A DNA stretch of 54,225 nucleotides from an uncultured Elusimicrobiales bacterium. GTDB lineage: Bacteria; Elusimicrobiota; Elusimicrobia; Elusimicrobiales; Elusimicrobiaceae. The notes under the pieces were generated by a model that saw only the letters and a program-made list of their open reading frames with translations, was not told where the DNA came from and did no database searches. The DNA is taken from the NCBI GenBank assembly GCA_944326725.1, contig CALVFA010000049.1:1-54225 (forward strand), given 5' to 3'. This document shows, piece by piece, positions 1 through 54,225 of this stretch (the first letter of the stretch is position 1; the number at the start of each line of letters is the position of its first letter). Made by a program: the position numbers and the translations under genes.

Positions 1-102
1 CAGACCGATACCAAGAGCAAAAGCTTATGCAAACTGTTAAGCGGCGGAAAGGAGCCTACTACATGCAGTTATGTGACGGGTGACTGCTGGCTGATTGATT
101 AA
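1..102 (+). CDS. C-terminal end of a type IV pilin-like protein (5' truncated)
   Basis: An open frame enters from the left edge and ends at TAA 100-102, giving 33 residues that end in CWLID. Two or three cysteines lie in a short polar tail (LCKLLSGG, TCSY, DCWLID), similar in style to the tails of the other pilin-like proteins in this window. The N-terminal helix that would prove the family is outside the window, so the pilin call is an inference from composition and from the abundance of such genes here. A strong terminator follows within 10 bases. Confidence 0.5.
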   Translation, partial: QTDTKSKSLCKLLSGGKEPTTCSYVTGDCWLID

Positions 103-110
103 TTTAAATA

Positions 111-136
111 AAACCCCCGCTTTCAAAGCGGGGGTT
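111..136. terminator. Bidirectional intrinsic terminator between the pilin tail and hppA
   Basis: CCCCCGCTTT pairs with AAAGCGGGGG across a one-base centre. The stem is flanked by A-rich sequence on the left and T-rich sequence on the right, so it can end transcription of both converging genes. Confidence 0.85.
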
Positions 137-154
137 TTGTTTTGCTTTAGAAAC

Positions 155-2524
155 TTATTTGTTAGCAGTGAAGTCTTGTGCCGGAGCTTTGCTTTTCAGT
201 ATTGCCCAGGCCAAAATGGCCAACAGCACAATCACACACACCCAGCCTACTTTGCCAAGAGGGGTGTAGTCGTTGTGGTAGTTTACAATAATGGGCGCCA
301 CGATGACCGCCACCATATTGACCACCTTAATCAGCGGGTTGACCGCCGGGCCGGCGGTGTCTTTTAAGGGGTCGCCCACTGTGTCGCCCACCACGCTGGC
401 TTTATGACGCTCGGAGCCTTTGCCGGTGTTGGCGGCAATGTCGGAGGGTTCGTCCTCCACCACTTTTTTGGCGTTATCCCACGCGCCGCCGGAGTTGGCC
501 ATAAACACCGCCAGCAGCTGGCCCGATACGATGATACCAGCCAAGAATCCGCCCAGCGCTTCCACACCCATAGCAAGCCCCACCACAATGGGGGACACAA
601 TGCCCAGTGTAGCCAGCACAATCAGCTCTTTTTGCGCCGCAATGGTGGAAATGCCCACCGCGCGCGTATAATCAGGCTGGGCTTTGCCGTCCAGCACGCC
701 CAGTTTAAACTGCCGGCGCACTTCCAGCACAATCAGGCAGGCTGCGCGGTTGACGGCGTTGATAGCAAACGAAGAGAACAGCCACGGCAGCGCCGCCCCA
801 ATGAGCATACCTACAAATACCGTCGGGTTAGACACTACAATACCCACCTGGGACAAAAGCGCCAGCGCTTTGCTTTCTCCGGCTTTTTGCCAGGCGTCAT
901 TGAGCAAGGTTTGTACATTGCTCACGTCTACCATATATGAGGCAAACAGCGCCACCGCCGCAATAACGGCAGAGCCGATGGCCACGCCTTTTGTGATGGC
1001 TTTGGTGGTGTTGCCCACGCCGTCCAAATCTGCCATAATCTGGCGGGCTTTTTTGGTGTCGGCGTCTTCCTGTCCGTGCCAGGCCATTTCGCCAATGCCG
1101 TTGGCATTGTCTGCAATGGGGCCGAAGGAGTCCATAGCCACGTTGTTGCCCGTCAGCGTCAGCATGCCGATACCGGTCATCGCTACGCCGTAGAGCACAA
1201 AGGTAAAGGACTCCGAAGCGCTCAGCCCGTCAATGGTGCCAAAAATCAATACCGAGCAGAAAATAGCCGCCGCCAGCACAATGGTCGTCCAGACGGCAGA
1301 TTCCATGCCTACCGCCAAACCGGAAAGAATGGTAGTGGCAGAACCTGTCGTGGTGGCTTTTTTCACTTCCTGTACGGGTTTTTTGTCCGTACCGGTAAAA
1401 TATTCCGTCAGGCGGTCGATGCTGATAGCCAGCAGAATACCGATGGTGGTTACCGCAAAGGAGCGCCACCAGCCGCCGGGCACTTGGTCCATATAGAAAT
1501 AGGCCAGCGCGCCGAAAATGAGAATGGAAATGACCGCAGAAATACTGTAGCCTTTGAAAATGGCCTTCATTGCGTTTCCGGCGGTGCGGTTGGAATCTTT
1601 TACCGCATAAGTGCCGATAATGGAGCAAAGCACCCCAATGCCGCGCACCAAAAGCGGATAGACAATCCATTCGTGATGTCCAGTAATGCGCCAGAGCGAA
1701 ATGCCCAAAATCAAACCCGACACAATGGTTACTTCATAGGATTCAAAGATATCGGCCGCCATACCGGCGCAGTCGCCCACGTTGTCGCCCACCAGGTCCG
1801 CCACTACGGCGGGGTTGCGCGGGTCATCTTCGGGAATGCCGGCTTCCACTTTGCCCACCAGGTCGGCGCCTACGTCAGCGGCTTTGGTGTAAATGCCGCC
1901 GCCTACGCGCATAAACAAGGCCAGCAACGTACCGCCAAAGCCAAACCCCAGCAAAGCGTCCGGCGCGGCAATACCGAAAATGATAAAGATGAGGGTACCG
2001 CCCAAAAGGCCCAGACCGTCGGTCAACATGCCGGTTACGGTACCGGCACGGTAAGCGATTTTCAGCGCGTCGCCAAAGCTGCGTTTGGAAGCCGCCGCCA
2101 CGCGTACGTTGGCGTCTACTGCTATGCGCATACCCAGCTGGCCTACTAGCAGAGAGAACACCGCCCCCAACACAAATGCGCCTGCACGCCCAAAGGCGGC
2201 AATGAGTTTAATGGTGTCCGGCGCCAGCCCGGCAAAACGTTCCGACGCGTCGTGCGAAACGGGCACAATGTACACCGAGAGGAACAGACACACCGTCAGC
2301 AGCCCAATCAGCGGCAAAATGGTTTTCAGCTGCCTTTTTAAATAGGCGTTGGCGCCTTCTTTAATGGCCGTCCACACTTTAAGCATAGCCGGCGTGCCGG
2401 TATCTTCACCCAGTACCTGGTTACGCAAAAACAAGGCGTATAAAAGCCCCAGCACCGCAATAAACAGTACGCCAAAAAGCGCATACTGTTCAAATGGGCG
2501 CAGGGAGGAAATTCCATACCACAT
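155..2524 (-). CDS. hppA: Membrane-bound K+-independent H+-translocating pyrophosphatase
   Basis: 789-residue multi-spanning inner-membrane protein that couples hydrolysis of pyrophosphate to ion pumping. Family signatures are complete: the substrate-site stretch DVGADLVGKVEAGIPEDDP followed by VGDNVGDCAG, then DSFGPIADNANGIGEM, SGGAWDNAKK and VVGDTVGDPLKDTAGPAVNP. The segment GNTTKAITKG has Lys and Thr at the two positions that separate K+-independent from K+-dependent enzymes. Known Na+-pumping members are K+-dependent, so a proton pump is inferred. The start chosen is the ATG followed by WYGISSL, because AAGGAGG lies six bases upstream. The frame stays open 12 codons further but has no ribosome site there. 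Single-gene unit with the terminator at 111-136. Confidence 0.95.
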   Translation of the reverse strand: MWYGISSLRPFEQYALFGVLFIAVLGLLYALFLRNQVLGEDTGTPAMLKVWTAIKEGANAYLKRQLKTILPLIGLLTVCLFLSVYIVPVSHDASERFAGLAPDTIKLIAAFGRAGAFVLGAVFSLLVGQLGMRIAVDANVRVAAASKRSFGDALKIAYRAGTVTGMLTDGLGLLGGTLIFIIFGIAAPDALLGFGFGGTLLALFMRVGGGIYTKAADVGADLVGKVEAGIPEDDPRNPAVVADLVGDNVGDCAGMAADIFESYEVTIVSGLILGISLWRITGHHEWIVYPLLVRGIGVLCSIIGTYAVKDSNRTAGNAMKAIFKGYSISAVISILIFGALAYFYMDQVPGGWWRSFAVTTIGILLAISIDRLTEYFTGTDKKPVQEVKKATTTGSATTILSGLAVGMESAVWTTIVLAAAIFCSVLIFGTIDGLSASESFTFVLYGVAMTGIGMLTLTGNNVAMDSFGPIADNANGIGEMAWHGQEDADTKKARQIMADLDGVGNTTKAITKGVAIGSAVIAAVALFASYMVDVSNVQTLLNDAWQKAGESKALALLSQVGIVVSNPTVFVGMLIGAALPWLFSSFAINAVNRAACLIVLEVRRQFKLGVLDGKAQPDYTRAVGISTIAAQKELIVLATLGIVSPIVVGLAMGVEALGGFLAGIIVSGQLLAVFMANSGGAWDNAKKVVEDEPSDIAANTGKGSERHKASVVGDTVGDPLKDTAGPAVNPLIKVVNMVAVIVAPIIVNYHNDYTPLGKVGWVCVIVLLAILAWAILKSKAPAQDFTANK

Positions 2525-2660
2525 GCAAAGCCTCCTTAAAATAAAAAACATCCCCTCCATTATAGTATAAACGGACGCGTTCGGTGCAGTAAATCAATGC
2601 GGGCCAGACTCTTATGTTTGGAAAAAAGCAATTTTATATAATGAAACAACGGGAGCGTAT

Positions 2661-3704
2661 ATGCGTTTTCAAAAAATGATTATCTTGCTGGTATGTGTTG
2701 GCTGGGCACTAGGGGCGGCCGCACAGGGGCTGCGCTACGGGTGGAGCAGTTTAAAAAAGTTGGAAACCTCCGCCCAAGAAGGCAAGCCTACCGCCCAGGC
2801 GGACCTGGCACAGTATTATTTGCTTTCGGAACAATATGACCAGGCGTTTGCGTGGTTTAAAAAAGCCGCACATAACGGCGAGGCGGAGGGGTTTTACGGC
2901 CTGGGGCTTTGCTATGAAAACGGCTGGTGCGGCGTAGAGAAAAACCTGAAAAAAGCTTTCCGATTTTATCAAAAAGCCGCACGCAAAAACAGCCCTGGTG
3001 GCCTGTATAAAACGGCTTTATTTTTGCACGACGGCACCGCGGGCAAAGCCCAGCCCAAAAAAGCGCTTGCCTATATGCAGCGCGCCGCTGAAAAAGGCAG
3101 CACAAGTGCCCAGCATTTTTTGGCGCTCTCTTATACGGAAGGAGAAACACAGGGGATTACGCAGGACTACCAAAAGGCGGCTTATTACTGGCAGAAACTG
3201 GCTGAAAAAGCGGACCCGACGGCTTGTTTTAATCTGGGGTATTTGTACTATTACGGCTATGGCGTGCCGAAGGATTTGCGCCGCGCTTTTGAATGGGATT
3301 TATGCGCCGCCCAAGGCGGGCTGGCGGAAGGGCAATTTCAAGTGGGGCAGGCTTATTTAAATGCAGAGGGCGTGGCGGCGGACGGCGCCCAAGGCCTGCA
3401 GTGGCTGCAAAAAGCCGCCGCGCAAGGTTACGGCCCTGCTTTGGAAAAATTAAAATCCGTTTCTTATTATGTTTATCAGGGGCCGGACGTGGAGCAGGAG
3501 ACTACGGGCCGCGTAAGCAGCATAGAGGAGCTAAAAGAACGCGCCGAAGCGGGGGAAGCGGCGGCCCAATATTTGTATGGCAGTTTGTGCCAAGAGAAAC
3601 TGCGCCCCGCAGGGCAAGAGTGCGACCCGGTGTTTTGGTATCAAAAGGCCGCCGCGCAAGGGCTGCCTGCCGCGCAGGATAAATTAAAGGATAGCTCTAA
3701 GTAG
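2661..3704 (+). CDS. Secreted Sel1-repeat (SLR/TPR-like) protein
   Basis: 347 residues. A signal peptide (MRFQKMIILLVCVGWALGAAAQ) is followed by at least six Sel1-like repeats with the pattern A..LG..Y..G.GV..D..KA..W..KAA..G, for example LGLCYENGWCGVEKNLKKAF and LGYLYYYGYGVPKDLRRAFE. Such repeats build a helical solenoid that usually mediates protein-protein contacts. An export to the periplasm or cell surface is inferred from the leader. No catalytic motif is visible. A weak ribosome site, GGGAG, lies five bases before the ATG. It is divergent from hppA and stands alone. The partner cannot be deduced. Confidence 0.88.
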   Translation: MRFQKMIILLVCVGWALGAAAQGLRYGWSSLKKLETSAQEGKPTAQADLAQYYLLSEQYDQAFAWFKKAAHNGEAEGFYGLGLCYENGWCGVEKNLKKAFRFYQKAARKNSPGGLYKTALFLHDGTAGKAQPKKALAYMQRAAEKGSTSAQHFLALSYTEGETQGITQDYQKAAYYWQKLAEKADPTACFNLGYLYYYGYGVPKDLRRAFEWDLCAAQGGLAEGQFQVGQAYLNAEGVAADGAQGLQWLQKAAAQGYGPALEKLKSVSYYVYQGPDVEQETTGRVSSIEELKERAEAGEAAAQYLYGSLCQEKLRPAGQECDPVFWYQKAAAQGLPAAQDKLKDSSK

Positions 3705-3806
3705 TCTTGAGCTCTGCACGCAAAAAGGGTTTAACCGGCGGGCACGCCCCGTTTTGATAGGTGCTTTGCCCGTGTGGAGAGAAATAAAAAAGGAAAACTT
3801 TTCTAA

Positions 3807-3832
3807 GCGGGCCCGTTGGGTCCGCCTTTTTA
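3807..3832 (+). terminator. Intrinsic terminator downstream of the Sel1-repeat gene
   Basis: The hairpin GCGG-G-CCC/GGG-T-CCGC with a 3-base loop is followed by CTTTTTAT. The 289 bases between the Sel1-repeat gene and the surface antigen gene hold this hairpin, the one at 3965-3984 and nothing else I recognise. Confidence 0.65.
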
Positions 3833-3964
3833 TAACTTTCTTTTACCATAAACTTTGGGTGTGAGTTTGAGCCTGCAGAGGAAAATTCTTACCAAAACGG
3901 CGTTTTTTACAAGCAGGTTGACGCGGGGCCAATCAAACAAAGCGGGAATTGGGAAATACAATAA

Positions 3965-3984
3965 CCCCGGGCACGAGCCTGGGG
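3965..3984 (-). terminator. Intrinsic terminator of the surface antigen gene
   Basis: The stem CCCCGGGC/GCCTGGGG with the loop ACGA sits just beyond the stop of the minus-strand gene at 3994. On the minus strand it is followed by TTATTGTATTT, a mediocre U-tract. Confidence 0.6.
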
Positions 3985-3993
3985 AATTTTATT

Positions 3994-5286
3994 TTAAAAA
4001 GAGCCGCCTAATACAAAGGCCACCATATTGCTGCTGTCGCTTAAATTGCGGGTGTAGTTGATGCCCAGCGGAAACGGAAAGCGCCAGAATTTGTAGGCCA
4101 GCGTGGCTCCGGCGCCGCTGTGGTCGCGGTAAGCGCCGCCGGCGTATACATAGGCCAGCTCATAAAAGGGTTGTAAAGACAAAAGCCCGGTGTTGTTTCG
4201 CAGCAGATAATACAGAAAAGACACCGTGGCTCCGGCGCCGCGGCTGCCGCGTATTAAACGGCGGTAGCGGCCCTGCCCGCCCAGCAAATCGGTGGAGAGT
4301 ATTTGGTCTGAGAAAGGCGAGCTGTACGAGTCTTGGGCTTTAAGCTGCAGGAAAAATATATTGTGGCTTCGGGTTTCGGTTTGCCACAGGGCGGTGGCGG
4401 AAAGTTTGGTAATGTCATAATCGGCCCCGCTCCATTTGCCGCCTAAGGTAAAAGAAAGGTCCGCTGCATAGGCGTATTGCGGTGCTGGCAGGTCGGCCAG
4501 CATTTTCTTTTTGTCGGAAAGACCAAACCCAAACAACGCCCCCATGCCGGAAGAGGTGCGTATATTGCGCCGGTAGGACACGCCGGCGGTCCATTGGTTG
4601 TGGTTGCCGGCGTCTACAGGGGTGCTGTAGGACACATGCTTAAACTCCGGCGAGAGAAATAAATTAAAATCCCCCAGTGTGCGGGCGTAAAGCAGGCGCA
4701 GTTTATAGTCGCGCATATCCCATTGGTAAAGCGGGTCCCCGTATTCGTCTTTGTCTTTGGCTACACTAAATACGCCGTAGGTGTTGGACCAAAAATCATC
4801 ATAAAAACGCTGTTCGGTGTCCAGTTTAGTAAAACTAATGAGAAAAAAATTGTCCAGCGCGCTAATCCCACCGGAAAAAGAATAGCCGTCGCTGCTGATG
4901 CCGGCGGTGGCAAAGGCAGTTTCTCCTTTTTTAAAAAAATTGCCTTCAAAAAGGGAGAGGAAAAATACGTCTTTGTCCCCGGAAGAAAAGAAAGTGAGGG
5001 GGAAAAAATAATATCCGTCCTGGGCATTGATGGAAATGTCCACCTGCCCGTCTTTCGGAACGGCGCTGAAGTCCAGCTTTTTAAACAGGCGCATATCGTG
5101 CAGTTTGTCTTGCGCTTCTTCAAACAGGCGGGGGGTAAAGAGGTCCCCTTTTTTAAGCGGAAATTTACGCGCTACCACCGCGGGGTCTATGCGGGTGGTG
5201 GCAATATGTATGTCGCCTACGGTTTGGGGCTGTGCCTGTAGCGTGGCGGCGCACAAAAGCAGGATAAAGCAAAATACTTTTTTCAT
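3994..5286 (-). CDS. BamA/TamA-type outer-membrane surface antigen with a single short POTRA-like region
   Basis: 430 residues. A signal peptide (MKKVFCFILLLCAATLQAQ) is followed by a POTRA-like segment at about residues 22-95 (VGDIHIATTRIDP, PLKKGDLFTPRLFEEAQDKL, GQVDISINAQDG). The remainder alternates aromatic and polar residues as a beta-barrel does and ends in LGGSF, with a C-terminal Phe typical of outer-membrane barrels. BamA and TamA have more POTRA domains and are longer, so this is a small relative, not the main assembly protein. A role in outer-membrane protein insertion or secretion is inferred only from the family. AGGA lies close to the ATG. Confidence 0.75.
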   Translation of the reverse strand: MKKVFCFILLLCAATLQAQPQTVGDIHIATTRIDPAVVARKFPLKKGDLFTPRLFEEAQDKLHDMRLFKKLDFSAVPKDGQVDISINAQDGYYFFPLTFFSSGDKDVFFLSLFEGNFFKKGETAFATAGISSDGYSFSGGISALDNFFLISFTKLDTEQRFYDDFWSNTYGVFSVAKDKDEYGDPLYQWDMRDYKLRLLYARTLGDFNLFLSPEFKHVSYSTPVDAGNHNQWTAGVSYRRNIRTSSGMGALFGFGLSDKKKMLADLPAPQYAYAADLSFTLGGKWSGADYDITKLSATALWQTETRSHNIFFLQLKAQDSYSSPFSDQILSTDLLGGQGRYRRLIRGSRGAGATVSFLYYLLRNNTGLLSLQPFYELAYVYAGGAYRDHSGAGATLAYKFWRFPFPLGINYTRNLSDSSNMVAFVLGGSF

Positions 5287-5353
5287 TTCCTGTAAATTAT
5301 AACTTTTTAGGGGGCTTACACGTCGGCGGCTTTTGGATTAGGCGTTTGGGGCG

Positions 5354-5382
5354 TTGCGGCGGGCGGCGGTTTTGTCTATAAT
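5354..5382 (+). promoter_or_regulatory. Sigma-70-like promoter of the dCMP deaminase gene
   Basis: TTGCGG, a 17-base spacer and TATAAT. The -10 box is perfect. A leader of about 55 bases runs to the GGGAGG ribosome site and ATG at 5446. Confidence 0.6.
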
Positions 5383-5445
5383 ATGTAAAACATTTTCACT
5401 TGCACCTTAGAGAAAACCAGGCGCAAATAAAACGCGGGAGGGACT

Positions 5446-5934
5446 ATGTCTAGACGTGATAAAACAAATTATTATTTAGATCTGGCTGATGTGGTGTCCC
5501 AGCGCGGCACATGTTTGCGCCGCCGGTATGGGGCGGTTATCGTAAAAAATGACGAAGTGATATCCACCGGCTATGTAGGCGCGCCGCGCGGGCGTAAAAA
5601 CTGCAGCGATTTGGGTTATTGCATACGCCAACAGCTCAATATTCCGCGCGGGGAACGCTACGAGCTGTGCCGCAGCGTGCACGCGGAAGCCAACGCCATT
5701 ATCAGCGCGCCGCGCGATAAAATGCTGGGGGCCACGCTTTATCTTTCCGGGCGGGAAGTGGACAGCGGCGAATATATCCAAAAATCAAACAGCTGTTCCA
5801 TGTGCAAACGCATGATTATCAATGCCGGCATTAAAAACGTCATCGTGCGCGATACGCACGATGAATACCGCGAAATTGACGTGCAAGAGTGGATAGACAA
5901 CGACGAGTCTTTGCAAGGCCAGCGCGGCTATTAA
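5446..5934 (+). CDS. dCMP deaminase family protein (ComEB-like)
   Basis: 162 residues of the zinc-dependent cytidine/deoxycytidylate deaminase fold, which would convert dCMP to dUMP for thymidylate synthesis. Visible signatures are the zinc and proton-shuttle motif HAEANAI at about residue 87 and the second zinc motif SCSMCKR at about 120. The family's PC..C is replaced here by SC..C, with both cysteines kept. The N-terminal RRYGAVIVKND and GYVGAPRG are typical of dCMP deaminases rather than cytidine deaminases. A good ribosome site, GGGAGG, lies upstream. The gene stands alone between a perfect -10 promoter and a strong terminator and is the last clear backbone gene before the AT-rich island. 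Confidence 0.88.
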   Translation: MSRRDKTNYYLDLADVVSQRGTCLRRRYGAVIVKNDEVISTGYVGAPRGRKNCSDLGYCIRQQLNIPRGERYELCRSVHAEANAIISAPRDKMLGATLYLSGREVDSGEYIQKSNSCSMCKRMIINAGIKNVIVRDTHDEYREIDVQEWIDNDESLQGQRGY

Positions 5935-5955
5935 AAAGGGTTTGCCCTTTATTTC

Positions 5956-5981
5956 CGCCCCGCTGGCAGCGGGGCGTTTTT
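5956..5981 (+). terminator. Intrinsic terminator of the deaminase gene
   Basis: CGCCCCGCT pairs with AGCGGGGCG across GGC, followed by TTTTTAT. Confidence 0.9.
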
Positions 5982-6002
5982 ATGAAATGGTAGAAATAAA
6001 AA

Positions 6003-6020
6003 ACCCGCCTTTGGGCGGGT
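6003..6020. terminator. Second terminator hairpin at the left edge of the island
   Basis: ACCCGCC/GGCGGGT is preceded by a run of A and followed by ATTAATTAA. The A-run makes it better suited to stop transcription leaving the island on the minus strand. Base composition turns AT-rich immediately after it. Confidence 0.6.
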
Positions 6021-6069
6021 ATTAATTAAATGGCGGTGCTTTTAGTTTTCCTAGCACTATGCTGATTTT

Positions 6070-6495
6070 CAAACAGGCAGTAAACAGGCAAAAAATGGCC
6101 CTTTTTTCTTTCCAAAGCGGCAATAAAGCGGCAAAAAGTGCTAGTTTTTTTGTTTTGCCAAAGCGGTAATAAAGCGGTAAAAAATGGCAGTTTTTTTGGA
6201 ACTCAAAGCGGTAGAAAAGCGGTTGAAAATAGCATTTTTTAATAAATTTGAAGCGGGGAGAAAGCGGCGAGAATTGATACTTTGCAAAGCGACGATAAAG
6301 CGAGGAAAAATACTTTCAAACAGGCAACAAACAAGTGAGAATGCACATTTTATTCCCTGTTAAACAGGGAAAATACAGGGAAAATTAAGAAAATTGTTTT
6401 AAATTTTAAAGGTTTTTCGTACTAACATCCAATATAAATTCACCCAATTCCCTACAACCCGGAACAGGGAACAAGCAGGGAATTTATTTGTGTAA
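6070..6495 (+). repeat. Array of about nine degenerate paired direct repeats (doublets)
   Basis: Each unit is a doublet of a roughly 11-bp word such as AAAGCGGTAAT-AAAGCGGTAAA. In the first four units it is followed by an A-tract, five to six bases and a T-tract. Units begin near 6070, 6113, 6159, 6204, 6250, 6285, 6317, 6361 and 6461, so most steps are 43-46 bp, with two shorter and one long. The two halves of one unit often resemble each other more than they resemble other units: AAACAGGCA twice in unit 1, AAAGCGGCA in unit 2, AAAGCGGTA in unit 3, ACAGGGAA in unit 8. No credible reading frame crosses the array. Protein-binding iterons, a partition or attachment region are possible readings. 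From the array to 6600 the sequence is AT-rich and otherwise featureless. Confidence 0.7.
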
Positions 6496-6610
6496 TTGGC
6501 AAAAATGACACGTCGAAATATATCAATAATCTAAACAAGCCCATTTATCTATTGATTTTTTTCAATAAATTGTTAAAATACTATCTAAATTACTATTTAT
6601 TATATTTTAA

Positions 6611-6642
6611 TTGACAAAAATAGCAAAAAAATGATATATATT
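6611..6642 (+). promoter_or_regulatory. Promoter of the AbiL-like operon
   Basis: A perfect TTGACA at 6611-6616 is followed after 16-18 bases by GATATA/TATATA. The ribosome site GGGAGG lies at about 6664-6669, ahead of ATG 6675. Confidence 0.65.
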
Positions 6643-6674
6643 ATATTAAATCTATTGTTTTTTGGGAGGGAAAC

Positions 6675-7889
6675 ATGATTTTAAACTTTGTTGTGGAAAA
6701 CTTTATGAGCATAAAAGAGGCTCAACAGATATCTTTTCAAGTTACTAAAAAAGATAAACTTAATGATTCTGTCCGTGCGTATAATAGCCAATTCTGTAAC
6801 ACCATAATGGCTGTTTTGGGAAATAATGCATCAGGAAAGACAAATGCACTAAAAGCTTTATCTTTTTTGTTGTGGTTTGTGAAACATTCTTATCACTATA
6901 ATGATTCTCTAACCTCAATGGTTGTACCACATGCTCTGTCTCGGGATAAGGTGTCTAAATTTGAATTAGAGTTCGAAAAGAATGGAGTAGAGTACGTCTA
7001 TAAGTTGCATCTTACCAATGAATACGTGGAGTATGAGTCTCTTGGAACAAAACGTTCGCCAAGAAGTACCTGCCTGTATGAAATTCAACGACAGGGAGAT
7101 GGTTTACATTTGACTAAATGGAACACTAAAATGGGCAAATTAAATGCAAGCGATAAAGATCGATTTTTGAAGATGCCAAGGCCTTGTGCTTTCTTTTCAT
7201 TTTTATTGGGTACGGGTTATATTGATGCTTCTTTCCCTCAACTGAAGCCTTTATATTCTTATGATACTAATGTCGGCCCCATCGGGAAAGGCACAGAAGA
7301 TCATTTTCAGATTGTTTTGAGAGAATCGGCATCTTTAAAAAACGATGAAAAACAAAGAAACAAAATTGAACGATTTTTATCGGAGTGTGATTTAGGTTTT
7401 TTTGGATTTTCGTTCCAAAAAGGTGTTATTGAAAAATCGCCAAATGAAAAACAGGAAATAGATATTTTAAGTATTAAGCATATAGCTGATAAGAGAGCTT
7501 TTATTCTATCTTTGATACAGGAATCTAATGGAACACAAAAACTTATACGGCTATTGGATCGTGTATTTAAGATTTTAGATAGGGGTGGGATTTTGGTATT
7601 TGATGAAATAGAGGATGCGCTCCATCCTGTCTTCGTATGTAAAATCATCAATATGTTTAAATCAATGGAAGTAAACCCGAATAATGCTCAATTATTATTT
7701 ACTACTCATTCCCCACTATTATTAGAAGAGTGTACGAAAACACAAATCTATTTGGTAGAGAAAAATCAACAGCTCGTTTCGGAATTATTTCGCCTGGATG
7801 AAGTAGAGGGGGTTCGTAACTGTGATAATTTTTGTGCCAAATATTTGGCTGGAACATATGGGGGGGTTCCGAAAGGGCGGTGGTTATAA
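6675..7889 (+). CDS. AAA/ABC-type ATPase, AbiLi/RloA-like, of a putative phage-defence pair
   Basis: 404 residues of the OLD/SMC-like ATP-binding cassette type (AAA_15/AAA_21). The N-terminus LNFVVENFMSIKEAQQISF is the usual first strand pair. Walker A is GNNASGKT at residues 49-56, Walker B is ILVFDEIEDALHP at about 305-318, and the switch His is in LLFTTHSPLLLEE. Immediately downstream is an RloB-like gene whose ATG overlaps this stop by one base (TAATG), so the two are translationally coupled. ATPase plus RloB-like protein is the arrangement of the AbiL abortive-infection system and of the RloA/RloB genes found in restriction loci. The PARIS system also uses an AAA ATPase, but its partner belongs to a different (DUF4435) family. 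Base composition is AT-rich, unlike the backbone. Confidence 0.85.
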   Translation: MILNFVVENFMSIKEAQQISFQVTKKDKLNDSVRAYNSQFCNTIMAVLGNNASGKTNALKALSFLLWFVKHSYHYNDSLTSMVVPHALSRDKVSKFELEFEKNGVEYVYKLHLTNEYVEYESLGTKRSPRSTCLYEIQRQGDGLHLTKWNTKMGKLNASDKDRFLKMPRPCAFFSFLLGTGYIDASFPQLKPLYSYDTNVGPIGKGTEDHFQIVLRESASLKNDEKQRNKIERFLSECDLGFFGFSFQKGVIEKSPNEKQEIDILSIKHIADKRAFILSLIQESNGTQKLIRLLDRVFKILDRGGILVFDEIEDALHPVFVCKIINMFKSMEVNPNNAQLLFTTHSPLLLEECTKTQIYLVEKNQQLVSELFRLDEVEGVRNCDNFCAKYLAGTYGGVPKGRWL

Positions 7890-8482
7890 TGGCAAAACGC
7901 AAACGTAAACAAAAAACAACAGTTTTACTCGTTAGAGAGGGAGAACGGAGAGAGCAATTGTTTTATGAGCGCTTATATGAATGTTGCCAACCCGAACAAA
8001 ATGGTGTCCATATAAGTACGGCTCCGGAACATGGTGGAACGGCTAATTCCATATTATCGATAGCTCTCAAAAGGAGACATTCCAGGGATAGAGTTTATGC
8101 TTGGTTTGATGCTGATAGTAAGCTTTCTAAAGAAATACGGGATAGTCTAGCAGACGCTTGGGATATAGAGGAAGGGTTTAATTCAGCCGTTCCCGATGAA
8201 AATTTACAATTTCAATACAATACCCAAATGCGCAATCCAATACTTATTGTGTCAGCACCGGTTTCCTGTGACGGTTTTTTAGTGGAATTATTGGGAAATG
8301 TAAAAATTACGTCAAAACATAAGACGGCTCATTGTAAAAATGCTTTTGATAGTTTAATAGGCGGTAATGACAAAGAAAAAGAAAGGATTTATTATCAAAA
8401 GAATCTCAATAGACAAAAATTACAAAAACTAAGGGCTAATAATAGAATTCTCGATTTATTAATGTCGATGTTTGAGTCATAA
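7889..8482 (+). CDS. RloB-like (AbiLii-like) putative effector nuclease
   Basis: 197 residues. A basic start (MAKRKRKQKTTVLL) leads into VREGERREQLFYERL, which matches the conserved acidic first motif of RloB proteins (C/REGE.TE..YF). A later acidic motif, YAWFDADSK, matches the second metal-site motif of this Toprim-like fold. A third landmark, APVSCDGFLVELLG, corresponds to the usual SNPCFE.WLL region. The family is proposed to be the nuclease or toxic arm released by the partner ATPase. That role is inference from AbiL. The start is taken at the ATG inside TAATG, which fits the normal length of about 200 residues. The frame is open 19 codons further upstream inside the ATPase gene. Confidence 0.8.
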   Translation: MAKRKRKQKTTVLLVREGERREQLFYERLYECCQPEQNGVHISTAPEHGGTANSILSIALKRRHSRDRVYAWFDADSKLSKEIRDSLADAWDIEEGFNSAVPDENLQFQYNTQMRNPILIVSAPVSCDGFLVELLGNVKITSKHKTAHCKNAFDSLIGGNDKEKERIYYQKNLNRQKLQKLRANNRILDLLMSMFES

Positions 8483-8626
8483 GTTATATTTTATATTTGA
8501 GGGTGTCGTGTAATCTGCGTGGGGCGTTGGGAGGAAACTAGTAGTCAAAACAAATTATCCTTTTTTAACAGATGTGTATTCCTGCTAGAGATCAGTATTA
8601 GAAAAAGTAAATAGGAAGGAGTGAAT

Positions 8627-9208
8627 ATGTTACAACATATGCTACATAAAATATGTAGAGATAAAATTAATCTTATTCAACAAAAGGGAGTTGAAATTAA
8701 AAATATTCCTGCTAGTGTGCAGGGAGATAAAATAAGAATATTTTTAGTTAACGAATATCGTACTTTGGCTGTCAATGAAGGTGATAAAATAATTAGGAAT
8801 TTATCTAATGGCGTTCAGGAAAAATATGTCGTATCCAATGCGGCATTCTCTGAAGGATTCCCAGGACAAATACCAGCAAATTATAACATCACGGTCAGAA
8901 AAGAAGGAATTGTGGGGACCCGTATGCCAACACATATTGTAATGGGAAATAATTCCAAAATTATGGTGAACTCTACTGACAACTCAATCAATGTTCAAAT
9001 TACGAAAGATAATATGTGGGAGCAATTGGCGGAAGTAATAAAATTACAATGCAATAATCAATCGGATTTATTAAAATTAGTGATAGAAATGAAAGGAGCC
9101 CAAGGGACTTCAAAATTTAAAGAAAAATATCAGGCGTTTATAACATTGGCTGCTAATCATATGGCCGTATTTGCGCCATTTATGCCCTTTCTAAGCAGTT
9201 TGTTGTGA
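8627..9208 (+). CDS. Uncharacterised protein downstream of the AbiL-like pair
   Basis: 193 residues, not recognised. The start at 8627 is set by the strong AGGAAGGAG five bases upstream. A GTG two codons earlier is too close to that site. The first 100 residues look like a beta-rich fold (GDKIRIFLVNEYRTLAVNEGDKII). The middle holds THIVMGNNSKIMVNSTDNSINVQI, a string of the GNN..I.VNSTDNS type that I associate with the linker of several phage-defence or effector proteins. The C-terminal 70 residues are helical and end in hydrophobic MAVFAPFMPFLSSLL, a possible membrane or multimer helix. It has its own 140-base upstream gap, so it may be a separate unit. Its 3' end overlaps the convergent nuclease gene by 52 bases. 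Confidence 0.6.
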   Translation: MLQHMLHKICRDKINLIQQKGVEIKNIPASVQGDKIRIFLVNEYRTLAVNEGDKIIRNLSNGVQEKYVVSNAAFSEGFPGQIPANYNITVRKEGIVGTRMPTHIVMGNNSKIMVNSTDNSINVQITKDNMWEQLAEVIKLQCNNQSDLLKLVIEMKGAQGTSKFKEKYQAFITLAANHMAVFAPFMPFLSSLL

Positions 9209-9660
9209 CAGGTGGGCCGAAGGGTTTTGGTTCCACCATCATAAGGTATGCCATAGCCGTTCTTGATAAGTTCTCGCGCGAGATCCCGCTTGTTGACGTT
9301 CACATCACAAAGTAGCCGGAAATATTTATCTCGTCCACAATTGTACAATAGAATTTTACCGCTTTTAAGGAAGCGTTCACTATATTCCTTGGCTTGCTTG
9401 GCTCGGGCTTTCGTTTCTGCCGTTCCGCCTTTCATTTCGGGGCAATCTACACCTCGTACGCGTATAGGAATATGTTGGCAAAAAACAGCCATATTGCAAG
9501 AAGATATATCTACGTAAAATGTGTCCCCATCATATACTGATTTCAAAGTAACTTGATTAAAATCATCAGCAGTTGCTGGTTCCTGTATTGTGTTCATATG
9601 GGAACAACCGGTTAACAGCAGTATTCCAACCGCTAGGGGCAATATTCTATTGCTAAACAT
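9157..9660 (-). CDS. Staphylococcal-nuclease-like (SNase/TNase) lipoprotein
   Basis: 167 residues. A lipoprotein signal peptide ends at the lipobox LLTGC, with the lipidated Cys at residue 19. The SNase domain keeps the catalytic pattern: VYDGDTFYVD, then IRVRGVDCPE (Arg, Asp and Glu of the active site) and RDKYFRLLCDV (second Arg). The tail ARELIKNGYGIPYDGG is typical of these small nucleases. A Ca2+-dependent nuclease tethered to an envelope membrane is expected. The upstream region carries the island motif described at 9691-9721. A small Cys/His peptide often associated with such nucleases lies at 15592 under the same motif. The 3' end overlaps the convergent upstream gene by 52 bases. Confidence 0.87.
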   Translation of the reverse strand: MFSNRILPLAVGILLLTGCSHMNTIQEPATADDFNQVTLKSVYDGDTFYVDISSCNMAVFCQHIPIRVRGVDCPEMKGGTAETKARAKQAKEYSERFLKSGKILLYNCGRDKYFRLLCDVNVNKRDLARELIKNGYGIPYDGGTKTLRPTCHNKLLRKGINGANTAI

Positions 9661-9690
9661 ACAAAAACCTCTATGTTTAAATGTGTTTTC

Positions 9691-9721
9691 TAAATATATT
9701 TAAATCTGGCATTTTTTGACA
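9691..9721 (-). promoter_or_regulatory. Island promoter motif, copy D, upstream of the SNase lipoprotein
   Basis: Read on the minus strand: TGTCAAAAAATGCCAGAT, with GCCAG followed nine bases later by the -10-like TATTTA. The same motif and the same nine-base distance to a -10-like box occur at 15439, 15528 and 16708 on the plus strand. The nuclease ATG is about 30 bases beyond the -10 box. Confidence 0.6.
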
Positions 9722-9746
9722 ATTTGTACTGGAAATAAGATACAAT
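9716..9746 (+). promoter_or_regulatory. Promoter of the FHA-like/kinase operon, overlapping motif D
   Basis: A perfect TTGACA at 9716-9721 is followed by GATACAAT (17 bases to GATACA, 19 to TACAAT). The ATG at 9756 is only nine bases after the -10 region and no ribosome site is visible, which suggests a leaderless or nearly leaderless mRNA. The -35 box lies inside the divergent motif D, so the two promoters would compete. Confidence 0.5.
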
Positions 9747-9755
9747 GAAATTATT

Positions 9756-11591
9756 ATGAATCTGGCCATACCCACAAAACGAGATTTTCAAGAGAATCGC
9801 AAGCAAGCAGAATATGCTCTGTTAGAGTATGTTGCACTGGTGGTCTTTCCATGCAATAAGGAGAGCGATGAAAGGGCCTCCCGGTTTTGTGAATTATGGC
9901 AAAGCGGTTCTATCGATTTACAGGGATTCTGGGGTAAATACGGTGAAATTAGCGAACACGAGAAAGAGTTTGCGGACTTTTGCGTATCCAAGATAGGGAA
10001 AGGCGAAGATTGGGAACAAGGCCCACAAGCGGGAGTTGTTTCAGAAGATGTTTCCGACAGAGAAGGCAAATCAGGTAACGAAGAAGTAGATGCGGAATTA
10101 TCGCATGAGGCCACAAATGTAGATGACTTTATAGGGCAGTTAAAGGAATTTCTATCGTCATTGCCTAGCAGTACCTTTAACAAATTTTTAGTATTTTTCC
10201 TGTCCACTCACAACTTTATAGTTGTAAATGCAGCCAAATCTCCATCCGACATGCCCAAAGAAGTCCAAAATAGCATGCCGGCTCAAGGAGGGCATTTGTC
10301 CTATGAAACAAAAAGGCTGCATTTAGAACGACTATATCCCTTTTGGGCTTGTTTTGATCGGATTTTAGGTAATAAATACATTTTATCTGATCAAAAAGTC
10401 CAGCAACAACAATATGGGAAACTGTACAAGGCCGCTCACATTACAAACTCAAGCCGTGAGAAGAAAAAACTGGTACAAATTGTAAGTTCTTTTTTTGATA
10501 AGTTTCCTGGTCAATTCGTAGAGTTACAAGAGCCAATTATACAGTCCATTATGCGTGCGCCGTTGCAAACAAGACTGCAGGATTTGCCCAAACAGGCAAT
10601 AAGCCGCAGAGATCAAATGCATATCATCTTGCCGGAAGTATTTAAGGGATGTTTTCAATACGACAGAGAGCGACTACTCCTGATAAGAAATGAGTTTATT
10701 AAAACCGAAAAAGCGCCCATAAATGATGCTTATTTAGAACATAGACGAACTTGTGCCAAGTGTAAGCACGCCGAAGAATCCATGCGCGAAGTGATGGAAT
10801 ACCGCTATGGTCGCTTGCAAGAAATAATGAATAAGCCAATTTATCCTATTCATAAACCTAATGAGGGACAGTTAAGTGCCACAACCCCTAAAGAATTAGT
10901 GCAGTATTACGAAGAACGCTATAAGAAAACTCCCTACGAATTACACAAATATTATTTGGCGTTAGCATACAAACGAAATGGCGAAATTGAAAAAGCTAAT
11001 ACTTTACTGATGTCTAATGAAACTATTGCCCCTTCTACAAATCCAACTATGGGAACAGTTATATCTGTATATTGTGCTTGTGGCAAAGAAGATGAATATC
11101 ACTTGAATGCGTTGCGTTCCCCTAAAATCGCTATTGGGCGATTAGATGAAGAAGATCCGCTGGATATTCCACAAATTAGTGTGTGCCAACCGGACGGGCT
11201 AGCTATGTCGCGCGACATGTTAACGCTTGAATATCAGGCAAACAGGCAAGATTGGTTGGTGCATCCCAAAAAAGAACAAGAAGGAAATTTGTGGTTTTTA
11301 TCCCAAGATAAGTTGTTTAATTTATTAGACAGACAAATTGGTACTTCCGGAGAGCTGAATATTGATTTTGCGGAAAGTTTTGAACCGCTAACGCATGATG
11401 TCTGGCTATCGGACATTACCGGAATTGGAGTATTTTGGGAAGGATCGGTATTGTTTGCAGGGCAATTGTTAAAAGGAGCAAAGCACCCCTTGTTAGGGCA
11501 GTTGCCGGTAGGGTGGTACATAGAAGTAAAGGCACAGCGCCGCAGCAAAACTATTATGAAGAGCTTTGCCGAGAAATCATTTGTAGAGTAA
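9756..11591 (+). CDS. Large uncharacterised protein with a possible C-terminal FHA-like domain, paired with a Ser/Thr kinase
   Basis: 611 residues, family not recognised. Residues 1-170 are helical and acidic, and the middle is helical with a CxxC (RTCAKCKHA). A short TPR-like stretch, YELHKYYLALAYKRNGEIEKANTLL, lies around residue 400-430. From residue 457, KIAIGR, then AMSRDMLTLEY and DWLVHPKK, resemble the GR....SR.H....W core of an FHA phosphothreonine-binding domain, with the usual His replaced. This reading is tentative. It is three bases upstream of a Ser/Thr kinase gene, and kinase-FHA pairing is common, which supports the idea. The start has no ribosome site and is taken because the only other nearby ATG (9744) hits a stop after four codons. 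Confidence 0.55.
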   Translation: MNLAIPTKRDFQENRKQAEYALLEYVALVVFPCNKESDERASRFCELWQSGSIDLQGFWGKYGEISEHEKEFADFCVSKIGKGEDWEQGPQAGVVSEDVSDREGKSGNEEVDAELSHEATNVDDFIGQLKEFLSSLPSSTFNKFLVFFLSTHNFIVVNAAKSPSDMPKEVQNSMPAQGGHLSYETKRLHLERLYPFWACFDRILGNKYILSDQKVQQQQYGKLYKAAHITNSSREKKKLVQIVSSFFDKFPGQFVELQEPIIQSIMRAPLQTRLQDLPKQAISRRDQMHIILPEVFKGCFQYDRERLLLIRNEFIKTEKAPINDAYLEHRRTCAKCKHAEESMREVMEYRYGRLQEIMNKPIYPIHKPNEGQLSATTPKELVQYYEERYKKTPYELHKYYLALAYKRNGEIEKANTLLMSNETIAPSTNPTMGTVISVYCACGKEDEYHLNALRSPKIAIGRLDEEDPLDIPQISVCQPDGLAMSRDMLTLEYQANRQDWLVHPKKEQEGNLWFLSQDKLFNLLDRQIGTSGELNIDFAESFEPLTHDVWLSDITGIGVFWEGSVLFAGQLLKGAKHPLLGQLPVGWYIEVKAQRRSKTIMKSFAEKSFVE

Positions 11592-11594
11592 ATT

Positions 11595-12938
11595 ATGCCT
11601 AAAACTCAATACATACAACAAAAAGAAAAATCACAACCCTTGTTTATGAAACGCGGGGATATTTTGTCTGAATTTTTTGAAATATCCGACAAAGCCCGCG
11701 AAGGTGGTATGGGAGATGTTTTCTTCTGCCGAGATAGAAGGGATAATAAGTTTTACGTGTTGAAGACTTCCTCCAAAGCATCCGGTACAGATGAACAATT
11801 GTTTACCAAAGAATGCAAGTTCGTACTTCATTTATGGAAAAATCCTTATGTGGCTTATGCTAAAACCGTTCTTTCCGATGCTGAACATTTGTATATTGTG
11901 ATGGAATTTGTTGGGAAACAACCCTATAACTTGCAAGAAGCGGTGCAAGGGGAAACATTGGCCCGTGTGATGAATAAAACCCAGATTGAACCGAAACAGG
12001 CACTCATTTGGGCAATTCAGTTCTGCCAAGGTATGCAATTTCTGAATAATGCCGGTATGGAATCTCATAAAGATATTAAACCGGATAATATTCTAATTAC
12101 CTCGCAAAATGATATTAAAATTACGGATTTTGGCCTTGCAGGTACGGAGAAAAAAGGTGGCACGGTCGGTTATCGTCCGCCCGAATATTTTTCAAAGGAA
12201 GGACGGCTAACAGTTACCAGTGACATTTACTCATTTGGGCTCGTTCTTTATCAAATGTTAAATGGCAATAAACCGTTGCCGAATGTAACAAAATGGGATG
12301 AAGATGCCCAAAGATATGAATATATCCGTACGGATTCTATCCAAAGTGTTCATTGCCAAGATATTATTACGAAATGTTTAGCAGATAATCCGGCAGATCG
12401 TTATCAGGATTTCTATGAACTGGAAAAGGGTTTGTCGGATTATTTAAAAAAGCATTATAGTGAATATGTTTTCCCTAAAAAAGCTGCGGAAAAAATGACG
12501 GCCAGTGATTATTTCTTAAAAGGGCTTGGATATTATCAGTTAAAAGAAAATCTATGGGCATTTTTATTGTTCTCTTTGGCTATTTTTGAGGACCCCAAGA
12601 TGGCAGAAGCATATTATTATAGATCTAAGATTTCTGTTTTTCCTTGGCCCATTCGTGCCTTGCTTATAGTGCTGTTACTTGGCCTATTATTAACAATACC
12701 ACTATGGTTGTATGTAGCTGTGACACATCCTTTTGCTGCTTTTTGGTGGAATTGGATATTAACAGCAGGAATCTATTTCGCAATAGGATTCGTATGGTTG
12801 TTATATCAGTTCTCAAAAACTTTAGGATGGCGAGCATGGAAAGGTTTATGGTTTTTGGGAAAGAATATATATACTATTGTCTTTGGGCGAGATTATGCCA
12901 AAGCTTGTAAGTTGAACCCCTCCTATAGGACTCAATAA
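11595..12938 (+). CDS. Membrane-anchored Ser/Thr protein kinase (Hanks type)
   Basis: 447 residues. The kinase domain spans about residues 27-290: Gly-rich loop AREGGMGDVFF, ATP-binding Lys in FYVLKTSS, hinge YIVMEFVGK, catalytic HKDIKPDNILI (about 157), DFG at about 178-180, and YRPPEYF as the APE equivalent. The HRD Arg is replaced by Lys, and the Asp and Asn needed for catalysis are kept. A short TPR-like segment follows (ASDYFLKGLGYYQLKENLWAFLLFS), then two hydrophobic helices at about 345-412 (PIRALLIVLLLGLLLTIPLW and FAAFWWNWILTAGIYFAIGF). The kinase therefore faces the cytoplasm. It is probably co-transcribed with the FHA-like gene three bases upstream. No phosphatase gene lies nearby. 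Its last seven bases overlap the convergent RDD gene. Confidence 0.9.
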   Translation: MPKTQYIQQKEKSQPLFMKRGDILSEFFEISDKAREGGMGDVFFCRDRRDNKFYVLKTSSKASGTDEQLFTKECKFVLHLWKNPYVAYAKTVLSDAEHLYIVMEFVGKQPYNLQEAVQGETLARVMNKTQIEPKQALIWAIQFCQGMQFLNNAGMESHKDIKPDNILITSQNDIKITDFGLAGTEKKGGTVGYRPPEYFSKEGRLTVTSDIYSFGLVLYQMLNGNKPLPNVTKWDEDAQRYEYIRTDSIQSVHCQDIITKCLADNPADRYQDFYELEKGLSDYLKKHYSEYVFPKKAAEKMTASDYFLKGLGYYQLKENLWAFLLFSLAIFEDPKMAEAYYYRSKISVFPWPIRALLIVLLLGLLLTIPLWLYVAVTHPFAAFWWNWILTAGIYFAIGFVWLLYQFSKTLGWRAWKGLWFLGKNIYTIVFGRDYAKACKLNPSYRTQ

Positions 12939-13441
12939 TTAAGCAAGATAGCGCCAATCCATAGTGCTAGTGGAACGAAAAGGAGAATTGCTGTTAGGAT
13001 AATGATACTATACCTAATTTGACGTAAGGGACGGTGTGCATTTGCAACATATTCATCATTTTTTACTACGATGCTGTCACATAAAAAATCATATAATCCT
13101 TGTTTTTGGGGAGAAAAGAAATACATAAATGCTCCCCATGGGCAAAAGGATAATAAACTTCCTCTATAGCAGGCTCGCCAAAAAGATAATGTATTCCCTT
13201 GTATATCAACGGTCCTAATTTTGAGTAATTTTTGCCCTAAAGTTGCTTGCCAACGAGAAGATTGTAAGAACGGAAAGTTAAATATAGTCCATACGATAAA
13301 TATGGTATAACCTATCAATTGTACTGAATAAAAGCTATCAACATATGGAGCAAGTAGAAACATAGTCCCACGTAATATCATTTGGCCCAATACAAAATCA
13401 ATCAAATAGGAAAGGATTCTCTTTTGATATGAAGCGTACAT
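12932..13441 (-). CDS. RDD family membrane protein
   Basis: 169 residues with three to four hydrophobic helices. The N-terminal ASYQKRILSYLIDF is the RDD-type start (Arg-Asp-Asp in the family, here R...D). WQATLGQKLLKIRTVD, LSFWRACYRG and KQGLYDFLCDSIVV are the standard second half of the domain. A last helix (IRYSIIILTAILLFVPLALW) is added at the C-terminus. Some RDD proteins act as Na+(Li+)/H+ antiporters, but most have no known role. The gene begins four bases after the ankyrin gene stop, so it is the second gene of a two-gene minus-strand operon. Confidence 0.85.
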   Translation of the reverse strand: MYASYQKRILSYLIDFVLGQMILRGTMFLLAPYVDSFYSVQLIGYTIFIVWTIFNFPFLQSSRWQATLGQKLLKIRTVDIQGNTLSFWRACYRGSLLSFCPWGAFMYFFSPQKQGLYDFLCDSIVVKNDEYVANAHRPLRQIRYSIIILTAILLFVPLALWIGAILLNY

Positions 13442-13445
13442 ATGG

Positions 13446-15368
13446 TTATTTTACCTTTTTGTCCGTCATTTGTTCCTGAGATAATTTTTCTTCGAGCAGT
13501 TTTAAAATTTCAGGATCATTTGTGTCTTTTGCAATGGCTAATGCATCTCTGCCTTTATTATTTTTGTGATGGATATCAGCTCCAGCATCTAGTAACACTT
13601 TAACAATAGGAGCATGCCCAGGCAAACTTACAGCCCAAAGTAGAGGTGTTTTGTTCTCATTATTAGTTTCGTTAACATTTGCACCATGCTGTATTAAAAT
13701 TTTAGCTATTTCAGCATGTTTTTGAGCTGCATCTTGTGGCAATGGATCTGTTTTTATTCCATCTTTTTCCATATCTTTAATTAAATTGATTTGGAAGTAT
13801 AGTGTAGATGCTCTAAACAAAGGAGTTGTCCCATATATATTTTTCAGGTTAATTTTAGCTTTATATTTTAATAGTTCCTCTACAATTTCTTTGTTATTAT
13901 ATCCGGAGGCAATTAGCAATGGAGGATTGGTTTCTGGAGAAAAAGCATTAACATCGGCTCCAGCCTGTAACAACATTCTTACCATTTCTAAAGATTGATA
14001 ACCAACTGCCCACATCAGTGGGGTAATTTTTTGAGAATCAGGAGTATTAACATCAGCTCCGGTTTGTATTAATTCTTGTACCAAAGAAGGATTTTCTGCA
14101 TGAATTGCTAATAACAAAGGAGTCATATCTTCTACAACAGTTTGTTCTTTGGCCAGAGTTTTTCCCTTCGTTTGATATGTCTCGGGTAAATCAGTAATTA
14201 CAGTAATAGGTGTGTGGCGTAGCATATTAACATTGGAACCGGGTGCCCCAGATTTTAACAATATATGTGCGATTTCGGGATGTTCTCCGTCTATGGCCCA
14301 TGTGAAGGCAGATTTGCCTTGATTATCCAATAAATTGGGATTGGCCCCTTTTGCCAATAATACTTTTACTGATTTAATAAGCCCTCGTTTAGAGGCCCTC
14401 ATTAGTGGAGTAAGGCCCTCGATATTCTTTTCATCGATCTGAGAGTTATTTTTTGATAGCAATTTAACGGTTTTAGGTAAATCATCAGAACTGACAGCCC
14501 ACATTAAAGCTGTGTTTCCATTTATATCCTTAAGATGAATGTTAGCCCCAGATTTTAATAATGCTTTGATTGCTTGGTTGGATCCTAAAATAGCCGCTCG
14601 CATTAAAGGGGTTTCCCCTTTTTTTTGATTAACGATATTAGGGTCCATGCCTTGTTTGATAAGCGCATGAATTAAATTAATATCGTTGTGCATGGCCGCC
14701 AAATGTAAAGGAGTTAGGCCGTATTCATCGACTAATGCTGTATTTAGCTGAGGAAAAGATTTTATTTTTACCTTGTTTATCCGTGTAAATACAGTATTTC
14801 CGTTCTTATCTACAATGTTGATATCAGCTCCAGCTTGTAATAGAAGTTCTACAGCTCTTTTCCTTCCCATAAGAGCCGCCCACATTAGAGGGGTTTGAAG
14901 GTCGTTATCTTGCGTATTTATGTCCGCATGAGCAGAAATCAATTGTTGCAATGCACCAATATTTCCTGAGCTAGCAGCCCAACTTAATGCTGTTCTTCCT
15001 TCCTTGTCTCTTATCTCCATGTCTGCCCCGTATTTTAGGAGTAATTCTATCGATTCTTCCGGTGCATTTCCAAACATAAGAGCAGTCCATCCGTCGTCAT
15101 CTTGGGCATTAATATTAGATGTATCTTTTTTCAATAACATTTCTAAAATATTAGGATTTTTAATAGCCATCATGAGTAGAGTTTCATGTGTAATTGGATG
15201 AACCACGAGAACATCTGCTCCTTGTGCAAGTAATTTCTTAACACGGGCTTTATTCCCGGTAGAAACAGCTTTCATGAGAGGTGTTATGGCCGGATTTTCT
15301 TCTCTCGAACACGATACTAAACAAAGTGCACAAAGGCAGCAAAATCCTAAAACTATTCGTCGAATCAT
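13446..15368 (-). CDS. Ankyrin-repeat lipoprotein
   Basis: 640 residues. A lipoprotein leader with lipobox CLVSC puts the acylated Cys at residue 20, although several other cysteines crowd the leader. The rest is a chain of about 15-17 ankyrin repeats with clear cores such as TPLMWAALMGRKRAVELLLQ and TPLLLAIHAENPSLVQELIQ, separated by GADIN-type loops. The repeats would form a long curved scaffold at the envelope for binding protein partners. No enzyme motif is present. It is the first gene of an operon with the RDD membrane protein. Ankyrin genes of this length in an accessory island are compatible with defence, toxin or symbiosis functions, none of which can be shown here. Confidence 0.88.
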   Translation of the reverse strand: MIRRIVLGFCCLCALCLVSCSREENPAITPLMKAVSTGNKARVKKLLAQGADVLVVHPITHETLLMMAIKNPNILEMLLKKDTSNINAQDDDGWTALMFGNAPEESIELLLKYGADMEIRDKEGRTALSWAASSGNIGALQQLISAHADINTQDNDLQTPLMWAALMGRKRAVELLLQAGADINIVDKNGNTVFTRINKVKIKSFPQLNTALVDEYGLTPLHLAAMHNDINLIHALIKQGMDPNIVNQKKGETPLMRAAILGSNQAIKALLKSGANIHLKDINGNTALMWAVSSDDLPKTVKLLSKNNSQIDEKNIEGLTPLMRASKRGLIKSVKVLLAKGANPNLLDNQGKSAFTWAIDGEHPEIAHILLKSGAPGSNVNMLRHTPITVITDLPETYQTKGKTLAKEQTVVEDMTPLLLAIHAENPSLVQELIQTGADVNTPDSQKITPLMWAVGYQSLEMVRMLLQAGADVNAFSPETNPPLLIASGYNNKEIVEELLKYKAKINLKNIYGTTPLFRASTLYFQINLIKDMEKDGIKTDPLPQDAAQKHAEIAKILIQHGANVNETNNENKTPLLWAVSLPGHAPIVKVLLDAGADIHHKNNKGRDALAIAKDTNDPEILKLLEEKLSQEQMTDKKVK

Positions 15369-15438
15369 ATCTTTATTGTAACTTTTTTGAGAAAAAAGTT
15401 TTACAAGTTATATTTTAAATGTAATTTTCCCAATACAA

Positions 15439-15485
15439 TGTCACAAAATGCCAGGAAGCCCCTTTAAGTGAAGGGGCTTTCTTAT
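15439..15485 (+). promoter_or_regulatory. Island promoter motif, copy A, running into a terminator-like hairpin
   Basis: TGTCACAAAATGCCAG, nine bases, then TTAAGT. The -10-like box is the loop of the hairpin AAGCCCCTT-TAAGTG-AAGGGGCTT (15456-15479), which is followed by TCTTATT. Copy B of the motif starts about 85 bases downstream. Copy A may be an inactivated duplicate or an attenuator. Confidence 0.5.
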
Positions 15486-15510
15486 TGTGCGGAATTTTTC
15501 TTAAAGTGGC

Positions 15511-15558
15511 GTTTGTATAGGGAAAAATGTCAGAAAATGCCAGATATGCCCCTTAAGT
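15511..15558 (+). promoter_or_regulatory. Island promoter motif, copy B, upstream of the Cys/His peptide gene
   Basis: TTTGTATAGGGAAA, then TGTCAGAAAATGCCAGAT, with TTAAGT nine bases after GCCAG and GTGTAGG following. The whole 50-base block is shared with copy C at 16694. The ribosome site AAGGAG and the ATG at 15592 follow about 20-35 bases on. Confidence 0.6.
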
Positions 15559-15591
15559 GTAGGACACATTAACTAAATAAGGAGAAGGTAT

Positions 15592-15729
15592 ATGAAGAAA
15601 ATTATTGTATTGTTCGCAGTAATCGGCATATTTGCAGTATCGGCCGTTTCGGCTTATGCCCACAGTGGCAGAACGAATGCTTCCGGATGCCATTGGGATC
15701 ATAGAACTGGTACGTATCATTGTCATTAG
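15592..15729 (+). CDS. Small secreted Cys/His peptide (YHYH-like motif)
   Basis: 45 residues. A signal peptide (MKKIIVLFAVIGIFAVSAVSAYA) is followed by a 22-residue mature part, HSGRTNASGCHWDHRTGTYHCH. The pattern HSGRT..SGCH....TG.YHCH is one I know from the C-terminal ends of secreted thermonuclease-like proteins and from free-standing small proteins beside them. The two Cys and several His could bind a metal. In this island the nuclease domain (9157) and the peptide are separate genes that share the same upstream motif. AAGGAGA lies well spaced before the ATG. The gene is followed 52 bases later by a DUF805 gene. Confidence 0.75.
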   Translation: MKKIIVLFAVIGIFAVSAVSAYAHSGRTNASGCHWDHRTGTYHCH

Positions 15730-15781
15730 TTAACCGGGTGACAAGTAATTGCCACCCAAATCTAAAACGAGGTATAAAAAT

Positions 15782-16135
15782 ATGTTTGTCAATGCATTGA
15801 AATTGTGGAGTTGGGAAGGTCGTATCTGCCGCCGGCAATATTTGTTGGCATTTATATTAATAGTTTTTGGTGTCACTATACTTGCTGCTGGAATCAATGC
15901 TGCTGGAATCGATGGACGAGCTAGCGAAAGAGCAGCTCTAGCACTTATGTTTCTTCTTCAGCTGGCTTTAATTCCCACGCAAATTAAGCGTTTGCATGAT
16001 ATCGGCTGGGGCGGAGAGGTTATTCTATTGGGAATCATTCCCGGTATTAACCTAATCTTGGGTCTTGGGTTGTTAATCTTTTCCGGCACGAAAGGTCCTA
16101 ATGAATACGGCGAAGACCCGCATACCGGTAAATAA
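15782..16135 (+). CDS. DUF805 family small membrane protein
   Basis: 117 residues. The N-terminal WSWEGRICRRQYLLAFILI matches the F.GR.SR.eFW..... start of DUF805. Three hydrophobic helices follow, with the family hallmark RLHDIGWGGEVILLGIIPGIN and the ending GTKGPNEYGEDP. The function of the family is unknown. Members are inner-membrane proteins often carried on mobile DNA. The start is set at the ATG with CGAGG upstream. The frame is open 11 codons further to a TTG without a ribosome site. It is probably co-transcribed with the Cys/His peptide gene and, since no terminator follows, possibly with the structured region downstream. Confidence 0.85.
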   Translation: MFVNALKLWSWEGRICRRQYLLAFILIVFGVTILAAGINAAGIDGRASERAALALMFLLQLALIPTQIKRLHDIGWGGEVILLGIIPGINLILGLGLLIFSGTKGPNEYGEDPHTGK

Positions 16136-16140
16136 TTTTA

Positions 16141-16690
16141 GCGTTGTGAAAGACAGGGGATAGGGCCCTTGTTAAAAATACGTGGTGTAGTATAGACAAC
16201 AGTTACTGTCTAGGTAGTTGGGCCAGGGGCGGTCCGTTACAGAAGGGCGACTTGGAAACGAACTGGCTTATTATCCCGATAGGGTATTTAAGGTTGTAAA
16301 GTATTTACATATTTAGTGCGTAAGAAAGTTATGTGCGGTTTATGGGATAACTTTCTGCTGCGAAAGAAAGCCCAAAAATAGAAGAAATCTGCCTTTTGTT
16401 AGGGCAAAGGCCTCCGCCAACTGTGCGTTGGGTCCAACCGTTGAAAGAAACGGTTCCCGTTCCGCGGATTTCTCAAAATAGGTTTCTATCTGCCCCGATT
16501 TTTCAGGTAGAAACAGGTTTTACGGAAACAGCATATTATTCTGTGGGCGCATATAACCGGAAACCTAAACTTTCTGGTTTACTCTCATAACCTTAGAAAG
16601 GGTTTTAACCCGTAATAAGTGCCGTAAGTGAATGTAAAAACTCGGCAGCGTAATTGGCCAAGTAGATTGAATTTCACAGCTTGGTGTCTT
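16141..16690 (+). ncRNA. Candidate large structured non-coding RNA
   Basis: About 690 bases between DUF805 and the NYN gene lack a believable gene but are packed with hairpins. Stems I can pair by eye are TAGACA/TGTCTA (16193-16212), GCCAG/CTGGC (16222-16267), TGTAAA/TTTACA (16295-16309), AGAAAGTTAT/ATAACTTTCT (16323-16356, ten perfect pairs), GCCTTTTG/CAAAGGC (16391-16411), CCAAC/GTTGG (16417-16431), AACCGTT/AACGGTT (16436-16455), GTTTCTATCTG/CAGGTAGAAAC (16482-16514), AACCGGAAA/TTTCTGGTT (16555-16579), AACCTT/AGGGTT (16589-16604), TGCCG/CGGCA (16620-16647) and CCAAG/CTTGG (16658-16684). GGCCC 16164-16168 can close with GGGCC 16220-16224. Size and density recall the ornate phage- and island-borne RNAs ROOL and GOLLD, but I cannot match a consensus. 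The plus strand is assumed from the neighbours. Ends are approximate. Confidence 0.55.
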
Positions 16691-16693
16691 GGA

Positions 16694-16738
16694 TTTGTAT
16701 AGGGAAATGTCAAAAAACGCCAGATTTATGTCTATAGT
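16694..16738 (+). promoter_or_regulatory. Island promoter motif, copy C, upstream of the NYN-Pif1 operon
   Basis: TTTGTATAGGGAAA, TGTCAAAAAACGCCAGAT, with TATAGT nine bases after GCCAG, then GTGTAGG. It lies just after the hairpin-rich region and about 90 bases before ATG 16828. The leader between them contains ACCCTTAACAAAAGGGT, a small hairpin ending close to the ribosome site. Confidence 0.6.
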
Positions 16739-16827
16739 GTAGGGGGCCACACCCGGCAGGGAGTAATCCTATAGTTGGCATATCTTAATATCACCCTTAA
16801 CAAAAGGGTATAGCTAAGGAGAATTAT

Positions 16828-17223
16828 ATGACAAGTCTTATCATTGATGGTTCCAACGTAATCCGTTCGGCTTACGGTCTGCAAGGTAAGCCAAATTTTG
16901 ACCTAGAAGCCCGCTTGGCTAATCAATTGGTTCAATATCTATCCGGTCTCAATACCGATACTTCCCGCACAATTGAATGTTATTTTGACGGTTTTAAGCG
17001 TGCCATAAGCCGCCCGCGTGGCCTTAGTGTGTTCTTTTCTGCCAAACATAAAGCCGACAAATTGATTGTCAATTCAGTTTACGAACATATACAAAACTAT
17101 GATCACAATGTATGTGTGGTAACGGCAGATAATGAGATTATCCAAAAATCGCGTGCTTGCGGAGCCCGCGTACAATATACCTACGACTTTTTGAAAGGTT
17201 TTTGGCCCTATATCAATTTTTAA
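16828..17223 (+). CDS. YacP-like NYN domain protein (putative endoribonuclease)
   Basis: 131 residues. LIIDGSNVIRSAYG supplies the first PIN/NYN acidic residue. IECYFDGFKRA, FFSAKHKADKLIV and VCVVTADNEI..KSRACGARV supply the remaining acidic and Asn/Ser positions of the YacP/Rae1-type NYN fold, and the C-terminal YDFLKGF matches the family end. YacP-type proteins (Rae1 in Bacillus) are ribosome-associated mRNA endonucleases. An RNA-cleaving role here is inference. The ribosome site AAGGAGA is good. It is the first gene of an operon (spacing 10, 2 and 16 bases to the next three genes) and lies directly downstream of the candidate structured RNA, which could be its substrate or regulator. Confidence 0.8.
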   Translation: MTSLIIDGSNVIRSAYGLQGKPNFDLEARLANQLVQYLSGLNTDTSRTIECYFDGFKRAISRPRGLSVFFSAKHKADKLIVNSVYEHIQNYDHNVCVVTADNEIIQKSRACGARVQYTYDFLKGFWPYINF

Positions 17224-17233
17224 GGAGACTGAC

Positions 17234-18574
17234 ATGACAACACAAATTATTCCTTCCGAATTGGAAATGACAGACGAAATCAAACAAGCCATTTATTATA
17301 TTAACCATGGGGATAATGTCTTTATTCACGGCCGTCCGGGAACGGGAAAATCTACCTTTCTCAAAGGACTGCGATCGCACTTAAATGTAAAAAGCAAGAA
17401 TGCTATGTTTGTGGCTCCTACGGGTATTGCGGCTTTGAATATTCACGGGCAAACGATTCACTCTTTCTTTCACATTAACCCACAAGACATGCATGCGCCG
17501 CTGGACTATGCCAACCGAAATGCCCTAAAAACAGCTTGGAAAAACTTGGATATTTTAGTTGTGGACGAAATATCCATGGTAAGAGCAGATATTTTTGACA
17601 AGATGAACGAGCGTTTGCAGACCGTATTGGATGATGAACGCCCTTTTGCTCATAAACAAATTATTGTAGTGGGGGATTTGAATCAGTTAGCCCCGGTGCT
17701 GAACGAAAAGTCCAATTTAGAGCAAGACCAACAATGTAAGAAAACTTATGAAACTTCTTATGTGTTTGAAGCCAAATGTTGGGAAGGAATGAATTTTAAG
17801 CATATTTTCTTCACAAAAATTTTCCGCCAAACGGACGTGGAGTTTACAGGTAATTTAGCTGCATTGGAATCGCCACACAGTAAGAATTTCTCTCAAGCTC
17901 TTGCTTATTTCAACAAGCGTGTAACTGATAAACGTCCGCAAGAAGCTGTGTGTTTATGTGCGCGTAAAATTGATGCGGAGAAAATTAATCAAGCCGAACT
18001 TGATAAGTTGCCGCAACCTACCTATCGTATACCTGCTTTTCAAAGTAGTCGCTACGATAACGATTGGAAAGAAAGCAATTGCCCGGCTCCCAAGGTGTTA
18101 TACCTGAAAATCGGCGCCAAGGTTATGTTTGTGCGCAATGATGAGAAAAAACTGTTTGTAAACGGGATGTTGGGACGGGTTAAAAGTATCAACTGCGTGA
18201 AGGAAAAGACGATTAAAAGTATTACCGTGGAAGTTGCCGGAAATCGCGAAGTGGAAGTGCATTGTTGTACTTGGTATAAGACGATACTTAACAAAAAAAC
18301 GGGCCGTCAGGAACCGGATATGGAAAATTATTTTTGCCAATTCCCTTTACAACTGGCCTGGGCCACAACCATCCATAAGGCACAGGGCATGACTTTTGAC
18401 TCTGCTTATGTGGATATGGGCGAAAAGGGAGCTTTTAGTATCGGACAAACCTACGTGGCCTTAAGTCGTGTCCGCACCGTTGACGGATTGTGGCTTAAAA
18501 AACCGTTGCAAGAGTCGGATATTTTGCCGAATCCGGCCGTAGAAAAATTTTACAAAGATATAAAAGGAGAATAA
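17234..18574 (+). CDS. Pif1-like superfamily 1B DNA helicase
   Basis: 446 residues. SF1 motifs in order: Walker A GRPGTGKSTF (about residue 34), motif Ia VAPTGIAALNIHGQTIHSFF, Walker B LVVDEISMVRADIFD, motif III VVGDLNQLAPV, motif IV region FRQTD, and the C-terminal LAWATTIHKAQGMTFDSAYVD followed by YVALSRVRTVDGL (motifs V and VI). These are diagnostic of Pif1/RecD2-type 5'-3' helicases. The ribosome site AAGGAG lies within the gap after the NYN gene. Pif1 helicases on mobile elements assist replication or transfer, and several defence systems also pair a helicase with a nuclease. Either fits. It is probably a soluble cytoplasmic enzyme. Confidence 0.92.
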   Translation: MTTQIIPSELEMTDEIKQAIYYINHGDNVFIHGRPGTGKSTFLKGLRSHLNVKSKNAMFVAPTGIAALNIHGQTIHSFFHINPQDMHAPLDYANRNALKTAWKNLDILVVDEISMVRADIFDKMNERLQTVLDDERPFAHKQIIVVGDLNQLAPVLNEKSNLEQDQQCKKTYETSYVFEAKCWEGMNFKHIFFTKIFRQTDVEFTGNLAALESPHSKNFSQALAYFNKRVTDKRPQEAVCLCARKIDAEKINQAELDKLPQPTYRIPAFQSSRYDNDWKESNCPAPKVLYLKIGAKVMFVRNDEKKLFVNGMLGRVKSINCVKEKTIKSITVEVAGNREVEVHCCTWYKTILNKKTGRQEPDMENYFCQFPLQLAWATTIHKAQGMTFDSAYVDMGEKGAFSIGQTYVALSRVRTVDGLWLKKPLQESDILPNPAVEKFYKDIKGE

Positions 18575-18576
18575 CT

Positions 18577-18801
18577 ATGGAATTAGTGGGTGGGATCGGA
18601 GTATTTGTATTGTTGATTGTAGGTGGACTACATGCTATGGTACCTCAAAACTCTAAATTACGTTTGGGTATTTGTATTTGTTTGGCTGTCGGCCTTTGCT
18701 TTACCGGAACGATGCATGGGGTTTTATTGGCGATTGGGCTGATATTTGTGGAAATGATTGTAAACAAAGTCATTTCTTTTTGGAAAAATATATCATTATA
18801 A
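18577..18801 (+). CDS. Small two-helix membrane protein
   Basis: 74 residues, not recognised. Hydrophobic segments at about 4-21 (VGGIGVFVLLIVGGLHAM) and 30-62 (LGICICLAVGLCF, then VLLAIGLIFVEMIV) with a short basic C-terminus (KNISL) indicate an inner-membrane protein with two or three helices. It starts two bases after the helicase stop, with the ribosome site AAGGAG inside the end of the helicase gene, so it is certainly part of that operon. Size and hydrophobicity would suit a holin-like or anchor protein, but there is no direct evidence. Confidence 0.65.
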   Translation: MELVGGIGVFVLLIVGGLHAMVPQNSKLRLGICICLAVGLCFTGTMHGVLLAIGLIFVEMIVNKVISFWKNISL

Positions 18802-18817
18802 AATAAGGAGAATGGTT

Positions 18818-19687
18818 ATGAATAGAAAATTTTTTGTTGTTTTGATGAGTAGTTTATTTATTTTTGCTTGTGGGGAAAGATTACCAACGGTAGATAGTAG
18901 CATTCCGGAAACATATAAGGCCTCGTTGGATCGTGTAAGTCAGTCCGTACCAAAAGAAAAGGAAGAAAATTTTAACTTTTCCATCAGTATTTTGGCCATG
19001 GAATCTATTAAAGAACACATTGTCGATGGAGTTATCATGACTGATGATGAACAAGACGAACAAGGTAAGAAAAAATTTCAAAAATTCTTGCACGGCCTTA
19101 ATTACAAGCAAATTATGTCTCGGAGTGATCAAGTCATGAAATCAAAAATGGAAAGGGCTAAGGAACAATATGAAGAAGAATTGATGAATACGATTGATGC
19201 TATTGTTGCCGCTAAAAAAATTAAAACGGAATTATCTAAAATTATCATAACTGACAAGGCCATAGATAGTAAGAACTTATCTATGAAATTAGAAAATAAA
19301 ACTAATTCTTCACTAAAGAAACTCTTAGTATTGGGATTAGTGGCCCCTACGGAGGATTCATTACCCAATCCACGAGTTCTATTTATTGATTTTGAAAAGC
19401 CTCTTGCTCCAAAAGAAGCGCGAACAGTTGTAATTCCCTTGAAGGAAGAATATGGCTGGAAACCTACTGATTATTTGGCAATTCCCCGAATTTCTTTGGA
19501 TATAGTTCGTGCCGAAGATGTTAAGAAGAAAGTAATACTCAACGACAAATTGGCCGAAGCATTTGGGGGGTATGTGGATCTTCGGAAGAATTATCAAGAA
19601 CTGCAAACCTTATTGGAAGGGCAGAACGATTGGGTGTCTGTTTTCACAGTAGAAAATATCGCCAAAGGGTTTTTCCCACTTAAATAA
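18818..19687 (+). CDS. Lipoprotein, DUF6694-like N-terminus
   Basis: 289 residues. A lipoprotein leader (MNRKFFVVLMSSLFIFACG) has the lipidated Cys at residue 18. The next segment, LPTVDSSIPETYKASLDRVS, resembles the start of DUF6694 lipoproteins (IDxSSEEAxKxSLxKVxxxL). The rest is helical and charged, then beta-rich after residue 150 (LSKIIITDKAIDSKNLSMKLENKTNSS, VVIPLKEEYGWKP). The function is unknown. The start at 18818 is chosen over an ATG six bases earlier, because AAGGAG (18805-18810) is then seven bases away. It is the last gene of the NYN-Pif1-membrane protein set. A periplasmic-facing lipoprotein and a membrane protein beside cytoplasmic nucleic-acid enzymes suggest a transfer or envelope-linked process. 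Confidence 0.7.
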   Translation: MNRKFFVVLMSSLFIFACGERLPTVDSSIPETYKASLDRVSQSVPKEKEENFNFSISILAMESIKEHIVDGVIMTDDEQDEQGKKKFQKFLHGLNYKQIMSRSDQVMKSKMERAKEQYEEELMNTIDAIVAAKKIKTELSKIIITDKAIDSKNLSMKLENKTNSSLKKLLVLGLVAPTEDSLPNPRVLFIDFEKPLAPKEARTVVIPLKEEYGWKPTDYLAIPRISLDIVRAEDVKKKVILNDKLAEAFGGYVDLRKNYQELQTLLEGQNDWVSVFTVENIAKGFFPLK

Positions 19688-19738
19688 TATAACTTGACTT
19701 CTAGGGCGTGATAAGCGGTAATGTGTATAGGAGCGAAT

Positions 19739-20122
19739 ATGCAAAACTATACACAATTAACCGCGCGGGAATTACGCCTAAAATGGGCCGAAATCATAGG
19801 CCGGCCTATACCACCAATTGGGCGAAGTTTAATTATCAAATATCTGTTGTGGTATGAACAAGCCAAGCGTGAGAAGATTTCTCCACTTGGCTTTTTTCAT
19901 GAAGTGTCTCAAGCTGCTAAAACTACTGATAAACGCCCCAAAGCTACACTTGAAGTTGGCTCTAAAATGATTCGGTCCTACCAAGGTACGAAATATGAAG
20001 TAGAAATTATACCACAAGGGTATCTATATAGGCACAAAACCTATAAAAGTTTATCCGGTGTAGCCAAGGCCATTACAGGTAAGAGTTGGAACGGGAATGT
20101 ATTCTTTGGAGTGAAAAAATGA
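19739..20122 (+). CDS. DUF2924 family protein, partner of the serine recombinase
   Basis: 127 residues. LTARELRLKWAEIIGRPIPP near the N-terminus, LLWYEQAKREK, then GTKYEVEIIPQGYLYRHKTYKSLSGVAKAITGKSWNGNVFFG match the DUF2924 pattern (...LR..W...fG...P..., H.V.V...Gf.y.G..Y.SLS.IA..ITGt.WnG..FFGl). DUF2924 genes are regularly found directly upstream of a large serine recombinase and are thought to help it bind DNA. The start is set by TAGGAG before the ATG at 19739. The frame is open six codons further upstream. The stop overlaps the recombinase start as ATGA, so the pair is translationally coupled. Confidence 0.82.
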   Translation: MQNYTQLTARELRLKWAEIIGRPIPPIGRSLIIKYLLWYEQAKREKISPLGFFHEVSQAAKTTDKRPKATLEVGSKMIRSYQGTKYEVEIIPQGYLYRHKTYKSLSGVAKAITGKSWNGNVFFGVKK

Positions 20123-21747
20123 GTGATAAGAAAATACGTTGCGCTATCTATACACGCAAATCAACCGAAGAAGGATTAGAGCAAGAGTTTAATAGTTTAC
20201 AAGCCCAACGGGAGGCGTGCGAGTCTTACATTAAAAGCCAAAAGCATGAGCATTGGCAATTGCTTTCTACCGAATATGATGATGGCGGGTATTCAGGTGG
20301 TAACATGGAACGCCCGGCTTTAAAACGCCTACTCCAAGATGTTCAAAACGGCCTTGTTGATATTATCGTTGTGTATAAGATAGACCGTTTAACCCGTAGT
20401 TTAATGGACTTTAGCAAAATTGTGGAGATATTAGACAAGCATAATGCCTCGTTTGTGTCTATCACCCAGCATTTTAATACCACCACCAGTATGGGGCGGC
20501 TCACATTAAATATGCTACTCTCATTTGCCCAGTTTGAGCGTGAAGTAACGGGAGAGCGTATCCGGGATAAGATTAGCGCGAGTAAGAAAAAGGGTATGTG
20601 GATGGGTGGCAAACCGCCGTTAGGATATTACCGCAAGGATAAGAAGATATACCCGGATGAAGACAAAGCAAAACTTGTTACTAACATATTCCAAAAGTAT
20701 GTAGAACTGAAAAGCACTACACTCCTAAAAGGGTGGCTTGAAGAGCAAGGAACGAAGTTATCAGTAGGTAACTTGAACTGCATTTTACGTAATAAAGCAT
20801 ATATTGGTCTAGTTGGACATAAGGGGACATGGTACCCGGGCGAACACCAAGGGATAATCTCCCAAGAGTTATTTGGGCAAGTCCAAGCCGTAATGGCTGA
20901 TAACCGTATTAACCGCCAACATTATGATCCTAAAAAGAGCCTTTTGTCTGGCAAACTATATGATGACAAAGGCAACGCTATGAGCCCCAGTTGGAGTACG
21001 GGTAGTAGCGGTAAAATATACCGCTATTATGTGAGCCAAGCCATTATCCGCAAAGAGTCGGGCAAAGTGGGGAAAGTTAGTAAGGTATCGCTCCCCAAAT
21101 TGGAGCAGTTTATAGATAATTGGTTTAGTGAATTTTTGAAGGATAAAAATAAAATATACCCGTATATCCAAAAGTTTGGCGTAAGCAAACAAAAGGAAAT
21201 TATCAAACGGCTACCATCATATCCGATAACGCGGGATGTAGAAAAAGAACTAATTAAACATGTTAAATTAAATCCAAACAAGATAGAAATTACACTATAT
21301 CAAGAACAAGTAACCGAACTATTAAATGCCATTTATGAAAATCGGGAAATGCACCAACTCAAACCTGAAGAATTAAAAAATGAAAATACTTATACGGAAC
21401 TGTACCATATCGGTACAATAGCCAACGGAGAAAAGATAATTGTAGGTCACTTTGTAGAACCAAGAAAAAGACCCAATACTGAACTTATCAAAATCTTAAA
21501 TCAGGCTTATACATGGCACCAAGACGTAATCAGTGGTACAGGCACACAGGATATAGCCAAGTGGGATAAAGTATGCGTACAATATGTCCGCAGGATCCTC
21601 AATTTGAGCTTTTTGTCTCCTAACATTGTACGTGCTATCCTAAATGGTACCAAACCCACAGATTGCACACTCAAAAAATTACTCTCCATTCGCACGCCAG
21701 ATTGGCGGGAACAGGAAGATATAATTAGAAATCAAATTGGTAAGTAA
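20119..21747 (+). CDS. Large serine recombinase (DUF2924-associated type)
   Basis: 542 residues. The resolvase catalytic domain has the nucleophile Ser15 in AIYTRKSTEEGLEQEFNSL, and VVYKIDRLTRSLMDFSKI carries the active-site Arg cluster. FNTTTSMGRLTLNMLLSFAQFERE is the standard middle. A recombinase domain follows (KGMWMGGKPPLGYY). Next, LLSGKLYDDKGNAMSP and IYRYYVS are the form seen in DUF2924-linked recombinases in place of a classic zinc ribbon. A C-terminal HTH-like piece is QDIAKWDKVCVQYVRRILNLSFLSPNIVRAIL. It would integrate and excise the island by 2-bp-core att recombination. No duplicated tRNA segment is seen, which fits a serine rather than a tyrosine integrase. Confidence 0.93.
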   Translation: MSDKKIRCAIYTRKSTEEGLEQEFNSLQAQREACESYIKSQKHEHWQLLSTEYDDGGYSGGNMERPALKRLLQDVQNGLVDIIVVYKIDRLTRSLMDFSKIVEILDKHNASFVSITQHFNTTTSMGRLTLNMLLSFAQFEREVTGERIRDKISASKKKGMWMGGKPPLGYYRKDKKIYPDEDKAKLVTNIFQKYVELKSTTLLKGWLEEQGTKLSVGNLNCILRNKAYIGLVGHKGTWYPGEHQGIISQELFGQVQAVMADNRINRQHYDPKKSLLSGKLYDDKGNAMSPSWSTGSSGKIYRYYVSQAIIRKESGKVGKVSKVSLPKLEQFIDNWFSEFLKDKNKIYPYIQKFGVSKQKEIIKRLPSYPITRDVEKELIKHVKLNPNKIEITLYQEQVTELLNAIYENREMHQLKPEELKNENTYTELYHIGTIANGEKIIVGHFVEPRKRPNTELIKILNQAYTWHQDVISGTGTQDIAKWDKVCVQYVRRILNLSFLSPNIVRAILNGTKPTDCTLKKLLSIRTPDWREQEDIIRNQIGK

Positions 21748-21793
21748 ATACTGATTTGATATACTAAATGTGCGGTTAATAAAGGAGTTCTAT

Positions 21794-22180
21794 ATGGATA
21801 AAAAAAGAGTATTTATCAGTTTTGACTATGATAACGATGTAGCTATAAAAGAATTATTAGTGGGACAGGCTAAAAATGAAGATTCGCCCTTTTTAATTTC
21901 TGATTGGTCAATAAAGGAAGAGTCCGTTACATGGAAAGCGGAAGCTGCCGAAAGGATTAAACGTTCAGATGTGGTTATTGTATTGTGTGGTGAGAATACA
22001 GATTGTGCTAGAGGGGTGGGTATCGAGTTGGAATTAACACAACAATTGGATAGACCCTATTTTTTGTTAGCGGGATATTCAGACAAAACTTGTCGTAGAC
22101 CAATTACTGCCAAATCCACCGATAAAATGTATCGGTGGACTTGGAATAACTTAAAGTTGTTACTTGAGGGCAAGCGTTGA
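21794..22180 (+). CDS. TIR-like (MTH538/ThsB-type) protein
   Basis: 128 residues. KKRVFISFDYDNDVAIKELLVGQAK is the start of the MTH538 TIR-like family (Pfam TIR-like domain, also seen in Thoeris ThsB). A second landmark is VTWKAEAAERIKRSDVVIVLCGENT, and GVGIELELTQQL carries the Glu at the position used for NAD hydrolysis or cyclisation in active TIRs. The flavodoxin-like length of about 130 fits a single domain. The start is set by AAGGAGTTCTAT-ATG. It lies 46 bases after the recombinase and points at a caspase-like gene 32 bases away. In Thoeris, ThsB senses infection and makes a signal for a ThsA effector. No ThsA gene (SIR2 or similar) is visible in this window. Confidence 0.82.
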   Translation: MDKKRVFISFDYDNDVAIKELLVGQAKNEDSPFLISDWSIKEESVTWKAEAAERIKRSDVVIVLCGENTDCARGVGIELELTQQLDRPYFLLAGYSDKTCRRPITAKSTDKMYRWTWNNLKLLLEGKR

Positions 22181-22212
22181 TAACTTTTGTGGGCAAATAA
22201 TCAAAGAAGGGA

Positions 22213-23157
22213 CTATATTCGATGGTCTTTAACTAAGTACCAATAATGTTGTCCTAACGGAGTCAGGCGGCATCCTGTTGAGTTTATAGCTGCATAATAC
22301 ATGTGTTCTTCTTTTACTGGCACCACCAACCCGACTTTGACTAGCTTTTGCAATTCTGCAAATATATCTGTATGTTCTTTTTGACATACATTTTTTTCGG
22401 TTGGTTCATAAGAAGGATCAAGAGGATAAATGTCTTTTGGTTGTTTAAAATACGCAATTAGCTTATGTAGTGATTCAATCGCTATGGGGGGAGTTACTTT
22501 CCGGATAGTAATAAATTGACTAACATTTGTTTTGAATACTGGACGTTGTTCCCAAGGGCCTAATGCCTGGTCGACATAGGAATATAAGGACCCAGGGGTA
22601 ACTCTTCCCAATAAATCTGCCGCACCTCCTCCCAGTGCTGCGCATAATAAATTAGTGAACACTCCGTGGCCGTTAACTTCCTTAGAAGTTTCGTTAGATC
22701 TGCTTGCGGTTAGGATAGTTGTACCAGGACATATTGAACTGGCTTCACTGCCGCAGTTATGCATAGTTCCTACATCCCCAGAAAAGCAACAATCAAAAAT
22801 AATAATTTTATTGGTAACAGGAGAGGTGTTGATGATATTTAAAATATCAGACATAGATATCCCTTCATTACCTTGTTCGTAATCTATAGTAACAATATAA
22901 TTCCCTGAATTGTACATGCTTCCGTGCCCGGCAAAATATAATAAAGCGACATCCGCTTGATTGGAAAAAAGCTCGCGAATTCCAGTCATTATATTTTTTT
23001 TAGTTGCTTGTTCGTTAAACAAACATTTGACAGAAAAATTAGGGGTTCTGTCTTGGTTAAAAGACAATAACTCGTGAATGGATTGTGCATCGTTTACACA
23101 ACAATGCAAGGGAGCATTTGGGTATCGGTCAATTCCTACACATAGAGCTTTTTTCAT
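22213..23157 (-). CDS. Caspase-like (metacaspase/peptidase C14) protease with a C-terminal accessory domain
   Basis: 314 residues. The p20-like domain begins KKALCVGIDRYPNAPLHCCVNDA. The catalytic dyad is His78 in YFAGHGS and Cys124 in FDCCFSG, in the usual strand contexts (VALLYFAGHG and KIIIFDCCFSG). A later TASRSNETS...GVFTNLLCAAL is also conserved in the family. Residues 230-314 form a separate helical domain (IFAELQKLVKVGLVVPVKEE, then STGCRLTPLGQHYWYLV) that looks like a winged-helix or effector-associated module. It has its own start about 230 bases from the tRNA 3' end and converges on the TIR-like gene. A defence or cell-death role is plausible, but no sensor partner is evident besides the TIR-like gene. 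Confidence 0.88.
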   Translation of the reverse strand: MKKALCVGIDRYPNAPLHCCVNDAQSIHELLSFNQDRTPNFSVKCLFNEQATKKNIMTGIRELFSNQADVALLYFAGHGSMYNSGNYIVTIDYEQGNEGISMSDILNIINTSPVTNKIIIFDCCFSGDVGTMHNCGSEASSICPGTTILTASRSNETSKEVNGHGVFTNLLCAALGGGAADLLGRVTPGSLYSYVDQALGPWEQRPVFKTNVSQFITIRKVTPPIAIESLHKLIAYFKQPKDIYPLDPSYEPTEKNVCQKEHTDIFAELQKLVKVGLVVPVKEEHMYYAAINSTGCRLTPLGQHYWYLVKDHRI

Positions 23158-23326
23158 ATCGCTATATCCTCTTATTATCTTACAATATCTTGAGGATAAA
23201 AGTAGAGATGCGTATGATTGCGCCAGGACGACTTCCTACCCAGTTCGGTCAGCATAAAATCCAATAAATTTTTATAAAACCCAAAATAGGCCCAATAATA
23301 CCATGCTATCGGTTGTTTATAAAAAA

Positions 23327-23357
23327 ATCCCCGTCGGAGCTAAACTCTAACGGGGAT
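23327..23357 (-). terminator. Intrinsic terminator of tRNA-Asp
   Basis: On the minus strand ATCCCCGT and ACGGGGAT pair, with GAG/CTC extending the stem inside, followed by TTTTTTTATAAAC. It marks the right edge of the AT-rich island. Between the caspase start and this hairpin (23158-23326) I see nothing. Confidence 0.85.
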
Positions 23358-23384
23358 ATATGCTGAAAATCAAAAACTAAAATA

Positions 23385-23460
23385 CGGAGTCGACGGGATT
23401 CGAACCCGCGGTCTCTGCCTTGACAGGGCAGCGTGTTAGACCAGGCTACACCACGACTCC
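23385..23460 (-). tRNA. tRNA-Asp (GUC)
   Basis: 76 nt on the minus strand. The acceptor stem GGAGTCG pairs with CGACTCC, the D-loop region is GTGGTGTAGCCTGGTCTAACAC, and the anticodon arm CTGCC-CTGTCAA-GGCAG has anticodon GTC. The T-arm is CGGGTTCGAATCCCG and the discriminator base is G. CCA is not encoded. It is driven by the promoter at 23487-23515. Confidence 0.97.
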
Positions 23461-23486
23461 AACGACTTAAATTCTTTCGTACATAT

Positions 23487-23515
23487 ATTTTAGCTTATTG
23501 CGTGCGCCGCGTCAA
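23487..23515 (-). promoter_or_regulatory. tRNA-Asp promoter
   Basis: TTGACG, a 17-base spacer and TAAAAT on the minus strand, with the tRNA 5' end 26 bases after the -10 box. Confidence 0.75.
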
Positions 23516-23535
23516 TTTTTTTCATATTTCCGACG

Positions 23536-24438
23536 TTACGCGTTAAACTCGCCCCAAAGGATTTGCTCCAGTTCCAACTCTATGCCGCTTTTTTGGTGTA
23601 CCTGGCGTTTTACTTCGTCCATCAGGTTTTTGATATCTTCGGGCGTGGCGTGGTTGAAATTGACAATAAAACCGGCGTGTTTTTCCGACACTTTGGCCCC
23701 GCCAATGCTCAGCCCGCGCAGGCCCGCTTCGTCAATCAAACGGGAAGCATAGTCCCCGGCCGGGCGTTTAAATACGCTGCCGGCGGAAGGAAATTCCAGC
23801 GGCTGTTTTTCAATGCGTTTGTGCAGTACGCTGTTGCGCGCTTCCATTAGTGGGGCAAAATCTTTTTTCTCCAAAGAAAAGCCCGCGCTAAGCACAATAT
23901 AGTCTTCTATCCCTTCTACATGGCGGTAGCTGTGGGGTAAATCTTTTTTAAGTAACATGGCCGGGCGGCCGTCAAAATCTATGGCTTCCACATATTCCAA
24001 ACAGTCAAATGTTTCCTGCCCAAAGGCGCCGGCATTCATATACACCGCCCCGCCTATGCTGCCCGGTATGCCGGAGAGCTTTTCCATTCCCGCCAGCCCC
24101 GCCAAAACGGCGCTTTCGCACACCTTGTCCAGCGCAGCACCGGCTTCTGCCGTTATGCGGCTGTCTTTGACGGCGGTTTGGTTCATGCGTTTGGTGGAGC
24201 AGGTAATGCCGCCTATCCCGCGGCTGCCCACCAAAATATTGGAGCCGAACCCAATAATACGCAAAGGAATGTTTTCCGTCTGGGCCAGCTTAAGCACAAA
24301 GCTCCAGTCTTCCGTCGTTTTAGGGTAAACGTACACTTCCGCCGGACCGCCGGTACGGTAGGTGGTGTGGCGGCCCATCGGCTCATCTAAAAGACAGTTC
24401 TCTTTAAAATAGGCGGAAAGTTCCTTTTTGTAATCCAT
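23536..24438 (-). CDS. murB: UDP-N-acetylenolpyruvoylglucosamine reductase
   Basis: 300 residues. This FAD enzyme makes UDP-MurNAc from UDP-GlcNAc-enolpyruvate with NADPH, in cytoplasmic peptidoglycan precursor synthesis. Landmarks are the FAD-site GFGSNILVG, SGIPGSIGGAVYMNAGAFGQE, the Tyr/Arg motif HSYRHVEG, the proton-donor Ser in FPSAGSVFKRP and the C-terminal Glu in KSGIELELEQILWGEF. The length is normal for the short type II enzymes. It follows the outer-membrane protein gene by 11 bases on the same strand, so the two probably share a transcript. Confidence 0.95.
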   Translation of the reverse strand: MDYKKELSAYFKENCLLDEPMGRHTTYRTGGPAEVYVYPKTTEDWSFVLKLAQTENIPLRIIGFGSNILVGSRGIGGITCSTKRMNQTAVKDSRITAEAGAALDKVCESAVLAGLAGMEKLSGIPGSIGGAVYMNAGAFGQETFDCLEYVEAIDFDGRPAMLLKKDLPHSYRHVEGIEDYIVLSAGFSLEKKDFAPLMEARNSVLHKRIEKQPLEFPSAGSVFKRPAGDYASRLIDEAGLRGLSIGGAKVSEKHAGFIVNFNHATPEDIKNLMDEVKRQVHQKSGIELELEQILWGEFNA

Positions 24439-24449
24439 ATCTGTAGGCC

Positions 24450-25136
24450 TTAGAAATTCAACCCAATACCGCCTTGGAAGCCCTGGCTGTATTTAGTATA
24501 AGTATAAGCGCCATATACATAGAACAGCGGCAGCGGGTGGAAGTTTACCCCGGCGGTGTAGCGCACAACGCCGTCGTCTGTTTTTTCTCCGGAGAAAGCG
24601 CCTTTTGTGGTCAGTTCGCTATAGTCATAACCGATGCCCACATAAGGAGTGAGAAACAAAATGTTGACGGATGCGGAAGCGGAAAGAGAGTAGTGGTTCC
24701 CGTCGTAATAATCGGTGCCGTAGTGGTCATAGAATGCCGCAGCAGAAAGATTAATCAGCGCTAAGGAACCGTGCCATTTTAAACCGCCCCCTAAGGATTT
24801 AAATCCGTCATATTGCGTGCCGCGCAACGCCACACCTAACCCCAGTATGGGCAGCTGCGTTTCCGCGGTGATAAACGGGGCATAGAAGTAATCTTCAGAG
24901 GTAAAATTGTCTGCAGAAGTTTTGACGGCTGATACGGAAACGCCGATATCAAACCCCGGAAAAGTCGTGCCTCTGCCGGTATGAAAATCTGCCATGCCCA
25001 TCATGGTAGAAAGGTCACGGTTATAATCGGCTAAACCGCTTACGTTAAAGTGATCTGCAAAGTCACTGTTCATACTGGCACTGGCGGGCAAGGTAAAAGC
25101 AAAAACAAAAAGTGCGGCAAAAAAGAGTTTTTTCAT
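24450..25136 (-). CDS. Outer-membrane beta-barrel protein, uncharacterised
   Basis: 228 residues. A signal peptide (MKKLFFAALFVFAFTLPASASM) is followed by a chain of amphipathic strands rich in Gly, Tyr and Phe (GVALRGTQYDGF, YVGIGYDYSELTT, FYVYGAYTYTKYS). The last residues, GFQGGIGLNF, end in the C-terminal Phe typical of barrels recognised by BamA. About ten strands fit the length. No enzyme or transport motif is visible. It may be a small porin-like protein of the DUF6588 sort, but this is uncertain. It is upstream of murB in the same orientation. Confidence 0.7.
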   Translation of the reverse strand: MKKLFFAALFVFAFTLPASASMNSDFADHFNVSGLADYNRDLSTMMGMADFHTGRGTTFPGFDIGVSVSAVKTSADNFTSEDYFYAPFITAETQLPILGLGVALRGTQYDGFKSLGGGLKWHGSLALINLSAAAFYDHYGTDYYDGNHYSLSASASVNILFLTPYVGIGYDYSELTTKGAFSGEKTDDGVVRYTAGVNFHPLPLFYVYGAYTYTKYSQGFQGGIGLNF

Positions 25137-25240
25137 AGAGAAGTCCTTGTTGATAAATTTCCTTACATATCATATCATAGAAAATGAGAGCGCGCCGCGC
25201 AAGAACGCCGCGTAGATTTATTTTTAAGGAGAAATATTTT

Positions 25241-26788
25241 ATGGTCAGCCCGCTAGCCGGTACATTAACTAAACAACGTATTGATGTGGAGAAACTGCGC
25301 AAATTATTTTGGGAGCCGGACGGCCCAGTAGCGGCCGTTAAATTTGGCACTTCCGGGCACCGCGGGCAGTTGGGCCGGGGGTTTGCTTCTGTGCACGCTT
25401 TGGCTATTGCCCAGGCGGTAGCGCAAATACATTTGGAAGACGGCGTAAAAGGGCCTGTGCTGTGCGGCGGAGATACGCGCTTGATGTCGCAGACAGTGGC
25501 CCAGCTGTGTGCCGAAGTGTTGGCGGGGAACGGACTGACGGTCATTTTGCCGGACAGCCCGCTGCCTACGCCGGTGTTTTCTTTTGAAATTATCAGCGGG
25601 CGCGCCAGTGCTTCTTTAAACGGCACCGCCAGCCACAATCCCCCGCAGGATATGGGGCTGAAATACAATCCTTCCCACGGCGGCCCTGCCGGCTCAGAGC
25701 TGACGGCGCGTATTGAAAAATCCGCCAATGAATATTTGAAGAATCCGTCTTTGATTAAGCGTATGCCGCTGCAGCAGGCGCGCCAAAAAGGGTTGGTGCA
25801 AACGGCGGATTTAATTACGCCCTATGTAGAGGCGCTGGGCCGCAAAGTAAATTTTGAAGCTATCAAAAAAGCGGGATTAAAAACGGCTATTCACCCGCTG
25901 GGCGGAAGCAGCTTGCCTTTTTACCGGGCGATTAAAGAAAAATATGGCTTGGATAATGTAGATATCGTCAGCGAAGAACAAGACCCGACCTTCTATTTTA
26001 TCCCGATAGACCATGACGGCAAAATCCGTATGGATCCCTCTTCTATCTATCCGATGAAGCCGCTGATTGAGCTGGTGCAGAGCGGCCGCTATGACTTTGC
26101 CGGCGCCAGCGACCCCGATGCGGACCGCTTTGGCTGTGCCACGAAAGCGGGCGGTTTGATTTCCCCTAATCATGCGCTGTGTGTGGCGGCTGATTATTTG
26201 ATACAAACCCGCCAGCCGCAGGAAGGTATGATGATTGGGCGGACCTTGGGCACTACGGCCTTGTTGGACCGCCTTGCAGAAGCGGCAGGTTACGCCGTGG
26301 ACGAAGTAAATGTGGGTTTTAAATATTTTGTGGACGGCATTGTGCACGGTCGCTATATTTTAGCTGGGGAAGAAAGCGCCGGCATGAGCATGAGCGGCTG
26401 GACGCCGGAGAAAGACGGCATACTGGCGGTGTGTCTGCTGTTGGAAATTGCTTCCGTTAAAGGAGATATTGCCAAACTCTATGACGCCCTGACTCAAAAA
26501 TACGGTAAGCCGTATTATACCCGCGTGGACGTACCTACCGATGAGGCCGCCAAAAACCGGGTAAAATCTTTTAAGAAAGAGGACCTGCAAGATTTGACTA
26601 TGGTAGCCGGAGAAAAGGTTTTAGGGGTGCGTGATACAGACGGCATTAAAGTCTATTTGCAAAGCTCCTGGTTCTTGGTGCGTCCGTCCGGCACGGAAAA
26701 TATTTTGAAGTTCTACGCCGAAACGTTTATCAGTGAGGATCACCTGCATAAAATAATAGAAGAAGGCCGCAAGTATTTCGGCGTATAA
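25241..26788 (+). CDS. pgm: Phosphoglucomutase (alpha-D-phosphohexomutase family)
   Basis: 515 residues. This enzyme interconverts glucose-1-phosphate and glucose-6-phosphate for glycogen and sugar-nucleotide synthesis. All four active-site loops are present: phosphoserine loop NGTASHNPPQ, metal loop DPDADRFG, sugar-specificity loop GEESAGMSMSG and phosphate-binding loop RPSGTENILKFYAE. The N-terminal VKFGTSGHRGQL is also typical. Length and order fit the Pgm subgroup of about 545 residues in E. coli. The start is at the ATG preceded by AAGGAGAAATATTTT. The frame is open 19 codons upstream without a ribosome site. It is divergent from the murB unit. Confidence 0.94.
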   Translation: MVSPLAGTLTKQRIDVEKLRKLFWEPDGPVAAVKFGTSGHRGQLGRGFASVHALAIAQAVAQIHLEDGVKGPVLCGGDTRLMSQTVAQLCAEVLAGNGLTVILPDSPLPTPVFSFEIISGRASASLNGTASHNPPQDMGLKYNPSHGGPAGSELTARIEKSANEYLKNPSLIKRMPLQQARQKGLVQTADLITPYVEALGRKVNFEAIKKAGLKTAIHPLGGSSLPFYRAIKEKYGLDNVDIVSEEQDPTFYFIPIDHDGKIRMDPSSIYPMKPLIELVQSGRYDFAGASDPDADRFGCATKAGGLISPNHALCVAADYLIQTRQPQEGMMIGRTLGTTALLDRLAEAAGYAVDEVNVGFKYFVDGIVHGRYILAGEESAGMSMSGWTPEKDGILAVCLLLEIASVKGDIAKLYDALTQKYGKPYYTRVDVPTDEAAKNRVKSFKKEDLQDLTMVAGEKVLGVRDTDGIKVYLQSSWFLVRPSGTENILKFYAETFISEDHLHKIIEEGRKYFGV

Positions 26789-26807
26789 AACGTACGAAAC
26801 ATACTTT

Positions 26808-26839
26808 AAACGCGTCCCGTCTTTCCGGGGCGCGTTTTT
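26808..26839 (+). terminator. Terminator of pgm
   Basis: AAACGCG and CCC pair with GGG and CGCGTTT, followed by TTG and more T-rich sequence. Confidence 0.8.
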
Positions 26840-26880
26840 GTTGCTTAAAAAGGGTTTTTGTTTTTTGATAGGCTATCGTT

Positions 26881-27453
26881 ATGAATAGAACACTAATTTT
26901 TGATTTTATCCATTCTACAGACGGCAAGAGGGCAAACACAGCCCTTCTTATGCGTCACGGCGGTTTTACGCTCATTGAGCTGTTGGTGGTGGTGCTGATT
27001 ATCGGGATATTAGCCGCCATAGCTTACCCCAAATACCAGCGTGCAGTGGATAAATCCCGCTTGAGCCAGGTATTTGTCTGGGCTGCGCCGATTGTCCAGG
27101 CAGAGAAGCTTTATAAAATGGCTAACGGCAAATATACTCCTTATATGGAAGATTTAGATGTGGCTGTGCCCGATTGTGAATTTCAGGAATTAACATATGA
27201 GGAACTGGGCGGACGGGGAATATATCTTTGTAATGGAAATTGGACAGTAACCCTTAGTACCTGGGAAAAATTGGTAGGCATTAGATTACCTGAGGAGCGA
27301 GCAATAGATGCGGTGGTGTCTATGCGCATACATTTTGAAAGGAATTACAGGGATTGTGGATCCAATAAAGAACGTTGGCGGAAGGTATGTGCCAGTTTTG
27401 GCGGGGAAGAGGCAGGCAGCACTTCTTCTATGAAATACTGGACGATTCCCTAA
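26881..27453 (+). CDS. Type IV pilin-like protein (pseudopilin)
   Basis: 190 residues. A long N-terminal leader ends in the prepilin site G/FTLIELLVVVLIIGILAAI, with Glu5 of the mature protein present, followed by YPKYQRAVDKSRL. The C-terminal domain has several cysteines (PDCEF, LCNGN, YRDCGSN, KVCASFGG). The leader is about 28 residues and has no ribosome site at its ATG, so the true start could be the ATG 23 codons later, just before RHGGFTLIE. It is one of three complete pilin-like genes in the window, each standing alone. Whether it is a major pilin, minor pilin or secretion pseudopilin cannot be told. Confidence 0.85.
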   Translation: MNRTLIFDFIHSTDGKRANTALLMRHGGFTLIELLVVVLIIGILAAIAYPKYQRAVDKSRLSQVFVWAAPIVQAEKLYKMANGKYTPYMEDLDVAVPDCEFQELTYEELGGRGIYLCNGNWTVTLSTWEKLVGIRLPEERAIDAVVSMRIHFERNYRDCGSNKERWRKVCASFGGEEAGSTSSMKYWTIP

Positions 27454-27512
27454 GTGCAGAGAAATAAACTCGCACCAGAGGAGAAGGTTAAGGATATTTT
27501 GGCGGAAGAGAG

Positions 27513-27545
27513 AAAACCCCAGGCGTATGCCTGGGGTTCTTTTAT
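27513..27545 (+). terminator. Terminator downstream of the pilin gene
   Basis: AACCCCAGGC-GTAT-GCCTGGGGTT, followed by CTTTTATTT. Confidence 0.88.
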
Positions 27546-27648
27546 TTCAACTTTTTTATTAGCCTGCTTGTCAGAAAACGCTGTTCCTTGGGGTGGAATT
27601 TGGGTTGATTCTCCCGCTTAGGTTGGGGGTATGCTAAGAGGAATTTAA

Positions 27649-27676
27649 AAAAACCCCGTTTGAAGATGGGGTTTTA
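27649..27676 (-). terminator. Terminator of the response regulator-GGDEF gene
   Basis: AAAACCCC...GGGGTTTT lies just beyond the minus-strand stop at 27683. The strand read has a T-run after the stem. Confidence 0.75.
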
Positions 27677-27682
27677 AAATTA

Positions 27683-28612
27683 TTAACTTCTTCTGTCTAC
27701 TGCGTAGTAGCTGCCTTGGTGTTGCTTGGCCAGACATTTGAGTTCGCTGCCGATGCTGCTTACCTGCGCAAACGAGGTCAGCTCCCGCAGCGTGTTGTGT
27801 ACTATGCCGATACCAATAGAAAGGAAATTAAATTTTTCCTGTTCTCCCTTGCGGTTTACAGACACCATAAAACCTTGGGCCCGGTCCGTATCATTGTAAA
27901 AGGAAGGAGCTAAACGTGTAATATCTGCCACGATTTGCTGGGCAATAGATTCGGCCTTGTCTTGGGCGCATACGACAATAAAATCGTCTCCTCCCACATG
28001 ACCCACAAAAGAGGACGGGTCTTGTTGGGCCGCCTTTACAATCAGTTGGGACGTAGTAAACAGCACTTTGTCTCCAGCACCAAAACCGTATTTGTCATTA
28101 AAAGCTTTGAAGTTGTTTAAATCACAATATAACACCGCAAATTTACGCCCGGAAGCAATTTCCTGTTCTATGCGGGCTTGAATGGAGGGGTTACCCGGCA
28201 GACGGGTGAGCGGATTGCAATCCATTTTCTGTTTATTGCGTTTGAGCAAAAGCTTCACGCGGGCCACCACTTCATCTGCGTCGGCGGGTTTAGTTAAATA
28301 ATCATCAATATCTAAGCCCAAGCCTTCCATTTTTGTCCCTTTGTCCGTTACGGCAGTAAAGATAATAATAGGGGTATGCAAATAGCCGGTGTGGCTGCGC
28401 ACTTCCTGCACTACTTCAAAGCCGGTCTTGCGCGGCATTTCATAGTCCAAAATCAACAAGTCGGGGTTTTCTTTATAGATTTTGTCCAGAGCGTCCTGCC
28501 CGTCTTCTGCGGTGACGATGGTAAACCCGGCGTCTGTCAGAATTTCAGACACCAGCATGCGGATGGACGGATTATCATCTGCCAATAAAATTTTTGCTTT
28601 ATGCTCTACCAT
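27683..28612 (-). CDS. Response regulator with GGDEF (diguanylate cyclase-type) output domain
   Basis: 309 residues. The receiver domain at about 5-125 has the acidic pocket LLADD, the phospho-acceptor Asp in LLILDYEMP, the Thr/Ser switch in IIIFTAVTD and Lys in YLTKPADADEV. A GGDEF domain follows, LTRLPGNPSI, YCDLNNFKAFNDKYGFGAGD, with the signature as GGDDF (VGHVGGDDFIVV). GGDDF is a recurrent variant in this subgroup, which also carries LPGN and YCDLDNFK, so activity is possible but not certain. Phosphorylation by an unseen kinase would gate c-di-GMP synthesis. The ATG followed by VEHKAK is the only plausible start, with GAGG very close. Monocistronic. Confidence 0.88.
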   Translation of the reverse strand: MVEHKAKILLADDNPSIRMLVSEILTDAGFTIVTAEDGQDALDKIYKENPDLLILDYEMPRKTGFEVVQEVRSHTGYLHTPIIIFTAVTDKGTKMEGLGLDIDDYLTKPADADEVVARVKLLLKRNKQKMDCNPLTRLPGNPSIQARIEQEIASGRKFAVLYCDLNNFKAFNDKYGFGAGDKVLFTTSQLIVKAAQQDPSSFVGHVGGDDFIVVCAQDKAESIAQQIVADITRLAPSFYNDTDRAQGFMVSVNRKGEQEKFNFLSIGIGIVHNTLRELTSFAQVSSIGSELKCLAKQHQGSYYAVDRRS

Positions 28613-28683
28613 TCCCTCATTAAACGAAATATAAGCCGCCAGCGCAAGAGGGACTTTCAAAACGGCCCTGGCGGGAATTGTCT

Positions 28684-28723
28684 GCCAAAACAGAAAAGGG
28701 ACTTTTCTCTTGTTTTGTTTGGC
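28684..28723. other. Long inverted repeat between the divergent GGDEF and antiporter genes
   Basis: AGAAAAG-GGA-CTTTTCT forms the tip. GCCAAAAC and GTTTT...GGC extend it with bulges. CTCAG/CTGAG follows as a second small hairpin. It could be an operator or leader structure. It does not match the c-di-GMP riboswitch core I know. Confidence 0.4.
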
Positions 28724-28897
28724 GGGGCTATCTCAGTTTCTGTTTTTGTCTGAGAGGAGGGGCCCTGCCGTTTGAGAAAGCAAAATAGTATAGAATGGCG
28801 GTTTGAAGAATTGTTGACTAAGAGTTTGCTCTTTTCTCATAGGCCGGTGCCGGGCCGGCATGCCGGGAGCATGTGGCGTATTTTATATAATAAAAGT

Positions 28898-30220
28898 ATG
28901 ACAGCAGCTATTTTGTTTATCGGAGTTGTATTATTTTTGGGGCAGGTATTTTCTTCTTTATTTGAGAAAACGCGTCTGCCGGATGTATTGCCGCTGATGA
29001 TATTGGGTATGATTATGGGCCCTATCACCGGCCTGATTAAACCGGAAATGTTTGGCCAAGCCGGGCAGATTTTTACCACGCTGGCGTTGATTGTGGTGCT
29101 GTTTCAGAGCGGTATAGAGTTTAAAATTCTTTCCCTGCGCGGGGCAATGGGATCTGGGCTGTTGCTTACGACAGTAGCCTTTGGGCTGATTACATTAGTG
29201 ATTGCGGGGCTGACGCATATGATATTGGGTATTCCGCAGCTCTACGCATTAATTATCGGTTCTATCGTGGCGGACAATTCCACCGCCGTCATCACGCCGC
29301 TTTTGGATAAATTAAAAATTTCCAATAAAACAAAAGCCATTTTGTTTTTAGAAGCCAATGTAACAGGGGTCTATTCCATCGTGCTGGCTTTGGCGCTGAT
29401 GGGCGTGGCGGTGCAGGGGGGGCGCCTCTCTGCTCAGGGAGTCGGCTTGGAAGTGCTGCGTTCGTTTGGCTTGGGCTTGGCTTTCAGCATTATAGCCGGG
29501 TTGTTTTGGATGCGCATTTTAAACCGCGTGCGCGGATTGGAAAATGCGGTGTCTTTGACGTTTGCCTTTGTGTTGTTGGTCTACAGCGTCAGCGAGTATA
29601 TTGGCGGGGACGGCGCCATTGCTACGCTGGCTTTCGGCGTGGTGGCGGGCAATATCCGGCTGATAAAACGGCTGTGGCTGAAAAATTTGAATTTTAAAAC
29701 TATTTCCTTTAACCAGGGGGAGAAAGGGTTTTTTGAAGAAGTGGAGTTTATTTTTAAGACGCTTTTCTTTGTATATATGGGTATCTCTATGCATATTGGA
29801 GAGATACAGCTGGTATTGCTTGGATTGTTCTTTGCGTTGGTCAAACTGTTGGTGCGTACGCCGTGTGTAAACTGGTGCACCAGCAAGAGCATTACCCGGG
29901 CTGACGCTTCCGTCATGTTGGCTATGTGTCCCAACGGGTTAGTCAGCGCGGTGCTGGCAGCCATGATAGCCCAGCAACTGGCTGAAAATGGAAAGTTAAT
30001 TCCGGACGTAATTTATTCCGTCATTTTCTTTAGCGTCATATTGTCCAGTTTAATGTCTTTCCGTATAGAGAAGGGCGGTTTGCGTTGGATAGGAAGGGCC
30101 TTCTTCTCACGCCATGCCGCTGGGGAAGCGTCCGCCGCCGATACAACAGCCGCCGCGGCAGATCCGGCTCCTGCCACCCAGCCGCAAGAGCCCAGCCAGT
30201 CCGGCCCGCAGGCTCATTAA
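28898..30220 (+). CDS. CPA2-type monovalent cation/proton antiporter
   Basis: 440 residues, about 12-13 hydrophobic helices. LGQVFSSLFEKTRLPDVLPLMILGMIMGP is the classical first helix pair of CPA2/KefB-like carriers. IIGSIVADNSTAVITPLL contains the ion-site Asp on the unwound helix, and EYIGGDGAIATLAFGVVAGN is the second conserved half. The C-terminus is a short Ala/Pro/Gln-rich cytoplasmic tail (about 40 residues) instead of a TrkA/RCK domain. The start is uncertain: ATG 28898 has no ribosome site, ATG 28871 has GGGAG only one base away, and the frame is open from 28772. It would exchange Na+ or K+ for H+ in the inner membrane. Its stop overlaps the convergent pgeF stop. Confidence 0.85.
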   Translation: MTAAILFIGVVLFLGQVFSSLFEKTRLPDVLPLMILGMIMGPITGLIKPEMFGQAGQIFTTLALIVVLFQSGIEFKILSLRGAMGSGLLLTTVAFGLITLVIAGLTHMILGIPQLYALIIGSIVADNSTAVITPLLDKLKISNKTKAILFLEANVTGVYSIVLALALMGVAVQGGRLSAQGVGLEVLRSFGLGLAFSIIAGLFWMRILNRVRGLENAVSLTFAFVLLVYSVSEYIGGDGAIATLAFGVVAGNIRLIKRLWLKNLNFKTISFNQGEKGFFEEVEFIFKTLFFVYMGISMHIGEIQLVLLGLFFALVKLLVRTPCVNWCTSKSITRADASVMLAMCPNGLVSAVLAAMIAQQLAENGKLIPDVIYSVIFFSVILSSLMSFRIEKGGLRWIGRAFFSRHAAGEASAADTTAAAADPAPATQPQEPSQSGPQAH

Positions 30221-30909
30221 GGCCGGTAAATAAAGGTTAGCATGGCGTCTTTGGTGTGGTCCCTGCGGTAGGAAAAGAAGTTTGCCCTGTCCCCGCAGGT
30301 GCAGTAATAGGGGAAGCGGATATCCTGCATATTGAGCCTGGCGGCGGTCAGCTGCCGGGCAATTTCTTTGTTTAAATCTACATACATTTTCCCGTTTTTG
30401 TGCAAAACACAACCCGGAAACTGCGCCGCCACATCTTGCTGTACCTCAAAACAGCAGCTCTGTATATGCGGCCCGGCCCAAGCACACAGGCGACCTTTGC
30501 CGCCGCATTGGCGCACGGCCTGGGCGGTTTTCTGCGGCAGTTGCGCCGCCACGCCGCGCCACCCGCAATGAGAAAGACCTACTACGTTGGCTTTTTCGTC
30601 CCAGACAAGCAGCGGTACGCAGTCTGCAGTCAGTATGGCTGCGCCAAAGCCGCGCAAACCGCTTAGGATCCAGCCGTCCGCCTCTTCCACAGCGTTTTGA
30701 CGGATTTGGCGGGCCTGCTCGGCAGAAGAAACGCAAATCAGGCGGTCTGAATGAGTCTGTTTAAAGCGCAGAATATTTTCTTCCGGTATGTTTAAAGAGG
30801 AAAACAGCGCTTGGGTGTTTTCCGCCAAACGCATATTGCCCGCTTCGCGCGCGGTGGTGCCGTGCACGATACCTAAAGAGAGCAGGCGCGGATCGGAATA
30901 AATTTTCAT
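30217..30909 (-). CDS. pgeF: Peptidoglycan editing factor / laccase-domain protein
   Basis: 230 residues. Family marks are the HGT at the N-terminus (GIVHGTTAREAGN), ILTADCVPLLVWD, GLSHCGWRGVAAQLPQK, AWAGPHIQSCCFEV and CTCGDRANFFSYRRD. The His-Cys-His zinc site is complete. PgeF (YfiH/YlmD) removes wrongly incorporated residues such as L-Ser from UDP-MurNAc precursors and was earlier described as a polyphenol oxidase or purine nucleoside phosphorylase. Its ATG shares one base with the murI stop (TGATG), so it is translated with murI in a cell-wall operon. Confidence 0.92.
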   Translation of the reverse strand: MKIYSDPRLLSLGIVHGTTAREAGNMRLAENTQALFSSLNIPEENILRFKQTHSDRLICVSSAEQARQIRQNAVEEADGWILSGLRGFGAAILTADCVPLLVWDEKANVVGLSHCGWRGVAAQLPQKTAQAVRQCGGKGRLCAWAGPHIQSCCFEVQQDVAAQFPGCVLHKNGKMYVDLNKEIARQLTAARLNMQDIRFPYYCTCGDRANFFSYRRDHTKDAMLTFIYRP

Positions 30910-31706
30910 CAGTTAAGTTTTTTAAGGTATACGCGGTTTAATTCGCGCCCCAAAATATTTTTAGCCAGGCGTTTGAAGCGGGCCGGCGCGTCGCTGGCAT
31001 AAATCTTCATACTGCCGCGGCCGGAGGGATTCAGCTGGTCCGTTTGGGTAAGGCGGGTTTTTACCTCTTGTGCGAGCACTTCGGCAGAGTCTACCAGTTT
31101 GACGTTTTTGCCAAGACGGGCGGCGATTTTCTTTTTAATAACAGGGTAATGGGTGCAGCCTAAGATAACCGTATCAGCCCCGCTCTTTACCACGCCGTTC
31201 AAATAATCGGAAATAATCTGTTCTCCGGCGGTTTTATGTATCCACCCTTCTTCAATCAGCGGCACAAACACCGGGCAGGCGCGCTGATAGGTGCGTATGC
31301 GTTTATCTAGGCGTTTTAATGCGCGCGGATAGGCTTTGCTCTGCACAGTGGCTTCCGTGGCAATGATGGCTACTTTGCCATTGCGGGTGCATTGGGCGGC
31401 TTTCATGGCGCCGGGTAAAATAACGCCAATTACCGGCACGGATATTTTTTTCTGCAGTTCCGCCAGCGCTAAGGCAGAAGCGGTATTACAGGCCACTACA
31501 ATGAGTTTGACTCCCTGGCGCTGCATAAAGCGGGCAATATCCAAAGAAAAGCGGGTAACTGCCGCCTTGGATTTAGAGCCATAAGGCACATTGACGGTAT
31601 CTCCGAAATAAATCAGCTTTTCTTTAGGCAGCGCTTTGGAAAGCGTTTTTAAAATCGTCAGCCCGCCTAAACCGGAATCAAAAACCCCAATGGGACGTGT
31701 GTTCAT
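30909..31706 (-). CDS. murI: Glutamate racemase
   Basis: 265 residues. IGVFDSGLGGLTIL is the family start. The two catalytic cysteines lie in VVACNTASALAL and LGCTHYPVIKK, and FGDTVNVPYG and the Glu-binding region are also in place. It provides D-Glu for peptidoglycan. It is the first gene of the murI-pgeF unit and overlaps pgeF by one base. Its own promoter region lies in the 260-base gap up to the divergent kinase gene, in which I recognise nothing else. Confidence 0.95.
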   Translation of the reverse strand: MNTRPIGVFDSGLGGLTILKTLSKALPKEKLIYFGDTVNVPYGSKSKAAVTRFSLDIARFMQRQGVKLIVVACNTASALALAELQKKISVPVIGVILPGAMKAAQCTRNGKVAIIATEATVQSKAYPRALKRLDKRIRTYQRACPVFVPLIEEGWIHKTAGEQIISDYLNGVVKSGADTVILGCTHYPVIKKKIAARLGKNVKLVDSAEVLAQEVKTRLTQTDQLNPSGRGSMKIYASDAPARFKRLAKNILGRELNRVYLKKLN

Positions 31707-31967
31707 ATCCTTATTATAGTAATTGCGGTACGGCTTTGTCCTTGCTGGGGGCGGAGCTTGGAAAAAATTTTTTAATGCATGGGCTTTTGGGCAGGCAAAG
31801 TGCGTGTGAAAAGAAAGGGAACGGTAGGTGCCGGCAAAACGAGCTTATCCGGCCGAGGGTAACGAAAGAGGAATTTTCTGGTTATAGCAGACGGAGGAGC
31901 CTATCCGTTTGTGTGCAGCCGAGAAATAGAAACGGGCTAACAAATTTAGTATGGTTTGTGCTAGAAT

Positions 31968-33458
31968 ATGAATATGTTTAGAAAAATGGTGTTTTGTTTT
32001 GCTTTGCTGCTGGCGGGAGCGGGCGTTTTTGCTGCGCCTGCGCAGCCGGGTGCACCTCTTATTGTGGGGGGGAATTTTTCTGACCGGGTGAATACGCAGC
32101 AAACAATTATTTTTGACCAAAAAACGCGTGATGCCGAAATCGCGTCGCTTAATCAGCGCTTGAAAAATAAAGATTTTGCCGGCACCGTAAAGCGTATTAA
32201 TGAGTTGGCCTCTAAGAACTTTTTGGATCAACGTTTTTATCTGCTTTTGGCTATCGCCTATGATGGGTTGCATCAATATAATGACGTAATTTACTCAGCC
32301 GGAGAGGCTATAGCCGTAGCTCCGCAAGACCCGCGGGCCTATATTTTGCGTGCGCAGGCCTATTTACAAACGGGGGATTATGAACGCTGCCGCATTGATG
32401 CAGATAAAGCGCTTCGCCTAAATCCCAAATCCCAGCTGGCTCTTAAAGTAAAACGTGAGTTAGATGAAAAAACAAAAGCTTCCCTGTCCGTTAAATCTTC
32501 CGCCAAAGGACAGACGCAGACCCCGCAATGGCTGATTATATATTTCTTGGCGGTGGTGGGAGCGATTATTGTATTTATTTATTTGCGCTATGAAGATGTA
32601 TTCCGCCGCGGGCCAAAAACTGCTTTCAGCCGCCGCGAAGTAGAGGTCAAGGAACAATATGATTTTTTGCGTCAAATCGGCGAAGGCGGTATGGGAAAAG
32701 TGTATGAGGCCTATGATAAAGTGCTCAAACGCAAAGTGGCTATTAAACGCGTACGCCCGGAGCTGGTGCGCAGCGCCTATGTGCGTGAGCAGTTTTTGGC
32801 CGAAGCCCGCATGGTGGCTCTGTTGCGCCACCCCTGCATAGTGGAAATTTATACGGTTATTGAGTCTGAGAGCAGTCTCTATCTGGTGTTTGAATATGTA
32901 GACGGACAGACGTTGGAAACCCGCTTGGATATAGATGGACGCATCCCTTTTTCTGAGGCGAAAAAGATTTTTGATTATGTGTGCCGCGGTTTGCACTATG
33001 CCCACTCCCAAGATATTATCCATTGTGACTTAAAGCCTGGCAATATTATGATTAAGGAAGACGGTACTGCTAAAGTGATGGATTTCGGCGTAGCCAAAAA
33101 ATCTATGGAAGGCGATACCGGCGCCCGTACCGTCGCCGGCACGCCGGCTTATATGGCGCCGGAACAGCAGAAAGGATTTATGCGCAAGCAGTCAGACGTT
33201 TACTCTTTAGCCTTGTGTTTATATGAAGCGTTGGTGGGGCAGGTGCCCTGGAGCGTGAAAGGTTTTGATATTGCCACCAAGCGGGTTTATCCTCCTTCCC
33301 GCTTAGCGCCGGGTATTCCCAAAGAGATAGATAAATTGTTGGAAGATGCTTTGCGCGAAGACCCTAGAGAGCGCATACAAAGCATTGATGAATTCTGGTC
33401 CCGCCTCAACGCTATTGAGCCGCTGCCGGAAGAAGATTTAGAAAAAACGCATTATTAA
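31968..33458 (+). CDS. Ser/Thr protein kinase with an extracytoplasmic TPR-like N-terminal domain
   Basis: 496 residues. A signal peptide or signal anchor (FRKMVFCFALLLAGAGVFAAP) is followed by about 150 residues containing TPR-like helices (FYLLLAIAYDGLHQYNDVIY, AYILRAQAYLQTGDYERC). A transmembrane helix lies at about 183-201 (WLIIYFLAVVGAIIVFIYL), and the kinase domain fills the C-terminal half: IGEGGMGKVYEAYD, VAIKRVRPE, IIHCDLKPGNIMI, VMDFGVAKK, GTPAYMAPEQ. Catalytic residues are intact except that HRD is HCD. Bacterial kinases usually carry the kinase first and the sensor last, so this order is reversed, with the TPR region predicted outside the membrane. No ribosome site is visible. TAGAAT directly upstream suggests a very short leader. 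Confidence 0.9.
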   Translation: MNMFRKMVFCFALLLAGAGVFAAPAQPGAPLIVGGNFSDRVNTQQTIIFDQKTRDAEIASLNQRLKNKDFAGTVKRINELASKNFLDQRFYLLLAIAYDGLHQYNDVIYSAGEAIAVAPQDPRAYILRAQAYLQTGDYERCRIDADKALRLNPKSQLALKVKRELDEKTKASLSVKSSAKGQTQTPQWLIIYFLAVVGAIIVFIYLRYEDVFRRGPKTAFSRREVEVKEQYDFLRQIGEGGMGKVYEAYDKVLKRKVAIKRVRPELVRSAYVREQFLAEARMVALLRHPCIVEIYTVIESESSLYLVFEYVDGQTLETRLDIDGRIPFSEAKKIFDYVCRGLHYAHSQDIIHCDLKPGNIMIKEDGTAKVMDFGVAKKSMEGDTGARTVAGTPAYMAPEQQKGFMRKQSDVYSLALCLYEALVGQVPWSVKGFDIATKRVYPPSRLAPGIPKEIDKLLEDALREDPRERIQSIDEFWSRLNAIEPLPEEDLEKTHY

Positions 33459-33461
33459 ATT

Positions 33462-33490
33462 AAAACCGCACCGGAGAGTGCGGTTTTTTT
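33462..33490 (+). terminator. Terminator of the TPR-kinase gene
   Basis: AAAACCGCAC-CGGAGA-GTGCGGTTTT, followed by TTTATA. Confidence 0.9.
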
Positions 33491-33630
33491 ATACATACCG
33501 CTTGCCATAAACTGCGTGCATAAGCAGGGTAGGGGTGGGCGCGTGCCGCCCGCCAGGTGTATATTTGGCGTACCGCCCGTTGAGAGGGGCTTTTTAAAAA
33601 CGGCTGGGCCAAAAGCAAAATTATGGGTCC

Positions 33631-33742
33631 TTAAGTGCCATATTGTAGGGAGCAAGAGGGGTTGAGTGGCGGGTAAAACGTCATGTCTTTAAGTGTTATA
33701 TTGTAGGGGCTTTTTGCAAGCGGTTTAGTGGCAGATAAAACG
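33631..33742 (+). repeat. Two direct repeats of about 50 bp in the kinase-corA intergenic region
   Basis: TTAAGTGCCATATTGTAGGG...GAGTGGCGGGTAAAACG (33631-33680) and TTAAGTGTTATATTGTAGGG...TAGTGGCAGATAAAACG (33689-33742) are diverged copies. An inverted repeat CCTCACT/AGTGAGG follows at about 33773-33810. No reading frame or RNA family is recognised in the 400-base gap 33459-33860. Confidence 0.6.
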
Positions 33743-33822
33743 GCGCGAAGCGGAAATTTTGAAATAAAGTACCCTCACTCTCTCTGTGGCGCATATGGAA
33801 ATAGTGAGGACTTGAAATAAAA

Positions 33823-33852
33823 TAACTCCCCGGGTGTTCAGCCCGGGGGTTA
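33823..33852 (-). terminator. Terminator of corA
   Basis: AAC-T-CCCCGGG pairs with CCCGGGG-GGTT in the bases immediately after the minus-strand stop. Confidence 0.8.
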
Positions 33853-33860
33853 TGGAAAAG

Positions 33861-34775
33861 TTACCAATTTTTGTGCCGCCAATACAGCATGACCAGCCAC
33901 ACGGATACCAGCCCCAGCCCCAGCAAGACCCAAAAGGCGTCGGGGTGGTGTTCCATGGGCAGCGCTACGTTCATGCCGTACATACTGGCAATCAACGTGG
34001 GCACCATGAGTGAAATGGTAATAATGTTGAGTTTCTTAATCAGCAGGTTTAAGTTATTGCTGACAATGCTGGCGCGCGCGCCTAACATCTGCGCCAAGAT
34101 GTTGGAGTAGATGTCTGCCTGGGTTTTGCATTGCAGGTTTTCTACGATGATATCGTCCAGCATTTCATCATCGTTATCGTCAAAGCCAATGCGGGCGGAA
34201 AGGTTGCGCATTTTTTCAAACACAAAGCCGTTGGCGGCAATGGCCTCTGCATAATAGACCAAGCTTTTTTCCAGGCTGAAGAGGTTGAGCAAGTAGGTGT
34301 TGTCCATAGATTCATTCATCTTGTCTTCAATCTCTTCGGAAATTAGGTGAATAATGCGCAGGTGTTCTATATAATGGGAAATGGCGTTGTACACCAGTTT
34401 TAAGAAAACATTTTTGATAGAAGAAACCGTTTGAAAGCGTTTGCCTACAAAAAGCGGAATATCTTCCGCCAGTACGATGACCAGTTTGTCTTCAAACAAA
34501 AAGGTACCCACCGAAGCGACCTTAAATTCCAGCTGGTCCTTGCCGGAATAGTTCTTGGGTCGTTTGTAAATCATAACGATGTGCTCCGGCTCAAATTCCA
34601 AACGGGGGAGCTCATCAGGGTCTAGGGCGGAGGCCAGCGTGTGCTCGTCTATCTGAAAATCAGTTACCAGCAGGCGTTGTTCTTCCACCGTCGGATTGGT
34701 AAACAAATAGATCTGGGCTTTTTCTTCTTCGGTCTGGCAAAGTTTGCGCTCTGCAATGTTGTATTTGGTCAACAT
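33861..34775 (-). CDS. corA: CorA-type magnesium/divalent cation channel
   Basis: 304 residues. A large acidic N-terminal domain is followed by a long helix region (SIKNVFLKLVYNAISHYIEH...IEDKMNES) and two C-terminal membrane helices. The first helix ends in YGMNV, the invariant GMN selectivity motif, in LMVPTLIASMYGMNVALP, and the second is FWVLLGLGLVSVWLVMLYW with a basic tail. This order is diagnostic of CorA pentamers for Mg2+ (or Co2+/Ni2+) entry. Some relatives act in efflux. Monocistronic, with no M-box riboswitch seen in the short upstream region. Confidence 0.92.
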   Translation of the reverse strand: MLTKYNIAERKLCQTEEEKAQIYLFTNPTVEEQRLLVTDFQIDEHTLASALDPDELPRLEFEPEHIVMIYKRPKNYSGKDQLEFKVASVGTFLFEDKLVIVLAEDIPLFVGKRFQTVSSIKNVFLKLVYNAISHYIEHLRIIHLISEEIEDKMNESMDNTYLLNLFSLEKSLVYYAEAIAANGFVFEKMRNLSARIGFDDNDDEMLDDIIVENLQCKTQADIYSNILAQMLGARASIVSNNLNLLIKKLNIITISLMVPTLIASMYGMNVALPMEHHPDAFWVLLGLGLVSVWLVMLYWRHKNW

Positions 34776-34997
34776 AAAACACCCGCTTTGTAAAGTTCTT
34801 TTTATATGATAACACCTCGGGGGCGGGTTGTAAAGTTTTTTGTTTGCCGGATTGGTTTTTGCTGTGCCTGCCGGCGCGGGAAAAAATTTGTGTGCGGTTC
34901 TGTCATAAGAGCCCCCGCCATTGCCGCCGCACAGACCGCGCGGCGGGGGGATTGTTTTTGGTATAGTATATATATCTTAATGATAAGGACTTCTGCC

Positions 34998-35750
34998 ATG
35001 ACACTTCTTTTCTCTAAAAAACGCAAAGCCGGCCTAAAAGAACTCTCCGGCGCTAAGAAATATTTGAAACATTTGCATTGTAATTTGGACCTTCCCAAAA
35101 AAGCGGTCATTTGTCCGCTTTCTTCCTTAACGAAGTACGCGCTGAGCCAGGGCCAGTTTGAGCATTATAACTGTGAGGCTGACATTTATGTGGAGCGCAA
35201 AAAAGGCTTCTCTTATGTGACGGGATTTGGAGTCGGGGCCCCGGCTATGGCTATGGCACTGGAGGTGCTGATAGCGCTGGGAGTAAAAGAGTTTGTGCTT
35301 ATTGGTCTAGCGGGCTCTCTGCAGCCGGAAGTGCTGGCGGCTGACCTTGTGCTTTGCGATGGAGCCTTAGCTGATGACGGCATTTCCGCCCATTATGTGC
35401 CGGAAGAGTTTATCCGTCCGGCGGCGGTATTGACGAAAAAATTGGACGGGGTTTTGCACCGGGCCAGCTTAGACCACCACACCGGCCCTACCTGGACGAC
35501 GGACGCTATTTTCCGCGAAACTGCCGAAGAAGTGGCCCATTACCAAAAGAAAAATATTTTAACGGTAGAAATGGAAGTTTCCGCTTTCTTTGCCATTTGT
35601 ACCCAGAAAAAAGTAAAAGCGGCGGCGGCTTTTGTAATTAGTGATGAATTGTTCCGCCTAAAATGGGAGCCGCATTTTGGAGAAAAGCCGATATTCCAAC
35701 ATCTCTATGCGCTCTACCACGCGGCGGTAAAGACATTGACTAGCAAATAA
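34998..35750 (+). CDS. Nucleoside phosphorylase (PNP/UDP family 1)
   Basis: 250 residues. VTGFGVGAPAMAMALEVLIALG and FVLIGLAGSLQPEV provide the phosphate and nucleoside loops of the family. TGPTWTTDAIFRET and ILTVEMEVSAFFAIC contain the conserved ribose-binding Glu-Met-Glu motif, and AFVISDELF the base-recognising Asp. It would cleave a purine or pyrimidine nucleoside with phosphate. Uridine phosphorylase is the closest reading, but the substrate cannot be fixed. The start is the ATG preceded by AAGGAC. The frame is open 64 codons further upstream only because the region lacks stops. Confidence 0.85.
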   Translation: MTLLFSKKRKAGLKELSGAKKYLKHLHCNLDLPKKAVICPLSSLTKYALSQGQFEHYNCEADIYVERKKGFSYVTGFGVGAPAMAMALEVLIALGVKEFVLIGLAGSLQPEVLAADLVLCDGALADDGISAHYVPEEFIRPAAVLTKKLDGVLHRASLDHHTGPTWTTDAIFRETAEEVAHYQKKNILTVEMEVSAFFAICTQKKVKAAAAFVISDELFRLKWEPHFGEKPIFQHLYALYHAAVKTLTSK

Positions 35751-35760
35751 AGCTTTACAA

Positions 35761-35788
35761 AAACCCGGGATAAGCCCGGGTTTTTATT
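35761..35788 (+). terminator. Terminator of the phosphorylase gene
   Basis: AAACCCGGG-ATAAG-CCCGGGTTT, followed by TTATTTT. Confidence 0.9.
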
Positions 35789-35875
35789 TTTCTGCGGTTT
35801 AATGAATGCTTTAAGCAAAGTGCTGCGGTTAATTTGGCCGGGCGCAGAAAAGAATACTGCGCGGTTTGCGAAGCT

Positions 35876-36961
35876 TTAAAGTTTAAGCCATTTGAATTCA
35901 AAAAACAGCACCGTGCCAAAAACAAGCACCGGCCCCCAGCCAGCCAGGAAAGGATTTATATATCCGTTCTCCCCTATAGAAGTAATCATGCTGATCAGCC
36001 ACCAAAAAGTAAACGCAATCACCATGGACGCAATAATATTTAAAATTTTGCTTTTGCGGCGCAGGCTAATGGCAAAAGGCATGCCCAGCAGACACATAAT
36101 CAGCGTGACGAACGGAGTGGCCAGCTTGGCCTGCCGTTCCGTTTCTGCGGCGTAAGTGGCCAGCCCGGTACGTTTGAAAAATTGAATGCGTTTGGTCAGC
36201 CCGCGTATGCTTAAGAGTTTGTTTTCCGTGCGGTTTACAGACATATCCTGCGGTTTTAATTCCACCGGGCTGTCTGCCTGTTCAAAGTGCTCATCTTCCG
36301 TGTCCAGCTCATCTATAAAAGTACGGTGCGTGCCCTGTTCAAATACCCAGCGGTGCGTGTCAGCGTCCCATACCATGCGCTTAGCCACAAACTGCGAAGC
36401 AATGTTCCACAAGCTGTCATAGGTGTCTAGTGAAACGTCTTGCATAACGCCGCTGCTGAGATCCACCGTTTTGGCAAAGAGCATTTGGTTGTCGGATATT
36501 TTCATAGCTACGTCTGATACGGCGTTGAGGTTAAAGTTGTCTTCCGGCTTGATTTTTGTGTAATAGAGGGTTTCTGCTTTGAGGTTAAGCGGCGGGACAA
36601 TAAACTCCTGCACCGCCATCGTCAGCGCCGCCACCAGGATAATGCACATCACCACCGGTTTAAACAGCTGCCGGGGGGAAAACCCGCTGGCTACGCAGGC
36701 GGTCCATTCGCCGGAAGATACCATTTCGGATATGACGGATATGGCACCTAGCAGGCAGGCCACCGGCATAATGGTGGTCAGCCAACTGGGGAACGTGAGC
36801 AAAGAATAGGTCAGCACCGCGCCTAATGTGGAGTAACCGTTGCTGAGCGTTTTGAGTTTTTCAAACGTATCTCCCAGCACCACCAGCGCGGCAAATACGC
36901 CCATCGCAAAGAAGAAAGGCCCCCAAAACTTTTTGGCAATATAGCGGAAAATGCGGCTCAT
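35876..36961 (-). CDS. lptG: LPS export permease LptG
   Basis: 361 residues of the YjgP/YjgQ family: three N-terminal membrane helices, a periplasmic beta-jellyroll (about residues 120-250) and three C-terminal helices. SRIFRYIAKKFWGPFFFAMGVF is the typical start. SWLTTIMPVACLLGAISVISEM and GEWTACVASGFSPRQLFKPV form the conserved coupling segment to the LptB ATPase. With LptF and LptB (not in the window) it extracts LPS from the inner membrane. The start is the ATG that shares one base with the lptF stop (TAATG). The frame is open 22 codons further. LptG is called because it is the downstream member of the pair, as in most Gram-negatives. Confidence 0.9.
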   Translation of the reverse strand: MSRIFRYIAKKFWGPFFFAMGVFAALVVLGDTFEKLKTLSNGYSTLGAVLTYSLLTFPSWLTTIMPVACLLGAISVISEMVSSGEWTACVASGFSPRQLFKPVVMCIILVAALTMAVQEFIVPPLNLKAETLYYTKIKPEDNFNLNAVSDVAMKISDNQMLFAKTVDLSSGVMQDVSLDTYDSLWNIASQFVAKRMVWDADTHRWVFEQGTHRTFIDELDTEDEHFEQADSPVELKPQDMSVNRTENKLLSIRGLTKRIQFFKRTGLATYAAETERQAKLATPFVTLIMCLLGMPFAISLRRKSKILNIIASMVIAFTFWWLISMITSIGENGYINPFLAGWGPVLVFGTVLFFEFKWLKL

Positions 36962-38064
36962 TAAATGTTTAACCTCTTTTTCCATAAATACCAGGCCGCC
37001 ACCGCCCCTGCTGCAATAGGCAGCCACGGCGCCGGATAGGCCAGCAGAGCATATTTTTTGCCTATACTCAGGCCCAGCGTCATCAACAGATAAAACGTAA
37101 AAATGATAATCACGCTAAAAAGCATACCCCAGCCTTTGTTGCTGCGCTTGCCCAGGGAAAAGCCCAGCGGACAGCTGACCAGCAGTAGTATCAGCGGGGC
37201 AAAAGCCATCACATTGCGTACGCTGGCTTCAGTGCGGTATTCAGCTTTCTGCTCAGGGGAAAGACCGCCCTGGCGCAGCCGGCGGAAAATTTTGGTGGTA
37301 GTCAGCTCCCCTACCCGCTCTTTGCGGTGATAATCACGCGTGAGGGAAATGCTCATAGTATAGTTGTCAAAATTGGCCGCCACAATGCTGGTGGGGTCTT
37401 TGGCGTCTATGCGCTGCATTTGCCCGTCTTTAAGCTGCAGGCCGATGGCCTTGTCGGTTAAAATAATTTTGCCGGAGGTGGCGTTTACTTTGGTGCTTAG
37501 GGCTCCCTCGTCTTTTTTGCGTATTAAGTGAATCATGCGCGCCACGTCTGTATCTTCGTCTAAATCTTCCAAATATAAATCCCATTCACCCAGGTTTAAA
37601 AAGGTTTTGGGCTCCAGGGTAACTTTGGTAATTTTCTGGCGGGCTTCCTCTCTGCGCTCTACAAAGCGTTTGTAGCTGCGGGGGGTGACCCAGTTAGCTA
37701 AAAAGAAGAGCAAAACCGTAAGCCCAATGGCGCAGAAAAGAAGCGGCCGGACAATTTCTTTAAAAGAAAATCCCGCCGCGCGCAGGGCAATCAGTTCGCC
37801 GTGTTCGCTCATATTGGTCAGCGTGAGCAAAATGGCAATTTGAAAAGCCATGGGCGCTGCCATGGTAAAAACGTCCGGCATGATGTTAAGCAAAGAAGAG
37901 ATAATCCACGCCCAGCTGGTGCCGTATGTCATGGCCATGTCCATAATGCGGATAAACTGGTTCATGAAGATAACAAACATCAAAATCCCAACCACCCCTG
38001 TAAAAAAGGTAATCAGGCTTTTGGCTATATAGCGGGTAAAAATGGAAGGGCGCGCTATCTTCAT
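36961..38064 (-). CDS. lptF: LPS export permease LptF
   Basis: 367 residues, the same six-helix family: FTRYIAKSLITFFTGVVGILMF, MPDVFTMAAPMAFQIAILLTLTNMSEHGELIALRAAGFSF (shown in part, coupling helix), a periplasmic jellyroll, and C-terminal helices including APLILLLVSCPLGFSLG. It is the first gene of the lptF-lptG unit, overlapping the second by one base. The operon is divergent from the SprA-like gene across 290 bases that hold no recognised element apart from AT-rich promoter-like sequence near 38320. Confidence 0.9.
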   Translation of the reverse strand: MKIARPSIFTRYIAKSLITFFTGVVGILMFVIFMNQFIRIMDMAMTYGTSWAWIISSLLNIMPDVFTMAAPMAFQIAILLTLTNMSEHGELIALRAAGFSFKEIVRPLLFCAIGLTVLLFFLANWVTPRSYKRFVERREEARQKITKVTLEPKTFLNLGEWDLYLEDLDEDTDVARMIHLIRKKDEGALSTKVNATSGKIILTDKAIGLQLKDGQMQRIDAKDPTSIVAANFDNYTMSISLTRDYHRKERVGELTTTKIFRRLRQGGLSPEQKAEYRTEASVRNVMAFAPLILLLVSCPLGFSLGKRSNKGWGMLFSVIIIFTFYLLMTLGLSIGKKYALLAYPAPWLPIAAGAVAAWYLWKKRLNI

Positions 38065-38354
38065 AGTTATATTTTATTCTAACAAATATCGCGCGCGTTC
38101 GTGCGGCTTCTTGTTTGTCAAAACGGCAGCTTAGGGGGCTTCTGGCGCGGAGCCTGTTTAATGCAGAATATAAAAGAGATGTAAAAAGAGAGTGGCGTTT
38201 TTATGTATGGGGCGCGTGTGCTTTCAAGGCGGACACGCCAAAAGAGAAATCTATTTTCCGGCATAGTGTATTTGCCGGCGTTTTGTAATCTCATTTTACC
38301 GTGCCAAACGGGGTAAATATTATACAATGGGAGAATGAGGTTTTTTACCGTCTT

Positions 38355-41300
38355 ATGAAAACCGCACGGCTGGTTTTGTGCCTTTTTCTTATCCCCCAGT
38401 TGCTTTTCGGCCCGTATCTGCAGGCCGAAACGCTGCCGTATCGGCTGGTGGACAGGGACAAGTATGACTTGTTTGAAGACGAGCGCAAAGCCAAAGCCGA
38501 AGAAGAGCTGATTATCCAAGACATCCCCGACGACGCCCAGCTGCTCAAATATACCAATGAATTTTGGCGTCAGGCCGTTACGGCGGTGGAGGGGGATTAT
38601 ACGCTGGATAAAGAGCCGGAGCCTATCCCGGATTTGACGCTGCTTAACCCCACCCTTTCTTTGCCGCTTTACGGCACCAATGTCGCCTTGACGGGGCGCT
38701 ATGTCATCGGGTTTAAATTGGACGCCAAGCGCTATATGCAGGACGCCAACAATGACATAGAAGAGCGCAATACCCAGAGTTTTTCCTTGGAACAGCAAAT
38801 GCAGCTGAAAATGCAGGGTAAAATTTTGGACCGCATTTTTGTAGATATTGACTATGACGATGAGAGGGAAGAGGAGAAAACCCTCTCTGTAGCCTACCGC
38901 GGCAAAGCCGGCGAGCTGGTGCAGTCTGCTGAATTTGGTGATATTAATTTGTCTTTGCCGCAGACGGAGTTTATTGCTTATGAGAAACAGCTTTTCGGTG
39001 CCAAGGTGCATTTGCAGCATAAAGATTTAGATGTCAATATCATCGGCAGCCAAACCAAAGGTACCAGCAAGCAGAAGCAGTTCGTCGGAAGCAGCGTGTT
39101 TGAAATTGTCACCATAAAAGACACCGATTATGTGCGCCGCACCTATTATGATTTGACTTTCGGCTCCAATACGCCCGCCGGTTCTAATTTGACGTGGGAA
39201 ACCACTATCGGCAACATCGCCCCCGGCACCGAAGAGGTGTATATGGACACCAACACGACCGGCGGCGATTATGTGCCCGTTTCTTTGCAGGCGCGTGATT
39301 ATAGCGATGATACGGCGGTTTATTCCGGCACGTTTAAGCTGCTGCAGCGCGGGGTGGATTACACGGTGGATTACAGCCGCGGCATTATCCAGTTTACTTC
39401 CGCCCGCACCGCCGCCAGCGTAATTGCCGTAAACTATCAAAATACTTCCGGCCAATGGCTCAGCCCGGATCAAACCCGCCCTTACCTGATTAAAACCGAA
39501 AACGAAAAAGGAATAGGCGGCTCCGTCTGCCCTTCAGACGCCAGTGCCAGCGGGCAGCTGGGCTGCCGTATGGAGATGAAAACTTTCTATAACATTGGTG
39601 CCCAGCAGATTACGCGCGATAACGGCAAAGGTAACTTTATGCTCAACTTGTTGGACGCCAACGGGCAGGACGTGGGCTCTACCGCCAGCCCGCGCCAGGT
39701 GTACCCTACCACCATAGATGTGGATTTTGACAAAGGCGTTTTTGAATTGCAAAGCCGCATGAACGACGACCAAGGCCTCTACAACCCCACGCCAACCTCT
39801 TCTAAAAACCGCACCTTTCAGGTGGAATATACTTCTACGGTAAAGACATATTTTGTAGAAGCGGGCATTGTAATAGAGTCCGAATCGGTCAAATTAAATG
39901 GTCAGCAGCTGCAGCGCAATAACGACTATTACATTGACTATACGTCCGGTTATTTAACCATTTACAACGGGGATAGAATTACGGAAGATTCCGTCATTGA
40001 TATCACATATGATACGACGGGCGGCTCCAACTCCAATAACTCATTAATCGGCGGGCGGCTGGACTATAAACTTTTTGACAAAATTAAATTGGGCGCCACC
40101 GCCTTAAAAGAAGGCTGGGACCAGCCCGACTCCGTGCCGCAGGTGGGCAATTACGCGCAAGATTTGTTGGTTTACGGGGCCGACATTAATGCCAAAGATT
40201 TAAAGGTGACCCAAGACCTCTCTGTGGATTTCGGCGCAGAGGTAGCCCATAGCGTCAAAAATGAAAACGCCTACGGCTATGCCATGGTGGACAGTATGAA
40301 CGAAACCAATGTGCAAACCTCCGGCAGCAATATCTTTTATGACTGGACCATAGCCGCCAACCCCAATGGCAACCCCGCTTTTATCAGCTCCGTAGCATGG
40401 GATACGCAAGAATTGCCAGTGCTGGAAATTAATCCGCATGCGGTGGGTACATATAATGAGAAACAACAGGTATTGGTCATCAATTACGACTTTACCAACA
40501 TCATGACCAAGCGCGCGCCGGACGGCACTTCTTTAGAGGATCACGATGAAATTTCCTTGGTCTATCCGCTCAGTACCAGCGGGGTGGATTTGTCTGATAA
40601 AACATCTTTTGAATTGACCATGCTTGGCGAAGGCAAAACCACCGCCGCCCCGCAGATAGACATTACTTTTGGTAACATCAGCGAGCGGTCCGACTCTGCC
40701 AACCCGGCAGTGGTGCCCGACGGTCTGATACCAAACGGATATGGTATGTACACTTCCTGCAGCCCGGACACTCCCGCCCCCAAAACCGAAGATGTGAACT
40801 GCTTAAAAACGCTGGCCCCTAATGAGGACCAAGGCTGGTGGTTTGCCAACCCGGACGGCACGCTGGAGCGCTTTAATCCGTTTGTCAACAACCTCTACAA
40901 CCCCGAACGCCAACCCAACGGTCGTATTGATACCCAGGATTTAAACGGCAACGGCAAATACGATGAAGAAGATATCAATGTGGGCGGACATTTTGGTTAT
41001 AACGGCTTGGCTATTGACGGTCTGACGGACAGCAGCCTTTCCTATGACGGGTGGCAAACATTCACCAGCCCATTAAACATTGCAGAAGCCGATAAAAGCA
41101 ACTGGACGGCGGTGCGTCACTTGCGTATTACGCTGAAATTAACAGAAGAAATGAAAGCACAGGGCCGCTATAAAGGTACGGTAAAAATTGCCAATGTGTC
41201 TTTGTCGGGTACAGCGTGGAACACGCTGGAAAGCGTCAACCCGGACCAGCTGGCCGTGTCGGGCATCAACAATGTAGACAACACCAATTATGTGCCTATT

Positions 41301-43817
41301 TTTGCAGAAAACAACGGCGACGGTTATGAAGTGTTCCGCTATTTATACGGCTCGGTGGCTCAATATAAAGAGCAGAACGATACCGCCAACATTATGGACC
41401 AAGCGTTGAACCTGACCTTTGACACCACCAGCGTTTATGATGACAGCCTCTACGCCAACCGCAATTTTAGTTCTATGGATTTTACGCAGCATAAAGAGTT
41501 CCGCTTTTTGCTCTATAGTAAGCCGTCTAATGCCGGCTCTGAGTTTTTCTTAAAAGTGGGTACCGATGAAAACTATGACAAAGTCATCGTCCCGCTGGAT
41601 TTTGGTACGGCGCAGTGGCGGCTGATTTCTTTGCGCATGATAGACAGCGACGGGGACGGTATCGCCGACACATTGGAAAATGCCTCTGAAGAGGAATACG
41701 GTGTGCGAGTACTCAATAGACGCATCAACGGCGGGATTTTAAATTTCAAAAAAGTCAGTATGATTATGGCTGGTGTGGAGAAAGAAACAGACCCGGACAA
41801 TACAGACCCCAGCAACCCCGCCGCTTATATTGGCACCGGCAGCAGCGGGGAAGTGTGGTTAAACGTGATTCATTTGGCAGAATCGGTCACTACGGAAGGC
41901 ACGGCCTATAAGGTGGACGGCGTGGTGCGCCTAGATGGCTGGGGTAGTGTGGGGGCTAAGTATAAACATATGGACGGTACATTCCAAACCCCGCTGACGG
42001 TGGCCAAAGAGCAGGAAATTACGGAAGAGGAATATTTCTTAAATGTAGATAAGTTCCAGCATTTCCCGGTGAAAGCCACATTAAACCGCAGCACCACCAT
42101 TACCCCCAACGTAACCGATACGGAAGATTATAACACCATCAGTTCTTTGGATAAAGGGACCGTAGAACGCCAACAGGCCAATGTGCGCGGGGATTTTATT
42201 AAAGACAATTTGCCTCAGGTCGGCCTGCAGTATACCATGGAACAGGTGGATTATGATTTGCTGCAGCGCAAAGACAAAGAGCAAACCTACGCCGTGAGCG
42301 TGACGCACAACACCCAGGGTGCGGTCAAGAGCGTAAACGCAGGGTATTCTTATACAGACACCACCATTGACTATGCCAAAGAAATGCACCTGGTGTCTGA
42401 AAGCAACTATAATACGCAGGAAGAAACCCAGCGCATGAATTTTAAGATGAATTATGAGCCGACCAAAAACTTTAATTTTACCCCCAGTTACAGCTTGACC
42501 CAAAGCAAAGAAGAGCGCACGAAATTTAAAGAAGCAGAGCCCGGCTATAACGGGCGCTACCCCAAAGGCATGAGTCAGAACGCCGGCTTTAACAGCACCT
42601 GGCGTATTGCCAAATGGCTGGCCCCGTCCGTAAGTTACAGCATTTCCACTACAGAAACAAATAACTTGACGGAAACGGTGTTTAATAGAGGCAAAGACAA
42701 TGAAGAAATATATGACATCGGCCAACTCAAGAGCTTAAACCGCAATGCAGACGGCGGTATTTCGCTTACGTTAAACGGCAGCGAGATTTTGCCTAAGAGC
42801 AAACTGTTTAAAAACTTTGTCATTTCTTCCAGCTACCGCCTGCAGGACGCCGATTCCTGGAGCAATGTGGACGAAGATTTTGACGGAAGAACCGAGCTGT
42901 GGATTCGCTCTTCCCTCTCCGGCACCGGCAAACACGCCAGCCGCCAAAGCCTGATTTTGCGCGATACGATTACCTCGTCCCAGCGGTGGAGCCCTCTTTC
43001 AGAGTACAGCTTGGGCGGGCCGCTCTCTCCGCTTAAAACCATTTCGCTGCTTAATAACTTTACCCAAAGCGTCCAGCAGAATAACCAGACCGGCACCGAA
43101 TACGAGTCCAAGAGCATGACGCTGCCGGATTTTGTATTTTCCATTTCCGATGTGGAAAAGTTCTTCTACGGCGGGCGCTGGATTAGCTCTACCAATATCA
43201 AACTGCGCTACAGCGAAGTGCAAAACACCACCGTAGACAGCGACGACCAAACCCAGCGCAAATACGGCGGGGATTTGCGCTTCCTGCTGTTTAATACCTT
43301 TGACACGGTGCTGATTTATGACCAACAGACTTCCCGCAAGAACGACTTAATAGCCGGGCAGAGCCTGGAATCTATAGACGGGGAAGACTTCTCCGCCCAG
43401 ACTTCTTTCTATTTGGGCAACTGGCGTTTTACTCCCAAAATCGTCTACAGCAATTATGAAAAACGCTTGGTGCGCGGCACGCTTAGCGAAAGCAGCAAAG
43501 AAATAACCCCCAGCTTGAATGTGCGCCTGGACTTTAATTTGCCGCGCGGTATCAAGCTGCCCTTTATTAACCGCATGTACAACGCCACCAACCGCGTAAT
43601 ATGGAACACCACCATTGCCTATACCACCAAAGAGTCCCAGGTGGAAGTAAAAGACAACTATGATTTGCTGGATTTGACTTCTTCGCTGGACTATGAAATA
43701 TCCCAAAACTTACGCTTAAATTTAGCCGGCAGCCTGCAATGGCTCAAACACGCCTATGTGGAAACCGAAGATTATATGGCCTACAGCTTGGCGGCCAATG
43801 TTACTATCCAATTTTAA
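38355..43817 (+). CDS. Giant SprA-like outer-membrane protein (type IX secretion translocon family)
   Basis: 1820 residues. The signal peptide is MKTARLVLCLFLIPQLLFGPYLQA. Early segments match SprA in order: a plug-like start, FSLEQQMQLKMQGKI...FVDIDYD, AEFGDINLSLPQTEFIAYEKQLFGAKVHLQ, NIIGSQTKGTSKQK and FEIVTIKDTDYVRRTYYDL, the last like the FEI...YE.NRHYFL of SprA. LLQRGVDYTVDYSRGIIQF and MKTFYNIGAQQI follow. The rest is strand-rich to the terminal TIQF, as in a very large barrel. SprA of Bacteroidota is a 36-strand barrel that exports T9SS clients. Finding a relative beside LPS genes here is notable. The start is set at the leader ATG. The comF start overlaps its end. Confidence 0.75.
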   Translation: MKTARLVLCLFLIPQLLFGPYLQAETLPYRLVDRDKYDLFEDERKAKAEEELIIQDIPDDAQLLKYTNEFWRQAVTAVEGDYTLDKEPEPIPDLTLLNPTLSLPLYGTNVALTGRYVIGFKLDAKRYMQDANNDIEERNTQSFSLEQQMQLKMQGKILDRIFVDIDYDDEREEEKTLSVAYRGKAGELVQSAEFGDINLSLPQTEFIAYEKQLFGAKVHLQHKDLDVNIIGSQTKGTSKQKQFVGSSVFEIVTIKDTDYVRRTYYDLTFGSNTPAGSNLTWETTIGNIAPGTEEVYMDTNTTGGDYVPVSLQARDYSDDTAVYSGTFKLLQRGVDYTVDYSRGIIQFTSARTAASVIAVNYQNTSGQWLSPDQTRPYLIKTENEKGIGGSVCPSDASASGQLGCRMEMKTFYNIGAQQITRDNGKGNFMLNLLDANGQDVGSTASPRQVYPTTIDVDFDKGVFELQSRMNDDQGLYNPTPTSSKNRTFQVEYTSTVKTYFVEAGIVIESESVKLNGQQLQRNNDYYIDYTSGYLTIYNGDRITEDSVIDITYDTTGGSNSNNSLIGGRLDYKLFDKIKLGATALKEGWDQPDSVPQVGNYAQDLLVYGADINAKDLKVTQDLSVDFGAEVAHSVKNENAYGYAMVDSMNETNVQTSGSNIFYDWTIAANPNGNPAFISSVAWDTQELPVLEINPHAVGTYNEKQQVLVINYDFTNIMTKRAPDGTSLEDHDEISLVYPLSTSGVDLSDKTSFELTMLGEGKTTAAPQIDITFGNISERSDSANPAVVPDGLIPNGYGMYTSCSPDTPAPKTEDVNCLKTLAPNEDQGWWFANPDGTLERFNPFVNNLYNPERQPNGRIDTQDLNGNGKYDEEDINVGGHFGYNGLAIDGLTDSSLSYDGWQTFTSPLNIAEADKSNWTAVRHLRITLKLTEEMKAQGRYKGTVKIANVSLSGTAWNTLESVNPDQLAVSGINNVDNTNYVPIFAENNGDGYEVFRYLYGSVAQYKEQNDTANIMDQALNLTFDTTSVYDDSLYANRNFSSMDFTQHKEFRFLLYSKPSNAGSEFFLKVGTDENYDKVIVPLDFGTAQWRLISLRMIDSDGDGIADTLENASEEEYGVRVLNRRINGGILNFKKVSMIMAGVEKETDPDNTDPSNPAAYIGTGSSGEVWLNVIHLAESVTTEGTAYKVDGVVRLDGWGSVGAKYKHMDGTFQTPLTVAKEQEITEEEYFLNVDKFQHFPVKATLNRSTTITPNVTDTEDYNTISSLDKGTVERQQANVRGDFIKDNLPQVGLQYTMEQVDYDLLQRKDKEQTYAVSVTHNTQGAVKSVNAGYSYTDTTIDYAKEMHLVSESNYNTQEETQRMNFKMNYEPTKNFNFTPSYSLTQSKEERTKFKEAEPGYNGRYPKGMSQNAGFNSTWRIAKWLAPSVSYSISTTETNNLTETVFNRGKDNEEIYDIGQLKSLNRNADGGISLTLNGSEILPKSKLFKNFVISSSYRLQDADSWSNVDEDFDGRTELWIRSSLSGTGKHASRQSLILRDTITSSQRWSPLSEYSLGGPLSPLKTISLLNNFTQSVQQNNQTGTEYESKSMTLPDFVFSISDVEKFFYGGRWISSTNIKLRYSEVQNTTVDSDDQTQRKYGGDLRFLLFNTFDTVLIYDQQTSRKNDLIAGQSLESIDGEDFSAQTSFYLGNWRFTPKIVYSNYEKRLVRGTLSESSKEITPSLNVRLDFNLPRGIKLPFINRMYNATNRVIWNTTIAYTTKESQVEVKDNYDLLDLTSSLDYEISQNLRLNLAGSLQWLKHAYVETEDYMAYSLAANVTIQF

Positions 43818-44535
43818 ACGTCTGCGCGAAGGGGTGCTGCATGTGCTTTTTCCGCGCACATGCTACAGCTGCCAGCGGGATTTGCCGTTTGGCTCTGCCG
43901 GCCCGTTTTGCGCCGCTTGCGCGGCGGCGGTGCAGCAAGTGGGGGCGCGCTATTGCCTCTCTTGCGGCAAGCCGCTACCGGACGGCGGGGCCCATTGCTA
44001 CCATTGCCGCGGCAGCAAAGCGCGCGGTCGTAAATGTACGCTTATCCGCTCTGCGCTGGTATTTGGGCCGCAGGTACGCGCGGTGGTACATGCGTTTAAA
44101 TACGCAGACCAAACTTATTTGGCGGACTTTCTGGCGGAATATATGGCACAAAGCTGGGCTTTGTATCCGGAACTGGCCCAGGCGCAGCTTTTGCTCCCGG
44201 TGCCGCTTCACCCGCGCAAACAGAAAGCCAGGGGATATAATCAGTCAGAGCTGTTGGCCCGGCAGTTAGGCGAAAAGTGCCATTTGCCGGTGGACAGCCG
44301 CTCTTTGGTGCGCGTGCGCAATACCCCCAGCCAAACGGGTTTTGGGCGGGAGGGGCGTTTAAAGAATATGAGTGGGGCTTTTGCTTGTATTTGTCCCGCC
44401 GCCATACGGGGCAAAACAGTGCTTCTTATAGATGATGTGGCCACTACCGGCGCCACGCTGGAGGGCTGCGCCGAGGCGCTGAAAGCCGCCGGTGCCAAAA
44501 AAGTAATGGCTTACACTTTGGCGCGGGAAATTTAG
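43798..44535 (+). CDS. comF: ComF family phosphoribosyltransferase-like protein
   Basis: 245 residues. The N-terminal zinc-finger part has two CxxC pairs (CYSCQRDLPF, FCAAC, YCLSCGKPL, CYHCRG). LVFGPQVRAVVHAFKYADQTYLA and LPVPLHPRKQKARGYNQSELLA precede the PRPP-loop motif VLLIDDVATTGATLEGCAEAL. ComF proteins act in uptake of single-stranded DNA during natural transformation. In a bacterium with type IV pilins this is consistent with competence. The start is the ATG 20 bases inside the SprA-like gene, so translation is probably coupled. The 3' end of the gene resembles the first unit of the downstream 59-bp tandem repeat. Confidence 0.9.
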   Translation: MLLSNFKRLREGVLHVLFPRTCYSCQRDLPFGSAGPFCAACAAAVQQVGARYCLSCGKPLPDGGAHCYHCRGSKARGRKCTLIRSALVFGPQVRAVVHAFKYADQTYLADFLAEYMAQSWALYPELAQAQLLLPVPLHPRKQKARGYNQSELLARQLGEKCHLPVDSRSLVRVRNTPSQTGFGREGRLKNMSGAFACICPAAIRGKTVLLIDDVATTGATLEGCAEALKAAGAKKVMAYTLAREI

Positions 44536-44540
44536 CCTGT

Positions 44541-44816
44541 CCCGCTGAAAGCCTACCCTGCCTTGCAGTAAACCGCTTGGCGCGAGCAATATAACCCGTC
44601 CCGCTGAAAGCTTACCCTGCCTTGCAGTAAACCGCTTGGCGCAGGAAATATAACCCGTCCCGCTGAAAGCTTACCCCGCCTTGCAGTAAACCGCTTGGCG
44701 CAGGAAATATAACCCGTCCCGCTGAAAGCTTACCCCGCCTTGCAGTAAGCTACTTGGCGCGAGCAGTATAGTCCCTCCCGCTGAAAGCTTGCCCCCTTTG
44801 CAGTAAACTGCAGATA
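44541..44816 (+). repeat. 59-bp tandem repeat, about 4.6 copies, related to the comF 3' end
   Basis: CCCGCTGAAAG recurs at 44541, 44600, 44659, 44718 and 44777, exactly 59 bp apart. Each unit continues with GCTTACCCCGCCTTGCAGTAA, then CTTGGCGCAGGAAATATAA. The end of comF itself carries CGCTGAAAGC (44477), GTAATGGCTTAC and TTTGGCGCGGGAAATTTAG, encoding LAREI-stop. The repeats encode LAQEI-stop or LARAI-stop in register, so the array seems to be amplified from the comF tail and stop codon. Confidence 0.85.
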
Positions 44817-44950
44817 GCGGCGGGCCGCTTTGTTTTAGGCTGGGGGCGGGGGATTTTTCTTGCCCCCCAAATACCCGCAGTACAGCCAAATATGCTTTAA
44901 GATAAGCGAGCTGGGTTTTTGTCGTTGGCGGAATAACAAAGACACAGCAG

Positions 44951-45210
44951 GGGCTAGCCCCCAAGGAGCACCGCGGTAAATAAAACCGCAAGAACTCCTT
45001 TCGTTTGGTGTCTTTAGCCTAAGCACCCAACGAGCGTTAGGGCAAACAACGCAGGCAGAAATCCGCCAGAGCATAAGCCTGGGCTTAGCCCCCAAGGAGC
45101 GCCGGGGTAAACAAAAGCGCATTGCCCTTTCGTTTGGTGTTCTTAGCCTAAGCTCCCAAGGAGTGCTAAAGCAAACAATACTGGCAAAAGTCCGCCAGAG
45201 TATAAGCCTA
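44951..45210 (+). repeat. Two 130-bp direct repeats, each made of two roughly 65-bp half repeats
   Basis: GGGCTAGCCCCCAAGGAGCA...ATAAGCCT (44951-45080) and GGGCTTAGCCCCCAAGGAGC...ATAAGCCTA (45081-45210) are about 75-80 percent alike by eye. Within them, AGC(A/C/T)CCCAA(G/C)GAG...(A/T)AA(A/C)AA recurs near 44955, 45020, 45085 and 45149, a 65-bp step. With the 59-bp array this fills most of the 812 bases between comF and waaA. No credible gene lies there. The remaining 45211-45347 is GC-rich and ends in the waaA promoter TATAAT. Confidence 0.75.
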
Positions 45211-45347
45211 GTGTTGGGCCCGGGGCGGCGGTCTTTGGCTTAGGAAACAAGACCACCAGCCAACTGCTCGGTGGGGCCGCCGGATTTACAAAGCAGAGAG
45301 CTGGTGCGGTGTTGGTGCCCCGGTTGAAAATTACTATAATAAAATAT

Positions 45348-46628
45348 ATGGGCAACTTTTTGCTGTTTCTAACCAATTTAGCCTTTCCTTTTGCCGCGCT
45401 GGGCGTGTTGCTGGGCTTTGTCTTTTCGCCGCGCCGGCGGGTGCTTAAGACCCTGAAACAAGAATTAAAAGAGCGCTTTGCGCTGGAAGACCCTTCCGCC
45501 GTCCCCCAAGGGGCGCTGTGGGTGCATTGTGCCAGCGTGGGGGAAGTAAAATCCGTATCGGGGCTGCTTAAAGAGCTGAAGAAGTTTTATAAAAAAGAGT
45601 TGCTGGTTACCACCAGCACCGCCGCCGGCAAAGCCGAAGCGGAAAAAAACCCCGACATTGCCAAAGCTTTATTGGCGCCGCTGGATTTTTATCCCAATGT
45701 GCGGCGCTTTTTGCGTATGACCCGCCCGCACCGTTTGTTTGTGGTGGAGCGGGAAATCTGGCCCAATATGATAGCCGCGGCGGAAAAAGAACATATCCCC
45801 GTTATTTTGCTTAATGCCCGCATCTCCCGCAAAAGTACGCAGGCTTACCAGTATGTGCGCCCGCTGTTTCAAATGCTTTTCAGCCGTATCAGCCTGGCCT
45901 GTATGCAGGACGAAGACGGGGCCAAACGCTATGAGAGCCTCGGCCTACCGGCGCAGTGCATAGCGGTGTGCGGCAATGTAAAATATGACACTTTAAGCGA
46001 TAAACCTGCTAAACTAAAAGAAGCGAAAGCTCTAATTAAAAAACTGGGTTGGGATAAGTCCCCGGTGTTGGTGTGCGGCAGCACGCACCCGTTGGAAGAA
46101 GAGCTGATTTTAAAAGCGGCCCCGGCCTGGGCGCAGCAGGGGATTAAAGTTATTTTTGCGCCCCGCCATTTGGAGCGCCGGGAAGAAATACAGGCCGCAC
46201 TGAAGAAACAGCCGCTGGCTTATGCTATGCTTAGCGATAAAAAACTGCCCAAAAACTGTATGCTGCTTTGCGCAGACACCATGGGGTTTTTGCAGTCGCT
46301 GTATGCTTGTGGGGATTTGGCGTTTGTAGGGGGGAGCATCGCCCCGCGCGGTGCGCATAATTTGCTGGAGCCCGCCATACTGGGCAAAACCGTTTTGTTT
46401 GGAAAGAGTTTCCACAATACCCCGGACACGGCGCATGCGCTGCTGTCGCGCGGCGGGGGGGTGTTGGTGGCGGAAAGCAATTTTCAGCAGACCGTTTCCC
46501 GTCTGTTTAAGGAACCGGCTGTGTTGGAGAATATGGCCGCCAAAGCGCGGCAAACGGCCCTGAGTTTTAAAGGGGCCACCCAAAAAATTATGGAAGCGGT
46601 GAATAATTATGAACGAAAATCAGCCTAA
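45348..46628 (+). CDS. waaA: 3-deoxy-D-manno-octulosonic acid (Kdo) transferase
   Basis: 426 residues. A membrane anchor at the N-terminus (GNFLLFLTNLAFPFAALGVLLG) is followed by the GT-B fold of the KdtA family: LWVHCASVGEVKSVSGLL with the catalytic Glu, VTTSTAAGKAEA, LAPLDFYPNVRRFLR, VVEREIWPNM, LLNARISRKS, and in the second half VCGSTHPLEEE, IFAPRHLERREEI and FVGGSIAPRGAHNLLEPA. It adds Kdo to lipid A at the cytoplasmic face. The start is taken at the ATG before the anchor. TATAAT lies about ten bases upstream and no ribosome site is seen, again suggesting a very short leader. It overlaps the following GT9 gene by 20 bases. Confidence 0.93.
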   Translation: MGNFLLFLTNLAFPFAALGVLLGFVFSPRRRVLKTLKQELKERFALEDPSAVPQGALWVHCASVGEVKSVSGLLKELKKFYKKELLVTTSTAAGKAEAEKNPDIAKALLAPLDFYPNVRRFLRMTRPHRLFVVEREIWPNMIAAAEKEHIPVILLNARISRKSTQAYQYVRPLFQMLFSRISLACMQDEDGAKRYESLGLPAQCIAVCGNVKYDTLSDKPAKLKEAKALIKKLGWDKSPVLVCGSTHPLEEELILKAAPAWAQQGIKVIFAPRHLERREEIQAALKKQPLAYAMLSDKKLPKNCMLLCADTMGFLQSLYACGDLAFVGGSIAPRGAHNLLEPAILGKTVLFGKSFHNTPDTAHALLSRGGGVLVAESNFQQTVSRLFKEPAVLENMAAKARQTALSFKGATQKIMEAVNNYERKSA

Positions 46629-48144
46629 AATTTTGGTGGTACGGCTCTCTTCGCTGGGTGATATCGTGCTCTCGTCTCCGGTGTATAAAAATTTAAAAGC
46701 CAAATGGCCTAATAGCCACATTACGCTGTTGGTAAAGCCCCAATTTGCGCAAGTGTTGGCCGGCCACCCCGACATTGATGAAATTATGGTGGCCAAAAAG
46801 GGCCTTTGGGCCAATGTGCGCCAGGTGCGTGCGGGGCATTTTACCCACTACTTGGATTTGCATTCCAATTTAAAAAGCATTTTAATCGGGTTTTTCAGCC
46901 GTATCCCCAATAAACTGCGCTACAGCAAAAACCCGGTGGCCCGCCGCCTTTATGTGAAATTTAAAAAGAATTCCCCAGTGCTGGAAAAACACACCCTGCA
47001 GCGTTATTTGGAAACGCTTAAAGGCTGGGACGTGCCGGTGCAATATACAAACCCCGAATTGGGGGACTGGGCGTATAAACACGCCAATTTGGAAGGCAAA
47101 AAAATTAACAAAATCGGTATTTTCCAAACATCATTTATCGGAGACAGCGTGCTGACCACCCCGCTGATACAAAAAACCGCCAAGCTGTTTCCGGACACCA
47201 AGATTGTAGTCATCACCCGCCCGCAGACGGAAGACATTTTCCGCCCGATGAAAGAGGTGGACCAAATTATCTTAAATGACAAAAAAGGCTGGAATAAAAT
47301 CTTTGGCGTGTGGAAAACCGCCAAAGCCATTAAAGAATCCGGCATAGACATTTTGCTGGTGCCGCACCGCAGCTTCCGCAGTGCGCTGATTGCCTGGCTC
47401 AGCCGCGTGCCCATACGCATTGGGTTCACTTCCAGCGAGGGCTGGTTCTTGTATACCAAAACGATTCCGTTTAACTGGATGATACACGACGCGGAGAGAA
47501 ACCTTTCTCTGCTGCACGGCATTGTCAAAGAAAATTTCAAAGCCGAAAAGCTGAATATGCGCTATGCCCCCTCGGCAGAAGAAAATGTGGCCCGCCTGAT
47601 GAAAGATTTTAACCTGGAAGGCAAAACCTTGGTAGGCATTCATCCGGGCTCTGCCTGGCCGACCAAATGCTGGCCGTTTGAGAACTTTGCAGAGCTGATC
47701 AGCCGTATTGAAACGGAGCTGCACTTGCAGACGGTTATTGTGGGCGGCGGCAAAAAAGACGCCGACCTGGGGGAGAAACTTTGCCAAATCTCCCAGGGGC
47801 ACTGCGCCAACTTATGCGGCAAGACCAGCCTGGCCGATTTGATGGCGCTGATGCCGCACTTTAAACTTTTTATTACCAACGATTCCGGCCCGATGCACAT
47901 TGCCACCGCTTTTAATGTGCCTACGCTGGCTATCTTCGGCCCGACCACGCGCGAGCTGGGCTTTTTCCCTTACGGACACGGACACCGCGTACTGGAAGTA
48001 AAGGGCCTGGACTGCCGCCCCTGCGCTTTGCACGGCGGGCGCAAATGCCCCAAGGGCCATTTTAAATGCATGCGCCTGATTACGGTAGATGATGTATTTA
48101 AAAATGTAAAAGAAATGCTGCAGGAAAATGGCGTCATCAAGTAA
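46609..48144 (+). CDS. GT9 heptosyltransferase-like protein with a duplicated N-terminal domain
   Basis: 511 residues, against about 350 for ordinary heptosyltransferases. Residues 1-135 start KILVVRLSSLGDIVLSSPVY and look like a GT9 N-terminal domain. A second such domain starts near residue 165 (KIGIFQTSFIGDSVLTTPLI) and is followed by the full C-terminal nucleotide-sugar domain: VGIHPGSAWPTKCWP, VGGGKKDADLGEK, LCGKTSLADLMALM, FITNDSGPMHIA and FGPTTRELGFFP. A Cys-rich end (DCRPCALHGGRKCPKGHFKC) is common in the family. It probably adds heptose to the Kdo-lipid A made by the product of the upstream, overlapping waaA. The extra domain may be a fossil fusion or a regulatory part. Confidence 0.87.
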   Translation: MNENQPKILVVRLSSLGDIVLSSPVYKNLKAKWPNSHITLLVKPQFAQVLAGHPDIDEIMVAKKGLWANVRQVRAGHFTHYLDLHSNLKSILIGFFSRIPNKLRYSKNPVARRLYVKFKKNSPVLEKHTLQRYLETLKGWDVPVQYTNPELGDWAYKHANLEGKKINKIGIFQTSFIGDSVLTTPLIQKTAKLFPDTKIVVITRPQTEDIFRPMKEVDQIILNDKKGWNKIFGVWKTAKAIKESGIDILLVPHRSFRSALIAWLSRVPIRIGFTSSEGWFLYTKTIPFNWMIHDAERNLSLLHGIVKENFKAEKLNMRYAPSAEENVARLMKDFNLEGKTLVGIHPGSAWPTKCWPFENFAELISRIETELHLQTVIVGGGKKDADLGEKLCQISQGHCANLCGKTSLADLMALMPHFKLFITNDSGPMHIATAFNVPTLAIFGPTTRELGFFPYGHGHRVLEVKGLDCRPCALHGGRKCPKGHFKCMRLITVDDVFKNVKEMLQENGVIK

Positions 48145-48158
48145 ATCTGTCTAAAGCT

Positions 48159-48197
48159 AAAGCGGGCATACCAGTTAAAAGGTATGCCCGCTTTTTT
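48159..48197 (+). terminator. Terminator of the waaA-GT9 operon
   Basis: AAAGCGGGCATACC-AGTTAAAA-GGTATGCCCGCTTT, 14 perfect pairs, then TTTCTA. Confidence 0.95.
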
Positions 48198-48340
48198 CTA
48201 TCTGCCAGGGAGCGAAAGCCTGTTGCTGAGCATAGAAAGAGATAAAGGCGCCCCTTTTGTCCGAAATGATAAGAGGAAGAGCAACTTTGCACAACACTAT
48301 ACTGCGTTGTAGGCTGGAGACACAAAAAAGGGTTGACTTT

Positions 48341-48382
48341 TTTTTTGATAAATTTTGCATATGAGCAAAATTTATCAAAAAA
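48341..48382 (+). promoter_or_regulatory. 18-bp perfect inverted repeat with the pilin start codon in its loop
   Basis: TTTTTTGATAAATTTTGC (48341-48358) is followed by ATATGA and then GCAAAATTTATCAAAAAA (48365-48382). The six-base loop contains ATG 48361-48363. In mRNA this would hide the start codon, and no ribosome site is visible. As DNA it would be a strong palindromic operator. A weaker version surrounds the start of the related pilin gene at 51570. Confidence 0.75.
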
Positions 48383-48891
48383 TTATTTCCCGTTTTAAAG
48401 ACCCCGCAAGACGCAATTTTAGCGGGTTTACGCTTGTTGAGCTTTTAGTGGTGGTACTGATTATTGGCATTTTGGTGGCTGTTGCATTACCCCAATATGA
48501 AAAATCTGTAGAGAAAAGCAGAGCGGCAGAAGCGGTGGTTTTCTTCCGTACGATTGCTGAGGCGGAAAAAAGATATTATATGGCAACTGGTGAATACACC
48601 GATGATATCAGTGCATTGGATATATCCTTTCCCGGCAGTACGGTTACCTATATGGGGACAAAAGGTTTTCAAACAAAAAATTTCCTTTGCCGGCCGGCTT
48701 GTGGAGCTAATTCCGCTGTAACAACCTGTTGGATGGATACATTGGCTACCTGCCAGCGTTTGCCTAGGAATACAACATATGCTATTTCTTATTTAAATGA
48801 CGACAATATCGTGTGTCGTTATTATAATGATAAAGGCAAAAAGATTTGTCAAACATTTGGGACCCAAAAAGACAAAGATTATGTGTTTTAA
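48361..48891 (+). CDS. Type IV pilin-like protein
   Basis: 176 residues. The leader SKIYQKIISRFKDPARRNFSG ends at the prepilin cleavage site G/FTLVELLVVVLIIGILVAVA, with Glu5 and the hydrophobic helix intact, then LPQYEKSVEKSRAAEAV. AEAEKRYYMATGEYTDDISALDI (shown in part) is the usual alpha-beta linker. The C-terminal domain has six cysteines, which can form disulphides (LCRPACG, TTCWM, ATCQRL, IVCRYY, KICQTFG). It stands alone between two strong terminators. Start codon and ribosome-site region lie inside a perfect inverted repeat. Confidence 0.9.
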   Translation: MSKIYQKIISRFKDPARRNFSGFTLVELLVVVLIIGILVAVALPQYEKSVEKSRAAEAVVFFRTIAEAEKRYYMATGEYTDDISALDISFPGSTVTYMGTKGFQTKNFLCRPACGANSAVTTCWMDTLATCQRLPRNTTYAISYLNDDNIVCRYYNDKGKKICQTFGTQKDKDYVF

Positions 48892-48922
48892 AAAAGCCGC
48901 TCTTTGAAAGAGCGGCTTTTTT
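48891..48922 (+). terminator. Terminator between the pilin gene and rnpB
   Basis: AAAAAGCCGCTCTTT-G-AAAGAGCGGCTTTTT. Symmetrical A and T runs let it serve both the pilin gene and the convergent rnpB. Confidence 0.92.
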
Positions 48923-48928
48923 ATGGTT

Positions 48929-49258
48929 GACGGCCCATACCCCAGATTCTGTCAGGCGTTTACACACCTGTGAGAGCCATTACTCTAAGCGGCCTACTCT
49001 GCCTCTGACGCGGGACACGTATGGGCATATTTGGCCTTGCTCCCTGCGGGGTTTGCCCTGCCGCACGCGTTGCCTTGTGCGCGGTGCGCTCTTACCGCAC
49101 CTTTTCACCCTTGCCCGAAGGCGGTATGTTTTCTGTGGCACTTTCCGTCCGTACGGATTTTACCCCGTACGGCCCCTGCTTTCGCAGGGCGCATTTCCCT
49201 GTGGAGTCCGGAAGTTCCTCCTAAGGCACTTAAGCCAAAGGCGGCTCTCTGGGCCGTC
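48929..49258 (-). ncRNA. rnpB: RNase P RNA, bacterial class A
   Basis: On the minus strand GACGGCCC opens and GGGCCGTC closes the molecule (P1). Conserved core pieces are in order: GAGGAACTTCCGGACTCC, ACAGGGAAATGCGCC, GACGGAAAGTGCCACAGAAA, GGGTGAAAAGGTGCGGTAAG followed by AGCGCACCG, GGCAACGCGTGCGGCAGGGC, and the 3' part GACAGAATCTGGGGTATGGG. Length about 330 nt. It processes tRNA 5' ends with the RnpA protein. Ends are set by P1. Confidence 0.95.
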
Positions 49259-49297
49259 AAATGGATAACCGGCGCTTATCATTTATGCAAGCCGGTA

Positions 49298-49993
49298 TTA
49301 AAAATCTTCAAAGAGCGAGGGCTGTGCCGCTGGCCCGGCTTTTTTCTTAGCTGCGCTTGGACGGGCGGCCTTTGCCCTGCTGGGGGCCGCCTTTTGGGGC
49401 GCGTGGGTGGCTGGCTGTTTCGTGCCGGCTGCCGGGTTTTGGCGCGGCGAAAGCGGCTGTTTTAAAACCGGTTGCTGCCCCGGGTCCTGCGTTTCATGGC
49501 GGACAATTTCCACCGCCACGCCGTTGACGGTATTCTCTTGCGGTGTGGGTAGTGGGGCAGAGGCGGGGAAATTTTGAATGGGGTTAAACCCCACCGACTG
49601 CTTTAAATCCATCGCTTTATTGGCCAGAGCGTCCGGCTCTTTGTTTAAGTGGCGCAATACGTGGCGAATTTGAATGGTAAACGGACGCGCCAGCGCGCGT
49701 ATTTCCTGCATGCGCGCCGCCAAATCCGGGTGTTTGATTTTATATTCGCCCAGGTACTGTTTGACCAACAGCAACGAGTCTGAAATAATTTCTAAATCAG
49801 TAGCGCCCAGCTCCGCCGCTTTAATTAGCGCCAGCTTCAGTGCCGTATATTCGGCCTGGTTGTTGGTGCAGTGGGGCATGAAGTACCCTTCCTGGGACAA
49901 AATCTGGCCGTTTGGGTCTTTAATAACAAATGCCGCCGCCCCCGGGCCGGGGTTTCCGCGGCTGCCGCCGTCTATATTAATAATTACGCGCAT
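49298..49993 (-). CDS. RNase HI-like protein with a disordered C-terminal tail
   Basis: 231 residues. Residues 1-130 are a complete RNase H fold: INIDGGSRGNPGPGAAAFVI (first Asp), NNQAEYTALKLAL (Glu), EIISDSLLLVKQYLG (Asp) and HLNKEPDALANKAMD (last Asp). It matches the RnhA-like family often annotated as ribonuclease HI, which degrades RNA in RNA-DNA hybrids. Residues 140-231 are Pro/Ala/Lys/Gln-rich and probably unstructured, ending AAQPSLFEDF. QPSLF resembles the sliding-clamp-binding peptide QL(S/D)LF, so recruitment to the replication clamp is an attractive inference. It lies next to rnpB in the same orientation, without a visible ribosome site. Confidence 0.88.
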   Translation of the reverse strand: MRVIINIDGGSRGNPGPGAAAFVIKDPNGQILSQEGYFMPHCTNNQAEYTALKLALIKAAELGATDLEIISDSLLLVKQYLGEYKIKHPDLAARMQEIRALARPFTIQIRHVLRHLNKEPDALANKAMDLKQSVGFNPIQNFPASAPLPTPQENTVNGVAVEIVRHETQDPGQQPVLKQPLSPRQNPAAGTKQPATHAPQKAAPSRAKAARPSAAKKKAGPAAQPSLFEDF

Positions 49994-50323
49994 AAAATTA
50001 TTTTACCAAATACAAACTATCCCCGTATGTTTGGGTGGGGCGTGCGGGGCAGGTCACTCTCCATATGTTTGTGCCAAAGAGCGGGCTAATAGGCAAGAAG
50101 CGGGGAAAGAGTGGCAAGAGATAGTCCGAATAATCTGGCCCCTGTATAAGTCTGCCTCTGCCGCAATGCGTAATATACATAAAAATAAAGCGGTTAAGGG
50201 GAATATATAGAAATACTCTGTCAGTGGCGGACAAGGCAAAGGGGCGCCGTCTCGGAGAGAAAGAAAGTTTCCTGCGGGAGAAAATGGATTGGTATAATAA
50301 ACATATTGCGGACGGAGGAGATT
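49994..50323. other. Intergenic region between the RNase HI-like gene and the symporter gene
   Basis: 330 bases without a credible gene. It contains a perfect TATAAT at 50293-50298 with a weak -35 region, placing a start about 15-20 bases before the ribosome site GGAGGAG of the symporter gene. Nothing else was recognised. Confidence 0.5.
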
Positions 50324-51493
50324 ATGTTTAAAAAATTGTTTCGTTTCGGTTTGCTGCCGCTGGTGGCGGCGGCCATTATTTTGGGCATAGTATGCGGGCT
50401 GTTTTTCCCAACCTGGCTGGTGCGGATATTTGTAACGTTTAACGGCCTGTTTGGGCAATTTTTGGGTTTTGTAGTGCCGCTGCTTATTTTAGGGTTGATT
50501 GCACCGGGTATTGCCGAGCTGGGCAAAGACTCCGGCCGCCTGCTGGTATTTACCGTTTTGCTGGCGTATGGGTTTACGTTGTTTGCCGGTTTTTTTACAT
50601 TTGGGGTGGCGGCGCTGGCTTATCCGTTTGTGCTGGACCCGGCGGCGTCTTTGGTGGCTTTTGCCACCCCGCAGGAGCTGGCGGCCTATTTTACGTTGCC
50701 CATTCCTCCTTTGATGGACGTGACCACCTCTTTGGTGTTGGCGTTTATGCTGGGGCTGGGGCTGGCTTTTGGCAAAGGGGAAACTTTGAAGCACGCCATG
50801 TATGACTTTCGGGAAATTATTCACAAGATAATCAGCGCGGTGATTATTCCGCTGCTTCCGCTGTATATTTTCGGCATATTTTTAAATATGACGGTCAGCG
50901 GGCAGGCGGCCTCCGTGCTGGCGGTGTTTGCCAAGATTATCGTACTGATTTTTATTATTACGCTGGTTATTTTGTTTGTCCAGTTTGCCATGGCCGGCGC
51001 GGTCAGCGGGCAAAACCCGCTTAAAATGCTCAAGACCATGCTGCCGGCTTATTTTACGGCGTTGGGCACTTCTTCTTCAGCGGCGACCATTCCCGTTACC
51101 TATAAGCAGGTCCAGCAGCTGGGGGTGGAAGAGGATATTGCCGGCTTTACGGTGCCGCTGTGCGCTAATATCCATATGTCTGGCAGTACCATTAAAATTA
51201 CCGCCTGCGCGATGGCGATTATTTTGCTCACAGGCGGGCAGCTGCATTTTTGGCAGTTTGCCGGATTTATCTGTATGCTGGGCGTGTCTATCGTGGCGGG
51301 GCCTGGCGTGCCGGGCGGGGCGATAATGGCTTCGTTGGGGGTGCTGCAAAAAATGCTGGGGTTTAATGAGGAAATGCTGGGGTTGATGATTGCTTTGTAT
51401 ATTGCTATGGACAGCTTTGGCACCGCTTGCAACGTAACGGGCGACGGGGCCATATCGGCCATCATTAATAAAATGTACAAAAAACAAAAATAG
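50324..51493 (+). CDS. Dicarboxylate/amino acid:cation symporter (DAACS/GltP family)
   Basis: 389 residues with about eight membrane helices and two re-entrant loops. The family's substrate and ion-site motifs are all present: GTSSSAATIPVTYKQVQQLG (Ser-rich hairpin), VPLCANIHMSGSTIKI (in place of the common PLGATINMDG), GPGVPGGAIMASLGVL (second hairpin), and AMDSFGTACNVTGDGAIS (in place of DR..T..NV.GD). It would take up glutamate, aspartate, Ser/Thr or C4-dicarboxylates with Na+ or H+. MDSF replaces the usual Asp-Arg pair, pointing to a non-standard substrate. The start is fixed by GGAGGAG before the ATG at 50324. Confidence 0.9.
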   Translation: MFKKLFRFGLLPLVAAAIILGIVCGLFFPTWLVRIFVTFNGLFGQFLGFVVPLLILGLIAPGIAELGKDSGRLLVFTVLLAYGFTLFAGFFTFGVAALAYPFVLDPAASLVAFATPQELAAYFTLPIPPLMDVTTSLVLAFMLGLGLAFGKGETLKHAMYDFREIIHKIISAVIIPLLPLYIFGIFLNMTVSGQAASVLAVFAKIIVLIFIITLVILFVQFAMAGAVSGQNPLKMLKTMLPAYFTALGTSSSAATIPVTYKQVQQLGVEEDIAGFTVPLCANIHMSGSTIKITACAMAIILLTGGQLHFWQFAGFICMLGVSIVAGPGVPGGAIMASLGVLQKMLGFNEEMLGLMIALYIAMDSFGTACNVTGDGAISAIINKMYKKQK

Positions 51494-51510
51494 ACTGTTA
51501 ATTTAATAGT

Positions 51511-51556
51511 GGCGGTGCAAGACTTTTTAAAAGGTCTTGCGCCGTTTTTTTTTTTT
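51511..51556 (+). terminator. Terminator of the symporter gene, abutting the next pilin gene
   Basis: GGC...GCAAGAC with TTTTT/AAAAG and GTCTTGC...GCC, followed by a run of 12 T. The T-run ends 14 bases before the next pilin ATG. Confidence 0.9.
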
Positions 51557-51569
51557 ATTAAATTTGTCT

Positions 51570-52082
51570 ATGAACAAAATTTATCAAAAAATTATTTCCA
51601 CTTTCGAAAACCCCGTAAAATGCGTTTTAGGCGGCTTTACATTGATTGAGCTTTTAGTGGTAGTACTAATTATTGGCCTTTTAGCGGCTGTTGCCTTGCC
51701 ACAGTATAAAAAAACAGTTGCTAGAGTAAAAACAGCCCGTGTTTTGCCGTTACTGCGTAGTTTGGCAGAAGCGGAAGAACGCTTTTATATAGCAAATGGC
51801 TATTATGCTACAGACATAGAAGATTTAGATATTAGTACAGAGCTTTCTTTGCAAGATGGAAAAGGGGCCCGTTGGGTGGTTAGCTCTGCCGGGCTGCAGG
51901 CTACTTTTAATTATATGACGGATATCCCCGGCCTGGGATATTATTTCCGTTATGGGGATACGGCTCATCCGATAAAGGGTAAGTTTTATTGCAATGGCTA
52001 TGATTCTGATATAAAAGCTTGGGTATGTTCTTCTTTGGGAGAGCCTGTTTATGAGTGGACCCCTTGGTTCACTTTCTGGTAA
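51570..52082 (+). CDS. Type IV pilin-like protein
   Basis: 170 residues. The leader MNKIYQKIISTFENPVKCVLGG is closely related to that of the pilin at 48361, including at DNA level (AACAAAATTTATCAAAAAATT). The prepilin site is G/FTLIELLVVVLIIGLLAAVA, with Glu5, then LPQYKKTVARVKTARVLPLL and AEAEERFYIANGYYATDIED. The globular part is shorter and Trp-rich at the end (EWTPWFTFW), with only two cysteines after the helix. No ribosome site is present. The T-run of the upstream terminator and the first codons form an imperfect inverted repeat around the ATG. The start could be read 11 codons earlier, but that part overlaps the terminator. Confidence 0.9.
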   Translation: MNKIYQKIISTFENPVKCVLGGFTLIELLVVVLIIGLLAAVALPQYKKTVARVKTARVLPLLRSLAEAEERFYIANGYYATDIEDLDISTELSLQDGKGARWVVSSAGLQATFNYMTDIPGLGYYFRYGDTAHPIKGKFYCNGYDSDIKAWVCSSLGEPVYEWTPWFTFW

Positions 52083-52192
52083 AGACGACGAAACTATTGC
52101 AAGCATTTCCGCTAGTGCTGGCAGAGTGGTTTATTTATAGAGAGGGAGCTTTTATTGTGTTTTGTGCGCTTTTTTCGGGATTTTATTTAATG

Positions 52193-52220
52193 AAAACCCC
52201 CGGCTTAGCCGGGGGTTTTT
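52193..52220. terminator. Bidirectional terminator between pilin and glutamate dehydrogenase genes
   Basis: AAAACCCCCGGC-TTA-GCCGGGGGTTTT, with A-run and T-run on either side. Confidence 0.93.
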
Positions 52221-52242
52221 ATGTGCAAATGACAGGGAGTGA

Positions 52243-53592
52243 TTACACCAAGCCCTGGTCAATCATGGCGTCGGCCACTTTGATAAAGCCTGCAATGTTG
52301 GCCCCGGCCATATAATTGCCTTTCATGCCGTATTGCTCTGCGGCGGCTAAGCAGCTGTCGTGTATGCTGTGCATAATGCGCTGGAGGTATTGGTCCACTT
52401 CTTCGCGCGTCCAATAAATGCGCATACTGTTTTGCGTCATCTCTAGGCCCGATACCGCCACGCCGCCGGCGTTGGAGGCCTTGCCGGGAGAGTAGAGGAT
52501 TTTGGCGTTTTGGAATACGTCAATAGCACCCGGCGTGCAGGGCATGTTGGAGCCTTCCGTCAGGCAGATACAGCCGTTTTTGACCAGCGTTTTGGCGTCT
52601 TCGGTGTGCAGCTCGTTTTCGCACGCGGTCGGACAGGCAATTTGACAGGGGATATCCCATGTTTTTTTGCCCGGGCGGAAGTGGGCACCTTTAAATTTTT
52701 TGTCATATTCTTTCAAGCTGCCGCGGCGCACAAACACCAACTCTTTAAGATAGGCCAGTTTTTCTTCGTCTACGCCGTTTTCGTCGTAAATGCTGCCGTC
52801 GTAATCCATAAAGCCTACCACTTTGGCGCCCAGCTGGGTCAGCTTTTCAATGGTGTAAATACCCACATTACCCGTGCCGGATACAATGGCGGTTTTGTTT
52901 TTTAAACTATCCCCACGCGTAGCCAGCATATTTTGGGCAAAATAGGCCACGCCGTAGCCGGTGGCTTCCGGGCGCAGCAAGCTGCCGCCCCAGTTGGGTT
53001 TCTTGCCGGTAAAAGCGCCGGTAAAGTCATTGGTCAGTTTTTTGTACTGCCCAAACATGTAGCCGATTTCGCGCGCGCCGCAGCCCAAATCTCCGGCGGG
53101 GACGTCGGTGTGATAGCCGATGTGGTGATAGAGCTCATTAATAAAAGAGTGGCAGAAGCGCATGACTTCATTGTCGCTTTTGCCGCGGGTGTCAAAGTCA
53201 GAGCCGCCTTTGCCGCCGCCCAGCGGCAGGGTGGTTAATGAGTTTTTGAACGTTTGTTCAAAGGCTAAAAATTTCAAAGCGTCTTGGTTTACCGTTTCAT
53301 GAAAGCGAATGCCGCCTTTGTAGGGGCCCAAGGCGCTGTTGTACTGAATGCGGAAGCCGCGGTTGACATGGATATGGCCCTGGTCGTCTCTCCACGGCAC
53401 GCGGAAGATAATCATGCGCTCAGGCTCTAAAATACGGTCCAAAATGCATTCTTTAATATAAATGGGGTTTTGCTCTAATACAGGAGCGAGGCTGCCTACT
53501 ACCTCGTGTACGGCTTGCTGGAACACTTTTTGCGCCGGGTCGCGCTTGGCTAGACGAGCTAGAAAATCTGCGGTATATTGTTGAATGTCCAT
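52243..53592 (-). CDS. gdhA: Glutamate dehydrogenase (hexameric, probably NADP-dependent)
   Basis: 449 residues, the usual length of the small hexameric class. GPYKGGIRFHETVNQD and TLPLGGGKGGSDFD carry the substrate-binding and catalytic lysines. VPAGDLGCGAREIGYMFGQYK and GGSLLRPEATGYGVAYFAQN are family blocks, and VSGTGNVGIYTIEKL is the dinucleotide loop. GSNMPCTPGAI and KASNAGGVAVSGLEM complete the active site. It makes glutamate from 2-oxoglutarate and ammonium or the reverse, linking carbon and nitrogen metabolism. The ribosome site AAGGAGAACTT-ATG is good. Single gene, divergent from the metalloregulator gene. Confidence 0.95.
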   Translation of the reverse strand: MDIQQYTADFLARLAKRDPAQKVFQQAVHEVVGSLAPVLEQNPIYIKECILDRILEPERMIIFRVPWRDDQGHIHVNRGFRIQYNSALGPYKGGIRFHETVNQDALKFLAFEQTFKNSLTTLPLGGGKGGSDFDTRGKSDNEVMRFCHSFINELYHHIGYHTDVPAGDLGCGAREIGYMFGQYKKLTNDFTGAFTGKKPNWGGSLLRPEATGYGVAYFAQNMLATRGDSLKNKTAIVSGTGNVGIYTIEKLTQLGAKVVGFMDYDGSIYDENGVDEEKLAYLKELVFVRRGSLKEYDKKFKGAHFRPGKKTWDIPCQIACPTACENELHTEDAKTLVKNGCICLTEGSNMPCTPGAIDVFQNAKILYSPGKASNAGGVAVSGLEMTQNSMRIYWTREEVDQYLQRIMHSIHDSCLAAAEQYGMKGNYMAGANIAGFIKVADAMIDQGLV

Positions 53593-53718
53593 AAGTTCTC
53601 CTTAGGGCGGGGCCCTACTTTTATTATAGCAACAAATGGCGCGAAAGCAAGCCCCACCTGCCCGACGGGAAAAGAGGGCGGCTTGCAAATGGGCGGGAAT
53701 ATGTTATGATATAAAAAG

Positions 53719-53732
53719 TTAGTTAACCTTAA
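53719..53732 (+). promoter_or_regulatory. Possible DtxR-type operator
   Basis: TTAGTTAACCTTAA lies between the -10-like TATGAT and the ribosome site of the metalloregulator gene and resembles a degraded TTAGG..CCTAA DtxR box. Autoregulation is inference. Confidence 0.35.
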
Positions 53733-53744
53733 TCTGGGGGACCT

Positions 53745-54146
53745 ATGGGCAAAGTATTAAGTTCCAATATGGAAGATTATCTGGAGGCTATTTCTTTGGC
53801 GGCTGGAGAGGACGGCTGCGCCCGCGTAACAGATGTGCGTGATTTGTTAGGCGTCAAAACCCCCAGCGTAACCGGTGCACTGCGTGTGCTGGCGGAGGGG
53901 GGGTATTTGAAGCATGAGCCCTACCGCGGGGTTACGTTAACCGCCAAAGGCCGCCGTACCGCGCAAGACGTACGCCGCCGGCACGGTATATTGAGCGCTT
54001 TTCTGACAGATGTGTTGGGAGTAAATGTAAAAACAGCCAATATAGACGCCTGTAAAATGGAGCATACCATCAGTAAGGAAACCTTAGAAAAACTGCACGA
54101 TTTTCTGCATAAATATACGGGGCGCAAACATCGCCACGCACGATAA
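53745..54146 (+). CDS. DtxR/MntR-family metal-dependent transcriptional regulator
   Basis: 133 residues. The N-terminal winged helix (SSNMEDYLEAISLAAGEDG, ARVTDVRDLLGVKTPSVTGA, LAEGGYLKHEPYRGVTLT shown in pieces) and the dimerisation helix region (RRRHGILSAFLTDVLGVN, DACKMEHTISKETLEKLHDF) match the two-domain MntR/DtxR type without the SH3-like third domain. Metal ligands look mixed: MEDYLEA offers the Asp and Glu of MntR, RHG the shared His, while DACKMEH has Cys-Glu-His as in DtxR. It would sense Mn2+ or Fe2+ and repress or control metal transport. The target is not in the window. The ribosome site is GGGGGA. Confidence 0.88.
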   Translation: MGKVLSSNMEDYLEAISLAAGEDGCARVTDVRDLLGVKTPSVTGALRVLAEGGYLKHEPYRGVTLTAKGRRTAQDVRRRHGILSAFLTDVLGVNVKTANIDACKMEHTISKETLEKLHDFLHKYTGRKHRHAR

Positions 54147-54225
54147 GAAAATATTTATTCCGACCGTAAAAATTTAAAAAGATTGCCTGACAAAACCGCA
54201 GTTTATATTTTTGTTGGCCATGGAG

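Follow-up and report, generated by a model that had tools for sequence, protein, structure and literature searches.

Very few bacterial RNA classes are as large and elaborate as OLE, GOLLD, and ROOL, and the jobs of these RNAs are still unsettled. OLE RNA (RF01071) is about 600 nt long and has an ornate fold; its commonest immediate downstream neighbor is oapA, whose membrane-protein product OapA binds OLE RNA and delivers it to the membrane (PMC12265935). The hosts of OLE are Gram-positive. ROOL is carried by phages or prophages, often near tRNA islands, and assembles into RNA-only nanocages. Many GOLLD members exceed 800 nt (PMC12286853).

An initial annotation of a 54,225-nt stretch of DNA (the window; contig C49 of a 1.44-Mb assembly in 62 contigs) proposed a large structured RNA, possibly of a new class, at 16141–16690 and likened it to ROOL and GOLLD. 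Exact pattern matches to named public genomes ('RUG' assemblies) assigned the window to Elusimicrobium of rumen origin. The RNA resembles OLE in size and ornateness, and fam10, which codes for a small membrane protein, lies near it at 6 of 10 loci, immediately downstream at 2. It shares size, pseudoknots, a rumen source, and a mobile context with ROOL (PMC12286853). Like GOLLD, it is large and ornate and combines a conserved 3′ part with a region that varies more. However, cmscan of the region against Rfam, including the ROOL, GOLLD, and OLE models, returned nothing at the curated thresholds or at E ≤ 10, and the divergent homologues from genomes G014 and G004 likewise gave no Rfam match. The RNA has neither a sequence nor a structure match to OLE, fam10 matched nothing in Pfam, NCBIfam, PHROGs, or PDB, and the RNA is sporadic and horizontally moving in Elusimicrobium, whereas OLE belongs to Gram-positive hosts. 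Unlike ROOL, it was not found in phages, and the single tRNA in the window lies 6.7 kb away; at 450–580 nt, it is also shorter than many GOLLD members. The likeness to ROOL and GOLLD thus held for size but not for family membership or phage carriage. By the tests made, the RNA is a new class, loosely of the OLE/GOLLD/ROOL kind and unrelated to any of them.

Extent and conserved fold of the RNA

The gap between the end of the DUF805 ORF (16135) and the start of the NYN gene (16828) was confirmed, and the RNA occupies about 550 nt of it, with both boundaries accurate to within a few nucleotides; full-length homologues measure 453–582 nt. The region was described as gene-free, and this held: no conserved ORF was found among the homologues compared, because the longest ORF (64 codons in the window) changes frame or strand between clades or is missing altogether, and the alignment has frequent indels of 1, 5, 7, 8, 11, and 104 nt. 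Some stretches are without change in the homologues, including unpaired ones. A terminator-like signal was looked for 3′ of the RNA and not found, so read-through into the downstream genes is possible.

Folding of the single sequence gave z-scores of −1.98 on the + strand and −1.88 on the − strand, with 4 and 3 of 100 shuffles, respectively, folding as well. The excess over shuffled sequence was therefore mild. Such modest evidence is too weak as proof of a structured RNA, and folding energy was set aside as proof because z was about −2 on both strands.

The comparative evidence for a conserved fold, drawn from nine full-length homologues that are 58–99% identical, is decisive; the tenth copy (G008) is incomplete and was left out. 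RNAalifold gave a consensus of −180.3 compared to −93.2 ± 10.4 (best, −113.5) in a null of 60 refolded alignments, each simulated along the fitted tree with the gap pattern retained. Compensatory pairs numbered 37 compared to 19.8 ± 4.0 in the null (maximum, 30), the covariation being carried by four deep clades within one genus. With one sequence per clade (four representatives), the consensus was −195.6 and the null −128.3 ± 13.7. When the most divergent member, G004, was withheld, the fold predicted from the others was 79% paired in G004, compared to 60.3 ± 3.9% (maximum, 66%) in the null. The named structure comprises 138 pairs in 20 helices, with 93.2% of cells paired and 44 pairs changed on both sides, against 20.4 ± 2.5 in shuffles and 3–10 in slid versions, but it was picked with the alignment in view, and the refolded-null tests are fairer. 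Helices 4, 12, 13, and 19 of this structure are each broken in one clade. The reverse complement folded more weakly (−142, with 28 compensatory pairs), indicating that the + strand is the RNA strand. Across ten species, copies differ by up to 40% in sequence with the fold kept. The region 16141–16690 (+) is almost certainly a real large structured RNA class, its existence being about as certain as sequence comparison allows; covariation, the absence of an encoded protein, and the lack of an Rfam ROOL or GOLLD match all uphold the initial proposal.

Features of the locus and of the RNA are collected in Table 1. P1 is a pseudoknot that links the 5′ end to the loop of the 3′ hairpin over a span of 525 nt, closing the whole molecule, and shows up to four pair types at a single position. 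Its 5′ strand has a competing conserved local helix (16141–16147/16178–16183); the two pairings are mutually exclusive, so a switch is possible. Inside the RNA is a long multi-branched arm, and the TTATTAT arm leads into the 17-bp helix. The optional domain has its own closing helix (16383–16392/16464–16473), with a compensatory change in G014. The hairpin density noted initially was borne out for local hairpins at 16152–16173, 16323–16356, 16482–16514, and 16555–16579, but it was unconvincing alone, and the architecture is mostly long-range.

Table 1. Coordinates of the RNA, its structural elements, and neighboring features in the window.
Feature	Position	Strand	Details
DUF805 membrane protein gene	15749–16135	+	PF05656, E = 3.2e-17; stop 6 nt before RNA
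Large structured RNA	16141–16690	+	9 full-length homologues; covarying consensus fold; no Rfam match at E ≤ 10
P1, 5′ strand	16144–16151	+	Pairs with 16672–16679; 72/72 cells paired; 3/8 pairs compensatory
Hairpin P2	16152–16173	+	4/8 pairs compensatory; 97% of cells paired
Pairing with 3′ tail	16194–16198/16685–16689	+	AGAC/GTCT to AGGC/GCCT in G014
Long-range pairing	16200–16206/16650–16656	+	5/7 pairs compensatory; incompletely formed in G020 clade
TTATTAT arm, nearly invariant	16267–16274/16612–16619	+	100% paired; C-G to U-A in G014
Long-range helix, 17 bp	16287–16303/16580–16597	+	6 compensatory pairs; 95% of cells paired
Optional domain, ~104 nt	16378–16480	+	Clean deletion in alignment; absent as a unit from G020, G072, G082
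Hairpin P6, 11 bp	16482–16514	+	6 compensatory pairs (helices 16 and 17)
P10 hairpin stem	16658–16662/16680–16684	+	45/45 cells paired; one compensatory pair
P1, 3′ strand	16672–16679	+	In loop of hairpin P10
Repeated element, AATGTCANNAAANGCCAG then TATAGTGTAGG	16706–16741	+	Starts 16 nt past RNA end
NYN (YacP-like) putative RNase gene	16828–17223	+	PF05991, E = 1.4e-9
Pif1/Dda-like helicase gene	17234–18574	+	PF05970, E = 4.5e-32; phrog_325
fam10, 74-aa membrane protein gene	18577–18801	+	Strong homologues in RNA-bearing genomes only
DUF6694-like lipoprotein gene	18812–19687	+	PF20404
DUF2924 and large serine recombinase genes (island mobility module)	19721–21747	+	PF11149, PF00239, PF07508; phrog_95

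Distribution and horizontal movement

A blastn search of 60 related genomes recovered full or partial copies of the RNA in five other species. Covariance models of the middle (R1, 16262–16370) and the 3′ part (R2, 16529–16691) concordantly placed the RNA in 10 of the 66 Elusimicrobium species, with one copy each. R2 recovered all ten genomes and R1 nine, G008 being missed because its copy is cut by a contig end. No copy was found outside the genus by R2 in 341 genomes of the phylum, although the large scans ran strict filters that more remote relatives could escape. Viral contigs and phage and plasmid collections, searched by pattern and by blastn, also yielded no copy. With two patterns, the one exact match in viral contigs was attributed to chance, since it lies inside a phage ORF and lacks the 3′ part; a single Arenibacter pattern match in genome contigs, with a weak R1 score, was likewise regarded as chance.

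The similarity of the RNA is uncoupled from that of the core gene mnmA, which indicates that the RNA moves horizontally. G000 and G029 share 93.6% of RNA nucleotides and 68% of MnmA residues, and G020 and G082 share 98% and 79%, respectively, whereas the RNAs of G014 and G004 are only 58% identical with MnmA at 87%. Recombinases with 82–89% identity occur in many genomes without the RNA; the RNA is therefore cargo, and a role as a required part of the recombinase system was ruled out. These comparisons show the RNA to be a horizontally moving cargo of accessory islands in rumen Elusimicrobium species.

In G004, about 2.65 kb separate mnmA from a GAF-domain gene, compared to about 70–240 nt in 18 of 20 other genomes, as in an occupied versus an empty site. 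This site appears as an insertion hot spot, with extra DNA in G004 (L012), G018 (L084 and L090), and G084 (L101); it was empty in 18 other genomes examined.

Gene neighborhood and the fam10 membrane protein

The RNA had been placed in a recombinase island just upstream of an NYN gene, and Pfam assignments of the serine recombinase and NYN proteins agreed. This NYN-type arrangement occurs in seven genomes (that of the window, G029, G064, G061, G020, G072, and G082). A DUF805 or ankyrin gene stops 2–7 nt before the RNA, which is followed by NYN-Pif1, the DUF6694-like lipoprotein gene, and mostly then DUF2924 and the large serine recombinase. The remaining loci are arranged differently: in G014, a 230-nt RNA, a YHYH peptide, the large RNA, fam10, and a Sel1 lipoprotein; in G004, the 230-nt RNA, the large RNA, a 160-aa membrane protein, and a Sel1 lipoprotein; and in G008, the large RNA and then fam10. 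The Sel1-like lipoproteins of G014 and G004 occupy the place of the DUF6694-like lipoprotein.

The AATGTCANNAAANGCCAG element occurs without mismatch at three places in the window (15437, 15526, and 16706) and with one mismatch at 9706 (−), compared to 0.28 matches expected by chance with up to 2 mismatches allowed. It lies directly 3′ of the RNA, between the RNA and the NYN gene, in all seven NYN-type loci, and the copy at 16706–16741 is a possible promoter of the NYN gene. Copies near other island genes are possibly a shared promoter or operator.

Several further elements were observed around the RNA. A 45-aa secreted YHYH-motif peptide is encoded at 15592–15726 (NCBIfam NF033223), and in G014 such a peptide also immediately precedes the RNA. 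A protein-kinase gene resembling the PD-T4-6/mads6 defense kinases (11595–12938) and a TIR-like (ThsB-like) protein (21770–22180) are defense-like neighbors of the RNA region. The second conserved element, RNA-like and about 230 nt long, has a terminator-like end and is present in 10 of the 66 Elusimicrobium genomes with up to three copies each, for example, outside the window at L012:10770–11000 (+) and L010 about 8400–8640 (−). Most copies immediately precede unrelated accessory genes, among them those for pilins and lipoproteins. The element gave no reproducible match to Rfam; an ARRPOF identity was rejected, since one copy scored 17.3 bits against a gathering score of 127.2 and nine other loci did not reproduce it.

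Among the neighboring genes, fam10 is the closest companion of the RNA. Strong matches were found in 6 of 10 RNA-bearing genomes and in none of 56 RNA-free genomes, where two weak partial matches (E values, 0.004 and 0.009) were discounted. The chance of this co-occurrence would be about 2e-6 if species were independent, but they are not: the six genomes represent three independent contexts, and four of them have the same island type. The gene is directly 3′ of the RNA in G014 (33 nt) and G008 (67 nt). It is absent from G004, G020, G072, and G082, so fam10 in its present form cannot be obligatory. An AlphaFold2 model of the protein has three helices with a mean pLDDT of 84 and is consistent with an integral membrane protein.

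Mode of action and its alternatives

We consider the best overall explanation, with a probability of roughly 60%, to be a trans-acting RNA class, perhaps a membrane-linked ribonucleoprotein, whose function we infer from sequence and context. The RNA would probably act in trans, as a stand-alone molecule instead of a leader tied to a single gene, because its fold is self-closing, the genes 33–140 nt downstream vary, and in the NYN islands a repeated promoter-like element precedes NYN. The opposing reading, that the RNA is a very large 5′ UTR controlling a downstream gene or operon by fold switching (e.g., P1 versus the 16141–16183 helix), draws on the same-strand gene that stands within that distance at every locus, on the lack of a visible terminator, and on the two mutually exclusive conserved pairings at the 5′ end. 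This seems unlikely, given that the downstream gene differs by context (NYN, fam10, or the unrelated 160-aa membrane protein), that the fold closes ahead of the gene, that a length of 453–582 nt far exceeds most known leaders, and that the repeated promoter-like element separates the RNA from the gene at the seven loci of NYN type. A role as substrate or regulator of NYN-Pif1, for example, as an RNA restraining or guiding the NYN ribonuclease in a defense-like cassette, would fit the 7 of 10 loci with NYN directly 3′ of the RNA and the restriction of close NYN homologues (81–99% aa) to these seven genomes. The tie to NYN-Pif1 suggested initially stood to this extent but failed at G014, G004, and G008, where the RNA adjoins neither NYN nor Pif1 and no close NYN match was found elsewhere in the genomes; these loci rule out NYN-Pif1 as an obligatory partner. 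A distant NYN (41%) also stands without the RNA in G015, and this reading is improbable.

Two further readings place the activity in the RNA itself. An RNA that travels on mobile elements and assembles itself into an oligomer without need of a protein partner, like ROOL or GOLLD, would agree with the size, the pseudoknotted ornate fold, and the carriage by mobile islands, and the optional domain recalls the unresolved linkers of ROOL and GOLLD (PMC12286853); it is nevertheless quite unlikely, since neither the ROOL nor the GOLLD model of Rfam matched at E ≤ 10 and no copy was found in the phages, plasmids, and viral contigs searched. A catalytic RNA or decayed self-splicing intron could account for the large size and the invariant, partly unpaired stretches, but the Rfam models of group I/II introns and known ribozymes gave no match at E ≤ 10, there is no intron ORF, and the RNA lies between genes and not within one, making this highly improbable.

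For the preferred trans-acting RNA, a possible mechanism is that of a scaffold of a ribonucleoprotein working with fam10 and the lipoprotein encoded alongside. This mechanism is favored for its parallel with OLE RNA and OapA, and a membrane-protein partner is proposed only tentatively. That the whole is a mobile OLE-like membrane ribonucleoprotein of Elusimicrobiota, unrelated to OLE in sequence, is rather doubtful.

One more unrelated class, its fold supported by covariation, makes the question of what such large RNAs do tractable by comparison. Such work can draw on its clear pattern of presence and absence within one genus, on the domain that some copies have lost naturally, and on the small membrane protein that co-occurs with it. 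The class also shows that large ornate RNAs can travel as accessory cargo. If the membrane partnership is true, this RNA would join OLE as the second large natural RNA, independent of the first, that works with a dedicated small membrane protein.
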